Assembly (NCBI GenBank): GCA_021234155.1
Contig: JAJEKV010000080.1
Span: forward strand, 1,038,182 to 1,102,181
Direction of reading: 5' to 3'
Source of the DNA: Isoetes taiwanensis
Taxonomy: Eukaryota > Streptophyta > Lycopodiopsida > Isoetales > Isoetaceae
DNA length: 64,000 bases
The translations under genes and the position numbers were made by a program. A model generated the notes under the pieces. It ran no database searches. It saw only the letters and a list, made by a program, of their open reading frames with translations, and was not told the origin of the DNA. Every line of letters begins with the position of its first letter. Position 1 is the first letter of the stretch. Positions 1 through 64,000 of this stretch are shown piece by piece.

Positions 1-952
1 TATATGATGTATTCATATCCAAATTTGTCCATATCTAGCTTACACTGTTTATCTTTTTGTAAGAGGTCTCAGTTATGCATGAAGGTTGTCATCCATCAGA
101 GTCAATTGGTGCTTGCTTCATAATAAATTCCAAACACATGGACAGAATCCTCGTTCTGGTCTGAAGCATTGTACTCTTTATTATAATAAATAAAAATAAT
201 AAAAATACTATTTCCAGTACACATCTTTATTTGAGTAGCCATTTGCATTCACAACAAACTTAAATTATAGATCAATGTTACATACAGAACATAAGCAAGT
301 GAAATTGTACAATTGCCAATTTTTCTAAATCTTTTACACCATTTATACAAGTTCTCCATCAATCTCATTAGTCATTGTACAATAACATGCATGAAATACT
401 AAAAATCCATAATTAAACATACTCGTTGCTTTACAAAAGTGGAATACAATAGGATCAATTTTAATCTTAGAAACGACATGTACATCAGATTCACCTTTGT
501 TCTTGGCCTCTTAGACTTGATTCTCCTCCATATTGTTGTACATTTAACTTTCTTCCTTATAGTTCAAATCTTTCTAGTTGGTGTGTGATATTGATCACAT
601 ACCCTATTTTGAGTGACTTTAACTATCTTCATCATAGTTAAAAATATTTCTAGTTGATGTAGAAGACATACATCATAGGCCCTATTCCAAATGCTGAAGT
701 TAGCCCCTCTGTCAAGATGCTCCCTTGCCTTGTGTGCACCAACTTGTCAAAGTACTTACTCTCCATGTCATTGTCTGATCATAGACTTGTCAATGTACTA
801 TCTCCTTGTATGCCCACCAACAAGTATATCAGTAGCATTTCACTGTTGGCACCATCAACCCTTCTCCCGTCCCCCACCTCCCTCCCTACCTTCACCCACC
901 CTATGATAATTAATGAGGATTTTCAACTTCAATATCCCAATAGCCTAGATGA
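1..952. other. Intergenic, no gene recognised
   Basis: AT-rich sequence. Two short overlapping open frames at 691-983 (+) have no recognisable motif and no splice context, so I do not call them. Nothing else is supported here. Confidence 0.6.
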
Positions 953-1056
953 GGTTATCGGTCTAGCCGAGGTTGATAACTAAAAATGCGTGATCGAGGT
1001 TGTATGTAAGAGGCCACGCATTTTTGGTTATCAACCGAGGCAAAGACCAATAACCA
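953..1056. repeat. Short hairpin (foldback) repeat
   Basis: The arm at 953-992, starting GGTTATCGGTCTAGCC and ending AAAAATGCGTG, is closely inverted at 1015-1056, starting CACGCATTTTTGG and ending CAATAACC. The loop is about 20 bp. The two ~40-bp arms differ at only a few positions. This is the shape of a very small non-autonomous foldback/MITE. I could not define a target-site duplication. Confidence 0.65.
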
Positions 1057-1261
1057 CCTTATCGGGCTTATATGGGTAGAATAGTACTGGTAACTGGGTA
1101 GCAATACTACTCCAGTACTGATAACTAGTTATCATTACTCATCCAATAGTGATAACCAAAAAACAAGAACTCTTATTTACATAGAAGAGTCTGATAAGAT
1201 TATTTAACATCTCAAGCATCAAAATGAGGAGACCTTACCAATGGTAATTTAAGGCCATATT

Positions 1262-1692
1262 CACAACCATTAACATTATTAACACAAACCATTGCATTTA
1301 ATACATTTAAATTAAAATCCCCCTTAAACCCCCTTTGGTTTGGGTGCATATTCACACGGGGGGTTACGTAGGGCAGCGAGAGCCCCAAAAATATATTTGC
1401 AATACATGTACAAAATTAACACCATTAAGTACATTCTCTCAAACCTTATAGTATTTTGCAAGCCTTAATATACAGTATATAAAAACTTGTACATGCATAC
1501 CCCACAAATGAGGATCTCTATGTACGGTCCAGATCTTGGAATATAGGGCAAATATGCCCATCCGACAGCTCTCGTTGCCCGGAGTAACCCCCCGTGTGAA
1601 TATGCACCCAAACCAAAGGGGGTTTAAGGGGGATTTTAATTTAAATGTATTAAATGCAATGGTTTGTGTTAATAATGTTAATGGTAGTTGTG
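1262..1692. repeat. Foldback element with ~125-bp arms
   Basis: The left arm at about 1262-1383 and the right arm at about 1568-1692 are near-perfect inverted copies. Each contains a run through CATTAACATTATTAACAC, CCCTTAAACCCCC and GTGCATATTCACACGG. The outer ends read CACAAC and GTTGTG, and a loop of about 185 bp separates the arms. This is a foldback-type (MITE-like) non-autonomous DNA element. The loop has no coding content. No clear target-site duplication was found beside the ends. Confidence 0.75.
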
Positions 1693-3910
1693 TGTTGATT
1701 GTTATATTAAAAAAATTTTTGGGCCCTTTGGGCCCTAACACAAGCCTTCAGGCACTAAGGATGGCATATATGCATGTAACAATTTTAGAAACACTTATGC
1801 ATGTAACAACTTTAGAAACACTTGAGCATGTAATCCAATTTCAGAAGACAAGTCTAGAATGGCATACATACATAATTTGATTCTTGAAAACAATAAGTTA
1901 AGCACAATATAAAGAGTCAATTTTTGTGCAATTTAAGTGTTTTTTTTTTTCAATGCATAAACCGCAACCATGGCAAATCCATCTAAACCCATCTGAACCC
2001 ATCCCTTTCCCAAGATCTCGCCGAGAAATAATTTAAGCTTTTTAAGCTCTTCATGCATGCCCGGCATATGTATAAACTGTGGCATTTCAGAAAATCAAAT
2101 CATGACCAAGCATTTCCTTAGAGCTCAATTCTTGCCGAGGAGAAATTCATGTTCAAAGATATCTTGCAAGAATCACATTCTATGATACCCAATCCTTCTC
2201 GGCCATTTTTTCAAGTACTTCTTGTGCCTCATTAATATAACCTAGATGGGTGCAACCTTAGTCCTGAACAAGTATGCAACCTAGTCCTATAGCAAGTCCT
2301 CAGAAAAATTCTACCAACTAGCAACCTCCTTCACAACACGCTAATATAGGATAATCATGTGCGAGTGGTATATTTTGTTAAACAAACTAGACTAGAAATG
2401 AAAGAATAATACTTTCCATTCACTACAACATAAATTTTGGTTGAGTCATGCAAATTATCGATATGAATTGGAAGCCATCTTTTGTTGTAAACAAATCAAA
2501 CTTTTGCAAAGATATAATAGGTCCTTGCTAATATTGACATCATTTCTTGGAAGCCATCTTCTATTGCAAACAAATTATCCTGTAGAATAGCATATAACAG
2601 CCCCGGTAATATTTGACATCATTTTTGTATAGTATGTTTTACATTTCATCTTTCCACCTCCAACCAAGAGCTGAAATGTAGAGTCTTATATGCTAGAGTA
2701 TTAGGCACAGAGAAAGCAACATACATGGCATATAGTGATATTGCTTTTGCCACCCTCCTGTCATTCAGCTTCAAGTAATAATGGAAGAAATTCCTTCGAA
2801 AAACGGTAAGCGTGAGAATGAGCTTAACATGTAAATTCCCCGACACAATAAGATAGTATGTAAATTCTGACACAATAAGATAGTGCTACTCACTCCTCAT
2901 GGCATTTCTTCAATTGCAAATTGCTGGAACAACTGAGAACGACCAAGACTTATCTGAAAGGATTTCAAAAGCTAATATGGCTTTGGATAACCTGCAATAC
3001 AAAAAGGATATGGCTTATAGTAATATAAGGATGAGAATGGGATCCGAAAGGACCGGATTCGATCCGAGTCTTTGTGTTTGTGTCGGCGCGATTCTTTGTT
3101 GTCGGGAACAAGGTCGGAAATCATGTAGCGCGTCCACAAGTTATCAGAAAGGCAGGCTCGGGGTCCTAAGTCAGTAGCAAAAATTGAGATATGCGGAGCG
3201 CCAGCCAGGACGGTCGGTACGTAAGGCTCCACATCAAATGTCCGAACAATACCTCAGCTTGTGTTGCTCCTCGCTCCTATAATCAAGAAACGTGCATAAA
3301 ATAATTGATTTAAGCACAAAACATTGAAGTGCGATTATAAAACCTGTGGTTGCCTCAAGTTGATCCCGAGACACAACTTTAAAATCACGGACATCAACCT
3401 GTTTTGATGTTTTATCAGAAGTTGACCTCAACGCTACTTACCCGCACACCACATGATATAATTAAGCATACTTTTTGCAACACAGCGTAATTGGTTCAAT
3501 GAAGTTTGCCACCTTTTCGAGGTCGAGCAACTAGATCACGAATCTCTGGATCTTCAAAATCGCTCCCAAACATATCATTTCCCTCATCATGCCATGGCGA
3601 CTTGGTAATTGGGGTTGCAACCCTTTTCCCATTAAATGTGGCTGCAAGCAACTCAAGTTTAATATCACTGCCCTTATATACAGGCCCGACCTTTACCAAG
3701 AGCGCCAGCATCTAAAACAAACATCCCTAATCTCTTTACGCTACTACCCGCACAAACAAAAGCAAACTCTAAATCGCCTTGTTGCCGCAAGTCGCTTGAA
3801 ACTGGCTTTGATTTCATACACCCACCAGACCCAACCTCTCGTCCGACTAAGGAGTTCATCCTTTGCCTTCACCTGCCGATCCCTGAAAAAAAAAAATAGA
3901 ATCGAAGAAG
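1693..3910. other. Intergenic with unrecognised short frames
   Basis: Non-coding sequence. From about 2970 to 3925 the base composition is more balanced and open frames overlap on both strands. An example is a 71-codon frame at 3496-3711 (-) ending RDLVARPRKGGKLH. This could be a gene fragment, but I recognise no family and see no splice pair, so I name no gene. Confidence 0.4.
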
Positions 3911-3914
3911 GAAT

Positions 3915-3984
3915 AAAACCCTAAAATGGTCTTTTCGATGCTTGCCCTGAAAACCCTAAAATGGTCTTTTCGATGCTTGCCCTG
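3915..3984. repeat. Tandem duplication, 2 x 35 bp
   Basis: Two adjacent identical 35-bp units begin AAAACCCTAAAATGG and end TTGCCCTG. It is a simple local duplication in non-coding sequence. Confidence 0.85.
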
Positions 3985-5980
3985 AAATGCTATCAAGGCT
4001 TGCATGTTCAGCCCCTAAAATAAAAAGAGGGCTTTTGTTGTGAGCCCTTGGATGTTAGACCATTGAAAAAAAAAAGTTAAATCAACGGCTAAGAAATGGT
4101 GCACTCTAGATGTACGCATTAGTACATCCATTTGAATACACCATGAAATCTTAGGAAAACCTTTGTGAAAAGCGTACAAAAACATAAAAAAAAACCCCTG
4201 TTATTATGCTACATATTGTAAAGGTAATGCTTGTCGAACAATTTTTATTTTATTTTATTTTATTTTTATTTTTATTTTTTTTGTTATATGGTTCATAAAG
4301 ATACATCAATTATAGACCCATATGGTTTAAGATGATAACGTTTATCTCATAGTGTATATGATCTTGTTTGTACGAAGATAACATAGTACAAGTTAGTCTT
4401 CTCCTCCCCCACCCCCTTTCCTTTTTCTTCTTGTTTAGGTGTTTTTATTTTTCCTATTTCACTCTGAAATACACCCCTCTAACTTATACATATTTCAAAA
4501 TGCATAGCTGTCTTAATTATTTGAACCCATCTTCAATGGCTGTATTTGTAAGTTGTATCGTTCCGCTCTTGCTTTTTTGCCCAAGGAAATTTTCTAAAGA
4601 ATAGTGATTGATCAAAGGGTAGGGATGGAAAGACAAATTGCAATAGCTAAATTGTCAGTTTTATGTAGCAAACAGAAAGGAGAATCAATCTAATGCATTG
4701 TGCACTGGTTTATGTTAGTGATAGTAGGGCACTATTCTACCTAAGTTGATCATAAATGGTTGCTCAGTGTCTTCATAACCAATTTTCTAGAGATTAGAAG
4801 GGGACATGGAACAACATGAGCAATTGTTGTATACTATTATTCTAACATAAATTTGCTACACATATACTGTTAGCAACGGGGAAAGACCTATTGGTCTTCG
4901 TGGACGTTAAAAAAACTATTCTATTCTATTCTATTCTATTCTATTCTTATGCAATCAACTATTTGAAATTTCTTTAGATTTAAATAGTGACTATATATAA
5001 TAAAGTATTCTTATAATCCAGGAGCGATATTTTTTGAATTAAGGGAAATGTAGGAGTATCTTTAGAAATATCGACAAGTTGATTGGTATATTTAGAATTT
5101 TTCATTCTATCATCAAAAAGAAGCTTTGTTTCAATGTGGGCATTAGCATAATATTTATGTTTTTTAAACATCAGTCTCTAGAGAAAGGTTAGATGGAGAA
5201 GAGATGTTGCACTCTATAAAGTGCTTGCCTAAGGCATCCCCTACAAAATGGATATGACAAAGACATCAGTTCTTGCAATTTAATATGATGTCCTTTAGTA
5301 AAGCAATAGAATGTCCAAATGTTTGCTTCAGACACGCACTAACTCAATGCTTTTGTTGTATCATTTTGTCATGATATGATGGCAAGAGAATGTTAGGACA
5401 CTTTAGGTTATCTTTATAGTCCACTTTGAGGAGTCACGAGAATTTTCAGTTGCCATAGCTCCAGTAGAAGCACTATATTATTTCAAGAAATTTGGATTTC
5501 TCGTTTAACCGTGAAATAGGTTCTTATATATGTGTAGAATAGGAGAAGTTGTTTCCATTAACCTAAATTGCACGACTTGAAACATACAATTTCGAGCCTA
5601 ATATGATTGATACAAATTTATAGCTATTTATCAATAAGGTTCTACTCATTGCACTAAGAACCACAAGGATTATTTTAATGTGTTGCTCGAGAAGATTGCC
5701 ATTACCAATTTTCTGAGAAGAAAAATCACATCTACTGCCTAAGAAACAAGATGAAGCTTACTAACAAATATACCTCACGTAGAGTACAAGAATTGCACCA
5801 ATTATATTTTTGTAGCAGTACATAAAAATCATTATGTTTTTATCGCATTTTATGATCCCAATAAGATGCTCAACAAAACTGCCATGGTGATTACCTCAGG
5901 TGTTTCAATGACTATGTCTGGCTCAACTCCTACCTCCTTCGCAATTTATTTCATGTTTATTTCCAGCTGCTAGCAAATTC
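3985..5980. other. Intergenic, AT-rich
   Basis: Contains a TTTTA-rich stretch at about 4245-4280 and a SINE-like 3' end (separate entry). No coding region is recognised on either strand. Confidence 0.55.
4875..4947 (+). mobile_element. SINE-like 3' end with (ATTCT)n tail
   Basis: The segment CCTATTGGTCTTCGTGGACG followed by a short A-run ends in about seven CTATT/ATTCT pentamers. The same box (GGTC-YCGTGGACG-WTAAAA) followed by CATTCT-type repeats occurs at about 12205-12262, 16588-16650 and 25850-25922. A shared 3' box followed by a pentanucleotide or hexanucleotide tail is what SINE copies made by one LINE machinery look like. The 5' end of this copy is not defined. Confidence 0.5.
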
Positions 5981-5984
5981 TTGG

Positions 5985-6600
5985 TATCCATGTCTGAGTA
6001 TCCTATTACCAAGGGTACATTGGCATCCATGGACACAACAAGCTAGTTAACATGTTTGGACTCTGCGAAGCTTGCACCACCAATGAGTTCGGCATTAAGC
6101 TGATCGACAAAGAAGCCCTCTTTAGATTTGCTTCTTTTTTTACTTTCTGCCAAGACTACATGCCCATGAATGCTGGTAAAATCTCTATCATCTTTACACT
6201 ATCCATGTGCTTTGCAATGGAGAATTCTCTTGGATCCTTACCTGTTGGAAAAGGGAAAGCTGAATCAAACACTTGATTTAACTTTTCTAATTTCTCAAAC
6301 TTGGCATCCAGTTTTGGATCATCTTTTTTCGCAGCCTCTATTAACATTTTGGCTCTTGTAATCTTTGCTCATAGCTCTTTGTATCTAGGCTATCCAATAA
6401 TGCATCCATATATGACAAATTGTTATTTTAAATGATGCTTAGAGTAGACCAATTAGATGTACCAGAATGATCATTGGAAGCGCCCCCCGTCACATTTCCT
6501 TCTTCAGAATCTGAATCTAGGACCAGCCTCGCCATCTTATTCAGAGTTTCAAAGAAGATTTCAGAAAGCGACTTATCTTATCATCATGCTCAAAGGCTAT
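5985..6600 (-). pseudogene. Degenerate unrecognised coding remnant
   Basis: Minus-strand translation gives protein-like stretches interrupted by stops and a frameshift. One begins MARLVLDSDSEEGNVTGG near 6535, another reads SYMDALLDSLDTKSYEQ near 6410, then a lysine-rich helical stretch ending NQVFDSAFPFP (about 6347-6240), then FVDQLNAELIGGASFAES near 6110-6060. I do not recognise the family. It lies on the same strand as, and downstream of, the 7.3-10 kb relic and could be part of it, but no exon junction connects them. Confidence 0.3.
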
Positions 6601-7330
6601 GATGTGTTTTCCTTGCATTAAAGCAACTCTTGATGTTGTACCTGTAGAAAAGAAATAAAGACACAACCAACTAATATCACCAGCTGATTCAAGATGTAAT
6701 AGCAGTAAGATATTTTCATTTGATTTTTAAGCATCAAGTTCCCATCCATCCCACTCCAGTCGAATTTGGCATTACCTGTGAAATAAGTTTGATATTTTTT
6801 TTAACCTTATCATCCCTCCTCATTTCCTATAAGCTCGACATGTGGCATGAAGGTGCTTTTTGGGGCACCCTCGTGCCACATGTTGTTTGGATCAAAGATC
6901 CAAACTCGATTGCAAATATATAACCTAGCCCCGTTTCGATTCAAAAATATATGGCATGCTTCTTGTTCGTCCATCGGGGCCCTTCATAGGCGCCAACAGA
7001 AACATGAGAAGACCCTTGCACTGGGCTCTGACTATGTAAATAGTTAGGTAAATGAACTGGGCACAAGACCATTATAATGTGATAAATCTCAACATATGCC
7101 ATTATGGGGACTCTGCTAAAAAAAAATCCAAGCAATTTTTTATTTTCTAAATTTTTGTAAAGCTTTCGATGATACGGGAGCAGACACAAGGATACCAAGT
7201 GTAGTTACTGATTAGAGATCTCTTTAGGTTCCAATATAGAACTAACAGTTTCGAAAATGCACTAGGCATATTTTCACGAACATGTTCATTGTTATAACTT
7301 GATTTGGCATAGTTAGTGTCGAAATCAATA
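6601..7330. other. Intergenic
   Basis: No coding region or repeat structure recognised. Confidence 0.45.
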
Positions 7331-7333
7331 ATG

Positions 7334-9990
7334 TCAAGGAGTTTTCGCTTTGTGAAATTCAAAAAATATCCTGGAATATGGAGAATTTCCTATCTTGTTT
7401 ACATAGGCTAGAATTTCCCCTCCATGAATGAAGAGCTTGATATCTAAAGCTCTTTGCTTGCAGTCAAATCTGCATGAATATCCAAATTGCACTTTTAAGA
7501 ACGTTTTGCTTTCCAATATCTCCTGCATCAGTTGTAATACTCCAGCATTAGACATATCTGGCAAATACCAAAGGAATGCCTTGCTAAGGAAATCCTTAGA
7601 AGGCCTTTTTGACAATTAATCATAGCCGTCGAGTAATTTCTTTTCGACCCATCTACCCACAACCCCCATCAAATGAGCTCAAGAGTTTTCTTTCATAAAG
7701 ATGAATTGCTTCTTAGAGGGCAGCTTGAATAAAAATGGATTTCTTTAGACTAGTGAGGACAACCCAATGCCTTCCACTGTTGCTAAGCGTGTATGATCTG
7801 ATCAGGATATGGGCTGCAATGAATAAATGGAACTATGTCAGAACAGTTATTTTATTTATCCATTATGGGGAAGAGAACATACAGAGGGTTTGGGGCTTTC
7901 TTGACTCGCGGGTCGAGAAAGTCCCCAATTACAAGGAAGCCCCTGAATAGTAGTAAATTAACAATTATGGGTATTCTCGACTCGCGAGTCGAGAAAATCC
8001 AAGTCGAGACAAAAAATAGAGGGCGCTGCATAGCAGTAAATTAAAAATTCTGTGTGTTCTCAACTCCCGAGTCGAGAATACCCAGAGGAAGACAAAAAAA
8101 AAATAAAGGGTGCGGGGGCTTTCTCGACTCGCGAGTCGAGAAAGTCCCCAATTGCAAGCAGGTCTCTGCATAGCAGTGAATTAAGAATTTTGGGTATTCT
8201 CGACTCGTGAGTCGAGAATACCCAGAGGAAGATAAAAAACAGAGTGTGCGGGGGCTTTCTCGACTCGCGAGTTGAGAAAGTCCCCAATGGCAAGGAGGCC
8301 TCTGCATAGCAGTAAATTAAAAATTCTGGGTAGAGTCGAGAATACCCAGAGGAAGACAAAAAACGGAGGGTGCAGGGGCTTTCTCGACTCGCGAGTCGAG
8401 AATAGCCCTAGTGCAGGCTGAGTAAAATACCTTATGTAGCTGGCACTTGCTGCTATTGTATTCTGACAATGGCAAATGTTGGCAATCGGTGGATGGAGTA
8501 TCCACTGAGAAAACTCTGCATTCCCATTTGGAATACCAATCCGTAATCCTCTGTGGGACCTCCTTTTCTATCTGCAACACTTGTGCTGCCCTCACGGAAT
8601 GCTGATCATCCACAACCCAGAACCTCACATCTTTACCCTTCAGTCTTCCTCAGTGCTCCACATGAACAGCTCACATGTAGCTCTGCTGAATGGCATACCG
8701 TCTGCAGGCATTGGATCCGCAATAGTTTGACGCACCATGAGGTTCAGTATCTCTAGCATGTGAGCTGGATTAAATTCCCTGTGGTTGAAGAGGACCGCAT
8801 CATTAGTGCAAACCTTCAAGCATCTTATGTCCAGTAGTGACTTATGGCCAATCCCCAGTGGATAAAACTGAGGCGCTCCATCTTTTGGGCCCCCTTCTGC
8901 GGCTTCTTTATTCGGTCGTCTGGATCCAAGAACTAGGATTCGACTATTTCATCGTCTTCTGCATCGAAATCTAGAATCTATCATTTCATCATCTTCCGCA
9001 TCAGAATCCTCTGGAGTGCTTTCAGTTTCCCCACTTGCACTCTTCTCTGGACTTTTCTCCTCTCAACAACATCCTTCGTAACTGTTGAGTGCTTTAAACT
9101 CTTAAGCACGTTGGATGTGAACATCCCTGTGTTAAAGAGATTCTCCCTCAGCCTGGAAATTTCCATTCCGAGCTCCCTTGAAGTGAGCATTCCAGCCTCC
9201 TTCATCCCTTCCAAATCCTTCCAGCCCAAGTTCTGGCAATTTAGAGGCGCCTTTGTCAGTCCCCTTGGCCTTGCTCATCGATGTAGAAGAATAATTTGAG
9301 ACTGACAATTTCCTGGTGTGGTAAAATTTTCCCTTCAACACGTCTTCCACATACAAAGTAACATGTCTTTGATCTGGAGCAGCAACAGAGAGGACCACAC
9401 CGACCTTCTTATACTTTTCGCCGGAACTTCTTTTACCCCGTGCCATAAAAACAAATCTTTTTCTTTTCCACAAGCTGTTACTTCGACATACCACGAGCAA
9501 TAATCCACTGGGGTTTCTAGCAGCTCTGTCTCCAATCCTTCAAGGACGAAGAACGGAGTTCTACCAGTGGTGACGAGTGTCTCTGCTGTTAATGCTGCAA
9601 GGCTAAAATATCATCAGAACAGATAGACGAATCGAATAAAAAATTTAGAGTTTACGGGGAGGCATGGTCTTTCGTTTCTTCATTCCATTAGAAACCGGCC
9701 AAGTTAAAGATGCTTATGTCAGGAGGCACCCTACCCATAGTATCTAGCAGCTTCTTTTGTGCATAAGCGTCCTAGAATTCATTCCACTTGAGCCATACTG
9801 CCTCCTTACAAAAGATAATTTTATACGAGTCTATTGGACCTGACCTGCTAGATGTGCTATTAGAAGGATCTACAATGTCATCGCCACCTTTTTTCTTTGA
9901 TTTTCTTGCAGTCTTAGTCATCTGGTCGAGCCTTTCACATCACTTGTTGCGAACAACATGTTGGAGGGTATATTGGTAGAGAAGCTCTGA
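7334..9990 (-). pseudogene. Degenerate multi-exon transposon-type gene, ParB-like motif
   Basis: Reading right to left: an exon near 9940-9660 (KSKKKGGDDIVDPSNS ... DTMGRVPPDISIFNLAGF, one in-frame stop). After an acceptor near 9592 an exon encodes TPFFVLEGLETELLETPVDY ... WYVEV, then, after a one-base slip in an A-run, FVFMARGKRSSGEKYKKVGV and YVEDVLKGKFYHTRKL. Near 8730-8431 lies DPMPADGMPFSRATCELF, then RFWVVDDQHSVRAAQVLQ and DWYSKWECRVFSV. A donor (AAG|GTATTT, 8430) and an acceptor (TTGCAG, 7814) bound a 617-bp intron filled with palindromes. The VVD-QHSV-AA core resembles the VDGHHR-AA core of ParB/sulfiredoxin-like domains; a D replaces the usual G. The family resemblance is from memory of fern and moss hypothetical proteins. 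The gene is broken by frameshifts and stops, and the phase across the intron does not match cleanly. Confidence 0.45.
7892..8404. repeat. Intronic array of CTCGACTCGCGAGTCGAG palindromes
   Basis: Two palindrome types alternate. Type 1 (CTTTC flank, 26 bp) occurs at 7896-7921, 8119-8144, 8255-8280 and 8379-8404. Type 2 (GGGTATTC flank, up to 32 bp) occurs at about 7969-8000, 8053-8083 and 8192-8223, with a deleted copy at about 8328-8347. Both share the core CTCGACTCGCGAGTCGAG. Connecting DNA is also repeated (CCCCAATTGCAAG, TCTGCATAGCAGT, AGAGGAAGACAAAAA), giving a 124-136 bp higher-order period in the right half. The whole array lies within the predicted intron 7814-8430 of the minus-strand relic. 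Confidence 0.85.
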
Positions 9991-10866
9991 AACCAGGAAG
10001 AAAATATTTGAGTTTTCTCAGTGACGACCACCGCATTGACTTTCCTGACGTGCTTTTAAAAAGAAATACTATTCAAGGCTGATAAGGTTCATCTCTTTGG
10101 CCAAATTAGAGTGAGCAACATATTGTTCTTCTATTACCTCTAGCAGATGTAATGTACTATAATGTTCAATAGCCAAGGATCCCAGCAAGACATGACCAAG
10201 AAGCCAGAGCAAGGGTGCCAATATAATGGAGAAAAATCTTAAAAAAAATATTGGATAATGTACTACATACGAGGTTGTCTTCTAGTGGGTCGAAACCTGG
10301 GACGGTTGAATCAAGAACAAGCTCAGAACAAGCAAAGAGATAAGTATTAAACTTTGAAGTACTTATAGTAGGGCAAAACTTATTCAATCTAAATCATGAA
10401 GCAGATTCTAATAGTCCAAGGAACAATGTAGGCGACTATAAAGACTCTGATGATGAAAGGTACTTTCTTTACTTTATCAGCTTAACATGAATATAGTTTT
10501 ATGCAATTCATGATAGGTGTGATTTAACAATTAATAATGTTTGACAAAATACGCTTGGCATATATTGCAAACAAGTATTTGATCACTCACTTTTTTGTTT
10601 TTCATGGTATATGCCTCCACCTGCATGTGACAAACCATTTTTCTTTGATCTAAATGGTGTCTCTGTAAAACATTTTCAAGAAGCATATTAGGGATGACTT
10701 TGAACAAATGCCTCTTGAGTCAAAGATTACTTGGATCTATCCTTGACCTCACTTAGAAGATATGATAAATGAGGCATTCAGATTATTTCATGTTGCTATC
10801 TGGTCGTAAATGGAGCGCAAAAAAAATGAGGAAGTTCTTTCATTGTTACCATGAATGGATAAAGAA
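9991..10866. other. Intergenic
   Basis: AT-rich. No protein family, RNA gene or repeat unit recognised. Confidence 0.5.
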
Positions 10867-10977
10867 CAAGGCACTATAGATTAGAAACAAGGTGCCATGG
10901 CACTATGGATTGCCCCAATGCCATGGATTGGCATTATAAAAAGTGTGGCATTGACAGGCTGTTTGATGCCACGAATG

Positions 10978-12017
10978 TCGTCGATTCGCGTAGCGAATCG
11001 GCATTCTTGCTCAAGACGAGCATGCATGCATTGCATGCGTCGCATGCATGCATCGCATGCGTTTTGGGCCGTTCGTCAGGTTGGGCGTTTGCTACTTATT
11101 GCCGAGTTCTTCATCGACGTTTCATCGGCGCTTCCTCTTCTCTCAGCAGTACCTTATTCTCTTGGATTTGTTTCCAGGCAGGGGAGGGGCTTCTTCCTGC
11201 CTGGTTTGGCCAATTTGGCGTTGCTTTCCTGCTGTCCTTTTCGGCCTTTAGCCTTCATCCTGTGACCTTCGTCCTCGATCCTAGTTTGTTAAGGAAGTCC
11301 TTTGGTATTCGGGCGCTTTGTTAGTTTCATGCGAATCGCAGGTAAGAATGTCGTCGATTCGCGTGAAGCGAATCGGCATTCTTGCTCAAGGCAAGCATGC
11401 ATGCATTGATAAATCGTCGCATGCATGCATCGCTATGCTTTTTTGGCCGTTCAAAAGGTTGGGCGTTTGCTACTTATTGCCGAAGTTCTTCATCGACGTT
11501 TCATCTACGCTTCCTCTTCTCTCGCCAGTGCACCTTATTCTCTTGAACCCACCCTTCCCCTTTTTGTTATATTTTTGTACAAGTTCTCGCTTATCATGCT
11601 TTTCCACCCGGTGGGTGATGCTTTTTTCCACCCAATCGGGTGATGCTATTCTTTGGTATGTTTCGCTTGTTGTTGGTGATGTGCGTGATTGCAGGTTGGC
11701 GAGCCATCCGCTTTGACTTCTCCATGCGCCGGTTTTTGGGAGGGCGATTCTATGCCTTTACGCTTGTCTAAGCCCCTTGTCAAGGCTTATCACTAGGGTT
11801 TTTCCTCGAAAACCCGAAAGGGCTGGGTTTTTTAATCCCTGATAAGCTTTCTAAGCAGTACATCAGCCACTCATCTATTAGCATTGTATTTGTTTTTGGG
11901 GTCCAAATGTTATAATTGGATTTTCCCTTTATTTTTCGTGGGTAGTTCGCATGTGTGCGGCTATCCACTGTCCACCATTGTAGAAATCTGCTGAGATGAA
12001 TGAGAAGCCTATCTATG
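10978..12017. mobile_element. 1.04-kb insertion relative to copy B
   Basis: Copy B reads CACGAATG directly into AATATATTTTG; here the two are separated by 1,040 bp, bordered by ATG on both sides (possible 3-bp duplication). Inside, a ~210-bp unit starting TCGTCGATTCGCG is directly repeated at about 10978-11210 and 11349-11560 (~371-bp period). Each unit starts with a GATTCGC...GCGAATC hairpin and holds alternating GCATGCAT motifs. A further hairpin (CTTATCA...TGATAAG) lies at about 11787-11848. No intact coding sequence. It may be a terminal-repeat miniature retroelement or a nested non-autonomous element; alternatively copy B suffered a deletion. Confidence 0.6.
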
Positions 12018-12204
12018 AATATATTTTGTTCAACACAGAGACACAATCTCTAACAGATACACCTTTAAATTTGCGCTTATTAACTATCAATACATGGTTG
12101 TGTAATATCGGTAATAGTTACCATCGCTACAATTTAAAGAAGCTAATCTACTTAGCCACTGAAATAGGATTAGATAATATTTTAAATGCCCAAGATTCTT
12201 GCTT

Positions 12205-12262
12205 TGTTTGGGTCCATAGATCAATTGGTCTCCGTGGACGATAAAATACATTCTTTCATTCT
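12205..12262 (+). mobile_element. SINE-like 3' end
   Basis: GGGTCCATAGATCAATTGGT, CTCCGTGGACGATAAAA, then CATTCTTTCATTCT. Same box and tail type as the copies at 4.9, 16.6 and 25.9 kb. Part of the duplicated segment, so it predates that duplication. Confidence 0.5.
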
Positions 12263-12577
12263 TTTTCTGGTTCTGTTTTTGTGGGCATAAAGAAAATATA
12301 CAAATATGTCAAGAATAACATCGTACTTTTATCATCGAAGACCACTTTGTGACGCCAATAACATTGCTTTATGGATCCTACTCCCATTACTTTACGTTGC
12401 ACTAGATTTTAAGATATGCTTAGAATAATCTAAAACCTAATTGACATGGAAAAAAAGAATAAAATAGAGTAGAATAGTATCTTTAACATGAATTTGTTTC
12501 ATGAAGTATGTATCTATCTTTGAGCTAATTGATTGTCAACCCCTTCAGTGTTTCTTCAGAAATAGAATGCAAGTCAA

Positions 12578-14085
12578 TCCCTGTAGTCTTACATTGCCAT
12601 AACTGTCCTTCGTTCTATAGCGTGTTGGAGCGGAAGATTGTTAGCCACTCAGACCCATATCAAATGATCTCGCTCCATGAGTTGAAATCTGTCAAGGAAC
12701 AATTGGCATGGCGCCAGTTGATCATCCATATAACGGTCTGCTATAGAATAAACTCATTCTGTGTCCATCTAGCTAGATCCGGGAGTTAACATAAGAGGCC
12801 AACAATGCAGGTAACACACTTGGTGCTAGAGAAATCAACCATAGTGATGAACCCAATTTGGATGCAACTAAAGATATCAATATCAAATCCAAGCTTGCAA
12901 GAGACCCGTCAGGAATGGAGAGGCATTAACGTACTGTTTGATGTCAAAAAATAGTGGCCATGATCGGCTTATGAAAAACAACCGAGTGGGATAAAGACTG
13001 ATAAAGCAGCACCAACCTGAGAAATCAATCTCATTTTTAAGAATCTTCCAGATGAACTTGGAAATGAGGACCTTATTATGGGGAGAAAGGTCTAGAATCC
13101 TGAGTTCCCCCTACTGCTTTGAGGCGCACATGCTTCCACCAAGTTCCTTTAATCACTGCACCTTCCACATTGCATCCCCAGTGAAATCACGTATAAAGGA
13201 GGAGATTTTCTGCATTTTTCTCTCTGGAGCCAAAATACAGAAGCCATGTAAATATGTGTAGAGTATATTACTAATTTTGCTGCTATGATTTTATTGGCCA
13301 TCGAGAGCTTACCACCCTTCCACCAATTGTGTGTCGATGTAAACCTATAAAAAATTTCTTCTCAGATAACATTGGTTGAGATGTCGATGCCAAATGGAAT
13401 ACTCGATAACTTTGAGCATCTGCCCCGCGACTGCATTTGTCAAGCATCTGGTTTTGTCATGCACTTTCATCCAAGCACTATTTTTCTCTTATATGTGACT
13501 ACGTCGAAACTCTTAATAACTCATTATGCACATTGATGGCGTATTATTAAATAATGAAAGAATTTTCGGAAGAATTTATCTCTAGATATTCTTAATAGTG
13601 GAACACATGCATTTGTCGAATTAACATCCAATGTGTAGTCAAACTCAACAGGAAGTAATTTAACATAGAAAGGTCTAGAATAAGCATCATAATGATCATG
13701 ATCCACAAAAGGTATGTGGATGGCTTTTTGATTTCATAGTCTGAAAAGAAGCTCTATCTGGATTTTCTTATTAGTGTATTACCCGGTATTGTTTACTAAA
13801 ACTTAAACAATTGTCTAGATACATTCTGTCATTGGTGGTGATGGACCAAAAGACTTTTGTTATCACTCAAGGCATGCATAACAGGCCTAGAGTTGTGGCG
13901 GGCAGTCCCGGTGGCGAATGCCGATCCAGTGCGTGAAAGTGTGCATTGCTAACATGCGAACCATCTCAGCACATCTTTCATGACCTACTTTGACGTGTCA
14001 GGCCCCATATATACTTGAAATACTATAATGCTTTAAGGAGGTTTGAAGAATTAGATTAAAATATTGCTTTCTTTTAAAAATTCAT
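12578..14085. other. Intergenic
   Basis: No gene, RNA or ordered repeat recognised. Short frames at 13052-13261 (+) and 13524-13706 (-) lack motifs. Confidence 0.45.
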
Positions 14086-14920
14086 CAAGCTTATAATAAC
14101 ATGAGGATCTAGCATTAGGTAAATGAAGTGCTTGGAAGAAATAACAATGGGAGCTTGAGCCTGAGATGAAGGAGAAGCTTGAACAGATGCCTGAGATGCA
14201 CGAGGGCCTCGACGAAAGCTAGCAGAGGCTTCCTTATCAGGAAACAAGTGAGCCAATTCTGGACCATTCAAGAGCTTCAGATCTAACTTCTTGTACCAAG
14301 ATTTACTTTTCACCGCTATACAATTCGGTAAAAGTGAGTCCACTAGCATAGAAACACAAATCCTCGGGCCACGTAATAGAGTGTGAGATATGAACTCCAA
14401 GCCCAGTTGCAATTGCTACAAGCAATTGACGAGCCATTATATCTGGAGGAAGATTAGATATTGAGAACTAGCAAGGCATCTTTAATGCATGAACCATGTC
14501 TGGTGTAAAACCAGGCGAGTAATATTGCTACATTATATATTCCCCACCAAGTGGATCAATCCCTCTAGATACCAAGGAGTCCACTGCATCACTATCATCA
14601 AACATAATCAAAACATAGTTAGTTCCAACAAGGGAAATTGAGACGTCACAAAAGATGAGATAACCAAATATAAAACTATAAAAAATCTAAGTAGCCACCA
14701 GTAGAATAGCTAAGGACTGCACAAGAGGACAAGTTCTCAGTACACTTAATATGAACTCGATGTCCACCACAACCACTGGAATACCAGAGGCTTGAACTGC
14801 ATTCTGACAATTAGATTGGTGAAATATTCTATCTGAGGTAATTGCTATTGAAATTGAGTCTGCTAAAATTTCAATGTAATCAAAACTGCTGATATGCCAG
14901 CCTTTTTATGCACTAGATAT
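14086..14920 (-). pseudogene. LINE ORF1 (DUF4283-type) relic
   Basis: Minus-strand translation gives NYVLIMFDDSDAVDSLVSRG, then ISNLPPDIMARQLLVAIATG, then GPRICVSMLVDSLLPN and LKLLNGPELAHLF. The same order of blocks is found in ORF1 of the LINE at 32.5-38.5 kb (IIMFEAESSVRQLVSRG, IKDLPPDLMVPDFLVSMANG, LKLLNGSEIQRMF). It is therefore a relic of ORF1 of the same L1-type family, broken by stops. No endonuclease or reverse transcriptase follows on this strand, so the copy lacks its 3' part. Sequence up to about 15560 may be its 5' portion, but that is not supported by motifs. Confidence 0.6.
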
Positions 14921-16303
14921 ATCTTTAAATAGACAATCACTAGATCTTTGATATGAAACTTTTGTAACAAAATTTTGATGATATCCAAGCACCACCATTA
15001 GCTTGAGGGTGAGTGACTACATTAGGACTAGAATTTGTACCTGTTTGATGCGTATTTCCATTAACTTCTGCTACCTTACTCCCCTTAAACGCCTTGCAAG
15101 GAGAGAAAATTCCATTCTTCAAGAACCACTGGGGCAGCCGCCACCAAAGGCAAAGTACTTCCCACTGAATTATTTACCTCTTTTTGGATAACTAGGAGGT
15201 GATGTATCAACAAGCTGGAAATAGGCTCATGCCATTTTGTCTCTGCATTGGTGGAAGCAGTATCTGTCTCTACAAATAGTGGTCAAAATCAAGCAGGCCT
15301 AATTTGGACACTAACTTGATAATCCTAACAAAATTAATACCATTAGGGATCTCTCGAAACAAGCTTTCTAGCGAACTTAAAGATTGCCGAAAACAGAGCC
15401 CTGATGCACAAGCTATAAGAAAAATGTCAGCAACCCTAATGGTTACGAGGGCCCATCCTCTTCACCCCATTATTGAAACATCATTGCCCCATAACTAACC
15501 ATAAAGGGCTTAAGGTAAGCTATATAGTGTATTTATAGTGCCCATTGTACTATTGGGCCTTACCAAAAAACATACCTTATGACTTGTTACTGTTCCAAAC
15601 ACTCGCTTCATTAGGATAACAGTAATGTTATTTGAAATCCACAGTGCACATGCAGATACTTCACAATTATCCTGGCAATTTCAGTTAAATCGAATAAATC
15701 CAAATACAATATTGTATCCTATGGGTACTAGAATACAACTATTGGACGTAACCCCACATGATTGAAACCGAAGAACATACTCAGTTAATACTCAGTTAAT
15801 TAAAACACAGTCAGTTAGTTAGCTAGTAGTTTTAACATTATATTTCAACATATGAACGAAGAAACTTTATATATGAACGCATGTCTTATGTTATAGCTGA
15901 TATGCATCTACGACTTTTTTCATTTCTTTCCTGGTCGCTTTCTTCTAAGCACACTCATTTTTCTCGTTGGTAATTTACTAAATCTTGGAACATAATATTT
16001 TTCTTTTCGTGACTAAGTCTAGACAACAGGAACTATTAGTTATCTACTTACTTTTACCCAAACTTTTGCTCGCCTTTTTACCTTCCCAATTATTGTAGAC
16101 AAGCTGTTTCAACTAGCCGTATGTGCTATCTGGACAAGCACTTCAAGTTTTGATGGTGTAAGTGATAATGTACTAACAATTATTGTAGACAACTTATTTG
16201 AACAAGCCGCATGTGCTTTTATGGTCAAAAACTTCCACTACCAATTTAAATGACAGGCCCAACAATTAGGGCAAGAAGAATAGAAAGGGAAAGAAACAAG
16301 GTA
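14921..16303. other. Intergenic or 5' remainder of LINE relic
   Basis: No recognised coding sequence. An internal near-repeat around TATTGTAGACAA (about 16095 and 16185) is visible. The segment next to 14920 may be the upstream part of the LINE relic. Confidence 0.35.
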
Positions 16304-16960
16304 TCAAGGCACTATAGATTAGAAACAAGGTGCCATGGCATGGATTGGCATGATCAAAAGTGTGGCATTGACAGGCTGTTTGATCCCACGAATGAATATA
16401 TTTTGTTCAACACAGAGACACAATCTCTAACAGATATACCTCTAAATTTGCTCTTTTCAACCATTAATACATGGTTGTGTAATATCGGTAATGGTTACTT
16501 CCGCTACAATTTGGAGAAGCTAATCTACTTAGCCATTTTAATAGGATTAGATAATATTTTAAAATGCCCAAGATTCCTCGCTTTGTTTGGGTCCATTGGT
16601 CAATTGGTCTCCGTGGCCGATAAAAATACATTCTTTCATTCTTTTTCTTGTTCTATTTTTGTGGGCATAAAGAAAATATACAAATATGTCAAGAATAACA
16701 TAGTACTTTTATCATCGAAGACCACCATGTGACGCCAACAACATTGCTTTAAAGGTGCTGCTCCCATTACTTTACATTGCACTAGATCTTCAGATATGCT
16801 TAGAATAGTCTAAAGCCTAATTGACATCCAAAAAAGAATAAAATAGAGTAGAATATATAGTATCTTTAACATGAATTTGTTTCATGAAGTATGTATCTAT
16901 TTTTGCGCTAATTGATGGTCAACCCCTTTAGTGTTTCTTGTGAAATAGAATGCAAGTCAA
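16304..16960. repeat. Paralogous segment, copy B (uninterrupted)
   Basis: Collinear with copy A at 10.9-12.6 kb without the 1.04-kb insertion, so it shows the pre-insertion site CACGAATGAATATATT. It includes a SINE-like 3' box at about 16588-16650 (CAATTGGTCTCCGTGGCCG, then ATTCTTTCATTCT). The 160-codon frame 16250-16732 runs through the repeat and has no recognised domain. Confidence 0.8.
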
Positions 16961-18060
16961 AAGTTAAAAGCTCTATAAGTTTAAGCTTACAAAGGAGATC
17001 TATTCATAGACACGGAGAAAAAGTGGACGAATTTTAGGAAGTGCAGTTTGATACTTGTAGGCAAAGAATAAGCAACACTAGCCTAGATGGATTACGACTT
17101 CGTGATCTTTTAATATTGCCACAAAGATATAACATTTGACATGGACATGTTATCTCATGTTCTTTTCGCTTGTAGTAGTAAAATCTCAGACATGGCCACC
17201 ACCACTTCCAATATTATTTATCTTCTTTCTCTTTCTTCAAGATTTTGGTCAACAAAGTATTGCGTTGGAAAAATATTTAGCTATCATCCATAATAGTGAA
17301 AGGAGCATGGTTCTAGATAATGCACATAGATCTAGAATTTTCAATTCATATAAAATGTTGGAATATGTTGTCATGGTTGTCGTTATTAGTGCATTTTCCT
17401 GTACTGGATGCCCCATGTACTTCCAATTAGGGAACTCACCAAAGAAGGGGTAAACAAAGTTTAAGCTTGGCCAGACTAATTTATATTTCCGCCTTCAATG
17501 GCATGTAGTGTCTTCGAGTAGCCCAAGTTTCTTTGTCAAAAGTGGACATTGAAAAGAGAGATGAGAATCATAGAATACTGGCCTTAAAGCTGGAGTGAAT
17601 CTTTGGTTTTCCTCAACGGTAAATAAGACAGTAAATGCATCAACGTGGTGCTGTAGCATTGGACATAAGTTCACAAGCTTAGATATGACAGATCTATCTA
17701 ATGGACAAGACTTGTTGCATTACATTTAGACAAACTCATGGATGAGTTTGACTAAAACAGAACAGATATTTAAACAACTGGGGAATAAAGTCGAGCGAAA
17801 GGCTGAGGAGCAAAGCAATACCGTAGTTGCAGTAGTTGCAGTTAGAGGCGAGTGTCAACCATGGGAAACAAAGGCGCATGGAGGTGTCAGAGGTGGGGAT
17901 GAGGGGCGAGGATTAGCGAATCGGGTCATAATGGTGTCCAATTGCAAGGGGGTAAAGAAAGGGGATCCATCTAAAAATTCCCTAACCATTGGATGTGAGA
18001 AAAAAATCCGACAAATCTAGACGAGGGGAGATCTTACAGCATAACCATTAATTAACAATT
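16961..18060. other. Intergenic
   Basis: No recognised gene. Frames at 17136-17453 and 17742-18020 (+) lack motifs and splice context. Confidence 0.45.
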
Positions 18061-18063
18061 GGT

Positions 18064-18373
18064 CACGTGTTGGCCTGATCTTTAGTTTATATAATAGAAT
18101 TTGGACCACATGGTCATAAGGGTCCAAATCATTGTGGACCCGAAGGCCACGTGGCGCGTTCGCAGCGGTTTACAAGTAACCCGCAAGACACGTCGGAACC
18201 CTAAACGGAGGTATTATGATCCAGTATGTCATTAGCCTCCTTAACTGCGCCGTTACGGGTCCTTCGAAAATAGTCCCCTTAACTGCCACTGAAAATCAAC
18301 CCGTCGTTTACTCCCAAGCGTGAGCCTGACGGTACGATGGCTTCCACCTTGTCCTCGCCGTCCAAGCCACGTG
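18064..18373 (+). promoter_or_regulatory. G-box cluster and TATA-like box upstream of SPEAR gene
   Basis: CACGTG G-boxes occur at 18064-18069, 18148-18153 and 18368-18373. A TATA-like TTTATATAATAG lies at 18086-18096. G-boxes are bound by plant bHLH and bZIP factors. If the TATA box is used, the 5' untranslated region would be long (about 780 nt) or spliced, and would include a small upstream frame at 18320-18502. The positions are seen; the promoter role is inference. Confidence 0.4.
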
Positions 18374-18899
18374 TCCCTCTCTGCACCCACGGCATATCCT
18401 AACCGTTCCTTCACCGCGGGAATCGCAAGTGCATCCCCTCAGCGGTTCAGATGTTCGGGTTTTCTGGTCGGAGAAAATCACGCCTTTCCTCCCACGCTTT
18501 AAGTCGTGAAAGAAGAGCTTTGTCCTAGCGCTGGCTATGGCGGATACCGTGCCTACCTTTTAGCAAGCTGATCGCCCCAGCTTGTTTTTCTCTGTTCCGA
18601 AGCTTTACCTTGTCGATCCTTGCTTTCCGATCTTCCTGCCAATGCTTATTTGATCCAGTATGAACCCAACACTGTTTCGAACTTTAGCTCCAAAACTCTC
18701 AGCTGGATCGCCCAAATCGTCTTCCGTAGTACCTGGATAAGTAGGATTAATCACTCTGTTCAGCATGTGGAAGCCGCAATCTGTCGGCATTTGTTATGCT
18801 CGATCGATTATTTTTGTGGTGCATTTTCAGCTCAGATTGAATGGTTAAGCATGGATTTGAAGGGATATTTGCCTTGACCGGAGCTGGAATTAGCTTGTA

Positions 18900-20962
18900 A
18901 TGGCGGCATTATTGTCTCGCAGCACGGATTTGGGCTCGTCAGCTGAAGCAGTAAATAACGGAAGCGCTTCTGAAGGTGAGGATAAGCAGAATACAAAGAG
19001 TCGGAATAGATCGAGAAAAGGCAAGAACGGGCAAAAAAAACAACCTCAGCGAGGGCTAGGAGTTGCCCAGCTTGAGAAGCTCAGACTTCAGGAACAAAAG
19101 AGGCAGCAGCAAGAGGCCATTTGTCTGGCATCCCTTCACGGTATTCATGGACTCCCTTCTGTTTCTAAAATGTCATTTCTCGATCAAGTTGTAAGCTACC
19201 AACCTCAGCTTCCTGTTAGAACCGGAAATGGCTTGCATGTTTCAATCGACCAGAGAAGTGGTCCGGTATACAATGTGGTACCTCGTTGTTTTGGTAGAGG
19301 CAGTCCCGATTTCCATCACCATTTTGGGTTTAATGATCTAAATACCGCTCATTCTGGCTCGGGATTTTCTTCATCAATACGTCTAAGAGAGTCTCATTGC
19401 CCGTCTGATGGGCTTGTTTTTCAAAAACAGACGAATATGAATGCTGATAGTTTTCCTGCAAATAGTGTCAGTTCATCTAGAGCTTCATCGTCCGGGCCTA
19501 CTTCCCCTGTTGACGATTCAAGGAGCGGGTTTCCTTTGCACGAAAAAGAAGATTTCGCACATATGAATTCAGGCAGGAAACCTCCTTCATCTCTACCATT
19601 TGAAAAATTGGTCGGATCAGCAGATGGAAAAAATGGGCAGAAGCAGTATGGTTTTCCTCCTGTAATGCTTGCTTTTAAGGATGCCGACATGCATGGGCTG
19701 AAATTTCGCATATTGCCCAAGGATTCAGGAGAACTAGACTCTTCCAGACCTCCCGATTTTCTTAATATCCAGAGGGATAATAAGGAACTGCCCACGGTAT
19801 GAACTTTGTAAACAACTCTTGCACTTCTTACAAATTTTTATGGCTTCTTAACTATAGTATGAACTGTAAGTATAACTGGAACTGAAAATGTATGTTCGTT
19901 CGTTGTGTTTTAGAAGGTGGTCATTCCCTCATTTGGCAATAGGCCAAAGGAGCTCTCTTCTTTCCAAAGCTATACTAGCAATCAGGCATGGGCCTCAGAA
20001 GAAAATGTAAGTGTGCTTCTACTGACTTTTGATAGGGTTTTGTGATACAACTAAACTCTAGTTTAATGACAGACTTTTGAGAAAAAGCGACCGCGATTCG
20101 CTTTAGAAAATTCTTCCAACGGGCCAATTCAGACAAAGTTTATGAAACCAAATGATTGTGGATCTGATGATACAGGTGCAACTGGGATTCTTGGGTAAGC
20201 TATATCATGAATCTTGTTTATTTCTATGTGCACGTTTTCGCATTTCCTTCTTTTATCTCTTTGCTTTTCCTTCTTTATCTCTTTGCTTTTCAACATTTTA
20301 CAAAATGGCAAGGTTGTTACAGGAGTCCTATAAAGAATGCAAGTTCAGCCTTGCCTATGTTCTGGAAATCAGGAAGTGAAATCACATTGGTGAAGGATGC
20401 AGCTAAATCAGACAAGGGTTCGGTCAATGTATTACCCTTTATGAAGGAACAATTTGGCCGTGCAAAGTTCTTGCTTCCGAGATCATATTCCAAAATTAAT
20501 GCAGCAGCTTCAACTTGTGAAGTCTTATCAGAAGCAGAGATTGAGAGCAGACCAATGAGTGACTTCTTAAGCCTAGGACTTTCTAACTCTAACTTGACAT
20601 CAGTCCAAGGAATGGATCAAAGTAGCAACAAAGGTCATGACGCACTCGACTCAGTAATTACTGTTGAAGTTGATAACAATCTGAATCATGTAGGCAAGGT
20701 ACATGTGTTAACACATTCTGCTGTAATTTCTGAACATGTAATCTCTAGATTTTAACCATTACCCATTGTTCAGGAGCCAGAGAAGAATGGTTCATCTTGT
20801 TTGAGTAGCAGTCGATATCCTCAACATTTATCTTCAGTCAGTCATGGTCCCTGTATGGTATCTGGTGGTACATCTCCAAAGGTCAAGGCCTATAATGTAG
20901 GCAAATTGGAGCTGCATTTTGACGAAGGCCCTTTGGATTTAAGCTTGAAACTGGCTCTGTGA
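18900..20962 (+). CDS. SPOROCYTELESS-like EAR-containing (SPEAR) transcriptional repressor
   Basis: Predicted nuclear adaptor that links plant transcription factors (TCPs in angiosperms) to TOPLESS co-repressors. Five exons: 18900-19796, 19914-20006, 20073-20194, 20323-20698, 20774-20962. All introns are GT-AG, the frame is kept throughout, and the product is 558 residues ending in TGA. The start is the first ATG of the open exon and precedes the conserved region. Residues about 36-49 are basic (nuclear localisation candidate), followed by the family signature PQRGLGVAQLEKLRLQEQ (about 49-66). The C-terminus is LDLSLKLAL (550-558), a canonical LxLxL EAR motif. A second LxLxL (LSLGL, about 453-457) lies in exon 4. 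The middle is serine-rich and probably disordered. It is much longer than angiosperm SPL/NZZ (~310 aa). No frame damage. SPL/NZZ acts in sporogenesis; the function here is inferred. Confidence 0.88.
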
Positions 20963-21231
20963 TTCCGTTGCTGATGTTTGACATGAAAGACCTTGGAAGT
21001 GGCAAGATTTTCCCCAAAACAAGATGCATTATTGCTCGTCACTATTCCCAGTGGAATTGAGGCCTTTTTTTTTCAATTCAATTATGTGTTTGCTTATGAA
21101 TGTTTATGGGCTATATGCAGAAGCACGGCTACAGTTCAGTACTGTTTTAATTTCTTTGATATGGCATATGACTTCAGGCTCTGAGATGTTTGGTTGTAAA
21201 TCCTTAAATCATGGCCTTGCAAATTATCAGG
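20963..21231 (+). other. Probable 3' untranslated region of SPEAR gene
   Basis: Non-coding, T-rich sequence following the stop codon. No AATAAA is obvious, so the cleavage site cannot be placed. Confidence 0.4.
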
Positions 21232-22855
21232 ATTTAACCGTTTGCAGCCATTGGATCGAAGATGGGTTATAACCTGGAACTTCGGGTATGATAATCTTCC
21301 AAGAGATTATCACGAAAATCTTCTGAATATTTGAATATTCTAATCCATCTGTTATGAGCGTGCCACGTGGTGCCTCCATCATTTTTGCCCATCCATCATT
21401 TTTCCTCTGTTTGCTCCGTTCTTGTTGCCAGATACGTTTTTTCCTGTCGCAGCAAAGCAGCAGCCACATATATCGAGTTTTCCTTCCAGGCATCCAAAAC
21501 TCCAAGCTTTATTTTATGCCTTTTTCTTGCACAGTGTTGATCCATGGTTTTGCAGCCGGCTCCAACTTATACCTTTGCACTTGGACGGCTGTGGGTTTCT
21601 CGAATCCAGGTTGCTGCCATGGCTGCTATGTCCCTCGTCGCCCTCTTATTCTTGTAGGAGGAGCGCTGAATGTAGGCAATGGAACTTCATCAACAACTTG
21701 ACCAACCTTATCAATCTGCAGTGGTTTTGATAATTTGCTCCACCCAGATGTTGGGGTCATGCAAAATAACCCTCTCGATGACATGCCGCCTCAGGGAGTT
21801 ACTTTGCATAATTCCCTCAAGAAGATTAACGGCATAAGTTCCTGTTATGAAAATAAAAACAAAATAAACCTGTCAAATTTATAATGGAAAATAGCACCAG
21901 CCCCTTAAAATGCCCTTGTGGATTCAATCTTGTAATAAACAGCAATGGATGTAATAAACAGGATGAGGAGGATAACCTCCTCTCAAGATGATTATGTCAG
22001 GTAACCCTCGAGGCCGGAGAGGGTTATCTACCATAATCATCGAGAGAGGAGGGTTGGCCTCCCTTAAAGATCTGGTGGAGGCGATTATCACCATGGATTT
22101 GATAATCTCCTCAATCTCAGCCGTGGACTTGATAATCACTCAGGGGTGATGGATTATCAGAAATAACCTCCCTTGCCAAGATGCTGATTTAACGGTGGAG
22201 ATTGCTACGATCAGATAATCGCACGACACCAGATGTTTAAGAGGAGGTTAACAGGGAAGGGTTGGCCTCCCTTGAACCCATGTCCGAGCAGGTTCTGTTA
22301 GGTGTCAGCAGCAATGGCCATAAATGGGTTAGCTATGGCAGAAACAACCTTTTTGAAATGGGTTAGCTATGCCAGAAACAAGCAAAAGCAACAAGCAAAA
22401 ATAAGAAGAAATCGTGAACATAAACGGGGATTTTTTTGGGCTTAAGCAATGATCAGAAACATGATTTTTGCTGGGCTGGGAGAGTGGCCTTGTAAAGGGA
22501 TGGCTTTAACCCAGGATACAGGTTCTCTAGCCAGAGTTTATAGCAGGATACACAGAGAAAATTTTAGTTGGGCCTGTAAGCTTTGATATTAGAAGCTTAC
22601 CACTGCCAAGAAGATGTCACCGAGCTGAAAGAGCTGCTTCCAAAAAGAAAAAGATCGCCAGAAGAGCGGAAGATCACCATGTCGATGTAGGGCGGCAGAG
22701 CTATATGGAATGCGAACAGTTAGAATATTCTTTGAAAAGGAATATTCGGGAGGTTATTTTTAGTAATAACTAATATACCTTTGAAAAGAATATTCGAGAG
22801 GTTATGCGATATAACCACTCTCTAATCCAACGACCAATAGCAGTTAGATCCTTAG
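21232..22855. mobile_element. Possible non-autonomous DNA element with ~60-bp imperfect inverted ends
   Basis: The left edge (GATTTAACCGTTTGCAG, CCATTGGATCG, GGGTTATAACC) resembles the inverted complement of the right edge (ATCTAACTGCTATTGGTCG, TTGGATTAGAGAG, GGTTATATCGCATAACC). Between them, GATAATC and ATAACCTCC motifs recur on both strands (21960-22260). There is no coding sequence. Long imperfect terminal repeats fit a Mutator-like or foldback non-autonomous element, but I found no convincing target-site duplication. Confidence 0.35.
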
Positions 22856-23001
22856 AACCTGCGAGGACAGGGGTTTAAGGAAACTTCTAGGGAGTCTTTA
22901 TGAAATGAGTTCGACCTAATTAAACAGATATGAAGCCATAGTTAGAAGACCACGAGAACGACCTAATTAACAAGCTTGCAAGTGGGGCCTTGGCGCCCAA
23001 A

Positions 23002-23143
23002 ATCAACTCTCAATCCCTTCAAACAAGATGGAAGAATACCTTAACTGCAAATACTTGGAGTTTTCCCTCCTAATCGACTCTCAATCCCTTCAAACAGGAT
23101 GGAAGAATACCTTAACTGCAAATACTTGGAACTTTTCCTCCTT
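23002..23143. repeat. Tandem duplication, 2 x 71 bp
   Basis: Units starting ATCAACTCTCAATCCCTTC (23002) and ATCGACTCTCAATCCCTTC (23073), each containing GATGGAAGAATACCTTAACT. Local duplication in non-coding DNA. Confidence 0.85.
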
Positions 23144-24600
23144 TTTCCTCATCGCATCATGGTTTATAGTCCCTCCTTGCCCCCTTTGTCTCTTGAGGTT
23201 GTTGAGTGGTTGGTTATATTTTGGTCAATGATATCTGCGTAAAGCAGGTCTATGTGCATGATGTTGGTTGGCCTCCTTGTTCTAAAGTGTATTATCAGTA
23301 TGGGTTTTGATTGTGGTTTTTTCCTTGGTTAGTCATCTCTTATGTCCTTTCTCAAGATAGCATTATGACTTTCGAGTAGCACTGTTGGGGTTCTTTTTTT
23401 TTCCCATTAGGTTTGCCCTTGAGTTCTTTCCATGAGCCATGCTTCCATTTTCTCTTTCCCAGTGTAGCACTTGTTTAGGCAAGCTCCACGGGTTCTTCTT
23501 TTGGATGTACCTATTTTCTTCTTCTTGGTGTATCTTTGTGGCTTCCAAGTTTCTTTATTACGTCTGCTGTATGCTTTGTTTCTCGGTTTTGTCCCTTTAT
23601 TCCAGGCATAGCACTTGTCGGTCCTTGGCAAATTTCAAGTGCGTCATTCTATTGGATGTACCTCTTTTCTTCTTCTCGATGTTGTATGGCTTTTAAGCAC
23701 CTACTTTCTTCTTCTTAGTTTAACTTTGTGGTTTCTAAATCTTCTTGTTACACGTGCTTTTCATTTTATTCTTTTGTTTTCTTTGGTCTTTCTTTCGTGA
23801 TGTGGTTGCAACACAACAAGAGAAGGGTGCTTGTTTCGTCAAGTATAACGACTAAATTTTGACACAAATGGAACCTTCAAAACTCCCATTCTGGACACAT
23901 TCTTGACATTATACATGACGCGATCATTTGCCACAGAGTTGTCACCGTGGTGATAACCATTGCATCAACCTTGTGGCTTGATTATTTGCCACAATAGTTG
24001 TCATAATGGCTATTTGTACCATGTTGCATCACCCAAGTGGCAAAATAGCATCATGTTTCTACTAATTTTGTAAGAAGTTTATTTCAATGTATTGTCACAA
24101 TAGCATCAAATGTTGTAAGAACTTTATTGCATTATATTATCATATTTCTTGGCACTAGAGCTCCACACTTTCAATAAAGTATTAGAATATATTAAGTTCA
24201 ATATTTTCCATAGTTTTGGCAATTGAATCACCAAGATTGCATATATATTTTGTCGACATTTCATCCTATTTGTAGCCAGCTAATAACTATACTTTGTCAA
24301 TTTCTATGCAATGATTTGGCATACTGATGCAAAGTTAGGTATATTTTCGTTAAGAAATTAATTTAACACTACCATCAAAAACATTTTAATTAAAATTTCA
24401 CATCCTCTGAGTCACATAGTGCATCTTTTGTTGTGTTAAGATAAGTGTATTGTAGCATCATATGAAACAACATGCTTATGATAAAACTGTAACCCTACTT
24501 GCATCCATAAACCAATGATTTTATTTAAAAGTACAATAAATGAGATGGTGAAGAGATGGTTTTAACATTGTAAATGCCAATAAGGCAGGTCTAACACATT
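23144..24600. other. Intergenic
   Basis: A T/C-rich stretch at 23390-23790 contains loosely repeated GGATGTACCT-TTTTCTTCTTC segments. Further right, variants of TTGCCACA-TAGTTGTCA recur near 23930-24010. No gene recognised. Confidence 0.45.
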
Positions 24601-27563
24601 CTAAACAATGAAATAGAATTTAATCGTCCTGGTTTGAGCAATCATTTGCATTTTTGGACCTCGTGGACTGCCTTCACCACCATCGTTCTCCTTTTCATTC
24701 TATTAGTTACCCCCATAAACATATATTAGATATATTTGTCCAAAATCATTGTTAACAAAACAAAATTTGAACCCTTACCTTATCAGAGTCATCGCTATCA
24801 ATAAAGCACACATTTTGTTGAATTGCATTCTAATTAGTGCCAAATAAATAGGAACTTAACTAATATAACAAATGCAAAGATACATACAGTCTCAACCTCC
24901 TTCCCTTTCCTTGATTTTGCCTTAAATATAATACCCTGTACTGCTCCTTTAACACAGTCCAAGGCCTTGTGCTACAAAGAAAAAAAAAGTTAAACTGAAT
25001 TGAATAACATTTTTGGCAGTCTATTAAATTTAGACTAGTATCCCTTTGCTATTATTTTCTTTTTGAAGACTTCATATCCATTTGAAAGATAAAATTGCTT
25101 AATTAATTAAGATAATGGCTAATATATCTTTTCAAAGTGAATGGCCGTCTTTGACCATCCTGCAGAATTAATGGAAGGCAAAACATCATCAAATATCCCA
25201 TATAAGAAAGCCAATAAAAAGAATGGTTTCGTATAAGAATCGTCTCATATAAAAGTGCAGTCTGTGCAAACCTATCCACTACTTCCTATGTTCTTGAAGA
25301 TGCCATCAAAGATGGATTGCGAGTTGGAATCATTGAGACACAGGCCTTACCTTAATAGAGATACTGGTGAAACCTGCAGCTTTACATGGATTATAAATTT
25401 GGCGATTTAAAAATGGTTGCAGTAAAAAATGCTAAAATATTCAACTCCGTGGACTTTTTGATGGACTTTGTACCATCACTTTCATATAAATAACAACACC
25501 TACTATTGCAAATCAATCAACATATAGGGTATGAGCTGTAGTAGCCCAAAACGTATGAAGAAAGAAATGTAGTCTGTGATAAGGATCAGACTATAAGCTT
25601 TGTAATTGTGCATGATAAAAGAAATAAAGTAGATCACCATAGACTATCTAGACTAAAGAGTTGGATTGCAAAGGGTATATCCCACTTGCATAAGTGGGAA
25701 AGCAGTGATATAAAATGCATTACAAAAAGACATCCTATAAAAAAGAAGCAACGGTACTTACGAATTTTGTTTATTACTGCCACGGTTTTTCCCTCGAAAA
25801 CCCTTCGGGGCAGAAGTTTTTTAACCCGGACAGTAATAAGTTTGCTGCGCTCCTTATGGGTCCCATAGGTCGATTGGCCTCAGTGGACGATAAAAAATCA
25901 TTCTCATTCTCATTCTCATTCTAACAGCCATGAGCCCTCCTAAGCTAGTGCGTGGTGTTTTTCTGAACGCTGCAGCAGCATTCTTTTGATGTTGGTAAGT
26001 CTTGTTACAAGAGTCTACACGTCGTTTCCACGATTCATCATCTACATGCATGGGCCTTGTAGAGTTTCCAACACGGACATTTCTTTGTAGATTGTCCCTG
26101 AATTAAATTCATGTAAACCTAGTGATATCCATCTCAGTCACCCCATTACCAGACTAGTCATGAATATATTTCAAAGTCTTCTGAAGATGGCGTGGCTTAA
26201 TTTGTTTGAAATGCTTGTCCACTTCCCTGCAATATGTTTTCAAAGCATCTACCACTTTCTGTTCAAATTCTCGTCCAGCTTCATCTCTCAGTAATTGTCC
26301 CTTATAGCACATCTGAATTTTTCATTAGTCTACCTTGTTATTAAAGGAAATGGAAGATCAGTATCTCAATATCCCCACTACTGTACAGACACAAAGAATG
26401 TCCTGACTTCAAAAGATTGGAAATCTGTTTCACATTCTTCATCTGTTATCCCGAATCTGTCAGAGCTTTATGATCAGTCAAAATTCTAAAAGGACAGAAA
26501 ATGCATTTGTGTACTATTGGTTTGTCCTGCCTACTATATTGTAAAAGGAAGATTATTCTTTCTTTAGACATCCAACATCTTTACAACTGCTTCATGGAAT
26601 ACTATGGCTAGAAATGTGTAGTTCAAGTTGTCCATGACATTTCTGTAACATAGAATACTCAAACAAAGGACATCATAGGTGGCAGCATAATACTCCGCAT
26701 GCATTATACGGATACATGCAACTATAGTGAAGTATTGGATGCAAATGCAACTATTCAAAGTCACCTTTATGAAAAGAAGGTATAACATGTATAAGCTATT
26801 ATACATAGTGTGAAAGCTAAGCAGCAGAATATCTAAGGTCCACATCTGGTATACATGAAATATTCAAACTTGGCTCTCAGTTCAAGCAGGTCCTAAGGAG
26901 GAATAAGATCTTTTAAACTAACTCTTTAAACTGAGGGGTAAGAATTCAGTCTAGATGTCTCAGACTTAGTAGCTTGGAAATGAAACCCCAAACATTAGCA
27001 AAAGAAGCAATCCATATAATATTGCAACCAACATGCGATCCCCTAACATGGCACAAAACCTCAAACGATTGAATAATCCACTGTTCATTAGCTCATAAGC
27101 CTGCTAGCTAAATAAGCTTCACAGACACATGACCAATTCACCATTCTACAGCAGCGTATGCAAAGCCTACAGAACCAACACTTAACACTTGTATCCAGAC
27201 ACCATCTACAACGACAAATAACATATATAACTATTATAGAGGCAAAAGCCCTACCCCAACAGAACTTACACCTAAAATAATTGGACCAAATAAAAGCATA
27301 CCTCTAAGTTAGATAGTTTTCGAAATTGTACATTGTAAGACAAGTCAATGTCAGTAGTATCTTTCTCTTTCTCAATATCTGCATCAGAGTGATAAGGATC
27401 TTCACCATTTGATTCATCTTCCTCTGCAGACGACGATGAAGCACTCAATATAACATGCCGATCTAAGATGATAGAATTGGATGATTTTCTTTTTGCTCCC
27501 TCTTTTGATGTTTCAACTTGTGGAGTATTAGAGGAATCAATTGACCATCCACAACTCTTCAAC
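24601..27563 (-). pseudogene. Degenerate multi-exon gene, family unknown
   Basis: Several exon-like pieces share the minus strand. The 3' end has three GT-AG-bounded, phase-0 exons: 24888-24971 (HKALDCVKGAVQGIIFKAKS...), 24779-24829 (NAIQQNVCFIDSDDSDK) and 24601-24699 (ENDGGEGSPRGPKMQ... to TAG). A piece at 25930-26300 reads LLRDEAGREFEQKVVDALKT, FKQIKPRHLQKTLKYI and VDDESWKRRVDSCNKT in one frame, but with three in-frame stops. A 262-nt exon at 27302-27563 encodes a serine- and acidic-rich stretch (LSASSSSAEEDESNGEDPY) and ends at a GTATGC donor. These look like one decayed plant gene; the links between pieces are inferred. I do not recognise the product. A SINE-like copy abuts the piece at 25930. 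Confidence 0.4.
25755..25922 (+). mobile_element. SINE-like element with (CATTCT)n tail
   Basis: An internal hairpin-like segment (TTTTTCCCTCGAAAACCC ... TTTTTTAACCCGGACAG) is followed by GGTCGATTGGCCTCAGTGGA, CGATAAAAAATC and four CATTCT units. A related hairpin occurs inside the 11-kb insertion (11787-11848), and the 3' box matches those at 4.9, 12.2 and 16.6 kb. It inserted beside the exon remnant ending at about 25930. Confidence 0.55.
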
Positions 27564-27603
27564 CTGACAAAACTCAGAAATAAGGAGCAAACATAACTCA
27601 GAT

Positions 27604-29460
27604 CTAATGGATGATTTTGTAGAGATGGAAAGGTTGGCATCCACCATGGACACCACCACTTCTGATCAAGGGGATCGAAAGCTTGAGGGAGCTAGTGATA
27701 AAAGTACAGAAGCTAGTCAAAGTGGAATTTCCATCCATGATGAAAGACTATTACAGCAAGCATTGGGACAGAAATAGAAGGAACTTGAGGCAGTCAATCA
27801 AATGTGCAATGAGCTAATAAAGAAGCTGGCAATTGTCGAGGAACAGCTTCAGGCACTTCAATCCAAAGAAGAGACTTTGTCTGTTAACTGTTGTGAGAGA
27901 TCAGATCACTTTGTTGCAAGTAATACATGTGACAGACTACATCTGACAGACTACATGTTGAGATTCCTAATATAAACTATGATAGTGAGTCTGGATACAC
28001 CAAGTAGAAACGAATCAAAGGGCAGATTGACTTCTGCAATGAATAGAATAATTCATATTGTTGAATTGCTTGCGCAAGAGAGCGGGGCAGAACTGTCAGG
28101 ATTTTCTTCGGAGGCAAGGAATAAAGGACATCTGTTAACTCAAAATGTTCAACGAGAAAATCCAGAATTGAATGCTAGGTTAAGTCGCCTTGCTTCAATG
28201 AGCAATGACCTTTTAAAATGGAAGATATGAGTTCATTTTAGAACTATCATCGGCATTGGATTTTGCAATTGGTTTGTTTGGAAACTCAATGAAATGTAAA
28301 CGTCAAAATAACAAACTGAGAGAATCTTTAACTATAGAGCAGCTTGCAGAATTAAGGGCAGAAATTAATTGGAACATGGGCTAGGTGTTGCAAATGAAAA
28401 AGCCGAATCTCTTCAGGCTTAGTTACTTGAAACTAAAAATCTCTTGTCTGGCATAAGGGCTCAATTAAGCTCCTCTGAACATTCTAGGCAACTGGCGTAA
28501 AATGAACTTGCATATTTCACATTAGCTAAAGCAGAATTGGAGTCTGGAATATCAGCAGCTAATGTTGATTTACTAGAATTACAGGAGAAGCTAAAGTCAC
28601 GAGAAGTTGAGCTTCAGCAGGAACATGCACGTTATGAGGAAGTACTATCTAAATTGCGTGTGCTTGAGCCAAGGGGGATTCACTCATGTATAAGGGGGAT
28701 ATGCCATCTGCGTGCATGGGGTGGCAAAAAACCCCCCTGTATACGAATCTTTAAAAGCAAATTTTGACCCCTTTCGAATAAAAATTACCTAGGATAGTGC
28801 AAAAAATACCAGAAAAAGGACCCCCTGCCGACCGCATATGTACGAAAATGGGTCCAAAAAACCCACTTTCCGTGCATGCAGATGGGTTATACGCCCAAAA
28901 CTGTGAACCCCCCTTGGCTTGAGCAAAAGAAAGTAGACTGGTAAGTTCTTTTCAACTTCTATTCTTTTTTCCTTTGCATGTCCAGATGAAGTCTTTACTG
29001 TTTATGTTTACTTTATGTATTTTTCTATGTGCTCTGGCTGTTTATTTTTCATTTTCATCCTTTTTACGTGGGGTACAAAGGAACCACTTGAACATGGGAA
29101 TTTGCTTCTAATATGCAGGGAAAAAACAAGAGAGCGTGCGGATGTTGCCAGACCAACGAAGGTGAACCTAATTTTTCAATGGATTTATCTATGGCCCAAT
29201 CTCTTTTCTTTCTCAAAGTCTCTGTTTACTTCCAAAATACAGGAAAAGGAAATTGCAGCTGCTGCAAAGAAGTTGGCTGAATGCCAAAACTCAATTATGG
29301 CTCTAGGAAAGCAGCTTTAGTATCTCAGAGCACCTGAAAATGCGAGAGTCACTGGAATTACAGGAGAAGCAAGTTGAGCTTGCAGGAACATGCATGTTAC
29401 GAGGAAATACTATCTAAATTGTGGGTGTAAAAGAGTTTTTAATAAGGTGAATTAGATGCT
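27604..29460 (+). pseudogene. Filament-like plant protein (FPP) pseudogene
   Basis: FPP proteins are long plant coiled-coil proteins. The relic starts after an acceptor near 27603 with LMDDFVEMERLAS, close to the family's LMDDF-EMEKLA signature. It continues as heptad-rich coiled coil: NQMCNELIKKLAIVEEQLQA (about 27800-27860), AMNRIIHIVELLAQES (28036-28085), ELQEKLKSREVELQQEHARY (28572-28640). The FPP block EIAAAAKKLAECQNSIMALG lies at 29247-29310. In-frame stops occur (after LGQK near 27777, among others). A 249-bp MITE splits the exon at 28669, and part of the 28580 exon reappears as a partial copy at 29350-29430 without the MITE. The N-terminal half of the family is missing. Confidence 0.65.
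28669..28917. mobile_element. MITE with CCAAGGGGG termini inserted in an FPP exon
   Basis: 249 bp. The left end CCAAGGGGGATTCAC is mirrored by the right end (inverted: CCAAGGGGGGTTCAC), and similarity extends inward about 70 bp (CCATCTGC-TGCA; runs ending AAAAAACCC). It is flanked by a 6-bp direct repeat CTTGAG (28663-28668 and 28918-28923). Removing the element and one CTTGAG restores a continuous reading, LRVLEQKKVDW, up to a GTAAG donor. That confirms the boundaries. No coding capacity. Confidence 0.85.
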
Positions 29461-30920
29461 AGGTATGGATTAGTAAAGATATGTAGAATCCATGTACAAA
29501 CCATCCTTCAAAACTTTACATTTCATATGTTGAAGCAACAAGATTCCAGCAAAAAATAAGAGAGAAATTCATTCACATGACAATAGAGGAGGCAAAAAAT
29601 AAATCTGTGGGCTTGGAAAATAGAGAAAGAAGACTGACTTTTCAAATCTTTAATTCCTTATACAATAGCTTTACATTGCACAAAGAAAGAAATCAAAACA
29701 GAAGATGTTGTTACCTCTCCTTTCCCTTCTTTTTCATTTCCAGTTGATTTGATGTCCTAGAGGAGATGTTTGAATCAACACCTGTTCGAACTCATCTTTC
29801 CAATTCGCTCATTAGTGCAACCAAAATATCTTGGGGCACACTGCCAAGAAAACTTTCAAGTCTTCCTGCAATGGCTCATCTGTCGAACCCTCTTTTCCCT
29901 GGCCAGAACCTTTGGAAGACATTGGAGAGAAAATAAGATAGAATATTAGAAATCAAAATGGATACACTGAGAAATCGACGCAAATGCACTGACAAATCCA
30001 AATATAGAAAGAAGTTCTAGCTAGTTTTGTGAATGTGTTTAATCCTTTTCAAAACTGATGCCGAGTATTGCAATGTGAAGGTGCATAATGGTGCTCTTTT
30101 TTTGTTGCAATTCAATTATAGTTTTAGTTTCACTGTTTTTTCTTATGTTCTTGCCCTTATAATTGGGCGTACTTAAAACCATCGCATAAATTCGTTCCCC
30201 CTTACTTGTTTTTTATGATCATGGTTTTTTTTTCCTTGCCCATTTTGAGATAATATTTATATAATATAACACTTCCCTACATAATTTATGCTGATCTATA
30301 TTTTTTTTATTTTGTTTCATTCAAGTTGGGTTTTGACTTCTTATGTTCATTGAAATTAGTGATCAGGTTTAAAACAATGTCAAGTTCTAATTCTAGCAAT
30401 GTGAGGGGTGATTGCTTGCCACATGGCATATCAACAAAATTATCATCTTCATCATCACATGAAGCCTTATCAAAACCATCGTCCTCATCGTCATCGTCAT
30501 CTCATCAACTGAGTAGAAAGTGAGCTAGATGAGATCCAAGCAAAGCTTTCTATTTCCGTCGGGGCAGTTATTGGTGCAACAAATGTAAAGGCAAGACAAA
30601 TCGGCCCTATCGAATTTGTCAAGAACATGACGGAAAGTATGGCCTTTGGAAGAGCCGACCAAGCCAAATTGATGAAGGACACAAGACCCCCAAAAATGAA
30701 CTTGCATTTATAATCACTATGAAAAGCATTATAAGCATAGTTTTTTATACAAATAATTCATAATGTCAAGAAAAACCATATGTTTGCCATGCTTTTGTAA
30801 AATCAACGCTAGCTTGTTCACAGTTCTTAATACAAATTTTATATCTTACACTAGTTTATTGAAATTATCACTAATTTAGGAGGTAGTTTTAAGCTATACA
30901 TCGTAATATTATAATAATGT
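29461..30920. other. Intergenic with short coding fragments
   Basis: At 29935-29720 the minus strand gives EDLKVFLGSVPQDILVALMS if a one-base slip is allowed. At 30378-30523 (+) a serine-rich frame (SKPSSSSSSSSHQ) is followed in another frame by ESELDEIQAKLSISVGAVIG ... RADQAKLMKD to about 30708. Neither is recognised; both look like gene fragments. Confidence 0.35.
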
Positions 30921-30949
30921 AGGATGATTTCACATACTAATTATAATTA

Positions 30950-32286
<1,337 letters not shown>

Positions 32287-32582
32287 TTCTTCACATACTT
32301 TTAATGCTCTCAAGGTTTTTTAGCTAGTTCAAAAACCAAGCTCAACTTTGTAAGTGTGAGATGGTTTTTTCACATGGTTATTTACTAAATTTCTAATCTT
32401 AGGTTTAACATTTTTTAGGTGATTGGAAAAATGGCTTTTTATGTGCCCGTTCTTGATGATGGAGATGTTTTTTATCTGGATGTTTTGGAGCATTAGCTTT
32501 CAACTACATCATATAAATTTTAGATTAGCTTAGGCATGGCTTAGACGAAACCTGGTTTGATAGGCGATTTCTCTCTTATCTG

Positions 32583-33845
32583 GTGTCAGATTTCGGCATG
32601 CTTGGGCTTGTTGGAAAGCTTGCTCCGAGCTCTTTCCGCAGGTGTATTAGAATCTTGTTGCCTCAAACAGCTGATTTCCGGACTGGTTCGGATGTCATGG
32701 CTCCTGCCAGACAGGCTGATGGGGGATCGATTGAGCCTCATGGCTTGGGGCTGAAGCCAAGGGAGATGGCGAGGAGAAAGAATCCTCCAGTAAAGGGGAA
32801 GGGCGCGGGTCTCGGCATGCATGAAGAGGCATGGGCTGTAGGAAGTGGCATGCAATTGGTGGCAAAGATGAGGGAGCTCTTGGAATCCCCTTCGGTTGAG
32901 AGGTATGTGGATTACTCTTCCTCTCAGTATAATTTTGAGACCCCAGTAGATTGTGTTTTGGAGACTCCGGTCTTGATTCCATCAAGCATGCCCCCTTTGG
33001 AAACTGGACCTGTGATGCCCTCTTCCCCTGTGCTTGGGAAGGGATCACTTGCTGGTGATGCGCCCTCTTCTAGGGTGCGGCATTGTGTGCATGTAGATGA
33101 TGTGCCTTCTGGAGTGCCCCTGGATACCTCTCCTTCTGGAGTGCCCCTGGATACCTCTCAGGGTGCTAGGGCGGCAGCCCCAACTCCTGTGCGCCTGACC
33201 TGGCGGAGCAATGACACTGTTGCTCGCATCACTCAGCCGGGGTTTTCAGATTGGATCAAGCGCAAGGCTCCGGAGTGTAGGACTGCCCGTGTTCAAGAGG
33301 CTCTGAAATTTGTGGAGGATCATCAATCTGTTGATCTGCAGGCAGCTCTTCCAGGGACTCCATGGATAGATATTGATCATACCAGACATGTTCAGACCAT
33401 TGAGAATCTAGTTTCATTTGCGGTATTGGGCTACTTCACAGGTTACATATTGGACACGAGGAGGTTTAGCTCTTGGCTTCTTTGGACATCCGAGGCGCAT
33501 TGGTTTGCCTGTGTCGGGCCTCTCAAATTCCTACCAAATAATTTCTTCATAATCATGTTTGAGGCTGAGTCTTCCGTACGGCAGTTGGTTAGTCGAGGGG
33601 TGGATATTTTGGGGGAATTATATGTGTTGTATCAGTATTATACTCCGGCAATGTCCACCAGTTCTTTGACAGCGGTTAAAATCCCGTATTGGTTCCAGAT
33701 AAAGGATCTTCCTCCTGATCTGATGGTGCCTGATTTCTTGGTTTCTATGGCTAATGGCCTGGGTGTATATTTGGCTCATTCTATTGTGCAGGTCCCCAAG
33801 ATCTGTGTTGCTCTGCCTGCTTTGCAACATGTGCCTAGTGCGTAG
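32583..33845 (+). CDS. LINE ORF1 protein, DUF4283-type (open, 420 codons)
   Basis: The longest open frame of the LINE. The N-terminal ~230 residues are proline/serine-rich and carry a short duplication (PSGVPLDTS twice). The C-terminal part, from NLVSFAVLGYFTGYI to LAHSIVQVPKICVAL, is the DUF4283-like fold found in plant L1 ORF1 proteins, expected to bind LINE RNA. It then runs to a stop. The homologous relic at 14.1-14.9 kb continues past this point into LKLLNG, which here lies in another frame (33860 onward), so a frameshift near 33840 truncates ORF1. The annotated start is the first in-frame ATG (ATGTCATGG region may be later); the true start is uncertain. Confidence 0.6.
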   Translation: MSDFGMLGLVGKLAPSSFRRCIRILLPQTADFRTGSDVMAPARQADGGSIEPHGLGLKPREMARRKNPPVKGKGAGLGMHEEAWAVGSGMQLVAKMRELLESPSVERYVDYSSSQYNFETPVDCVLETPVLIPSSMPPLETGPVMPSSPVLGKGSLAGDAPSSRVRHCVHVDDVPSGVPLDTSPSGVPLDTSQGARAAAPTPVRLTWRSNDTVARITQPGFSDWIKRKAPECRTARVQEALKFVEDHQSVDLQAALPGTPWIDIDHTRHVQTIENLVSFAVLGYFTGYILDTRRFSSWLLWTSEAHWFACVGPLKFLPNNFFIIMFEAESSVRQLVSRGVDILGELYVLYQYYTPAMSTSSLTAVKIPYWFQIKDLPPDLMVPDFLVSMANGLGVYLAHSIVQVPKICVALPALQHVPSA

Positions 33846-35849
33846 TGGTCCCTGGCATTTTCTCTTCCGATTGAAGCTTTTGAATGGCTCTGAGATCCAG
33901 CGGATGTTTCCATCTATTGTGCTACCATCTGACCATGTGGTTGATCCTGCTAGTGCTTGTGATGTGGTAGGGGTTGCACCATCTGATCCTGTTGTTGATC
34001 CTACTGGTGCTTGTGATGTGGCAGGGGCCCGGGATTCCTCTGTTCCTGAGGCAACAGGCAGAGGACTCCGTGGTGCAGTGAGTGGAGTTGGACGAGGTGG
34101 TGTGGTTGGGAGAGGTGGTGTGGGGCCGAGGCCGGGGCAAAGCTTGTCTTTGGCCGCCCATTGGATGGCGGGGCTAGGGGCGTGGTGGCTCGGGGGAGGG
34201 CCTGGGATGATGATTTGGTTGTGGCTAGATCCGAGGACGAGGCTGTGGGAGGGGCTAGTGGTCCCGCCGGGATGTCCCAAAGCGGTATGTCTTGCCGAGC
34301 ATGAGGTGGCTGGAGCAGCCCGGCTGGAGGTAGAGACTAGTGTGGCCCATGACTCTATGGAGGTGCCTGGGGGACCTCCAAAACGTGTTGGAAGTGGAGT
34401 GTCACGTAGAGCGGCTGTGGGTCACTTTGCTGTGATTAATCCTCTGGCTCTAGATGATGACTCTGTGGAGTTGGCTGATGGCCCGTGGGTAGGCATGTGG
34501 GGCTTGACACTTCTCCTCCGTGATGAATAGGTCGATCTACTTGCTTGGAATGCGCGGGGTGCGGTCCTCTAGTAGTAAGAGGGCCCGTTTTCTTTGGCAC
34601 TTTAGCAGCTTGCGGCCCTCGATATTGTTTGCATTCAGGAGCATAAGTGTCACAGGGTGATACGTCCAGGCTCATGAATATGGTTGGTAGGCAGTTTGTC
34701 TCTATTGCTTCTTCTTCTGGGGTACTCTTATTGCTTGGAGGATGGATGTGCAGGTTACATACTCTGCAGCAGGCAGGTTTGGTCGGTGGGCAATAATTAA
34801 GTGGTTGGAGGGAGGGCAAGAGTGGGGGATTGTTAATGTTTATGCCCCTAATCAGCCTTCTCGGGGGGTGCTTTATGGGCCACAATGCGGAATAAGTTCT
34901 GCAGCCCTTGGTGGGTTGCGTGTCGCTTTGGTTGTTTGTTAGGGGACTTCAATATGGTAGAGCGAGTAGAGGATCGCTCTGGTTCTGGAACCCAGGCCAT
35001 GCATGGGTTTGAGAGGGACCAATGGTCTCGTCGTTTGTTGCAGGATTTGGCCTTGGTTGAGGTCCCTGTGGACTTGTCTTTCACCTATTGTAATAGGCAG
35101 ATTGGTGCGGGCCGGGCGTATGCTAGGCATGACTGGTGCTATGCTTCCCCATGCGCACTGGATGGTGTGCCCTCTTTGCGCCGGAGTAACATTATGTCTA
35201 CCTCCATTTCTGATCATTACCCTCAGGTTTTGTCCAGTCAGGGTGCGGTTGCCTCTCGGCCCTCTAGGACGGTGTTCCGTTTGAACACCCGGCTTCTGGC
35301 TGATGCGGATTTCTTGGCCCAGTGCCAAGAGTTGTGGCTTGATACCTTTTCATCTCTGAAGGGTATATCTAGTATGGTGACTGCGTTGGCCAGGGTGAAG
35401 CGTTTTGCCAAGGTCTTTGGTAGACAGCGTGTGCAGCAGGAGCGGCAGGAGTTGCATGGCCTCTATCCAGGAGTTGGAGAAGATTCGGGCGCAGCCTTCT
35501 GATGGCATTAGGGAGAATGCAGTGTTGCAGCGTATTGTTGCTCTGGAGCAGGTTAAAGTGCAGAAGGCGCGTGTGAAAGCGGCCCTTACCTGGTTGAAGG
35601 AGGGGGACACAAGTTCGTCGGTGTTCTTCAGAGCAGCTAGGGCAAATGCGCGATATGCAAAGATCTATGGCGCCCCTTGCTTTGCCTGATGGCCGGACTT
35701 TGGAGGATCCCGCTGATTTGCAGCGGTATGTGCATGCTCATTTCTCAGGGTTTTTCGCACAACGCACTCTTCCCTATGAGCAGGAGATGTAGGAGCTTGT
35801 TTTGGGGGCTGTTAAGCCATCTATTCTGCCTCACCAGTGTGAGATCTTG

Positions 35850-37250
35850 GAGCAAGAGCTCTCCAGAGAGGATTTAGCGGAGGCATGTATGTGCATGGCC
35901 AAGGATAAATGTCCTGGACTGGATGGCATCCCTGTGGAGCTCTTTCAGACTTATTGGGAGTGGGCTGGTGAGTCTCATGTACTGTGTGTATCTTGAGTTG
36001 TCAGCAGCTACTCAAATGGATAGGATCTTGAATACCGCATGCATTTCCTTGATTCCTAAGGTTAAGCATCCTTCTACCATTAATGATTGGAGGCCTATCT
36101 CCTTGTTGTCCTCTGTGTACAAGATTATTGCGAAAGCCCTGACAGAGAAGTTGAAGCCGGTGTTGACTTCTTCCACTAGTAAGGTGCAGTCTGGGTTTGT
36201 TCCTGGGAGGAACATTTTGACTAATGTTGCCGCAGCTTATGAGGGCCTTTATTGGGCCAAGAGAACAGGTCAAGGCATTGCCTATCTTAAGCTTGACTTT
36301 GCCAAAGCTTACGATAGCATCCGTTGGGAGTTCTTATCTGCCATGATGTTAGCGTTGGGCTGTGGTCCATGCTTTACAGAGACAGTCATGAAGCTGCATA
36401 GGTCAAGACAAAGCTACTGGTGGTGTGCTGTGGTGAACCCTCCCCGCCGCTTTCTCCTTAGGCGAGGGTGCGTCGGGGGTGCCCTTTGGCTCGCTTTTGT
36501 TTACGACAGGCGAGGGCAATCGCCCTCGCTTGTTTTTGCTTTGCGGGAGGAGGGTGTGGTGGATGGGCTTCGGATGCAGGATGGTAGCCAGCAGATTATT
36601 AACCAGTTCGCCGATGACACTTTCCTCTTCTTGGTGGCAGAAGAGAGGAATCTGCGGAATGTGAAGGGTTTGCTGGATACTTTCTCCTTGGCCTCGGGCA
36701 TTCTTCTGAATTGGGGTAAATGCTCCGCATTATGGGCCTAGCTGACTCCGCCTCCCCCTTGTTTGGCTCTATTCCCTTGGAAGGTGCTTCCAGGTAATGT
36801 GTATACTAAGCTGTTGGGTATTCCCTTTGGAGGGGATGTTTCCATGGGGAGGGTATGGGATGAGATTTTGCAGGGGTTCCAGAAACACCTCAATTGATGG
36901 AAGGGTAGCAAGTTGTCCATGACAGGTATGATCACTATTGCCAAGTCAGTACTTTGTAGCACTCATGTGTATACAGCATCTGCGATGTTAGCTCCTGAGG
37001 GTAAGATACAGGCTTTGGATAAGATTGTTCGAAATTTTGTGTGGGGCGGGGATGATGAAGGGGCGGTTGTTAAAGTGGCTTGGTGGAAGTGTCTCCGCCC
37101 CCGGGAGGATGGGGGCTTGGCCATTCTGGATTTGGCGCTGCATAGTAAGGTGTTGGTCTCCAAGTTTGTTTGGAGCACTCTGCAGGATGGAGCATCTTCT
37201 CTTGGTGCGGCGCTATTGTTGCAGTCTCTCTGCCATTGTGTGGCATTTGG
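35850..37250 (+). pseudogene. LINE ORF2 reverse transcriptase (L1 type), broken
   Basis: Polymerase that would copy LINE RNA at a nicked target. Seen: the block CLGLDGIPVELFQ-like near 35910 (CPGLDGIPVELFQTYWEWAG), RPISLLSSVYKIIAKAL, SGFVPGRNILTNVAAAYEGL, LKLDFAKAYDSIRWEF (first catalytic Asp), FADDT (catalytic Asp pair), ILLNWGKCSALW, and the downstream WGGDDEGAVVKVAWWKCLRP block. Frameshifts near 36000 and 36430-36540 and a stop near 36740 and 36896 inactivate it. Confidence 0.8.
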
Positions 37251-38434
37251 GAGCCGTCTGTGCATGTGGAGTTGCCCTGGGCACTGTTGTATGGTCTCCG
37301 GCCGTTCCCACATGCATCCCCGTTTCTCAGGGGGTGTTGCGGGCTTGGGATCATGTGCGTGTGCTCTTCCAGCTAAATTACGCCTCAGTTTATCACCACT
37401 CTTCTCCTTTCTTGTGGGTTCCTCTACCCCTGCAAGACTTGCCCTTGGTCGCCATCAGGCATGCTCAAGGCGCAGGCCCGCTGGAGGCGAAGGCTCACCT
37501 TTGGAGGATTGGTATTGGGGTGGTCAGCTAGCTTCGTGGGAGTTCTTTTGAGCTCGCTTTTGCCTGAGGGGCAGTGACCGGGCTATCTGGGAACAAGTGG
37601 CGGGAGTATTCCGCTACACATACCTATAGTCCCACGTGATGATGTGGTGGTGCAGTTTGGAAGGTTCATCCGGATGTTGTGTCTTCTTGTTTTGTGTAGT
37701 CTTGTTACCGGGTGCCGGGCTATTCAGACACTCTCCCCCTTTCTCGGCAAGTGGTCTCTCGCAGCTTCCTGTTCTCGATGGCGCCGGTTTGGGCGTGGAC
37801 ATGGAGCTCACTTCCCCACCGGGTTAGGGTGCTTCGTGGCGGTGGTGCACTGGCCAGATTAGGGTGAATGCCCTTGTGAGTCGGGCTTTAGGCGGGGTGT
37901 GAGCCCTCTCTACCCTTTGTTGTGGCCTTCATCGTTGAGACTTGTGGAGCATTGTGCGGTTTTATGCCCTCACTTGCGTGTGCGCCTGATTGGGCCGGGC
38001 TCGCTTTGTAAGATTGACTAGCCGCCAGCTTTCTTCATGTGTATCCCGGTGCTTGGTCGCTTTGTGGCGACAAGCCTTGCATCCGTCGCGGGCTTGGTTG
38101 GTGTGGCTGATTTGGAAGCCGCGGCGGTTGGGATCTTTCGTGGGGATTCAAAGAAATGCAAAATTTCTCGATTCCTCGACTCGGTACAAGCTATTTCAAA
38201 GCTTTATGGTGTTCCCGGATTAGTAGAGCCGGAAGTTTGCCATTTGGCTGACTTCTTGGGTGTTGTAGATGGTGATGGTCGGTTTTGTACAAAGAAAGAG
38301 AGTTGCGCTTTTTCCTGTGAGTTTATTGTGGAGTGTTGAGGTATCGCTGTCTCTTTAGGGCAGTTCTCCTTCCTCCTCACTTGCTTTGTAACATTACCAT
38401 TCTTTTAATATATTGATGACACAGTTTTCCCCAC

Positions 38435-38455
38435 AAAAAAAAAAAAAAAAAAAAA
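38435..38455 (+). other. Poly(A) tail of L1-type LINE
   Basis: 21 consecutive A residues after CAGTTTTCCCCAC. It contrasts with the tetranucleotide tails of the other LINE clade in this window. Confidence 0.9.
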
Positions 38456-40600
38456 CCGATATGTGCCATAATGCAAAACCTGGTATATGTCTTTGGGTAT
38501 GATGTGGAACATGCTAGAAACACTTTGTTCTGAAGTTAACAGTTGCTGTTAGAGCAATTGTGCAAGGTAAGATTTAGGGGGAAACAATAGTTTTTAGCTT
38601 ACTCTATCTTATTAGCATTTGATATAACCCTAATAGTTTTTATTGAAGAACACGGTCATAGTTGAATAAAGCTAGTCTTATGTATGTAGTTAAACTTTAG
38701 GTATTTTCTGGGCTTGTGGACACATCTGCAGGAAGCAGGATTTATCAATCTTTGGAGCTCTCAAATACTACCAGAGTGTCGATACATTGATGGGAGAAGA
38801 GTCACTAAGTTTCAGTTACCACTACATTGAACTCTTGACATTAAACTGATAACTGCTATTATTATATGAAAAGGATAAAAGGCAGCTCCGAATTCTAAGA
38901 AATGATTCATGCTTTTGCTGAATCCCGTTATTTCTTTGCAGGCAAGAGGAAAAGTTATCATTTTTGAATGGTTGGATGTACCCATCCTGAAATATTATAG
39001 CTTTATATTATAGTTTTGGTTTCGACCATTACAATTTTTGGCATTTTATCTTGCAAAAATAATAGCAACATAGGATGGACTATTTGCTAGAGGAGACTTT
39101 GATTTTATATACGTGTTGGTACTGTAAATAATTATTTGAAAGTTTCAAGATGTATTATATAAGTTGTTGAAAACACATCTCAAGATGTATTATACAAGGC
39201 ATTCTTCTGACCAATTCCTGAAAATAAGTAACAGTTAAGTGTATGTTCTAACACTATGTATTTGTCTCTAGTTGCCTTATTTTCCTGTTATAGGTGATAT
39301 TTTCTCACCATTTTGCTTGCACACAACAACTTGTCAATAACATTTTCAATTTTAGACATTTCAAAAATCTAGAAAACCTTAATGCAACACACTATGGTAG
39401 TAAAGGTATTATATTGAACTTCATATGAAATGGAGTTCATAGGAAATGGTGTTCGAGAATGCTCTAAAGTTCATGCACACTATGGTAGTAAAGGTATTAC
39501 ATAGAAGTTCATATGAAATGGAGTTCATATGAAATGTTGTTCGGAATGCTCTAGAATTCATACAGCTTGAAAGAAAATGTGAATATTCATTCATATCATC
39601 ACTCATATCATCATATATCAGATCTTAAAATATAGAACCGAGGAGTTGTCATTTACTAGTAATATCATAGATGATGTTGTGCTCGAAAAGGGATATAACA
39701 TTGAATAGTGTTATATATGTTGTATCCCAAATTTCTTAACTGTCGTCCACATTGCTGTTGCTTTGTTGATGGTAGCATTTGAGGGGAAGAAAAGCCCTGA
39801 GGCTCCAGTAAAAATCAGCTTCACAATAAGAGAAGGATGCAAATGCGTGGTAGTGTAAGTGAGGTTGAATTGGAAATTGCCAAGAGGAGAATTGCACAGT
39901 AGGCAAAATTCTAGCCAAGGCAGTTTGGGAAAGAGAAATGTCAGTGGTGGAGCATGTAAGATCAATTCTTCTAGTCATAGACAACGACAGTTTCAAGAGG
40001 CTAGGCCCCATTCACCTGTTAGGCAAGCTCTTCCCCTCAAAAATGGTGATCCAACTTCCATTTTGAGGGAGGAATGGGGGGATTGCAATTTAAGACATGA
40101 GGATTTTCAATAAAAAAAAACTAGCAAAAGGCACACCAGAAGGCTTTAGCAAGGTTTTATTTAGCTAGGTATATTAAAACAGAAGGCTTTGGCAAGGTTT
40201 TGTTTAGCTAGGCATATTAAAACTTCTACTAAAGCCACTTAGTAACAATAAAAGGCACTAGTAGAAGTTGTTTCTATTAAAGGCACTTAGTAGAAGTGGA
40301 ACACATTTCCACCATGAATTTCGCTAATGTGAAGATCCACCTAGATAAATCCATCATACTTTACATGACTTGTATTGAACAAATTGCTTGCATTGAACTA
40401 ATTGCTTTTTCTCTATCCTTTCCATGGCCTAGGCATTTGCACTTTGTCTAAGACTCTGGGCTCCCTTATTTCAAGCATTGTAGTGTTGCCGACTTTGGAA
40501 CTGCGAAATGATTAGAGTTTCAGAAGAATGTTTTGGCACTGATCAGACTTCATATATTCCCTTATAAAATATGCATAATGTACACAATATATATTTGGAA
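38456..40600. other. Intergenic with small tandem duplications
   Basis: An ~87-bp duplication at about 39387-39570 (CACACTATGGTAGTAAAGG ... TCATATGAAATGGAGTTCAT) and a ~50-bp duplication at about 40133-40230 (AGAAGGCTTTAGCAAGG ... GCTAGGTATATTAAAAC). A plus-strand frame at 39859-40113 has no recognised domain. Confidence 0.5.
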
Positions 40601-40609
40601 GGGTATCCA

Positions 40610-40970
40610 TAAACCCATTCAGGAAAGTTCACGTTTGTAAGCCACTCTGGAGCAAGCACAGTTGATTATTTGTTGGCTAAAGATGCACGTATGATTAAGG
40701 ACTTCTGGATTGGTGAAAAGCTTCCAGAATCTGATCATAAACCCCTATTTATAATGCTTAAAACATGTCATGAAACTGATTTATAGCAGCAGCCCTTTCA
40801 TCCTAAGATTAAAGTGAATTACACCCTACATGAAGCATATAAAAAGTGCATTGAAGATTTATTGGAACAAGCCACATGGTCAGGACAATTTGTAGCAGAT
40901 GCAAACCATTTTACGGGGTTAATATTGGATGCTGCAAAGCAAACATTTGGTGTGACCAAAAGGCGCATTC
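40610..40970 (+). mobile_element. LINE, left part (endonuclease C-terminus), split by 10.5-kb element
   Basis: Translation gives GKFTFVSHSGASTVDYLLAK, ESDHKPLFIMLK (the S-DH block ending LINE apurinic endonucleases) and ILDAAKQTFGVTKRRI at the breakpoint. One stop (after CHETDL) is present. The rest of the LINE resumes at 51496 with HGRPCNAWWDKECK in the same frame. The 5' end appears truncated at about 40610. Confidence 0.8.
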
Positions 40971-40995
40971 AAGCATAATTTCATTAATTGTGGAC
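40971..40995 (+). repeat. Left terminal inverted repeat of 10.5-kb element
   Basis: Starts AAGCATAATTTCATTAATT and ends GTGGAC; pairs with 51471-51495. Confidence 0.85.
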
Positions 40996-41239
40996 TTTGC
41001 CTCCATATGACTCCCAAATGGACCCGATTTTTTAGAATATAAGGGTTTTATTTAGTAGAATGATGCAAAATTTCGAAATGCGTACAGGTAGGTGAGATGG
41101 CAGGCCTTGTATCTATTAAGCAAAAAAAGTGCCAACCGAGTTTGTGTCTCGCCCAAGCGCCTTCTGTAGACGTGGTCTCGCCACAGCAGCCGGCATTCGC
41201 AAATCTGCATAGTATAGATTCATAGTCGTGCCAGTCAGA

Positions 41240-41572
41240 ATGATCCGAACCAGGCGCAACGATGGATTCACAATGAGCGAAATGCAGTGCCATATCGCCG
41301 AGCCAATATTAGCTCATGCGAATCAGCTTCAGGTTGAGGTGCAGAACGAGATAAACCAAAATGGCACAGAAGAAATGAGACACCAACTCAGGAAGCTCCT
41401 TCGTCGTGGAGAGTTGATGAAGGATGGCGATGAGCCGGATCACCTCAGCAGGGTAGAGCTAGGAAGGCTGCTTGATTTCCTTGAAACGCCATATTTACAG
41501 GGCAGAAGCTCTGAAGAGGTTGCTGAAAATGGAGGATGTTTGGCTGCACAACAGTTTCCGGTCGTTATTTAA
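41240..41572 (+). CDS. Hypothetical 110-residue frame inside the element
   Basis: ATG at 41240 opens MIRTRRNDGFTMSEMQ, followed by a charged, probably helical chain (EEMRHQLRKLLRRGELMKDG, LSRVELGRLLDFLETPYLQG) to a TAA. Composition looks protein-like, and it sits near the left end of the element downstream of the minus-strand gene. No family recognised. It could be a single exon or the remnant of a third element gene. Confidence 0.3.
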   Translation: MIRTRRNDGFTMSEMQCHIAEPILAHANQLQVEVQNEINQNGTEEMRHQLRKLLRRGELMKDGDEPDHLSRVELGRLLDFLETPYLQGRSSEEVAENGGCLAAQQFPVVI

Positions 41573-41783
41573 GAAGCTTTACAAGAAGGAAAAGAGGCAG
41601 CGTGTGGCTTTGGTAACGAAACTCATCCTGACAATGATATAATAATGTTGTAAGGATGTAATAAGCATAGTCAATATTATATAATGTAACGTACCTGAGT
41701 AATTCCTGAGGGTGTGCTCTTTGATCTCCACTGTTTCTGCACCTCCACTTCACTTCATGTTTGATGACGTTTACTCTGCTAGT

Positions 41784-41918
41784 AAATTGGGCGCCCGCCC
41801 AATTTGTGGCCGAGGATAGCGAAGGTCTCAAGTTAACAGCAACAAGATTGGTTGTGAAATAAATTAAATTAAAGGTTTTAGTTTCTACGGGTAAGCAAAT
41901 TGGGCGCCCGCCCAATTT
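41784..41918. repeat. Element palindromes 1 and 2
   Basis: Two 22-bp copies at 41784-41805 and 41897-41918: AAATTGGGC, centre GCCC, GCCCAATTT. They lie between the left end and the 3' end of the minus-strand gene. Confidence 0.95.
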
Positions 41919-42950
41919 GGTTAGCAAAGTAAACTAGAGAATTATAAGACAAGGAAATGAGTGCAACGTTATAATTTCTGAAAAAAGAAGTAATTACAAT
42001 TGTTCATAACATATTTCACATATTTTGAAATCATAAATTGCTCATTCGTCTGGAGGCACCTCTTCTCAATGATCCTTGCTGGGTTCTTCATGCTGGGGCG
42101 GAGGTTGTTGTGCTGCCTCTTTGATCTCTTCCATTTTTTGCCTAAAATCTTCGGCCCCCAGTTCCTCATTCTCCTCATCTGCACCCTGATTGTCTTCGGT
42201 GTTCGCCGCCTCTTCCTCTACATCTTGACTATTTAATGTGTTGGGGACCACATCCTCTCCATCCAGATTGTCCCCTTCCTGTGTTTCCATGACAATGACA
42301 GACTCAGGATCCCTAGCAACCTCTTCCTCAAACTTTGAGGTCGCCTCAATAATGTCCTGAGTATTCACCAGTGCGGTCCCTGCCAGTGCATTGATGTTGT
42401 CTTTTCTTCTCCTAAATAGTTCCAAATCCTGAGAGCCTAGGGCCGCTGCCTTTTTGAGCTCTATTTGAATCGAGCTCTTGTCATGTCTCAGAATGGATTG
42501 CACTTCGTTTATGGTTGTAGAGGAGAACGGACAAGATGTCTCAGGAGCAGGAAGCTGAGGCTGAGGAACATTTTTGGAAGTAGAGGCCTTCTTCTTTCCC
42601 TCCTTGATCTTTGGTAGTGCCTGAGCTCTTGATTTTTTCTCGTCTAACATGACATCGAGTTGCTCGAATATCTGTACAAGCTTAATTTCCAGCTTCTCGT
42701 CTGTCTCAAAAGACAATGTTTTATAGCCCTCGCACACTGCATCTCGGCTAAAAGCACCACCGGAAAAGAAGTCGAGAACAGTGCAATCTTCCAACATCAA
42801 CTTCTGTACTAGATAGGTGCACGTCTTACTTTCCAACTGATTATGCACGAGTACTCCTCCCCCACCTGCTGCACCCTTGTCGCACCAAGGATGATACAGT
42901 CAATAAGCTGCAGGGAAAACAAATGTTAGAAACATTGATGGTCAACAACA

Positions 42951-42972
42951 AAATTGGGCGGGCGCCCAATTT
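42951..42972. repeat. Element palindrome 3, inside intron 42908-42983
   Basis: AAATTGGGC, centre GGGC, GCCCAATTT. It occupies 22 of the 76 bp of a predicted intron with GTATGC donor and CCCTGCAG acceptor. Confidence 0.9.
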
Positions 42973-44118
42973 AAAATGCATACCTGCTGCACACTCATGA
43001 TCAGGCAAATTCTTTTCGATGTCCTGTTTTTCTCGTAAATGCTTGGGAAACTTAGCATATTGCTTTGGATGGTTGGAATTGCCGAAGCAAATATTTATTT
43101 CCTGTACAGATGGCGGAGCCGCTGCGTCTCTGGCAACATACATTAGCAGGACAAGACATTGCAGCTCTCGAACTCTAGAGGTAGAAGCAGTTCTGGCCGG
43201 GGGGTCCTGGTAGGAACCAACCCAAACACGGCTGCCACCGTCTATTATCTTCATGGCGGATAGGCACTCATTGAGGCGGTCCGGGGTAATAAATATAGCT
43301 ATCCAAGAAAGTCGCTGGTCCGCCATCGTCTTTGAGCTGGTCAAGGAATTTTTCATAATCTTCCTTTGGCCATTTCTTTGTATATCCGTCGCATCCAATG
43401 AAGCGGCAGAAGTATTTACCACGCCCACGCACAAACCTCATGGACTAACGTGGAAACACTTGAAAGGTTTGCCACCCTCCTCAACCGCCCAAGAAGATAT
43501 TCGTCTACTTTACTTTGTCAGAGGGACTCCGAAAGCTTTCCTTCTCCATCTCTTTAAGTCCCTACGCCCATCCACCGATACTCTTGGCGAACATAAGCAT
43601 CAGATTCTCTGTGAATATTGGATGAGCTTGCCTCAAGGCAGTCATGTCTTGAAAAGGGAGTTTCTTCACTTCCTTCATGTATCTGACAAGGGCCCGCTCC
43701 ATTGTTCCAATCTTCTTCAGCTCTAAGGCTCTGACTTTCATGGTACGTCTCCCAATATAATCCTTGCTTCCCTTCAGGAAAGTGGTGCCATCCTTGATCT
43801 CCTTCAAAGACCTTTGCAGATCTAGAGGATGCATGGACTTTAATGGGCGACAGGAATTGTTGGTGAAAAGTCTAAGCCTGTCTTTCACTTCAATTCTTTC
43901 TCCCTTCTTGTCCTTCAACCGGTCTTCGTAGAATAACTGGGCAACTTCGGTGCACAATGACCACGATTCGTTATCAAGATATACAAAGTAGTCGTAGTCA
44001 CGCATAGTTGACTTCTTAATCGCTTGCAACGCCACGCTGCCTTTCCAACTCGCATGACACGTAAGGCATTAGATACGGCCCATACACATCATCGTAATTT
44101 GCTTGCACTAGCTGTTCC

Positions 44119-44275
44119 AAATTGGGCGCCCGCCCAATTTCAGATTGTTGACACTCTTTTGGCGCCCACCCTTAATTTCCTGGGTCCCAAATTGGGCGGG
44201 CGCCAATTTGCACTTCGCTCAGTGGAAATTGGGCACCAATTTCCAAAAAGAGTGTCAATAATCAAATTGGGCGGC
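44119..44275. repeat. Element palindromes 4-7, inside intron 44037-44332
   Basis: A perfect copy at 44119-44140, a 21-bp copy at 44189-44209, a shortened copy at 44226-44242 (AAATTGGGCACCAATTT) and a half copy at 44264-44274. All lie inside the 296-bp intron that joins VELIL to VALQAIKK. Confidence 0.9.
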
Positions 44276-45977
44276 TTTTGGAACTGGTGGATAGCACGAA
44301 CTGTCAGAAATAATGGTGGTTAATGCACTCACAGAATAAGCTCCACCGACGGAGTGCCCGCGATTGCCCTTCTTAGGCTTCCGTAGAATGCCCACTTGGT
44401 TTTCAAGCTGCTGAATTTCTTCAAGAATACTTCGTGTATAGTCTTCTTTGTTATGTCATTATTCTCCGGGCCGATTACGAACGCATTTTCGATTCTTTGG
44501 AGATTTCCTGCCAGGACTTGGCATTTCCTTGTGGCATAGAAAAAGAATATCAGTTCAGCCAAGTGCTTCCTTTCAGGAGGCCATGCCAAAGCTTGTGTGA
44601 CAAGCGGTTGAGCAACCGTGTAGTCGTATGGTTGCCATTTACAATCCAAAATTCTGCATTTTGCGAGGTCCTCCGCCTTCTTCCACTTAATTGCTGCTCC
44701 GCACATGCGTGGATCGAACGGCACGACATCAGCATCGAGGGTGCATCCGATGGCTGATAAACGATTAAGTAGAGAGTGTCCAAATGCTCTGGACTTATGA
44801 CCCTACAAGTCATATTTGCCGGGCTTTATGCATCTTGAACACATCGATTTCAATTTGAAGCCCACCCCCGAGGGTAGATTCTCTCCACAGGCTTGATGCT
44901 TGCTATGGCGCTGTGACAACTCATATGCGCTCTCACGTGGACGCCGCCCGGGCCGGATGGAGTGAACTTCACGATCTGCACGGCTAGTCTCCCGTTCTTC
45001 CGGCTAGACAAGGACTCCCTCTCCGAACTATTTGGGCTCTGTGGTGAGATGTGCCGCTTGCGCCTCTTGGACGGACCACCTAAATCTTTTCCTCTGCGCT
45101 TAGAGGGTTCCTCTTGATTAATTGGTCCTCTTACGCACTCACCTCGGCGACCTTTGCTATTCTCGACAATCCAATCAATACAAGTTTAGGGGCAGCTTTA
45201 CGGGAATAGTCAGAAAGGCGTGTCCTCGCCTTCTTTATTCTTTGTCTCTCGGTCTCCATGGCCGCTGGTGCCTGCGCTTGTGATGTCTCACCCTTCTTGT
45301 ATCTAGACTTAAGCCACTTAGTATCGTATACTTTAGGTTGGTTCTTGCCCTGATACTCCGTGAACAGTGCTTTCGATCTGTTCTGTTTGTGTTCTAATAT
45401 CCACTGCCTGACAGCGTAGTAGCCATCCAAGATATCAGTTCTTGATTTGATGCCCGAGCGCTCTAAACTTTCATATGAGTCTAGCGCCCATCCTTTATGA
45501 GCGCAAGAATGTGGGCTTTCCTTTATACTTATGCTTCATCATACATGGCTCGTAATTTCAGAAAGTGGAACTTTATAACGGACGAAAGCCCGATCTACGG
45601 TGTCTTCAACATCGATGAGGAAGTCATCGCTGTTCTCAGGCGAGACCTCCATGTCGATGACGATACCCGCCGAGTTCATTTTCCCTGTCCCTCTCTTGCC
45701 AAAGAAAAGCAAAAGATCCTTGAGGTGGTTTGTCCGGGACCCGTGATGAATATTCCCTATCTCTATGCACCGTACACAATCCTCAAAGAACCGGGCCATA
45801 ACTTCATGGGGCACTACCCGGATGTCGCAAAAACGCTTCTTTCTTCTTCTTCGTTTTGCATCCTCTCTTGCAATAGCCTCTCAGAAATTTGGGTCGGGAC
45901 CGGAACCCCCGAAAGTACCGCTTTGTTCAAGGCCATAATAATTCCCCGCAGAATCGGAAAGTAGTGTTAGTACTTGG

Positions 45978-46335
45978 GAGACTAGGAGCTGAAGAGACGG
46001 TTGTATCATAGAGGCCAATTATACCAATTTGGCCGGATCTCTACGCACACCAAATTGGGCGCCACGCCCAATTTACTGCCACTCAACTCATGGTGAGACT
46101 TGGGGCTGAGGAGACGGTTGTATCATAGAGGCCAAATTGGGCGCCCGCCCAATTTGGCCGGATCTTGACAAGACACCAAATTGGCGCCTACCAATTATCG
46201 CCACCAACTCATGGTGAGACTTGGGGCTGAGGGGAGGAGCATCATAGAGGCCAAATTGGGCGCCCGCCCAATTTACTACGGCCCAAGTCTACCATCCAAG
46301 GAAGTCGTGCTGTCCTTGAGAGTAAATTGGGCGTC
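45978..46335. repeat. Tandem ~119-bp repeat, three units, with palindromes
   Basis: Units begin at about 45978, 46095 and 46216 (periods 117 and 121), sharing GAGACTTGGGGCTGAG, ATCATAGAGGCCAA and a palindrome. They overlap the first codons of the minus-strand gene and extend upstream of it, where its promoter should be. Confidence 0.85.
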
Positions 46336-46345
46336 CGCCCAATTT
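46052..46345. repeat. Element palindromes 8-12, upstream of minus-strand gene
   Basis: Copies at 46052-46074 (23 bp), 46134-46155, 46253-46274 and 46324-46345, plus a decayed one near 46178-46196. They sit just upstream of the minus-strand start codon. Confidence 0.95.
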
Positions 46346-47470
46346 GGTGTGAGGGAGAAGTTCATTCTACTGCCCTTGAGCATAGTTAAGATACCCCTCG
46401 TGATGGAAGGGTACCGTACTGGAGAAAAAGGCCAATGTTGTGCAAAATGAAAGCCCCTCAGGGAAGCAATTCGGTGCCCTATGAAGTTCTCGCATTACGT
46501 ATGCATTTGTGGGGACCAAAGGAGGCATCTAGAAGATGTTAATTTCTCACCACACCCAATTTCCTCTAAGCAAAAGTGGATACTCAATCAGCAAAGCTCA
46601 AGTTTATATTTACACAAAGAGTCCAGCCTTACCTTTGCCTCCTGTGGTGGGGCGAGATGCCATCAACTGCTGAGATTCCTTGGTGTACAGGGGTTCCCAG
46701 GCGATAGGACAATGAACAGAGGAAGGCGCCAACAGGATGGCGACAAGCGGCCGAGAAACACAAGGCGCCAAGTCTTTGGATCCGGGCCGACAAAATGGTT
46801 CGGGGAGTATAGTCTTGGCGACAGGATAGGGATGAGAATGACTTTCCTGGGTAAAAAATATGAAGGCGACAGTGTTAAGCGGAGCAGAAAGCGCCAAGGA
46901 AGCACAGAATTTTCTAAAACTGCAGTCGAGGAGAATGAGGGGAATTTAAAGGGTTATGGACCTTTCATGAGCCGAAGACAAGTGTCGTGCATGTGAGAGT
47001 TTGGACTTTTCAAATAAAAATGGATCGTTGATGGGTTCGAGCGTGAGGAATTAATTGTGGACCTTATTAATAATTGCACGGAGATTTTAAATTTCAAATC
47101 CGTCATTTAAAGGCCGCCCAAATTTAATTCGAGTCATGCACGTGTCGCACGTGTTTTAGGCGGGAAGTTGTGTTTAAAAGTTCCCGGCCGGACATATTAC
47201 TTCGAAATTAGGGGGGGCATTTAACTTTCAAAATAGGGGGGAAATTACATTCAAATTTTGGGGGGAATTTGTGTTTAAATGTAAATGCGCTTCAGACCTA
47301 TTGTTTTTCTAGCACTGCTCCGTTTGGCTACTATCTTTTCTTCAAGACGCAAACATCTTCAGCGCTTCATACTCATGGCCACGAAATCTCCAAAGGTTTG
47401 TGCTGCTCCTCAATTTTATTCATCGTAGCTCGATGTGTAAGTGCTGCAAATGTAATCTGAAGGGATGTAA
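46346..47470. other. Divergent inter-gene region of the element
   Basis: A plus-strand frame at 46481-46996 has arginine-rich, low-information content and no recognised domain, so I do not call it. Two G-boxes (CACGTG) stand at 47139-47144 and 47148-47153. G-tracts follow at 47210-47265. A possible first exon of the plus-strand gene is at 47375-47395 (MATKSPK before a GTTTGT donor). Confidence 0.4.
47139..47153. promoter_or_regulatory. Paired G-boxes in element
   Basis: CACGTG twice, 9 bp apart (GCACGTGTCGCACGTG), between the two divergent genes. A plausible bHLH/bZIP site; the role is inferred. Confidence 0.35.
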
Positions 47471-47605
47471 TCATTCACGCCTGTTCATTCGCACCTCTTC
47501 AAGCACGCCTGTTCATGCACACCTCTTCATTCACGCCTGTTCATGCACACCTCTTCATTCATGCCTGTTCATTCATACCTCTTCATTCACGCCTTTTCGA
47601 TGGCG
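47471..47605. repeat. Minisatellite, ~28-bp units
   Basis: About 4-5 imperfect copies built from TTCATTCACGCCTG and TTCATGCACACCTC. It lies within non-coding DNA or an intron between the putative first exon and later exons of the plus-strand gene. Confidence 0.8.
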
Positions 47606-47872
47606 CCTGTTGAGTTCCTAAGGCGGGTGATATCCTGCCTGTTGACATTTACATAAACTCTAATTTTCGATGCAGTCTGCCCTTTTCCTGAAATTGGTGT
47701 GCAGGAATTGTGTGCCTGTTGTTTTCTCCATGCTCGTTTGTTTGCCCCCAAGAATTACCCTGATAGGTCCACCCTTGTTTGTAGTCGCCCCTTCCAAAGG
47801 CTCGATTGTATTTGTTTTGGGTAGCTCATTCTTCATCGTCGCCTCGCTCGGTTTCATTTACGTTAAAGGGAC

Positions 47873-48219
47873 AAATTGGGCGGTCGCCCAGATTGTCCCT
47901 TTGTGTAGATGACCAGATAGGTGAAATTGGCCGGGTGGGCAAACTGTATCTCAAGTTGTGCCTATTGTGTCTATTCTCAAGTTGTCACACGAATGTGTTT
48001 TCTCTACGGCAGCTAAATTGGGCGGGCGCCGAGTCTCTACCTACTTCACAGCATCTTCTATATAACCATTTAACCAAATTGGGCGGGCGCCCAATTTGTA
48101 AGCGGTCATGGTCTGTTCAGAGCGAGAACCTTTCTTCGTACCCATTGTGAGACTGACTGCATCAATACTAACCTTATATAAGCGCCTCAGTCGGTTCAAA
48201 TTGGGCGGCCGCCCAATTT
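47873..48219. repeat. Element palindromes 13-16, upstream of the 48368 exon
   Basis: A decayed copy at 47873-47894, a half copy at 48014-48029, perfect copies at 48076-48097 and 48198-48219 (the latter a full palindrome with centre GGCC). They precede an acceptor (CTTGTGCAG, 48367), so they are probably intronic in the plus-strand gene. Confidence 0.9.
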
Positions 48220-48367
48220 GCAACAAGGGGAATCTAAAGACCTCATATGTAAAGGCACCCGCCAATTTCATTGTGCGTAAACCATTGAATGGCCATCCCC
48301 CATGTCCTTTGCATTGCTTTCTCGCCTTCCTTACTCGATTTTAACACTACTGAAAATCCTTGTGCAG

Positions 48368-51300
48368 TTGTGTATCTCTACCTTAATGAACATCTAGTAG
48401 CAAAGGGAGTTGTGGGGCAAATGACACAATGCCACTTCAAGGAGATATCGAATGGAGTAGTGAGCGTAGGTGTGGAGGAAGTGTTCGAAGGCCACCATAC
48501 CCTTCCTTGGTCAACTCCAGATGCAAACACAATAGTGGAAGCCAGGGGCTCATTCGTTCTCCGGAGAAGCCAAGATGCCCGTGAGTCGTCTTCTAATGAC
48601 GCCCCCAAAGAAAAAGACAAATGGACGAGAGGTGGGAAAGGAGACACAACCGCCACAAGATATACCTTGCTTGAAAAGGATTGTGAGATATGGCACTCCC
48701 GCGACTCCATTATCGCCGAAAAGGGATTCATATCTTTCACCGCCCCGGCGATGCGCTTTGTGACCGCCGGGTTTCAAGTTTGTGGGAGTATCTCAGAATC
48801 GAAGGTTTCCCTCCCTTTTCTGAAGTGAACATCCGCTGCCGGGGGTTGCTTGCAGTGCCGGGCCGGGATGCTCGTGAGATGGAGCAATGACCTCGTCCGT
48901 TGATGGAGTAAAGGTCTCGAGATATTGACCGCAAAGACCGCAACAGAAGCGATATTGTGTCCAGCCGGGAGCTCGTGAGCATCGGCACCCAAATTATGAG
49001 AAACGACATTACACTTTTCATTCCCCGACAGCCCAGGAAGGTTGTAAGGCCACCAAAGCTTGCTCGCCTCACCACTCGAGAATGCTATCCTCGCCATTTA
49101 GGAGGACCTTGTGTTGCAAGAATAGGTGTTGCGTCAAGTTCTCTACGAATCAAGTTGTTAACATGCGAAAAGGAATTCCTTTGCCATGAAATCAAGTGAT
49201 AGGGTTACTTTTGTTTATGACATGTTCGCCAATAACATGAAAGGTCGAAGAGTGGGACGACCGGGTGCCGCAGGGGAATCTCGCTTTGGCGAAAAGGGCG
49301 GGTACCTTGGTCTCGGATCTCAAAGTCGGCGATCCGAAATGGAAGGCCCAATTTCTTGAGGGTGCACGCAAGGCCTAACATGGTAACCGTGGCACCTTGA
49401 AGCCTCGCCCTCGACGCTGGCATGTGAGGCCGTTTTCCATGTTTGTGAGGGAGAACGGTGAATCTTTGCCCCACCGCAGCAGGAGAAACGAGGAGGGGAT
49501 AAGAGAGAATGTCGAAGTTGCCCGCAATGTTTACGGTCCAAAGATTCTAGAAGAGGTTAATGCAGAGGTTGTGGCATTGACCGGCAAGAAGGTATCACCG
49601 GCAACGTTTTCATAGAACGCGGAGGCGGAGCTTTCCCGACGTTAGTATCGCGAAAAGAAAATTGCATTCTCCAAATGCGATACATGTGAGGTGATCCGCA
49701 CGGTTATCAAGACCAAAGATGAAGGAGAGAGGAGGATGTTGCATGATGAAAGAAGAGCGCATAGACCGGAGCAGCCTCGTGGTCGCATTACGCATCGGGT
49801 CGTGGAAATTATACTCCCACGTATCCCGCCAATATCTTTGTATTATTCACGACAAAATGGATCAAGCCAAAACAATGATTCCAAAATTGCAACAACTGTG
49901 AAGTCTCTCCGAGACTTGACAAGCTCAAAACGACATTGACCGGTGCATTGACTTATGGTCATGGGAATGGATCCTATGGAAACTTTGCCTGGACTTATGG
50001 CCGATGACTCTAACTTCCATGTAGGTTCTTTGAATAGCATCTTGAAGAGATTAGAGATGGGGCACGAAGTATGCGAGGAGGCCACCGCCGATGCTGAATC
50101 ATCTGCCCCAAAATGGGTCTCCTCATTGCAGACACGGCGGGCCTTGGAGTCAAAGTTGTCACTATCCAATACCAAAGATACCGCTTAATTTGCCACAGGT
50201 GAGAGGGACCATCATTGAAGCCTCTCGCCCAAGATACTTTATTCCCCTTTCAAAATGGACAACGATCCGGACGGAGAGAACAAGAATAGGTACGCCTTCT
50301 CCTATCTTTCTTACCTAGTATATCTTGGTGTGTTTGAAGAGATTGAGCTAGGGTTCATGATGCCCGGTCACACACATGATGATATCGATGCCTTGTTTGG
50401 TAACTTCTCTACATCTTTAAAGAAGGTCGAGGTGCTCACAATGCCGAACTACTATATGAATTCCACAAATGCAACTTGAATACACCCGTGTCCTATATGT
50501 TGTTGACAAAGTTCGATTGGAAGGGTTTTATAGAAGGCTACATACCGGATGGGGATGATAGATTGACAGGTCATACAACCCCTCTAACTTTCAGATTCGC
50601 TATGAATGGTGATTGGTCAGTCATATATTACAAAACTCGACCCACTTACTTGGATTGGTTGCCTGCTGGTGGAATAAAGATGTGGAAAGAAAAAAGAGGA
50701 CGGAAGCCCATGATGCCGCTTGGATATCCTAAGTCGCTTCCTCCCAAGAAATCGGTGAAGGACCTTGGCCTGCTGCATAAACAAGATCCACAAGCATATA
50801 TTGCATTGGGTTGCTTGTTCAACTAGTAACAAGGGTGCTCCGAAACGCCAAGTACTTTCGGCGCGATTCCGCCCACGATTGAATATTGGATGAAACTCTT
50901 TGCAAGAACTCGTGAACATCAGCAAATGACGGAAGGCACTTATAATGACTTTCGGCCACGTACTAGGCAAGCACAAGCTCCACCTCATGTACCTGTAGTG
51001 GTGGAGCCAATTGCTACTATCACTCCTCCTTATGTCGGCCCCTGGAAGGATAAACCTGTACCGGAATTCAACCCATACAAAGATTTGAAGAAAGGTATGT
51101 TTATTATGGCACGCCCTGATGATGTGTTGTGCCCAACTTGGGTGGGCCTAGCTACTGAGGACCCACAAATGGATGATAAGAAGGAGAACTTTGAGACTAT
51201 TCTGGTGACTTGGTGGGAGCCAATCCCAGTGAGGAACCAAGTCTACCCAGCTAATTATGCCAATTGCTGGAAGAAGAGATGGAGGCCAACGACTGCAAGT

Positions 51301-51417
51301 GACCGCATAGAAGTGGAGACTATCGACTACGCTTGGGAGCACCTAATACTATTAAGATACCCGTGCATGCTGCTGAGGCATATGCAGCACTCGCAGGGGA
51401 TGTCAACTAGTGTATGA
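48368..51417 (+). pseudogene. Putative transposase with GHTH-DID region (DUF7869-like), frameshifted
   Basis: Likely the element's transposase. After an acceptor at 48367: LYLNEHLVAKGVVGQMTQCH, similar to small domains in plant transposon proteins. Further on, in shifting frames: LCIIHDKMDQAKTMIP (about 49830-49880), TLTGALTYGHGNGSYGNF, ADDSNFHVGSLNSILKRLE (50000-50060), then MDNDPDGENKNRYAFSYLS and GFMMPGHTHDDIDALFGNFS (50255-50420), FDWKGFIEGYIPDGDD and DWLPAGGIKMW (50510-50690), and a C-terminal GMFIMARPDDVLCPTWVG ... TWWEP block ending at TGA 51417. The HDKMDQAKT, DN-ENKNRY and GHTH-DID blocks in this order are what I recall for plant and protist DUF7869 proteins, plausibly an RNase H-like fold. 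At least five frame changes make it non-functional. The family name is from memory. Confidence 0.65.
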
Positions 51418-51470
51418 AAATGAGTCATTCATCCAAGTGTACTAAAAAATGGTCCATAAATTCAGGTATT

Positions 51471-51495
51471 GTCCATAATTAATGAAATTGTGCTT
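51471..51495 (-). repeat. Right terminal inverted repeat of 10.5-kb element
   Basis: On the minus strand it reads AAGCACAATTTCATTAATT then ATGGAC, matching 40971-40995 at 23 of 25 positions. Confidence 0.85.
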
Positions 51496-53757
51496 ATTCA
51501 TGGGAGACCATGCAATGCATGGTGGGATAAGGAATGCAAGATAGCTAGAAACAGATTGCCAAAAAGCTGCATATGTAAACCAAAATGGTACAAGCAACTC
51601 TTGAGAAAAAAGAAGCGCGATTACTTCAAGAAAAAGCAAAGAGAATTGACAGAGCACCTCAAACATACACCAAAAGCCTTCTGGGATATGTTTAAGGGCA
51701 GATTTGAGCGCTCCAGCTTAAGGGAAGATGCCTTGATGCAACTAGTAAAAGATCTCTATGAAAAGAGTGGTCAGAATAGCATGCCAAGAATGGCCTCCAG
51801 TGCATGCATTGCTTTTAAAGAACATGAGGTGAAGGAGATATTAAGTGACATGGCTAATAATAAAGCATGTGATTTGGATGGCGTGTGTGTGGAGCTCCTA
51901 AAATGGGGCGGACAGAGCACTTTGTCCACACTTACAGGCTTGATAAATGAAGGGTTCAAAAGTGGTTTGCCTGATAGTTGGAGGACCAATATGGTCCATC
52001 CAATTCACAAAGCAGGTGACAAGAAGGATGTAGCAAATTACAGAACAATTCTAATTGGAAATACATTTGCTAAAATTATGGGCAGTCTCCTGGACTATAA
52101 ACTTAAATCTTGGGCAGAAGAACATAGCAAGCGCTCTCCATACCAGGCTGGTTAGAAGAACATAGCAAGCGCTCTCCATACTAGGCTGGTTTTAGGACGG
52201 GGCATAATACCTTAGACCATGCCCTTGCACTTCGAGTATTAGTGGAGAAGGCTAGAAATCCAAATGCAGCATTGTTTGTGGCATTTATTGACTTTGCAAA
52301 AGCATTTGACTCTGTTCCAAGAGATAAACTGAGCGAGAGAATGATACAGATTGGGTTCTCTGAAGAAATTAGAGAAGCCATAGCTCAGTTATATTCAGAG
52401 GTATTGATTAAAGTTTCTTTGAATTTAAGCACATTAGTGAGAAGCACGGTGGGGGTACGTCAGGGGTGCCCGTTATCTCCAACTCTATTTGGCATATTCA
52501 TTGATGAACTAGAAGAATGGCTGAAAAATCAGTCTCTATCAGGCACACAAATAGGTACATACCTTATCCAGCTCTTATTATATGCAGATGATGTGGTGTT
52601 ATTAGCCAACAAGAAGCAAATATTGCAGAAGCACTTGGCTAGAATTATTTTGCATGGCAAAGGGGATGAAAGTGAATGTGGCTAAATCCAAAATCATGAT
52701 ATTTGGAACCAAGAAGAGACCCAATTTCTTTTACCAGGGACTTACACTTGAAATAGTGGACTGCTACAAATATTTAGGCATTGATTTTGCTTCAAAATAC
52801 AATTGGAAGGAATGTGTAAAAAGAAGAGTCATGGGAGGTAAATCAGCTTTGTATAGTATGCTTACGAGGTGTCATAAGGCATCTCTAATAGATTGGGAGC
52901 TGAAAAAAATGCTTTTCAAAACATTAGTACAAACAGTATTGCTATATGGAACTCCGGTATGGGGTCCAGGATGCTCAGCAAGGCTATGGAGCCAAATAGA
53001 AGCTGTGCAGAAAATGTTCTTGCGGGAGGAGCTGGGAATCAAAGCTCAAATGCCATATGCAATCATGCTTGCAGAAGCTGGGATGTTCCCCTTAGAGCTT
53101 GAAGCTCTATACCAAGCTGTAAATTTTGTAAATAGGCTTAGAGAACAGAGTCCAGCTCGAATCTCCGATCAAGCTATGGCTAATGCTGAGCAAGGGTGGC
53201 TAAGAGATTTTTGGAATTGGGCTAATAAATGGGGGATGTCAGAAGCCAATTGGCCTAGTGACAAAAAGGAGGCAAGAGCCCTATTGAAAAGACTTGCAAT
53301 AGATTACTTATGGGTTGCCCCAGGTAGTAGAATGGTACACTATAGAAGAGAAGTCAACAGCATTATAGATTACAAAAGCACTTATGTTCAGATATTTCAA
53401 AAGCATATAAACAAATTATAGCCAGGTACAGAACCAGTTCTCATCGTCTGGGAATTGAAGTAGGCAGGTGGTTCAAAGTTCCCATGGGAGACAGGAAGTG
53501 TGAGATATGTGGTTCGGGAGATGTAGAGGATGAGGCACATACATTTCTACATTGCTCAGCTTATGAGCATATTAGAGATGAGTCCAGCATTGTTGAATTT
53601 GGAACCATATTTGTTAGGAGAGTATATAAGCAAGGTGGATACACACCGATCATTTTTGATAAAGTTGTAAATATTAGTGCTCCATGGCCTCTCAAGGTCC
53701 TAAGTGAGCATTAGATAGATAGATAGATAAATAAATAAATAAATAAATAAATAAATA
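51496..53757 (+). mobile_element. LINE, right part (reverse transcriptase to 3' tail)
   Basis: Continuation of the LINE begun at 40610. After the insertion: HGRPCNAWWDKECKIARN; polymerase blocks NKACDLDGVCVELLKWGG, PIHKAGDKKDVANYR, FVAFIDFAKAFDSVPRDKL, VGVRQGCPLSPTLFGIFIDE, YADDVVLL; thumb NVAKSKIMIFG and YKYLGIDFASK; and a C-terminal CEICGSGDVEDEAHTFLHC knuckle. Both catalytic motifs (FAKAFD, YADD) are intact, but the frame is broken by a 38-bp tandem duplication at about 52121-52196, a slip near 52654 and another near 53425. It ends in (GATA)n(AATA)n at 53712-53757. Same clade as the 31-kb LINE and different from the L1 copy. Confidence 0.85.
53712..53757 (+). repeat. (GATA)n(AATA)n LINE tail
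   Basis: About four GATA units followed by about seven AATA units directly after the last coding stop (AGTGAGCATTAG). Confidence 0.9.
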
Positions 53758-54925
53758 GTTGGCACATCATGGTTTTTGGTAAGACACATAGAACATTACT
53801 CACAAAATGTTTACCCATTTGTCTTTATTCGTCTAACTTAGAGCTGGATATTTCAATTTGTGGATGCTAGCGTTGATGATTATGACAAACTACAAAGAAT
53901 GCGCTCCTATGGCTAACTTGTAGACGACGACGCACTTGATAGGATCAACAGTTGATCAGATCAGAGGCTGCATTACTTCTAACTCAATGTAACAAAATGT
54001 CAAACATTAAGTTGCAGCAAGCAAATATGAAGCTGCAAAAGTTATAGTATCACAAATCATGAACTGGAATTAAGTAACAAGCTACAGCTGTAAAAATGGG
54101 TTACAATGGCCATTGAAACAAAAAAAAAAAAAACTAGAGGCGCAAAAGATGTGCACTCTAAACTATAATGCAAAGCGGAAGATGATAGATAGCCCATAAA
54201 CGATCAGACAAACTGGTTCAAGATGAAATGATTAATAATTTTGGTTGACTGTTCAATCCGTACTACAATAGTGCCAACAACAAGCATATTATTTTGAAAA
54301 TACCGAAGGTGAAAACAATGAATAGTACTAATGTTTCTCCCTATGATCCTTATCCAACATTCCTTCTTATCGCTCATTCTTGACCATTGATCACTCTAAT
54401 ATTCCTTCTATTATTCCTCCCAGAGCATTCTCGACCGTTCGTTGACTCCATGATGGGGTCAAACTGCCATTTCCACGTCACCATAAGATTTATAAACCAT
54501 TTGCAGGAGTCAACATATAAGTGAATCAGAAATAATCATGCAAGAAAGGGGACTTGAACCCCCTGCCAAAAGAGGCAGACCCAAGATAATATGCTTCAAA
54601 ATATCTATAGCACATATCTGTACATTCTTTTAAAACATGGATATTTCTACAAGCCTAATAACGACGCATGCATTCTTTCAAACAACATACCAGCCTAGCT
54701 CAAAGTTAATCACTCTCTGAGCTGCTGCTTTATCCTCAGCAGAGTTAGTTAAAGGTTCACGCCAGTCAAAATTCAGCGTGATTCCAATTTCTCCACCTTG
54801 CTTTCTCTGTTGCTCACAAATTTGTCCCCTCCTTAACACTCTATCCATCCATTATGTTCAAGCATAAAGCTTAACAAACCTGATACTTCTGCCTGTAAAC
54901 CTTGCAGCAGCAGCATGTGACAACA
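53758..54925. other. Intergenic
   Basis: An A-run at about 54119-54132. No gene recognised. A T-arm-like motif near 54540-54585 (minus) was considered and rejected as a tRNA. Confidence 0.5.
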
Positions 54926-54930
54926 AAACA

Positions 54931-55930
54931 TTATGTCCAGCTATATAAGGCTCTGTTGCAGAATATCCTGCACCATATGATGAGCACCTTCCAGTTCTTC
55001 ACCCTATCTCCAAACACAGCAAAACATGCATCTGCATAAGCATCAAACAATGGTCTGCACATAATCCAAGCATGTCTATGATGCACTTGTTCGAAAAATT
55101 TGAATAGGCTTTTCAACAGTCTTACACTATGGCTGGACTGAGCCAACCTCCAATGGAGTCTTCTAATGCCTGAGGTAGATCCCAGTGATACAAGGTCACA
55201 TATCAGTAATCAAAGAACTCTGTATGCTTATGAAATTACATTCATTTTCAGATATTTACAAGGGGCTCTCAGGTTTGTTACCATAGCTCATTGCAACACA
55301 TGCAAAAAAGTATTTACTGTATTGTCACATTAAAAGCATGACGTTGATAGAATCCTAATGGGGTGGAGAATTTTACCTTAAGAAATCGAATAGATCCTTC
55401 ATTATGAATCTGAAGAGCCTGAAACATGTGCCTATAATGGATCAACAATGTGCACCAGTAACATGTCCATCTTGCACCATGCTTTTAAGCTCTAGATTCA
55501 TCGAATATGCCATTACAACACAGACTTGCTGAAAGACTGAATCCTTGGACAGGTGCAGGAGCTCCAGAAATTGATGCCTTCCCACGAACTAACAAGCAAT
55601 AGACCTTGTCACTGAATACACTCGGAAATTGCTCCAAGTATTCCATGGGCTCTGCCAAAGTTGCATCAACGTGCTGTAGTTGGGCTGAAAGTAAGCGAGA
55701 ACCCACAATAAGATTTCAAAAACACAGAAGATTCAGACCTGCAGTCTAACTTACCTGCAATGAGACGCCTCCTATAAATCCAGGGCATGCCGACCTCCTC
55801 GCATAGCCGCCAACGTGCCACCTCAGATTCGACATCTGGAAGTCCGGTTCCGCCTTCGTCTCCATCATTCGGCTATTCGGCTGCTGTTCGTTCGATGGCA
55901 AAAAGCCATTTTCAACCAAAAAAAGCAAAC
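54931..55930 (-). pseudogene. Spliced gene or gene relic, family unknown
   Basis: On the minus strand, an exon ending at 55755 (LPDVESEVARWRLCEEVGMP then WIYRRRLIA) has a GTAAG donor. A 70-bp intron (55685-55754) follows, and the next exon, 55684-55485, reads AQLQHVDATLAEPMEYLEQF then PSVFSDKVYCLLVRGKASIS in matching phase, to TAA. A later open stretch at 55190-54931 reads RLHWRLAQSSHSVRLLKSLF, VHHRHAWIMCRPLFDAYADA and CFAVFGDRVKNWKV to TAA. Upstream of the first exon the frame is interrupted near MAFCHRTNSSRIAE, so either the start is elsewhere or the gene is broken. I recognise no family. Confidence 0.4.
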
Positions 55931-56859
55931 CCTACCCTCCACCATCAGCAATATACGTATTTCTCTACTAATACCCTCTCTAAACCTTCGAAAATCTTAT
56001 GTTACAAAATACTCATTCCACATTTTTTACACCTTATCCAGAGGCTGATATTTGTTTATAGTTCATTGTCAAAATTTACATTTGCTTCAGTGCTTTTGCT
56101 TTTTCTCTGGCAATCTAAGATGTCACATGAAAATAGAAGTGCCAGCTCCATACCAAATCCTAGATTGTGTTTCAGTCAATTTTCTTGTATCATGCTCTAG
56201 TTTCCTTGCATGCAAATTGCGTGAACACATCATGAAGAATTTTGCAGAAGGCATAAAGCATGCATTTTTCAAAACGGCAACATGCTATTGTTATACATGT
56301 CATATGCCAGTTTCAAACTTAGGTCCTATAGCTGAGTAGTTTGTTTTTAGAAGCATGATACTTGCAGTTGTTAAAGGCCCACCGTCACAAACATTTAAAG
56401 TCTCTAGTGTGTTGTCACAGTCCTTTTCTTCTGGTATTCAACCTACTATTCAGTACTATAAGCATGTTAATGTATAGAAATTAAATAAGAATGGCCATGA
56501 ATGAAGCTTAGCTACAATGAAGGGTGATAGAAGTCTCTGTCTAATTGAAATCATTTGCTCTAGGGGTATCTAAGAGAAAATTGGAAATTTCGTCACATTG
56601 TTATAGAGCACTTGAAATTGAATGCCTCTACCTCAATTCCAGGTCACAAAAATAGCTCTTAAGCTCTTGGGGCATCAACTTCCTGAATCATTTTCTTGAA
56701 ATACAAACTTAAACAACATAAAGGGACATTTAGATCATATGCCGAGGATTGTGCTATACGAGTGTTGAATGCAAAGAGAAAGTGGAATGAAACAAAGTCT
56801 ATATCAAGGCATGCATGAGCTTTCAATGCATCTACAAAATCAACACTAGAGAATTGTAT
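55931..56859. other. Intergenic
   Basis: Short frames at 55787-56339 (+) have no motif. No repeat structure noted. Confidence 0.45.
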
Positions 56860-57440
56860 CTACTCAGAGGCAATGGACATCAATTTTAAGCTTCAAGTTG
56901 TAACTAGACAAGAGCTTGATTGCAAAAGACTGACCTGATATGGTGGAGTGAAAGATGCATGAAAAAGAGTAGCCATACTGCAATGAAGCAAGAACAATAT
57001 CGAAAAATCCTGGAGTGCTGCCACTAAAGACTGATCCTTCAATTTTGCTTAGAGGTCAATCCAATATTATAGCATTCTCCACGAGGTCTTTGCTTGGCTT
57101 CTCCTTTCCTTGAGCGTTGTCTCTTATTGATTTGAAAGCAGAATCCACAAACTGAAAACTTCAAAAAATAGCAAAGGCAGATTAAGTTAGCACTATAAAA
57201 CACAGAGGTCATCCACCAACCTTGACACAAACTTACGTTCTTATCAATGAAATCTTCCCAAAACCGTACCATAGCTTTGCCATAAGAATCCTTTGGAAAG
57301 AGACCGAGATGTCTGGCCAAACAATCGTTTATGTATTCTACAGTAATGAGGGATTCACAAATAGGCTTATCATTGTGAATAAGAACAGGAAGCTTTCTAT
57401 GGACGAAATTAAAAGCAAGAAGGAGCTCTCTCTGTTTGTG
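56860..57440 (-). pseudogene. Tau-class glutathione S-transferase pseudogene
   Basis: Tau GSTs are cytosolic plant detoxification enzymes. The minus strand encodes, in one frame, the second half of the thioredoxin-like domain (RKLPVLIHNDKPICESLI, TVEYIND) and the start of the helical domain (RFWEDFIDKN). PVLIHN and the glutathione-contact ES of CESL are conserved. A 78-bp-class intron (GTAAGT at about 57237 to TTGAAG) follows at the position usual for this family. The next exon gives QFVDSAFKSIRDNAQGKEKP, then a stop, then SGSTPGFFDIVLASLQYG, a decayed version of the G-FLDI block. The catalytic-serine N-terminus is missing: stops lie immediately upstream of EDFHKQRELLLAFN. Confidence 0.65.
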
Positions 57441-58049
57441 GAAATCTTCCTGTGGTTATTGGATTCATTTAAAAGCAAGGGCTATCCACAGCCTCATCAT
57501 GAACGGATTTGACCACAGCTAGCCATCGTAATGTCTTGAGCTATAAAGAAGGACAGATACAGAGGGATCAAGGCCAAACAATCTACTGCTAGAGCCCCAA
57601 CTACTGGCCTAGTATGATATTGTGCCGTAAATTTAAAAGAAAACTTGTAAAGATGTTTAGCCATAGATTATAAAAAGAGAGCAGAACAGAGATAGATGAT
57701 GGGTTACTCCTGAAAGTTGTTTTACAATAATTTGAAGGGAGTTCTGAAGAACCAAAGTCAGACCCATTGTTAGCATAATGGTTTCTGTATTTTCGCCCTA
57801 TGAGATGCTTGATCTGAGAACCAGTGTTTTTAGGATTCATGGTGGATGTAGCAGCTGTCTAGATCCGAGAAAACACTGGCCATCTGCAAAAACACCATAG
57901 CCAGTATCTTTGAACAATCTAGAACATACAAAATTAGAAACAAATACTTCAAGTCAGTTGCAAGTTATGAATACAATCTAAATTAGAATGTAAAGGAAAG
58001 ACTTTGGCAGGAAAAAGGCTGGAGATATTCGCAGTAATCTATGCCGTCT
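57441..58049. other. Intergenic between GST and LRR kinase relics
   Basis: A minus frame at 57601-57840 has no recognised motif. Nothing else supported. Confidence 0.45.
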
Positions 58050-59850
58050 TTCAAAACTGGAAATCTCATTTAACTTGGAAATGGTTCTATTCCACCAGAG
58101 CTTGCCAACTGCACAGAAATGTTCTATCCAGATTTGAGCAACAACCTTCTTGCAGGCAATCTCCCACAAGAGATGAATAGTCTTAAGAAATTAGAAACAC
58201 TAAACCTTGAAGGGAACAGACTGGCAAACGAAATTCCAAGATTAATTTTTGCTTTGCAATCTTTTGCGGAGGTGAATGGGAGATAACAAACTGGAAGGAT
58301 CCATACCTCATGAAATTAAGCACCTGAATTTAAGGATGCTTAACATAAGCTACAATAAGCTAACTGGGAATATACCAGCAGAACTAGGCATCCTGATTTC
58401 ACTTGAACAAATGGACTTGTCACATAACAAATTAGAAGGCCACATTCCAGACATCTTGTGTAACATGACAAAGCTAATACATGTGGATGTCTCATATAAC
58501 AATTTATCAGAAGATGTTCCCGAGTCATGAAAAAGGTTCTTGATTTCCTATCCTCTGACATTTGCTGGCAACCAGAAGTTGTGCACTTCAAATACATCCT
58601 GCAAAAGGTTCCTGATTTCCTCTCCTCTGTCATTTGTTGGCAATCAGAAGTTGTGCACTTCAAATATATACCTGCACTATAAATACGTCAGAAACTTTAT
58701 CAAGCAAAAAGGGACTAAAAAAAGGCTTTTTTGCTGGGATAATTCTTGGCGCGATTGCATTTTGTCTTTTAGTTGTTTGTCTAATCACCATCTGATGTCA
58801 GAAAGCCAAATCAAGAGTCTTCCTTATCAATGGCTCCAGGAAACTGTCTGCAGCAGAAGTATTGCATGCCACATAGAACTTAATTAATGATAATATTGTA
58901 GAAAAAGGTGTACATGGAATAGTATACAAAGTCATTAGCAGATCTAGACAAGAACTTGCAGTAAAGAAACTTGAGCTATCAAGAGCATGAGCAATATTTT
59001 AAAGGGAGTTAGAAACTCTAGGCAAGTTACAACATAGAAATCTAATAAACATCATTGGGTATTCAGCCCAGAATGGAATTGGTTACGTCATATATGAGTA
59101 CATGGAACTAGGAAGCCTCAGGGATGCTCTGCATGGGACACCACCTCTTGATTGAAAAACAAGATACATAATTGCATTAGGTACTGCACATGTATTGGCA
59201 TACCTGCACCATGATATTCATCCCCAAATTATTCATCACGACATAAAATCCAGCAAAATTCTGTTACACTCTAACATGGAGCCTTGAATCAGACTTCGAA
59301 ATAGCAAGATTGATTGACAAAGATGGGCTATCTGTATCTGTTATCGTTGGCAAATCCAAAGACCTCAAAATATCTCTGCCATTTAATTTCTTATCTAACA
59401 TGAATGACTTCCCTGACAGAGTGTTGTTACACTATGAAAGTGAACGAAAAGTTGATGTTTATGCCTTCAGAATGGTGCTTCGAACTGATTAACGGAAAGA
59501 AGCTCATAGCTTAAACGAGATCGGATATGCCCAAGAAAAATCAACCCTCTCAGGTAATATAGCTTATGCATTTATATCCCAGGTAATATAGCTTATGCAT
59601 TTATAAAGGACTGCTTGTAGAAATATGATCTATGGAATTATGCCCAAGATCCTCTTGACAAAATCGATCTAAGACTGAAGCAAAACATTGAGGAAAAACT
59701 TGGCTCCACACCATGATGTAACTCACATAGCCCTGTGTAAATCTGAAACGTCAGCCAAGCGAATGAAGTCCCAGCAGATGGGTTGGATTTTAGAACACAC
59801 AATGAATCTGTCTGCAGACTTTTAAAGATCCATGAATATTTCAAGGTGCC
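58050..59850 (+). pseudogene. LRR receptor-like kinase pseudogene
   Basis: Plasma-membrane receptor kinase relic. Leucine-rich repeats: NGSIPPELANCTEMF, LSNNLLAGNLPQEMNSLKKL, then an open block 58276-58530 with two or three repeats (NISYNKLTGNIPAELG, DLSHNKLEGHIPD) and a cap. A 72-bp tandem duplication breaks the juxtamembrane part. A membrane segment FFAGIILGAIAFCLLVVCLI lies at about 58727-58790. Kinase blocks follow: GIVYKV, ELAVKKLELS (ATP-binding Lys), [48 protein letters not shown] (HHD in place of HRD) and SDFEIARL in place of DFG-AR. Many in-frame stops are spread along it and the activation-loop region is lost, so it cannot encode a kinase. Confidence 0.8.
58531..58674. repeat. Tandem duplication, 2 x 72 bp
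   Basis: Units start AAAAGGTTCTTGATTTCC (58531) and AAAAGGTTCCTGATTTCC (58603), both containing AGAAGTTGTGCACTTCAAAT. It lies within the LRR kinase relic. Confidence 0.9.
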
Positions 59851-59977
59851 TGAAAGCGTGCATCAAGCACGCAGTTGGATGGATCTGCGCAAAAGGAATG
59901 CAGAATAAAACCTGTGGATACCTTGCATCTCAAAATGATAGGTTTGAAATTCTGCAGTGGAGGAGAGTATCGATCTG

Positions 59978-61497
59978 GGGAGACCTTCCTTATCCGGCCC
60001 CCCTCCACGTATACATAAAAAAAAGAGCACGTCAGCAGCATTTTTATAGAGAGCGGACGTTTTGTAGCACCGGACTGTAACAGAAACAGATAACAGAGAA
60101 GAGAGAACCCAGATAACAGACAAGAGAGAATCGCTGACAATTTTGTATTTCCAATCTAAAAAATATTCATGCCACAGCATTTGCCATATCACAAGACGGG
60201 ATCTTGTTCATTTTCAGGAGCATTCAACATCTTCTTATTGTACATAGCGACATGGGAGCAAAAAACATTAAAAGCCTGATCTTTCTGATGAACAAAGTAC
60301 TTCCTCCACATATACTCCATAAAATACGACTCATACAATGCTTTGCATGTGCCATATCGAGGAAGCGATTTCTTTACTGCACCCCATGTAGATTCTATCC
60401 TATTTATATGCACACCAGTCTCAGGATCCTTGAAATGTAGACTATGGTTCACAGTGCAATGTTGAAACTGCAATTGCTCCAACCATTCTGAATCATAACC
60501 TCTCCAACAATCACTGTAAATAACAGTTCCAGGTGCTACATACTTGTAAATGATAGAAACTAATGTATCAGCTGTCCGATCTTCAACTGGCACCATGAAC
60601 ATCTTGTTGGATCCTCGCTCAATGCCTCCAAACACCCACTGACCCTCAACTCTTCTACCCCTATTATACTTCCGCTTACCAAATTTGCTCTCATCTATTT
60701 CTACGATCTTTCCAGGACCACCAATCACCTCACTGTTATTCTGAATTGCAATGGCACAAATATCACAGCAATAGTTATACCAATTAACCATTGCCTGATA
60801 TGTACAGATGCCACACTCGCTCATTGCGACGTCTTGTGGCATCTTAACACTCCAGCAGTACATCAATCTCAACATTTGTGGGAATGTTAATTTGCTTCCA
60901 GAAAACCAGGTACCTCTACGAATAGAACATGTAAAACTGCAATGCTTACCTCTACATTTCCACTTGATTCCATCTCTTGACCCCTTCAAATTTCCACGCA
61001 ATTTCATTGTCTTGTTGCATTTCTCACACTCTCTCCTTCTTGGCAAGAAGCCTATTTCTACACAGAGAGCAATAGCAGCTTCAGAACCGCTAGTCTTCTC
61101 TACTAATTGAGCAAGACTCGTGACATTCATGCTTCCATTCTGGAACTCCATTGAATTCTGGAACTTTTGAAGAGCACAGAGAACAGAAAACAGTAGGATG
61201 GATTTCTTGAATGATGTTTCTCCTTTCATGTTTCTTGAATTTATGGCTTCCGATTATGGGAGTGGTTCAACGAACCAGTTAATGGGCTAATGGGCAGTGG
61301 TAGCAGTTAGACGGATCCTAGCAGGTAGTCGGATCTGGCAGGTAGTCCGTTTGTGCTTAATTACGGCAACCGAAAAATAGCGTAGTTCGTGTTTTGTTCG
61401 TCCGTGTAAAATTCGGCAGCAACAGCGAAATAAGGAGCGGCTTACGTGGACAAAAATGGTCTACGTGGAGGGGGGGGCCGAATAAGGAACGCTACCC
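59978..61497. mobile_element. Merlin-type DNA transposon, complete
   Basis: 1,520 bp. An 8-bp direct repeat TCGATCTG flanks it exactly (59970-59977 and 61498-61505). The ends are inverted repeats: left GGGAGACCTTCCTTATCCGG, right (inverted) GGGTAGCGTTCCTTATTCGG, each followed by a C-run (6 versus 8) and TCCACGTA, about 34-36 bp in all. GG-starting termini, an 8-9 bp target duplication and a single IS1595/IS1016-like transposase define the Merlin superfamily. An intact reading frame, exact target duplication and well-matched ends point to a fairly recent insertion. Confidence 0.92.
60189..61229 (-). CDS. Merlin / IS1595-like (ISXO2-like) DDE transposase, 346 aa
   Basis: Cuts and inserts the surrounding element. 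The N-terminal region contains a C4 zinc ribbon (CEKC at 68-71; C92 and C97 in KWKCRGKHC). The DDE core follows: IVEIDESKFGKRKYNRGRR with first Asp 179, QWVFGGIERGS, the second Asp 240 in TVIYSDCWRGY, VNHSLHF, and Glu 279 in HINRIESTWGAVKKSLPRYG. All three catalytic acids are present and there is no stop or frameshift. The length suits the family. The start is the ATG at 61229, 268 bp inside the right end of the element; the stop is TGA at 60189. A shorter start at Met27 or Met34 cannot be excluded. No intron is needed. Probably capable of activity. Confidence 0.9.
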   Translation of the reverse strand: MKGETSFKKSILLFSVLCALQKFQNSMEFQNGSMNVTSLAQLVEKTSGSEAAIALCVEIGFLPRRRECEKCNKTMKLRGNLKGSRDGIKWKCRGKHCSFTCSIRRGTWFSGSKLTFPQMLRLMYCWSVKMPQDVAMSECGICTYQAMVNWYNYCCDICAIAIQNNSEVIGGPGKIVEIDESKFGKRKYNRGRRVEGQWVFGGIERGSNKMFMVPVEDRTADTLVSIIYKYVAPGTVIYSDCWRGYDSEWLEQLQFQHCTVNHSLHFKDPETGVHINRIESTWGAVKKSLPRYGTCKALYESYFMEYMWRKYFVHQKDQAFNVFCSHVAMYNKKMLNAPENEQDPVL

Positions 61498-61505
61498 TCG
61501 ATCTG

Positions 61506-62610
61506 CAACGCCTTAAGAACTAACGCAGCAGCTCCAACCCGGGGACAGGCACTCCAATCGGGCCATATTGGCAAGGTGTAAGATGCGGGTATAGATGCAA
61601 TACAAGAACACAAGCTCCATATTAGAGCAACTTCCGTGACAGGTTTCAGGACCAAAATGCTAGACAACATCATATTATTGTTCAGCATTGCAAAGTGTCC
61701 AGTGGAATTCCTTCTACTCATGCCCCACAAACCCAGTTATGTCGATATGTCCATATGGGAAGCAGATTCTTAAGGTCCGCTGGAATTTTTCCTTCATCTT
61801 ATTCTCAGATAGGTTGAAGACATTGATCATCTCCTTCGAATCTTGCAAGGACACTCGAATGGTTTTATTCAGATTGTCGTGCAGAAGATAGATAGGGGAC
61901 CTGATAATGGTGGTGATATGTGAAGCTGTAATTGTACACACCGCTTCTCCTCTGCCCGATCTTCACAGCATGAGGTCCAACCTGGTGGAACACCACCGCC
62001 AAAGTAACAAAAAAAATCGTGAAAAAAAACAAAGTAGTTCCCCAAATGCCCAAACGAAATAGATACTACCAAATGCTCAGTTCTGCTCTTGATTCTTGAT
62101 GCCTTTCTACACTTCTTACATTGTGTCGATTTTGTGTGTGTCGATTTTGAGAAACACAAGAGGGTGCAGAAAGGTATGAATCGAAGCCATGTCAAAAGCA
62201 AAGCCTAGAAGGAAGAATGCTCACTGACATAGACGTTTTTCGTATCCCCGTGTCCAAATTTCAGGTCTTATTTAATTTTCATGACTGTAGATTCATAAAA
62301 TTATAGATGTGGAAGAGACACGTGGATAGGCTAGAATTGCAAGGAAGACCGTAGGCCCAGGCCCGATAGGGATAGTGTGCTAATAAAAAAAAAGGAATGT
62401 GGGATGAGGAGAAATAGCGTAGTCACGGGTAGAGGTGGTGATGAGCAATAGAAGGATTGCAATGTAGGATGATAATAGTGGGTTCAACCTTTACAGGTTT
62501 TGAACCAAATAAATGTTCACGGCGGCCATGATAAATTTTTTGTATAACTATATGTGAAAATGAAATGACATATTCATGTGCTTAACCTCCACCACTATTT
62601 CATTTTCCCT
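61506..62610. other. Intergenic
   Basis: Minus frames at 61461-62201 overlap and lack recognised domains. No repeat structure noted. Confidence 0.45.
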
Positions 62611-62615
62611 AAATA

Positions 62616-62697
62616 AAGTAGCCTATAGTCACTCCATTCCATTTGCGCAATAAGCAAAGTAGCCTATAGTCACTCCATTCCATTTGCGCAATAAGCA
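62616..62697. repeat. Tandem duplication, 2 x 41 bp
   Basis: Two identical units starting AAAGTAGCCTATAGTCACTC and ending GCGCAATAAGC, just beyond the 3' end of the lectin gene. Confidence 0.9.
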
Positions 62698-62745
62698 AGC
62701 TTAATAAAAAAAAGATAGCGATAAGGTTAAAGGTGTGGATATTGT

Positions 62746-62751
62746 TTTATT
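62746..62751 (-). terminator. Poly(A) signal of lectin gene
   Basis: AATAAA on the minus strand, 74 bp after the lectin stop codon, a normal spacing for a plant near-upstream element. Confidence 0.5.
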
Positions 62752-62824
62752 GACTTCAGCATTCAACTTATTGTTGCATTACACACATAAGGATTATGAT
62801 AATATTATTAGCATATCCAACAGC

Positions 62825-63592
62825 TTAAGAGCTATAAGTAGAAATATCCCACGAATATACTCGATGCTCAGCCACAGCTGCACCCGTAGCTGCAGAGAAT
62901 CCTACATACATCTTCTCATTCACAATTTTTGCCAAATCCAATGGTTGGCTAATGTCAGCTCGTGCAGGTTTATTTGCTTTTATACCATCAGCCAACCTCA
63001 CTTCCACCTTCTTACTGTTAGCATAATAATCAATCCAAGCTACAAACATAGAGTTTGTTGTGAAATCAACATTTGAATAGGTTGCCAAAGAAGTGACGCT
63101 GTTAACATCGATACCAATATGATGATCGGATGGATCCCAAGGATTCTGGTAGCTATCAAATTCTACAGCAAACAAATGGTTGCTAGAATTTCCATCTTTG
63201 TCTGGACTGATCAATCCAAAGTAACCTCCACCAGCATTGAAAGGCTTCGGGATATCAGCATGAGGGGAGAGGAAAAACGCCATGCCATCTCCTAAAGTCC
63301 TACCTTGTACTGTAACAAATTGAAAGACAAATTTGGTGGAGAAGGAAAGGGGTGTTTTGGACTGGATGAATCGGATTGGATGGGAGTAGATTGCTCGCCC
63401 CTTGGTAGTATCTACGGAATTATCCATTGTTAGTGCAATGTAGTTGCCATGGATGGTAGCGTTGCCTTTGAGATCAATTCCTTTGAAGGATGCTGGCATG
63501 GAGTATGAAAATTGGGTCATTCCATTTCTTGCAGAGATAGGATAAAGAGCAACACATACAAATAGAAAACTTACTATAAAAAACTTTCCCAT
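62825..63592 (-). CDS. Secreted legume-type (L-type) lectin, 255 aa
   Basis: Carbohydrate-binding beta-sandwich protein, likely extracellular or vacuolar. The start MGKFFIVSFLFVCVALYPIS at 63592 is preferred over the upstream in-frame Met because it gives a typical signal peptide (cleavage near residue 22). Conserved blocks: FSTKFVFQF, GDGMAFFLSP (sugar-binding Asp102), GGGYFGL, and the metal site AVEFDSYQNPWDPSDHHIGI with Glu144, Asp146, Tyr148, Asn150, Asp153 and His158 all kept, then VNS, and C-terminal YVGFSAATG ... SWDI. Length and ends match a single soluble lectin domain. No membrane segment or kinase domain follows, so it is not a lectin receptor kinase. No intron, as usual for the family. 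It looks functional; sugar specificity cannot be read from the sequence. Confidence 0.9.
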   Translation of the reverse strand: MGKFFIVSFLFVCVALYPISARNGMTQFSYSMPASFKGIDLKGNATIHGNYIALTMDNSVDTTKGRAIYSHPIRFIQSKTPLSFSTKFVFQFVTVQGRTLGDGMAFFLSPHADIPKPFNAGGGYFGLISPDKDGNSSNHLFAVEFDSYQNPWDPSDHHIGIDVNSVTSLATYSNVDFTTNSMFVAWIDYYANSKKVEVRLADGIKANKPARADISQPLDLAKIVNEKMYVGFSAATGAAVAEHRVYSWDISTYSS

Positions 63593-64000
63593 ATCACTAA
63601 TATTGAAGAGAGCTAATGCAGGCAAGCCTAGATATAGGTTCCAATTGACGGCAAACATGCTTGGCATTGGCGGCAAACATATTTGGACTTGGCATGAGTG
63701 GGAAACGTGTTTGACCAATATCCTTATGCTAATAAGGTCATGATGTAAACATTAAATATTGATATAAGTTCTACACCATTGTGGGGGGAGATTATTTAAT
63801 TTCATGACGAGCTGGCAAGTTTGTCTTTGAGTTTTTCGTCTTTTGAAATAAGAGACAATGGTTGTTTTTAAGTAGTTGGATTTGAGATGATACCTACAAA
63901 AAACTTATCGGGGCGGCCAAGGCCGCCGCAAACATTTTGTTTGTTCGGATCGACGCAAAATATACTGGGTGAAAAGGATACTCGGTGTGAAAGAAGAAAT
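63593..64000. other. Upstream region of lectin gene
   Basis: A weak TATA-like TATATC on the minus strand at 63631-63636 would place transcription start only a few bases before the ATG, so I do not rely on it. Nothing else recognised. Confidence 0.3.

What the first reader, a model, noticed from the sequence alone, without database searches (positions are those of the whole stretch)
40967..51499. A 10.5-kb transposon of unassigned superfamily with precise boundaries and an in-frame empty site
ATTC repeats, a 25-bp terminal inverted repeat (23/25) and exact in-frame repair of the host LINE (TKRRI + HGRPCNAWWDKECK) define the element base by base. It carries a GHTH-DID transposase-like gene and, divergently, a long gene with a methyltransferase-like region. 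A 4-bp target duplication with AAGCA ends and this gene pair does not match a plant superfamily I know.
Basis: partly seen in the sequence, partly recalled or inferred. Interest (0 to 1): 0.92.

Follow-up and report, generated by a model that had tools for sequence, protein, structure and literature searches.

The report
Plant-type transposon carrying a histone-H3-like tail
A large jumping gene in a plant-like genome encodes a protein containing an exact copy of the first residues of histone H3 and carries a repeated palindrome shared with its related gene families, which suggests it may have its own tool for acting on host chromatin.

Summary
40971-51495 is a DNA transposon with 4-bp target duplications (exact in 8 of 10 end pairs) and AAGCA...TGCTT ends; it is multicopy (389 left-end and 877 right-end candidates, 40 scored each). 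Five LINE copies 93-98% identical to the joined flanks show the empty site. The window copy lacks about 1.85 kb; four of five copies read end to end are 12.5-13.0 kb. The plus-strand gene matches Pfam DUF7869 (E 2e-21), whose invariant Asp residues fit a DDE-type transposase; I found no paper naming it.

The main result was not in the finding. The minus-strand gene encodes a long protein (1,197 residues as pieced) without detected relatives. Near its start it carries MARTKQTAR, histone H3 residues 1-8 after Met: exact in 14 of 19 intact starts from four gene families (b-d 51-59% identical to the window's). Between families, codons 2-8 are saturated at synonymous sites but nearly unchanged in amino acids. 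The next residue is hydrophobic, never K9. A conserved first exon makes the motif internal unless the second AUG is used.

A palindrome, AAATTGGGCG-NN-CGCCCAATTT, is arrayed in noncoding DNA of all four families (1014 exact 24-bp sites genome-wide, control 0).

Best reading: an autonomous transposon with a self-encoded, VANC-like chromatin (anti-silencing) system; function is inferred.

The parts
40967..40970 (.). target-site duplication ATTC, left copy
   Evidence: single ATTC in the joined-flank query that other LINE copies match
40971..40995 (.). left terminal inverted repeat AAGCATAATTTCATTAATTGTGGAC
   Evidence: shared start of genomic copies
41240..41628 (+). remnant of a small left-end plus-strand gene, cut by the internal deletion; 167 residues in L019, interrupted after 125 in L015
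41627..41631 (.). point where about 1.85 kb present in other copies is missing from the window copy
42066..42907 (-). last exon of the long minus-strand gene; holds the SAM motif-I-like stretch VLDFFSGGAFSRDAV...ETDE
42908..42984 (-). short intron containing one palindrome (borders read by eye)
   Evidence: same position with a palindrome in family d (L088) but not in C1033 (L086)
42985..44112 (-). third exon region, broken by frameshifts in this copy (borders approximate)
44113..44318 (-). palindrome-bearing intron (borders approximate)
44319..45936 (-). second exon (broken here) with the FWIVNGNHTT region of other copies; Met at 45934-45936
45910..45933 (-). place of the H3-like ARTKQTAR codons; decayed in the window copy (reads ALNKAVLS), exact in L011, L015, L019, L023
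45937..46632 (-). first intron carrying the promoter-proximal palindrome array; its acceptor reads CTGCGGGG here where intact copies read CTGCAG
46633..46663 (-). predicted first coding exon (MASRPTTGGKG) followed by GTAAGG
41784..41918 (.). palindromes at 41784 and 41897
44119..44210 (.). palindromes at 44119 and 44189
46052..46345 (.). palindromes at 46052, 46134, 46253 and 46324
47873..48219 (.). palindromes at 47873, 48015, 48076 and 48198, upstream of the transposase gene
48289..50218 (+). upstream exons of the transposase gene, broken by frameshifts; a stretch near 48380-48560 recalls DUF8039 by eye (no Pfam hit for this ORF)
   Evidence: PF26133 occurs with PF25273 in P0002 and P0024
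50249..50449 (+). Pfam DUF7869 match (GHTHDDIDALFG), transposase-like core
   Evidence: E 2e-21
50450..51417 (+). C-terminal part of the transposase gene
51471..51495 (.). right terminal inverted repeat GTCCATAATTAATGAAATTGTGCTT
51496..51499 (.). target-site duplication ATTC, right copy

Best explanation
Shown: a high-copy DNA transposon with defined ends and 4-bp target duplications, carrying a DUF7869 gene, a gene for a long protein with a conserved H3(1-8)-like segment, and dispersed palindromes that also accompany three further families of the H3-like gene. Inferred: DUF7869 is the DDE/D cut-and-paste transposase; the long protein binds the palindromes in the introns and promoters of the element; there the H3-like segment engages host H3-tail enzymes or readers and protects the element from H3K9/CHG silencing. 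It would thus work like the VANC anti-silencing proteins of Arabidopsis VANDAL elements, through a different protein.
For: Ends, duplications, empty site. DUF7869 E 2e-21; 64 relatives; in 35 of them D309, D312, D434 and D474 are invariant and GHTHxDID nearly so. MARTKQTAR exact in 14 of 19 intact starts; A1, R2, K4, A7 in 19 of 19; codons 2-8 between families pS 0.81-1.24, pN 0.011-0.145. Palindrome (at most 3 mismatches): 113 sites in 72,107 bp of six copies against 0 in 53,505 bp of window outside the element and 0 in 76,860 bp of flanks; present upstream of the start in single copies of families b, c and d (3 of 3), spaced 70-84 bp; 1014 exact 24-bp sites genome-wide, reversed-pattern control 0. 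VANC motifs likewise sit in introns and upstream regions as tandem repeats (PMC5735166, PMC10398659, passages). CG and CHG contexts are the change hotspots between copies, as expected of a target of plant-type methylation.
Against: No binding, expression or chromatin data. An exon-1 AUG is in frame with the H3-like segment in families a, b and d and in 2 of 3 family c copies with a recognisable exon 1, so the segment is probably internal and A1 not free unless the second AUG is used. Nothing shows which protein binds the palindrome; a host factor could. The palindrome is kept between families, while VANC targets diverge; in family a its spacing is irregular (29-161 bp). Five of 19 starts differ from H3 at one or two residues. 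The DDE fold was not tested. That families b-d are transposons with DUF7869 was not shown: their ends were not read, and by my reading of the lists only 2 of the 150 scored DUF7869 hits lie within 15 kb of a scored H3-like-gene hit (only the best-scoring hits are listed).
Confidence: 0.5

Rival explanations
1. The H3-like segment is a K9-less pseudo-substrate: it occupies the active site of H3K9 methyltransferases (the K9 position holds V, L, M, A or I) and inhibits them, as H3K9M does for G9a and EZHIP for PRC2. This is a sub-model of the best explanation with a stated target.
For: The residue after R8 is V 12, L 3, M 2, A 1, I 1 of 19, never K. It would work for an internal segment. PMC6513997 states that the methionine of H3K9M occupies the G9a active site (passages).
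Against: Strict conservation of A1, R2 and K4 is not needed for a K9 enzyme; V and A are not established potent inhibitors (recalled).
Confidence: 0.2
2. The palindromes are operators or replication sites bound by the transposase or a host factor, and the H3-like protein acts elsewhere, for example in target choice on chromatin.
For: Palindromes lie near promoters and in introns; no DNA-binding domain was identified in the H3-like protein.
Against: In the window they are absent from the outer 800 bp at the left and 3.2 kb at the right of the element, where transposase sites would be expected, and they stand just upstream of the H3-like start in all four families.
Confidence: 0.3
3. The H3-like segment is a relic of a captured H3 start without function.
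For: It includes the Met, as an H3 first exon would; transposons often capture host pieces (recalled).
Against: Synonymous saturation with near-invariant residues between families.
Confidence: 0.05
4. The element belongs to a known superfamily with 4-bp duplications (Ginger, Chapaev, Sola, Academ) and only looks unassigned.
For: Those superfamilies also make 4-bp duplications (recalled).
Against: The only transposase-like Pfam match is DUF7869; no integrase-core (rve) hit in the element ORFs scanned, though many exons are broken.
Confidence: 0.15

Closest known systems
VANDAL elements with VANC anti-silencing proteins (Arabidopsis)
   Same: element-encoded long protein plus short motifs repeated in the element's introns and upstream DNA, with copy-to-copy changes in number
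   Different: 4-bp instead of 9-11-bp duplications (the latter recalled); the motif is a palindrome kept between families; an H3-like segment; no MULE transposase match found
DUF7869 proteins (named records in Ceratodon, Physcomitrium, Riccia and Mytilus)
   Same: same Pfam domain; P0002 and P0024 also with DUF8039
   Different: 25-44% identical over the aligned part; their elements, ends and duplications were not studied here, and the H3-like partner protein was not found in the protein database
Histone mimics (G9a, EZHIP; influenza NS1 recalled)
   Same: a protein that is not a histone carries a tail-like segment
   Different: here an exact H3 1-8 on a transposon protein, without K9, conserved between families
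ParB-DNA methyltransferase fusions of phages and bacteria (recalled)
   Same: a G-N-H-T motif region followed by a SAM motif-I-like stretch, by eye
   Different: no profile supports either domain; the catalytic motif was not seen

Membership tests
DUF7869 (PF25273) proteins | Pfam profile match above cut-off | tested here: met
   76.9 bits, cut-off 26, E 2e-21; in 14 control genomes the family rings in 0
DDE/D cut-and-paste DNA transposon | terminal inverted repeats and fixed-length target duplication | tested here: met
DDE/D cut-and-paste DNA transposon | RNase H-like catalytic fold | not tested
MULE/VANDAL | 9-11-bp target duplication (recalled) | tested here: not met
   4 bp in 8 of 10 pairs
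MULE/VANDAL | short motifs repeated in the element's own noncoding regions | tested here: met
   passages
CACTA, hAT, PIF/Harbinger, Tc1/mariner, piggyBac | their terminal motifs and duplication lengths (recalled: CACTA ends with 3 bp, 8 bp, 3 bp, TA, TTAA) | tested here: not met
   AAGCA ends and variable 4-bp duplications
Ginger | integrase-core (rve) transposase | tested here: inconclusive
   no rve hit among the element ORFs scanned with Pfam; many exons are broken, so a miss is possible
Histone H3 | N-terminal ARTKQTAR | tested here: met
   14 of 19 exact; its position at the very N-terminus is unsettled
Histone H3 | K9 and the histone fold | tested here: not met
   residue 9 hydrophobic in 19 of 19; no histone Pfam hit in P0001
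Beta-class DNA methyltransferase | SAM motif I followed by an acidic residue | tested here: inconclusive
   VLDFFSGGSFSRAA...EIDE in L086 and VLDFFSGGSFCRAA...ESDE in L088, but no profile or PDB hit
Beta-class DNA methyltransferase | catalytic [DNS]PP[YFW] | tested here: not met
   NTSARF at the expected place in L085, L087 and L019; L011 and the window read NTSPAS and NTSAAS before a frame break; placement by eye
ParB/Srx domain | profile match | tested here: inconclusive
   0 hits for A2 in Pfam and PDB; resemblance by eye only

The most novel reading that the evidence does not exclude
A previously unnamed superfamily of transposons carries a sequence-specific chromatin effector: a protein with a K9-less histone H3 tail that is brought to a conserved palindrome in the element's own introns and there decoys the H3K4/H3K9 machinery, so that the element escapes silencing. 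It would be the first element-encoded exact H3-tail mimic known to me.
Probability: 0.3. Interest if true: 0.96.

Novelty: new variant of a known kind. Interest (0 to 1): 0.86.

Why it matters
How transposons counter host silencing is understood in few cases; VANC is the one I found in the papers searched. Here one element offers a protein, a defined palindrome with 1014 exact genomic sites and a nine-residue stretch identical to the start of histone H3, all directly testable. If the H3 segment is a decoy, a transposon has built a histone mimic against the H3K9/CHG loop. The element also places DUF7869, a domain absent from the papers searched, in a mobile element with defined ends.

Tried and rejected
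Homologues of the minus-strand protein: none at E <= 1e-3 among 5.8 billion proteins, for the first 485 residues (the 7999 candidates sharing most words were scored) or for residues 335-1000 of the pieced 1197-residue protein (8000 candidates scored); none in viral contigs (5 stretches matched a pattern, none confirmed); for the NGNHTT region none in phages. DUF7869: no match in phages. The palindrome is absent from viral contigs. ParB and methyltransferase readings found no profile support. The PDB profile search with the DUF7869 alignment gave only two chance-level rows (E 0.43 and 1.5), and that with P0001 one (E 1.2). A free H3 N-terminus was my first reading; the first exon made it uncertain. 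A literal 'decayed copy' reading of frame breaks is unsafe: changes cluster at CG and CHG sites and a few complex changes recur (TGCTG to TCTTTG at five places), so part may be miscalls at methylated sites; most of the 1474 complex events (1170 distinct) do not recur between places.

Full report
Boundaries. The element is 40971-51495, flanked by ATTC. Its ends pair over 25 nt with 23 matches. In the host genome (1.658 Gb, 1110 contigs, unnamed) 40 left-end candidates of 389 were scored: the window itself, 38 that begin at query 2-5 and one at 8. Of 41 right-end rows (40 scored of 877 candidates) 39 end within five bases of the element end, one at 283 and one is a fragment. In 30 right-end loci the end was located by pattern: TGCTT in 29, TGTTT in L058. 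Four-base duplications are exact in 8 of 10 end pairs; L013 and C1065 fail. Joined LINE flanks are spanned by five LINE copies at 93-98% and 17 more at 74-83%. The insertion is therefore real and exact.

Completeness. Ten copies were fetched. Compared with them, the window copy lacks about 1.85 kb at 41629 and has many frame breaks. Five copies have both ends in the fetched DNA: 10,839, 12,484, 12,576, 12,652 and 13,031 bp. Complete copies also hold a small left-end gene (167 residues in L019, interrupted after 125 in L015) and an 80-residue ORF intact in L015 and L019.

Transposase. ORF 50219-50479 matches DUF7869. In the alignment of 35 of them ten columns are invariant, among them D309, D312, D434, N435 and D474, in motifs DKMDxAKT, MDNxxxxNKN and GHTHxDID. 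I infer a DDE/D enzyme; the fold was not tested. No paper in the library holds DUF7869 or DUF8039. The genome has 9902 first-look candidates for the family; 150 were scored, all above the cut-off, and none of 14 control genomes rings. So DUF7869 is a large family here, of which this element is one branch.

H3-like protein. In L011, L015, L019 and L023 (4 of the 10 fetched copies) the second exon of the minus-strand gene starts MARTKQTAR; L025 has ARTKKTAR; L009, L013, L021, L027 and the window are changed there; L017 gave no match in this region. A genome search with this protein scored 88 of 4489 candidates (95 rows, 37-100% identity). I picked 20 whose match begins at or near residue 1, for spread, and read their starts; with L019 that makes 21. 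L071 and L077 are broken and were dropped. Of the other 19, 14 are exact MARTKQTAR; the rest read ARTKHTAR, ARTKSTAR, ARIKQTAR, ARTKQIAH and ARIKKTAR. The choice favours copies that align at the start. I sorted them by eye into families a (the window's), b, c and d; the b-d members read are 51-59% identical to the family a query. Between families, synonymous differences in codons 2-8 (H3 residues 1-7) are saturated (pS 0.81-1.24) and amino-acid differences are few (pN 0.011-0.145). The residue after R8 is V, L, M, A or I. ARTKQTAR is the start of histone H3 (as in the H3 peptides of PMC3022755, passages).

Start codon. Upstream of the intron acceptor lies a short exon with an AUG in frame: MASRPTTGGKGIIMARTKQTAR (a), MEHRPSKAGNAPMARTKQTAR (b), MESRPTKEGKGVMARTKQTAR and MESRPTKGVMARTKSTAR (c: C930, C907), MEAAAPRGGKGTMARIKKTAR (d). 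One c copy (L080) is out of frame there, and in two further c loci (L095, L096) I did not recognise the exon (junctions read by eye). In L011, L015 and L019 no ATG occurs in the 302 nt before it (176 in L013, 197 in b, 130 in c, 83 in d); the transcript start is unknown. So the H3-like segment is probably internal in the main product. The Met before it is nevertheless kept in 19 of 19, and the exon-1 AUG has a pyrimidine at -3 in the copies read, which would allow some initiation at the second (inference).

Rest of the protein. A region ending FWIVNGNHTT is 66-83% identical between families and reminds me of ParB; no profile agrees. A SAM motif-I-like stretch, VLDFFSGGSFSRAA, is kept, but the place where a catalytic [DNS]PP[YFW] is expected reads NTSARF. 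No relatives were found in the protein database.

Palindrome. AAATTGGGCG-NN-CGCCCAATTT occurs 13 times in the window at up to 3 mismatches (10 exact), all inside the element; its half-site AAATTGGGCG occurs 24 times exactly, all inside, and 33 times at up to one mismatch against 4.49 expected. Over six copies there are 113 sites in 72,107 bp and none in 53,505 bp of outside window or 76,860 bp of flanks (this figure includes spacer Ns and some overlapping flanks). As far as the genes could be read they lie in introns and between genes. One copy each of families b, c and d was read 1.5 kb upstream of the start: 7, 3 and 4 sites, spaced 70-71, 73-84 and 74-80 bp, none in shuffles, in flanking sequence that I could not match by eye to family a. 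In family a the spacing is irregular (29-161 bp). Family d also has one in the short intron where family a has one; C1033 does not. Genome-wide there are 1014 exact 24-bp sites, against 0 for the reversed pattern; of the 50 sites listed, 20 lie near scored copies by my reading, and the other 30 were not checked, only a fraction of copies having been scored.

Mechanism. The layout (long element protein, motif arrays in introns and upstream DNA, variable tandem units) is that of VANC/VANDAL (passages of PMC5735166 and PMC10398659). The differences are the 4-bp duplication, the unrelated transposase, a motif kept across families and the H3-like segment. I judge an element-encoded anti-silencing or chromatin system most likely (0.5). 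K9-less pseudo-substrate action (compare H3K9M and EZHIP, passages of PMC6513997) and H3K4-reader or eraser recruitment are its two sub-models. I found no paper on a transposon-encoded H3-tail mimic (listings), which cover open-licence full texts only.

Limits. Families b-d were read only around the gene start, the NGNHTT region and the motif-I region; that they are transposons with the same ends and a DUF7869 gene is inferred, and by my reading only 2 of the 150 listed DUF7869 hits lie within 15 kb of a listed H3-like-gene hit. Differences between copies cluster at CG (0.30 of dinucleotides touched, mean 0.16), CCG (0.45) and CAG (0.43, mean 0.215), and a few complex changes recur, so part of the frame breaks may be miscalls at methylated sites. 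All functional steps are inference.

Noticed in passing
40971-51495 and ten other copies: Differences between copies concentrate at CG and CHG sites, with a few recurrent complex changes such as TGCTG to TCTTTG: methylation-driven mutation or long-read miscalls at methylated cytosines.
   Followed up: partly
G000, genome-wide: DUF7869 is very abundant in this genome: 9902 first-look candidates, 150 scored and all above cut-off, many in open frames, while 14 control genomes have none.
   Followed up: no
L019 element positions about 1,430 (minus strand) and 2,190-2,430 (plus strand), missing from the window: An 80-residue plus-strand ORF (MASLPDRPENIRSFKCYLSYNDI...) and, on the other strand, a similar-looking stretch (...GISLDP...), perhaps an inverted duplicate pair of a small gene.
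   Followed up: no
46633-46663, minus strand, and L079-L081, L093, L094: The first exon encodes a short peptide of a shared pattern (M-x-S-R-P-... in families a and c); the TTGGK of family a recalls H3 residues 10-14 by eye.
   Followed up: partly
L019 element positions 989-1160: Four palindrome variants with right arm CGCCCACTTT or CGCCCAGTTT at 33, 45 and 72 bp spacing, an example of local tandem growth.
   Followed up: no
47471-47598: Tandem array of 14/28-bp units (TCATTCACGCCTGTTCATGCACACCTCT) inside the element, outside the palindromes.
   Followed up: no
L013, roughly 0.6-1.3 kb upstream of the H3-like start: An inserted piece bounded by CAGGGTTGCCCTTAAGG and CCTTAAGGGCAACCCTGG with GTCCTATC on both sides, likely a nested small inverted-repeat element.
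   Followed up: no
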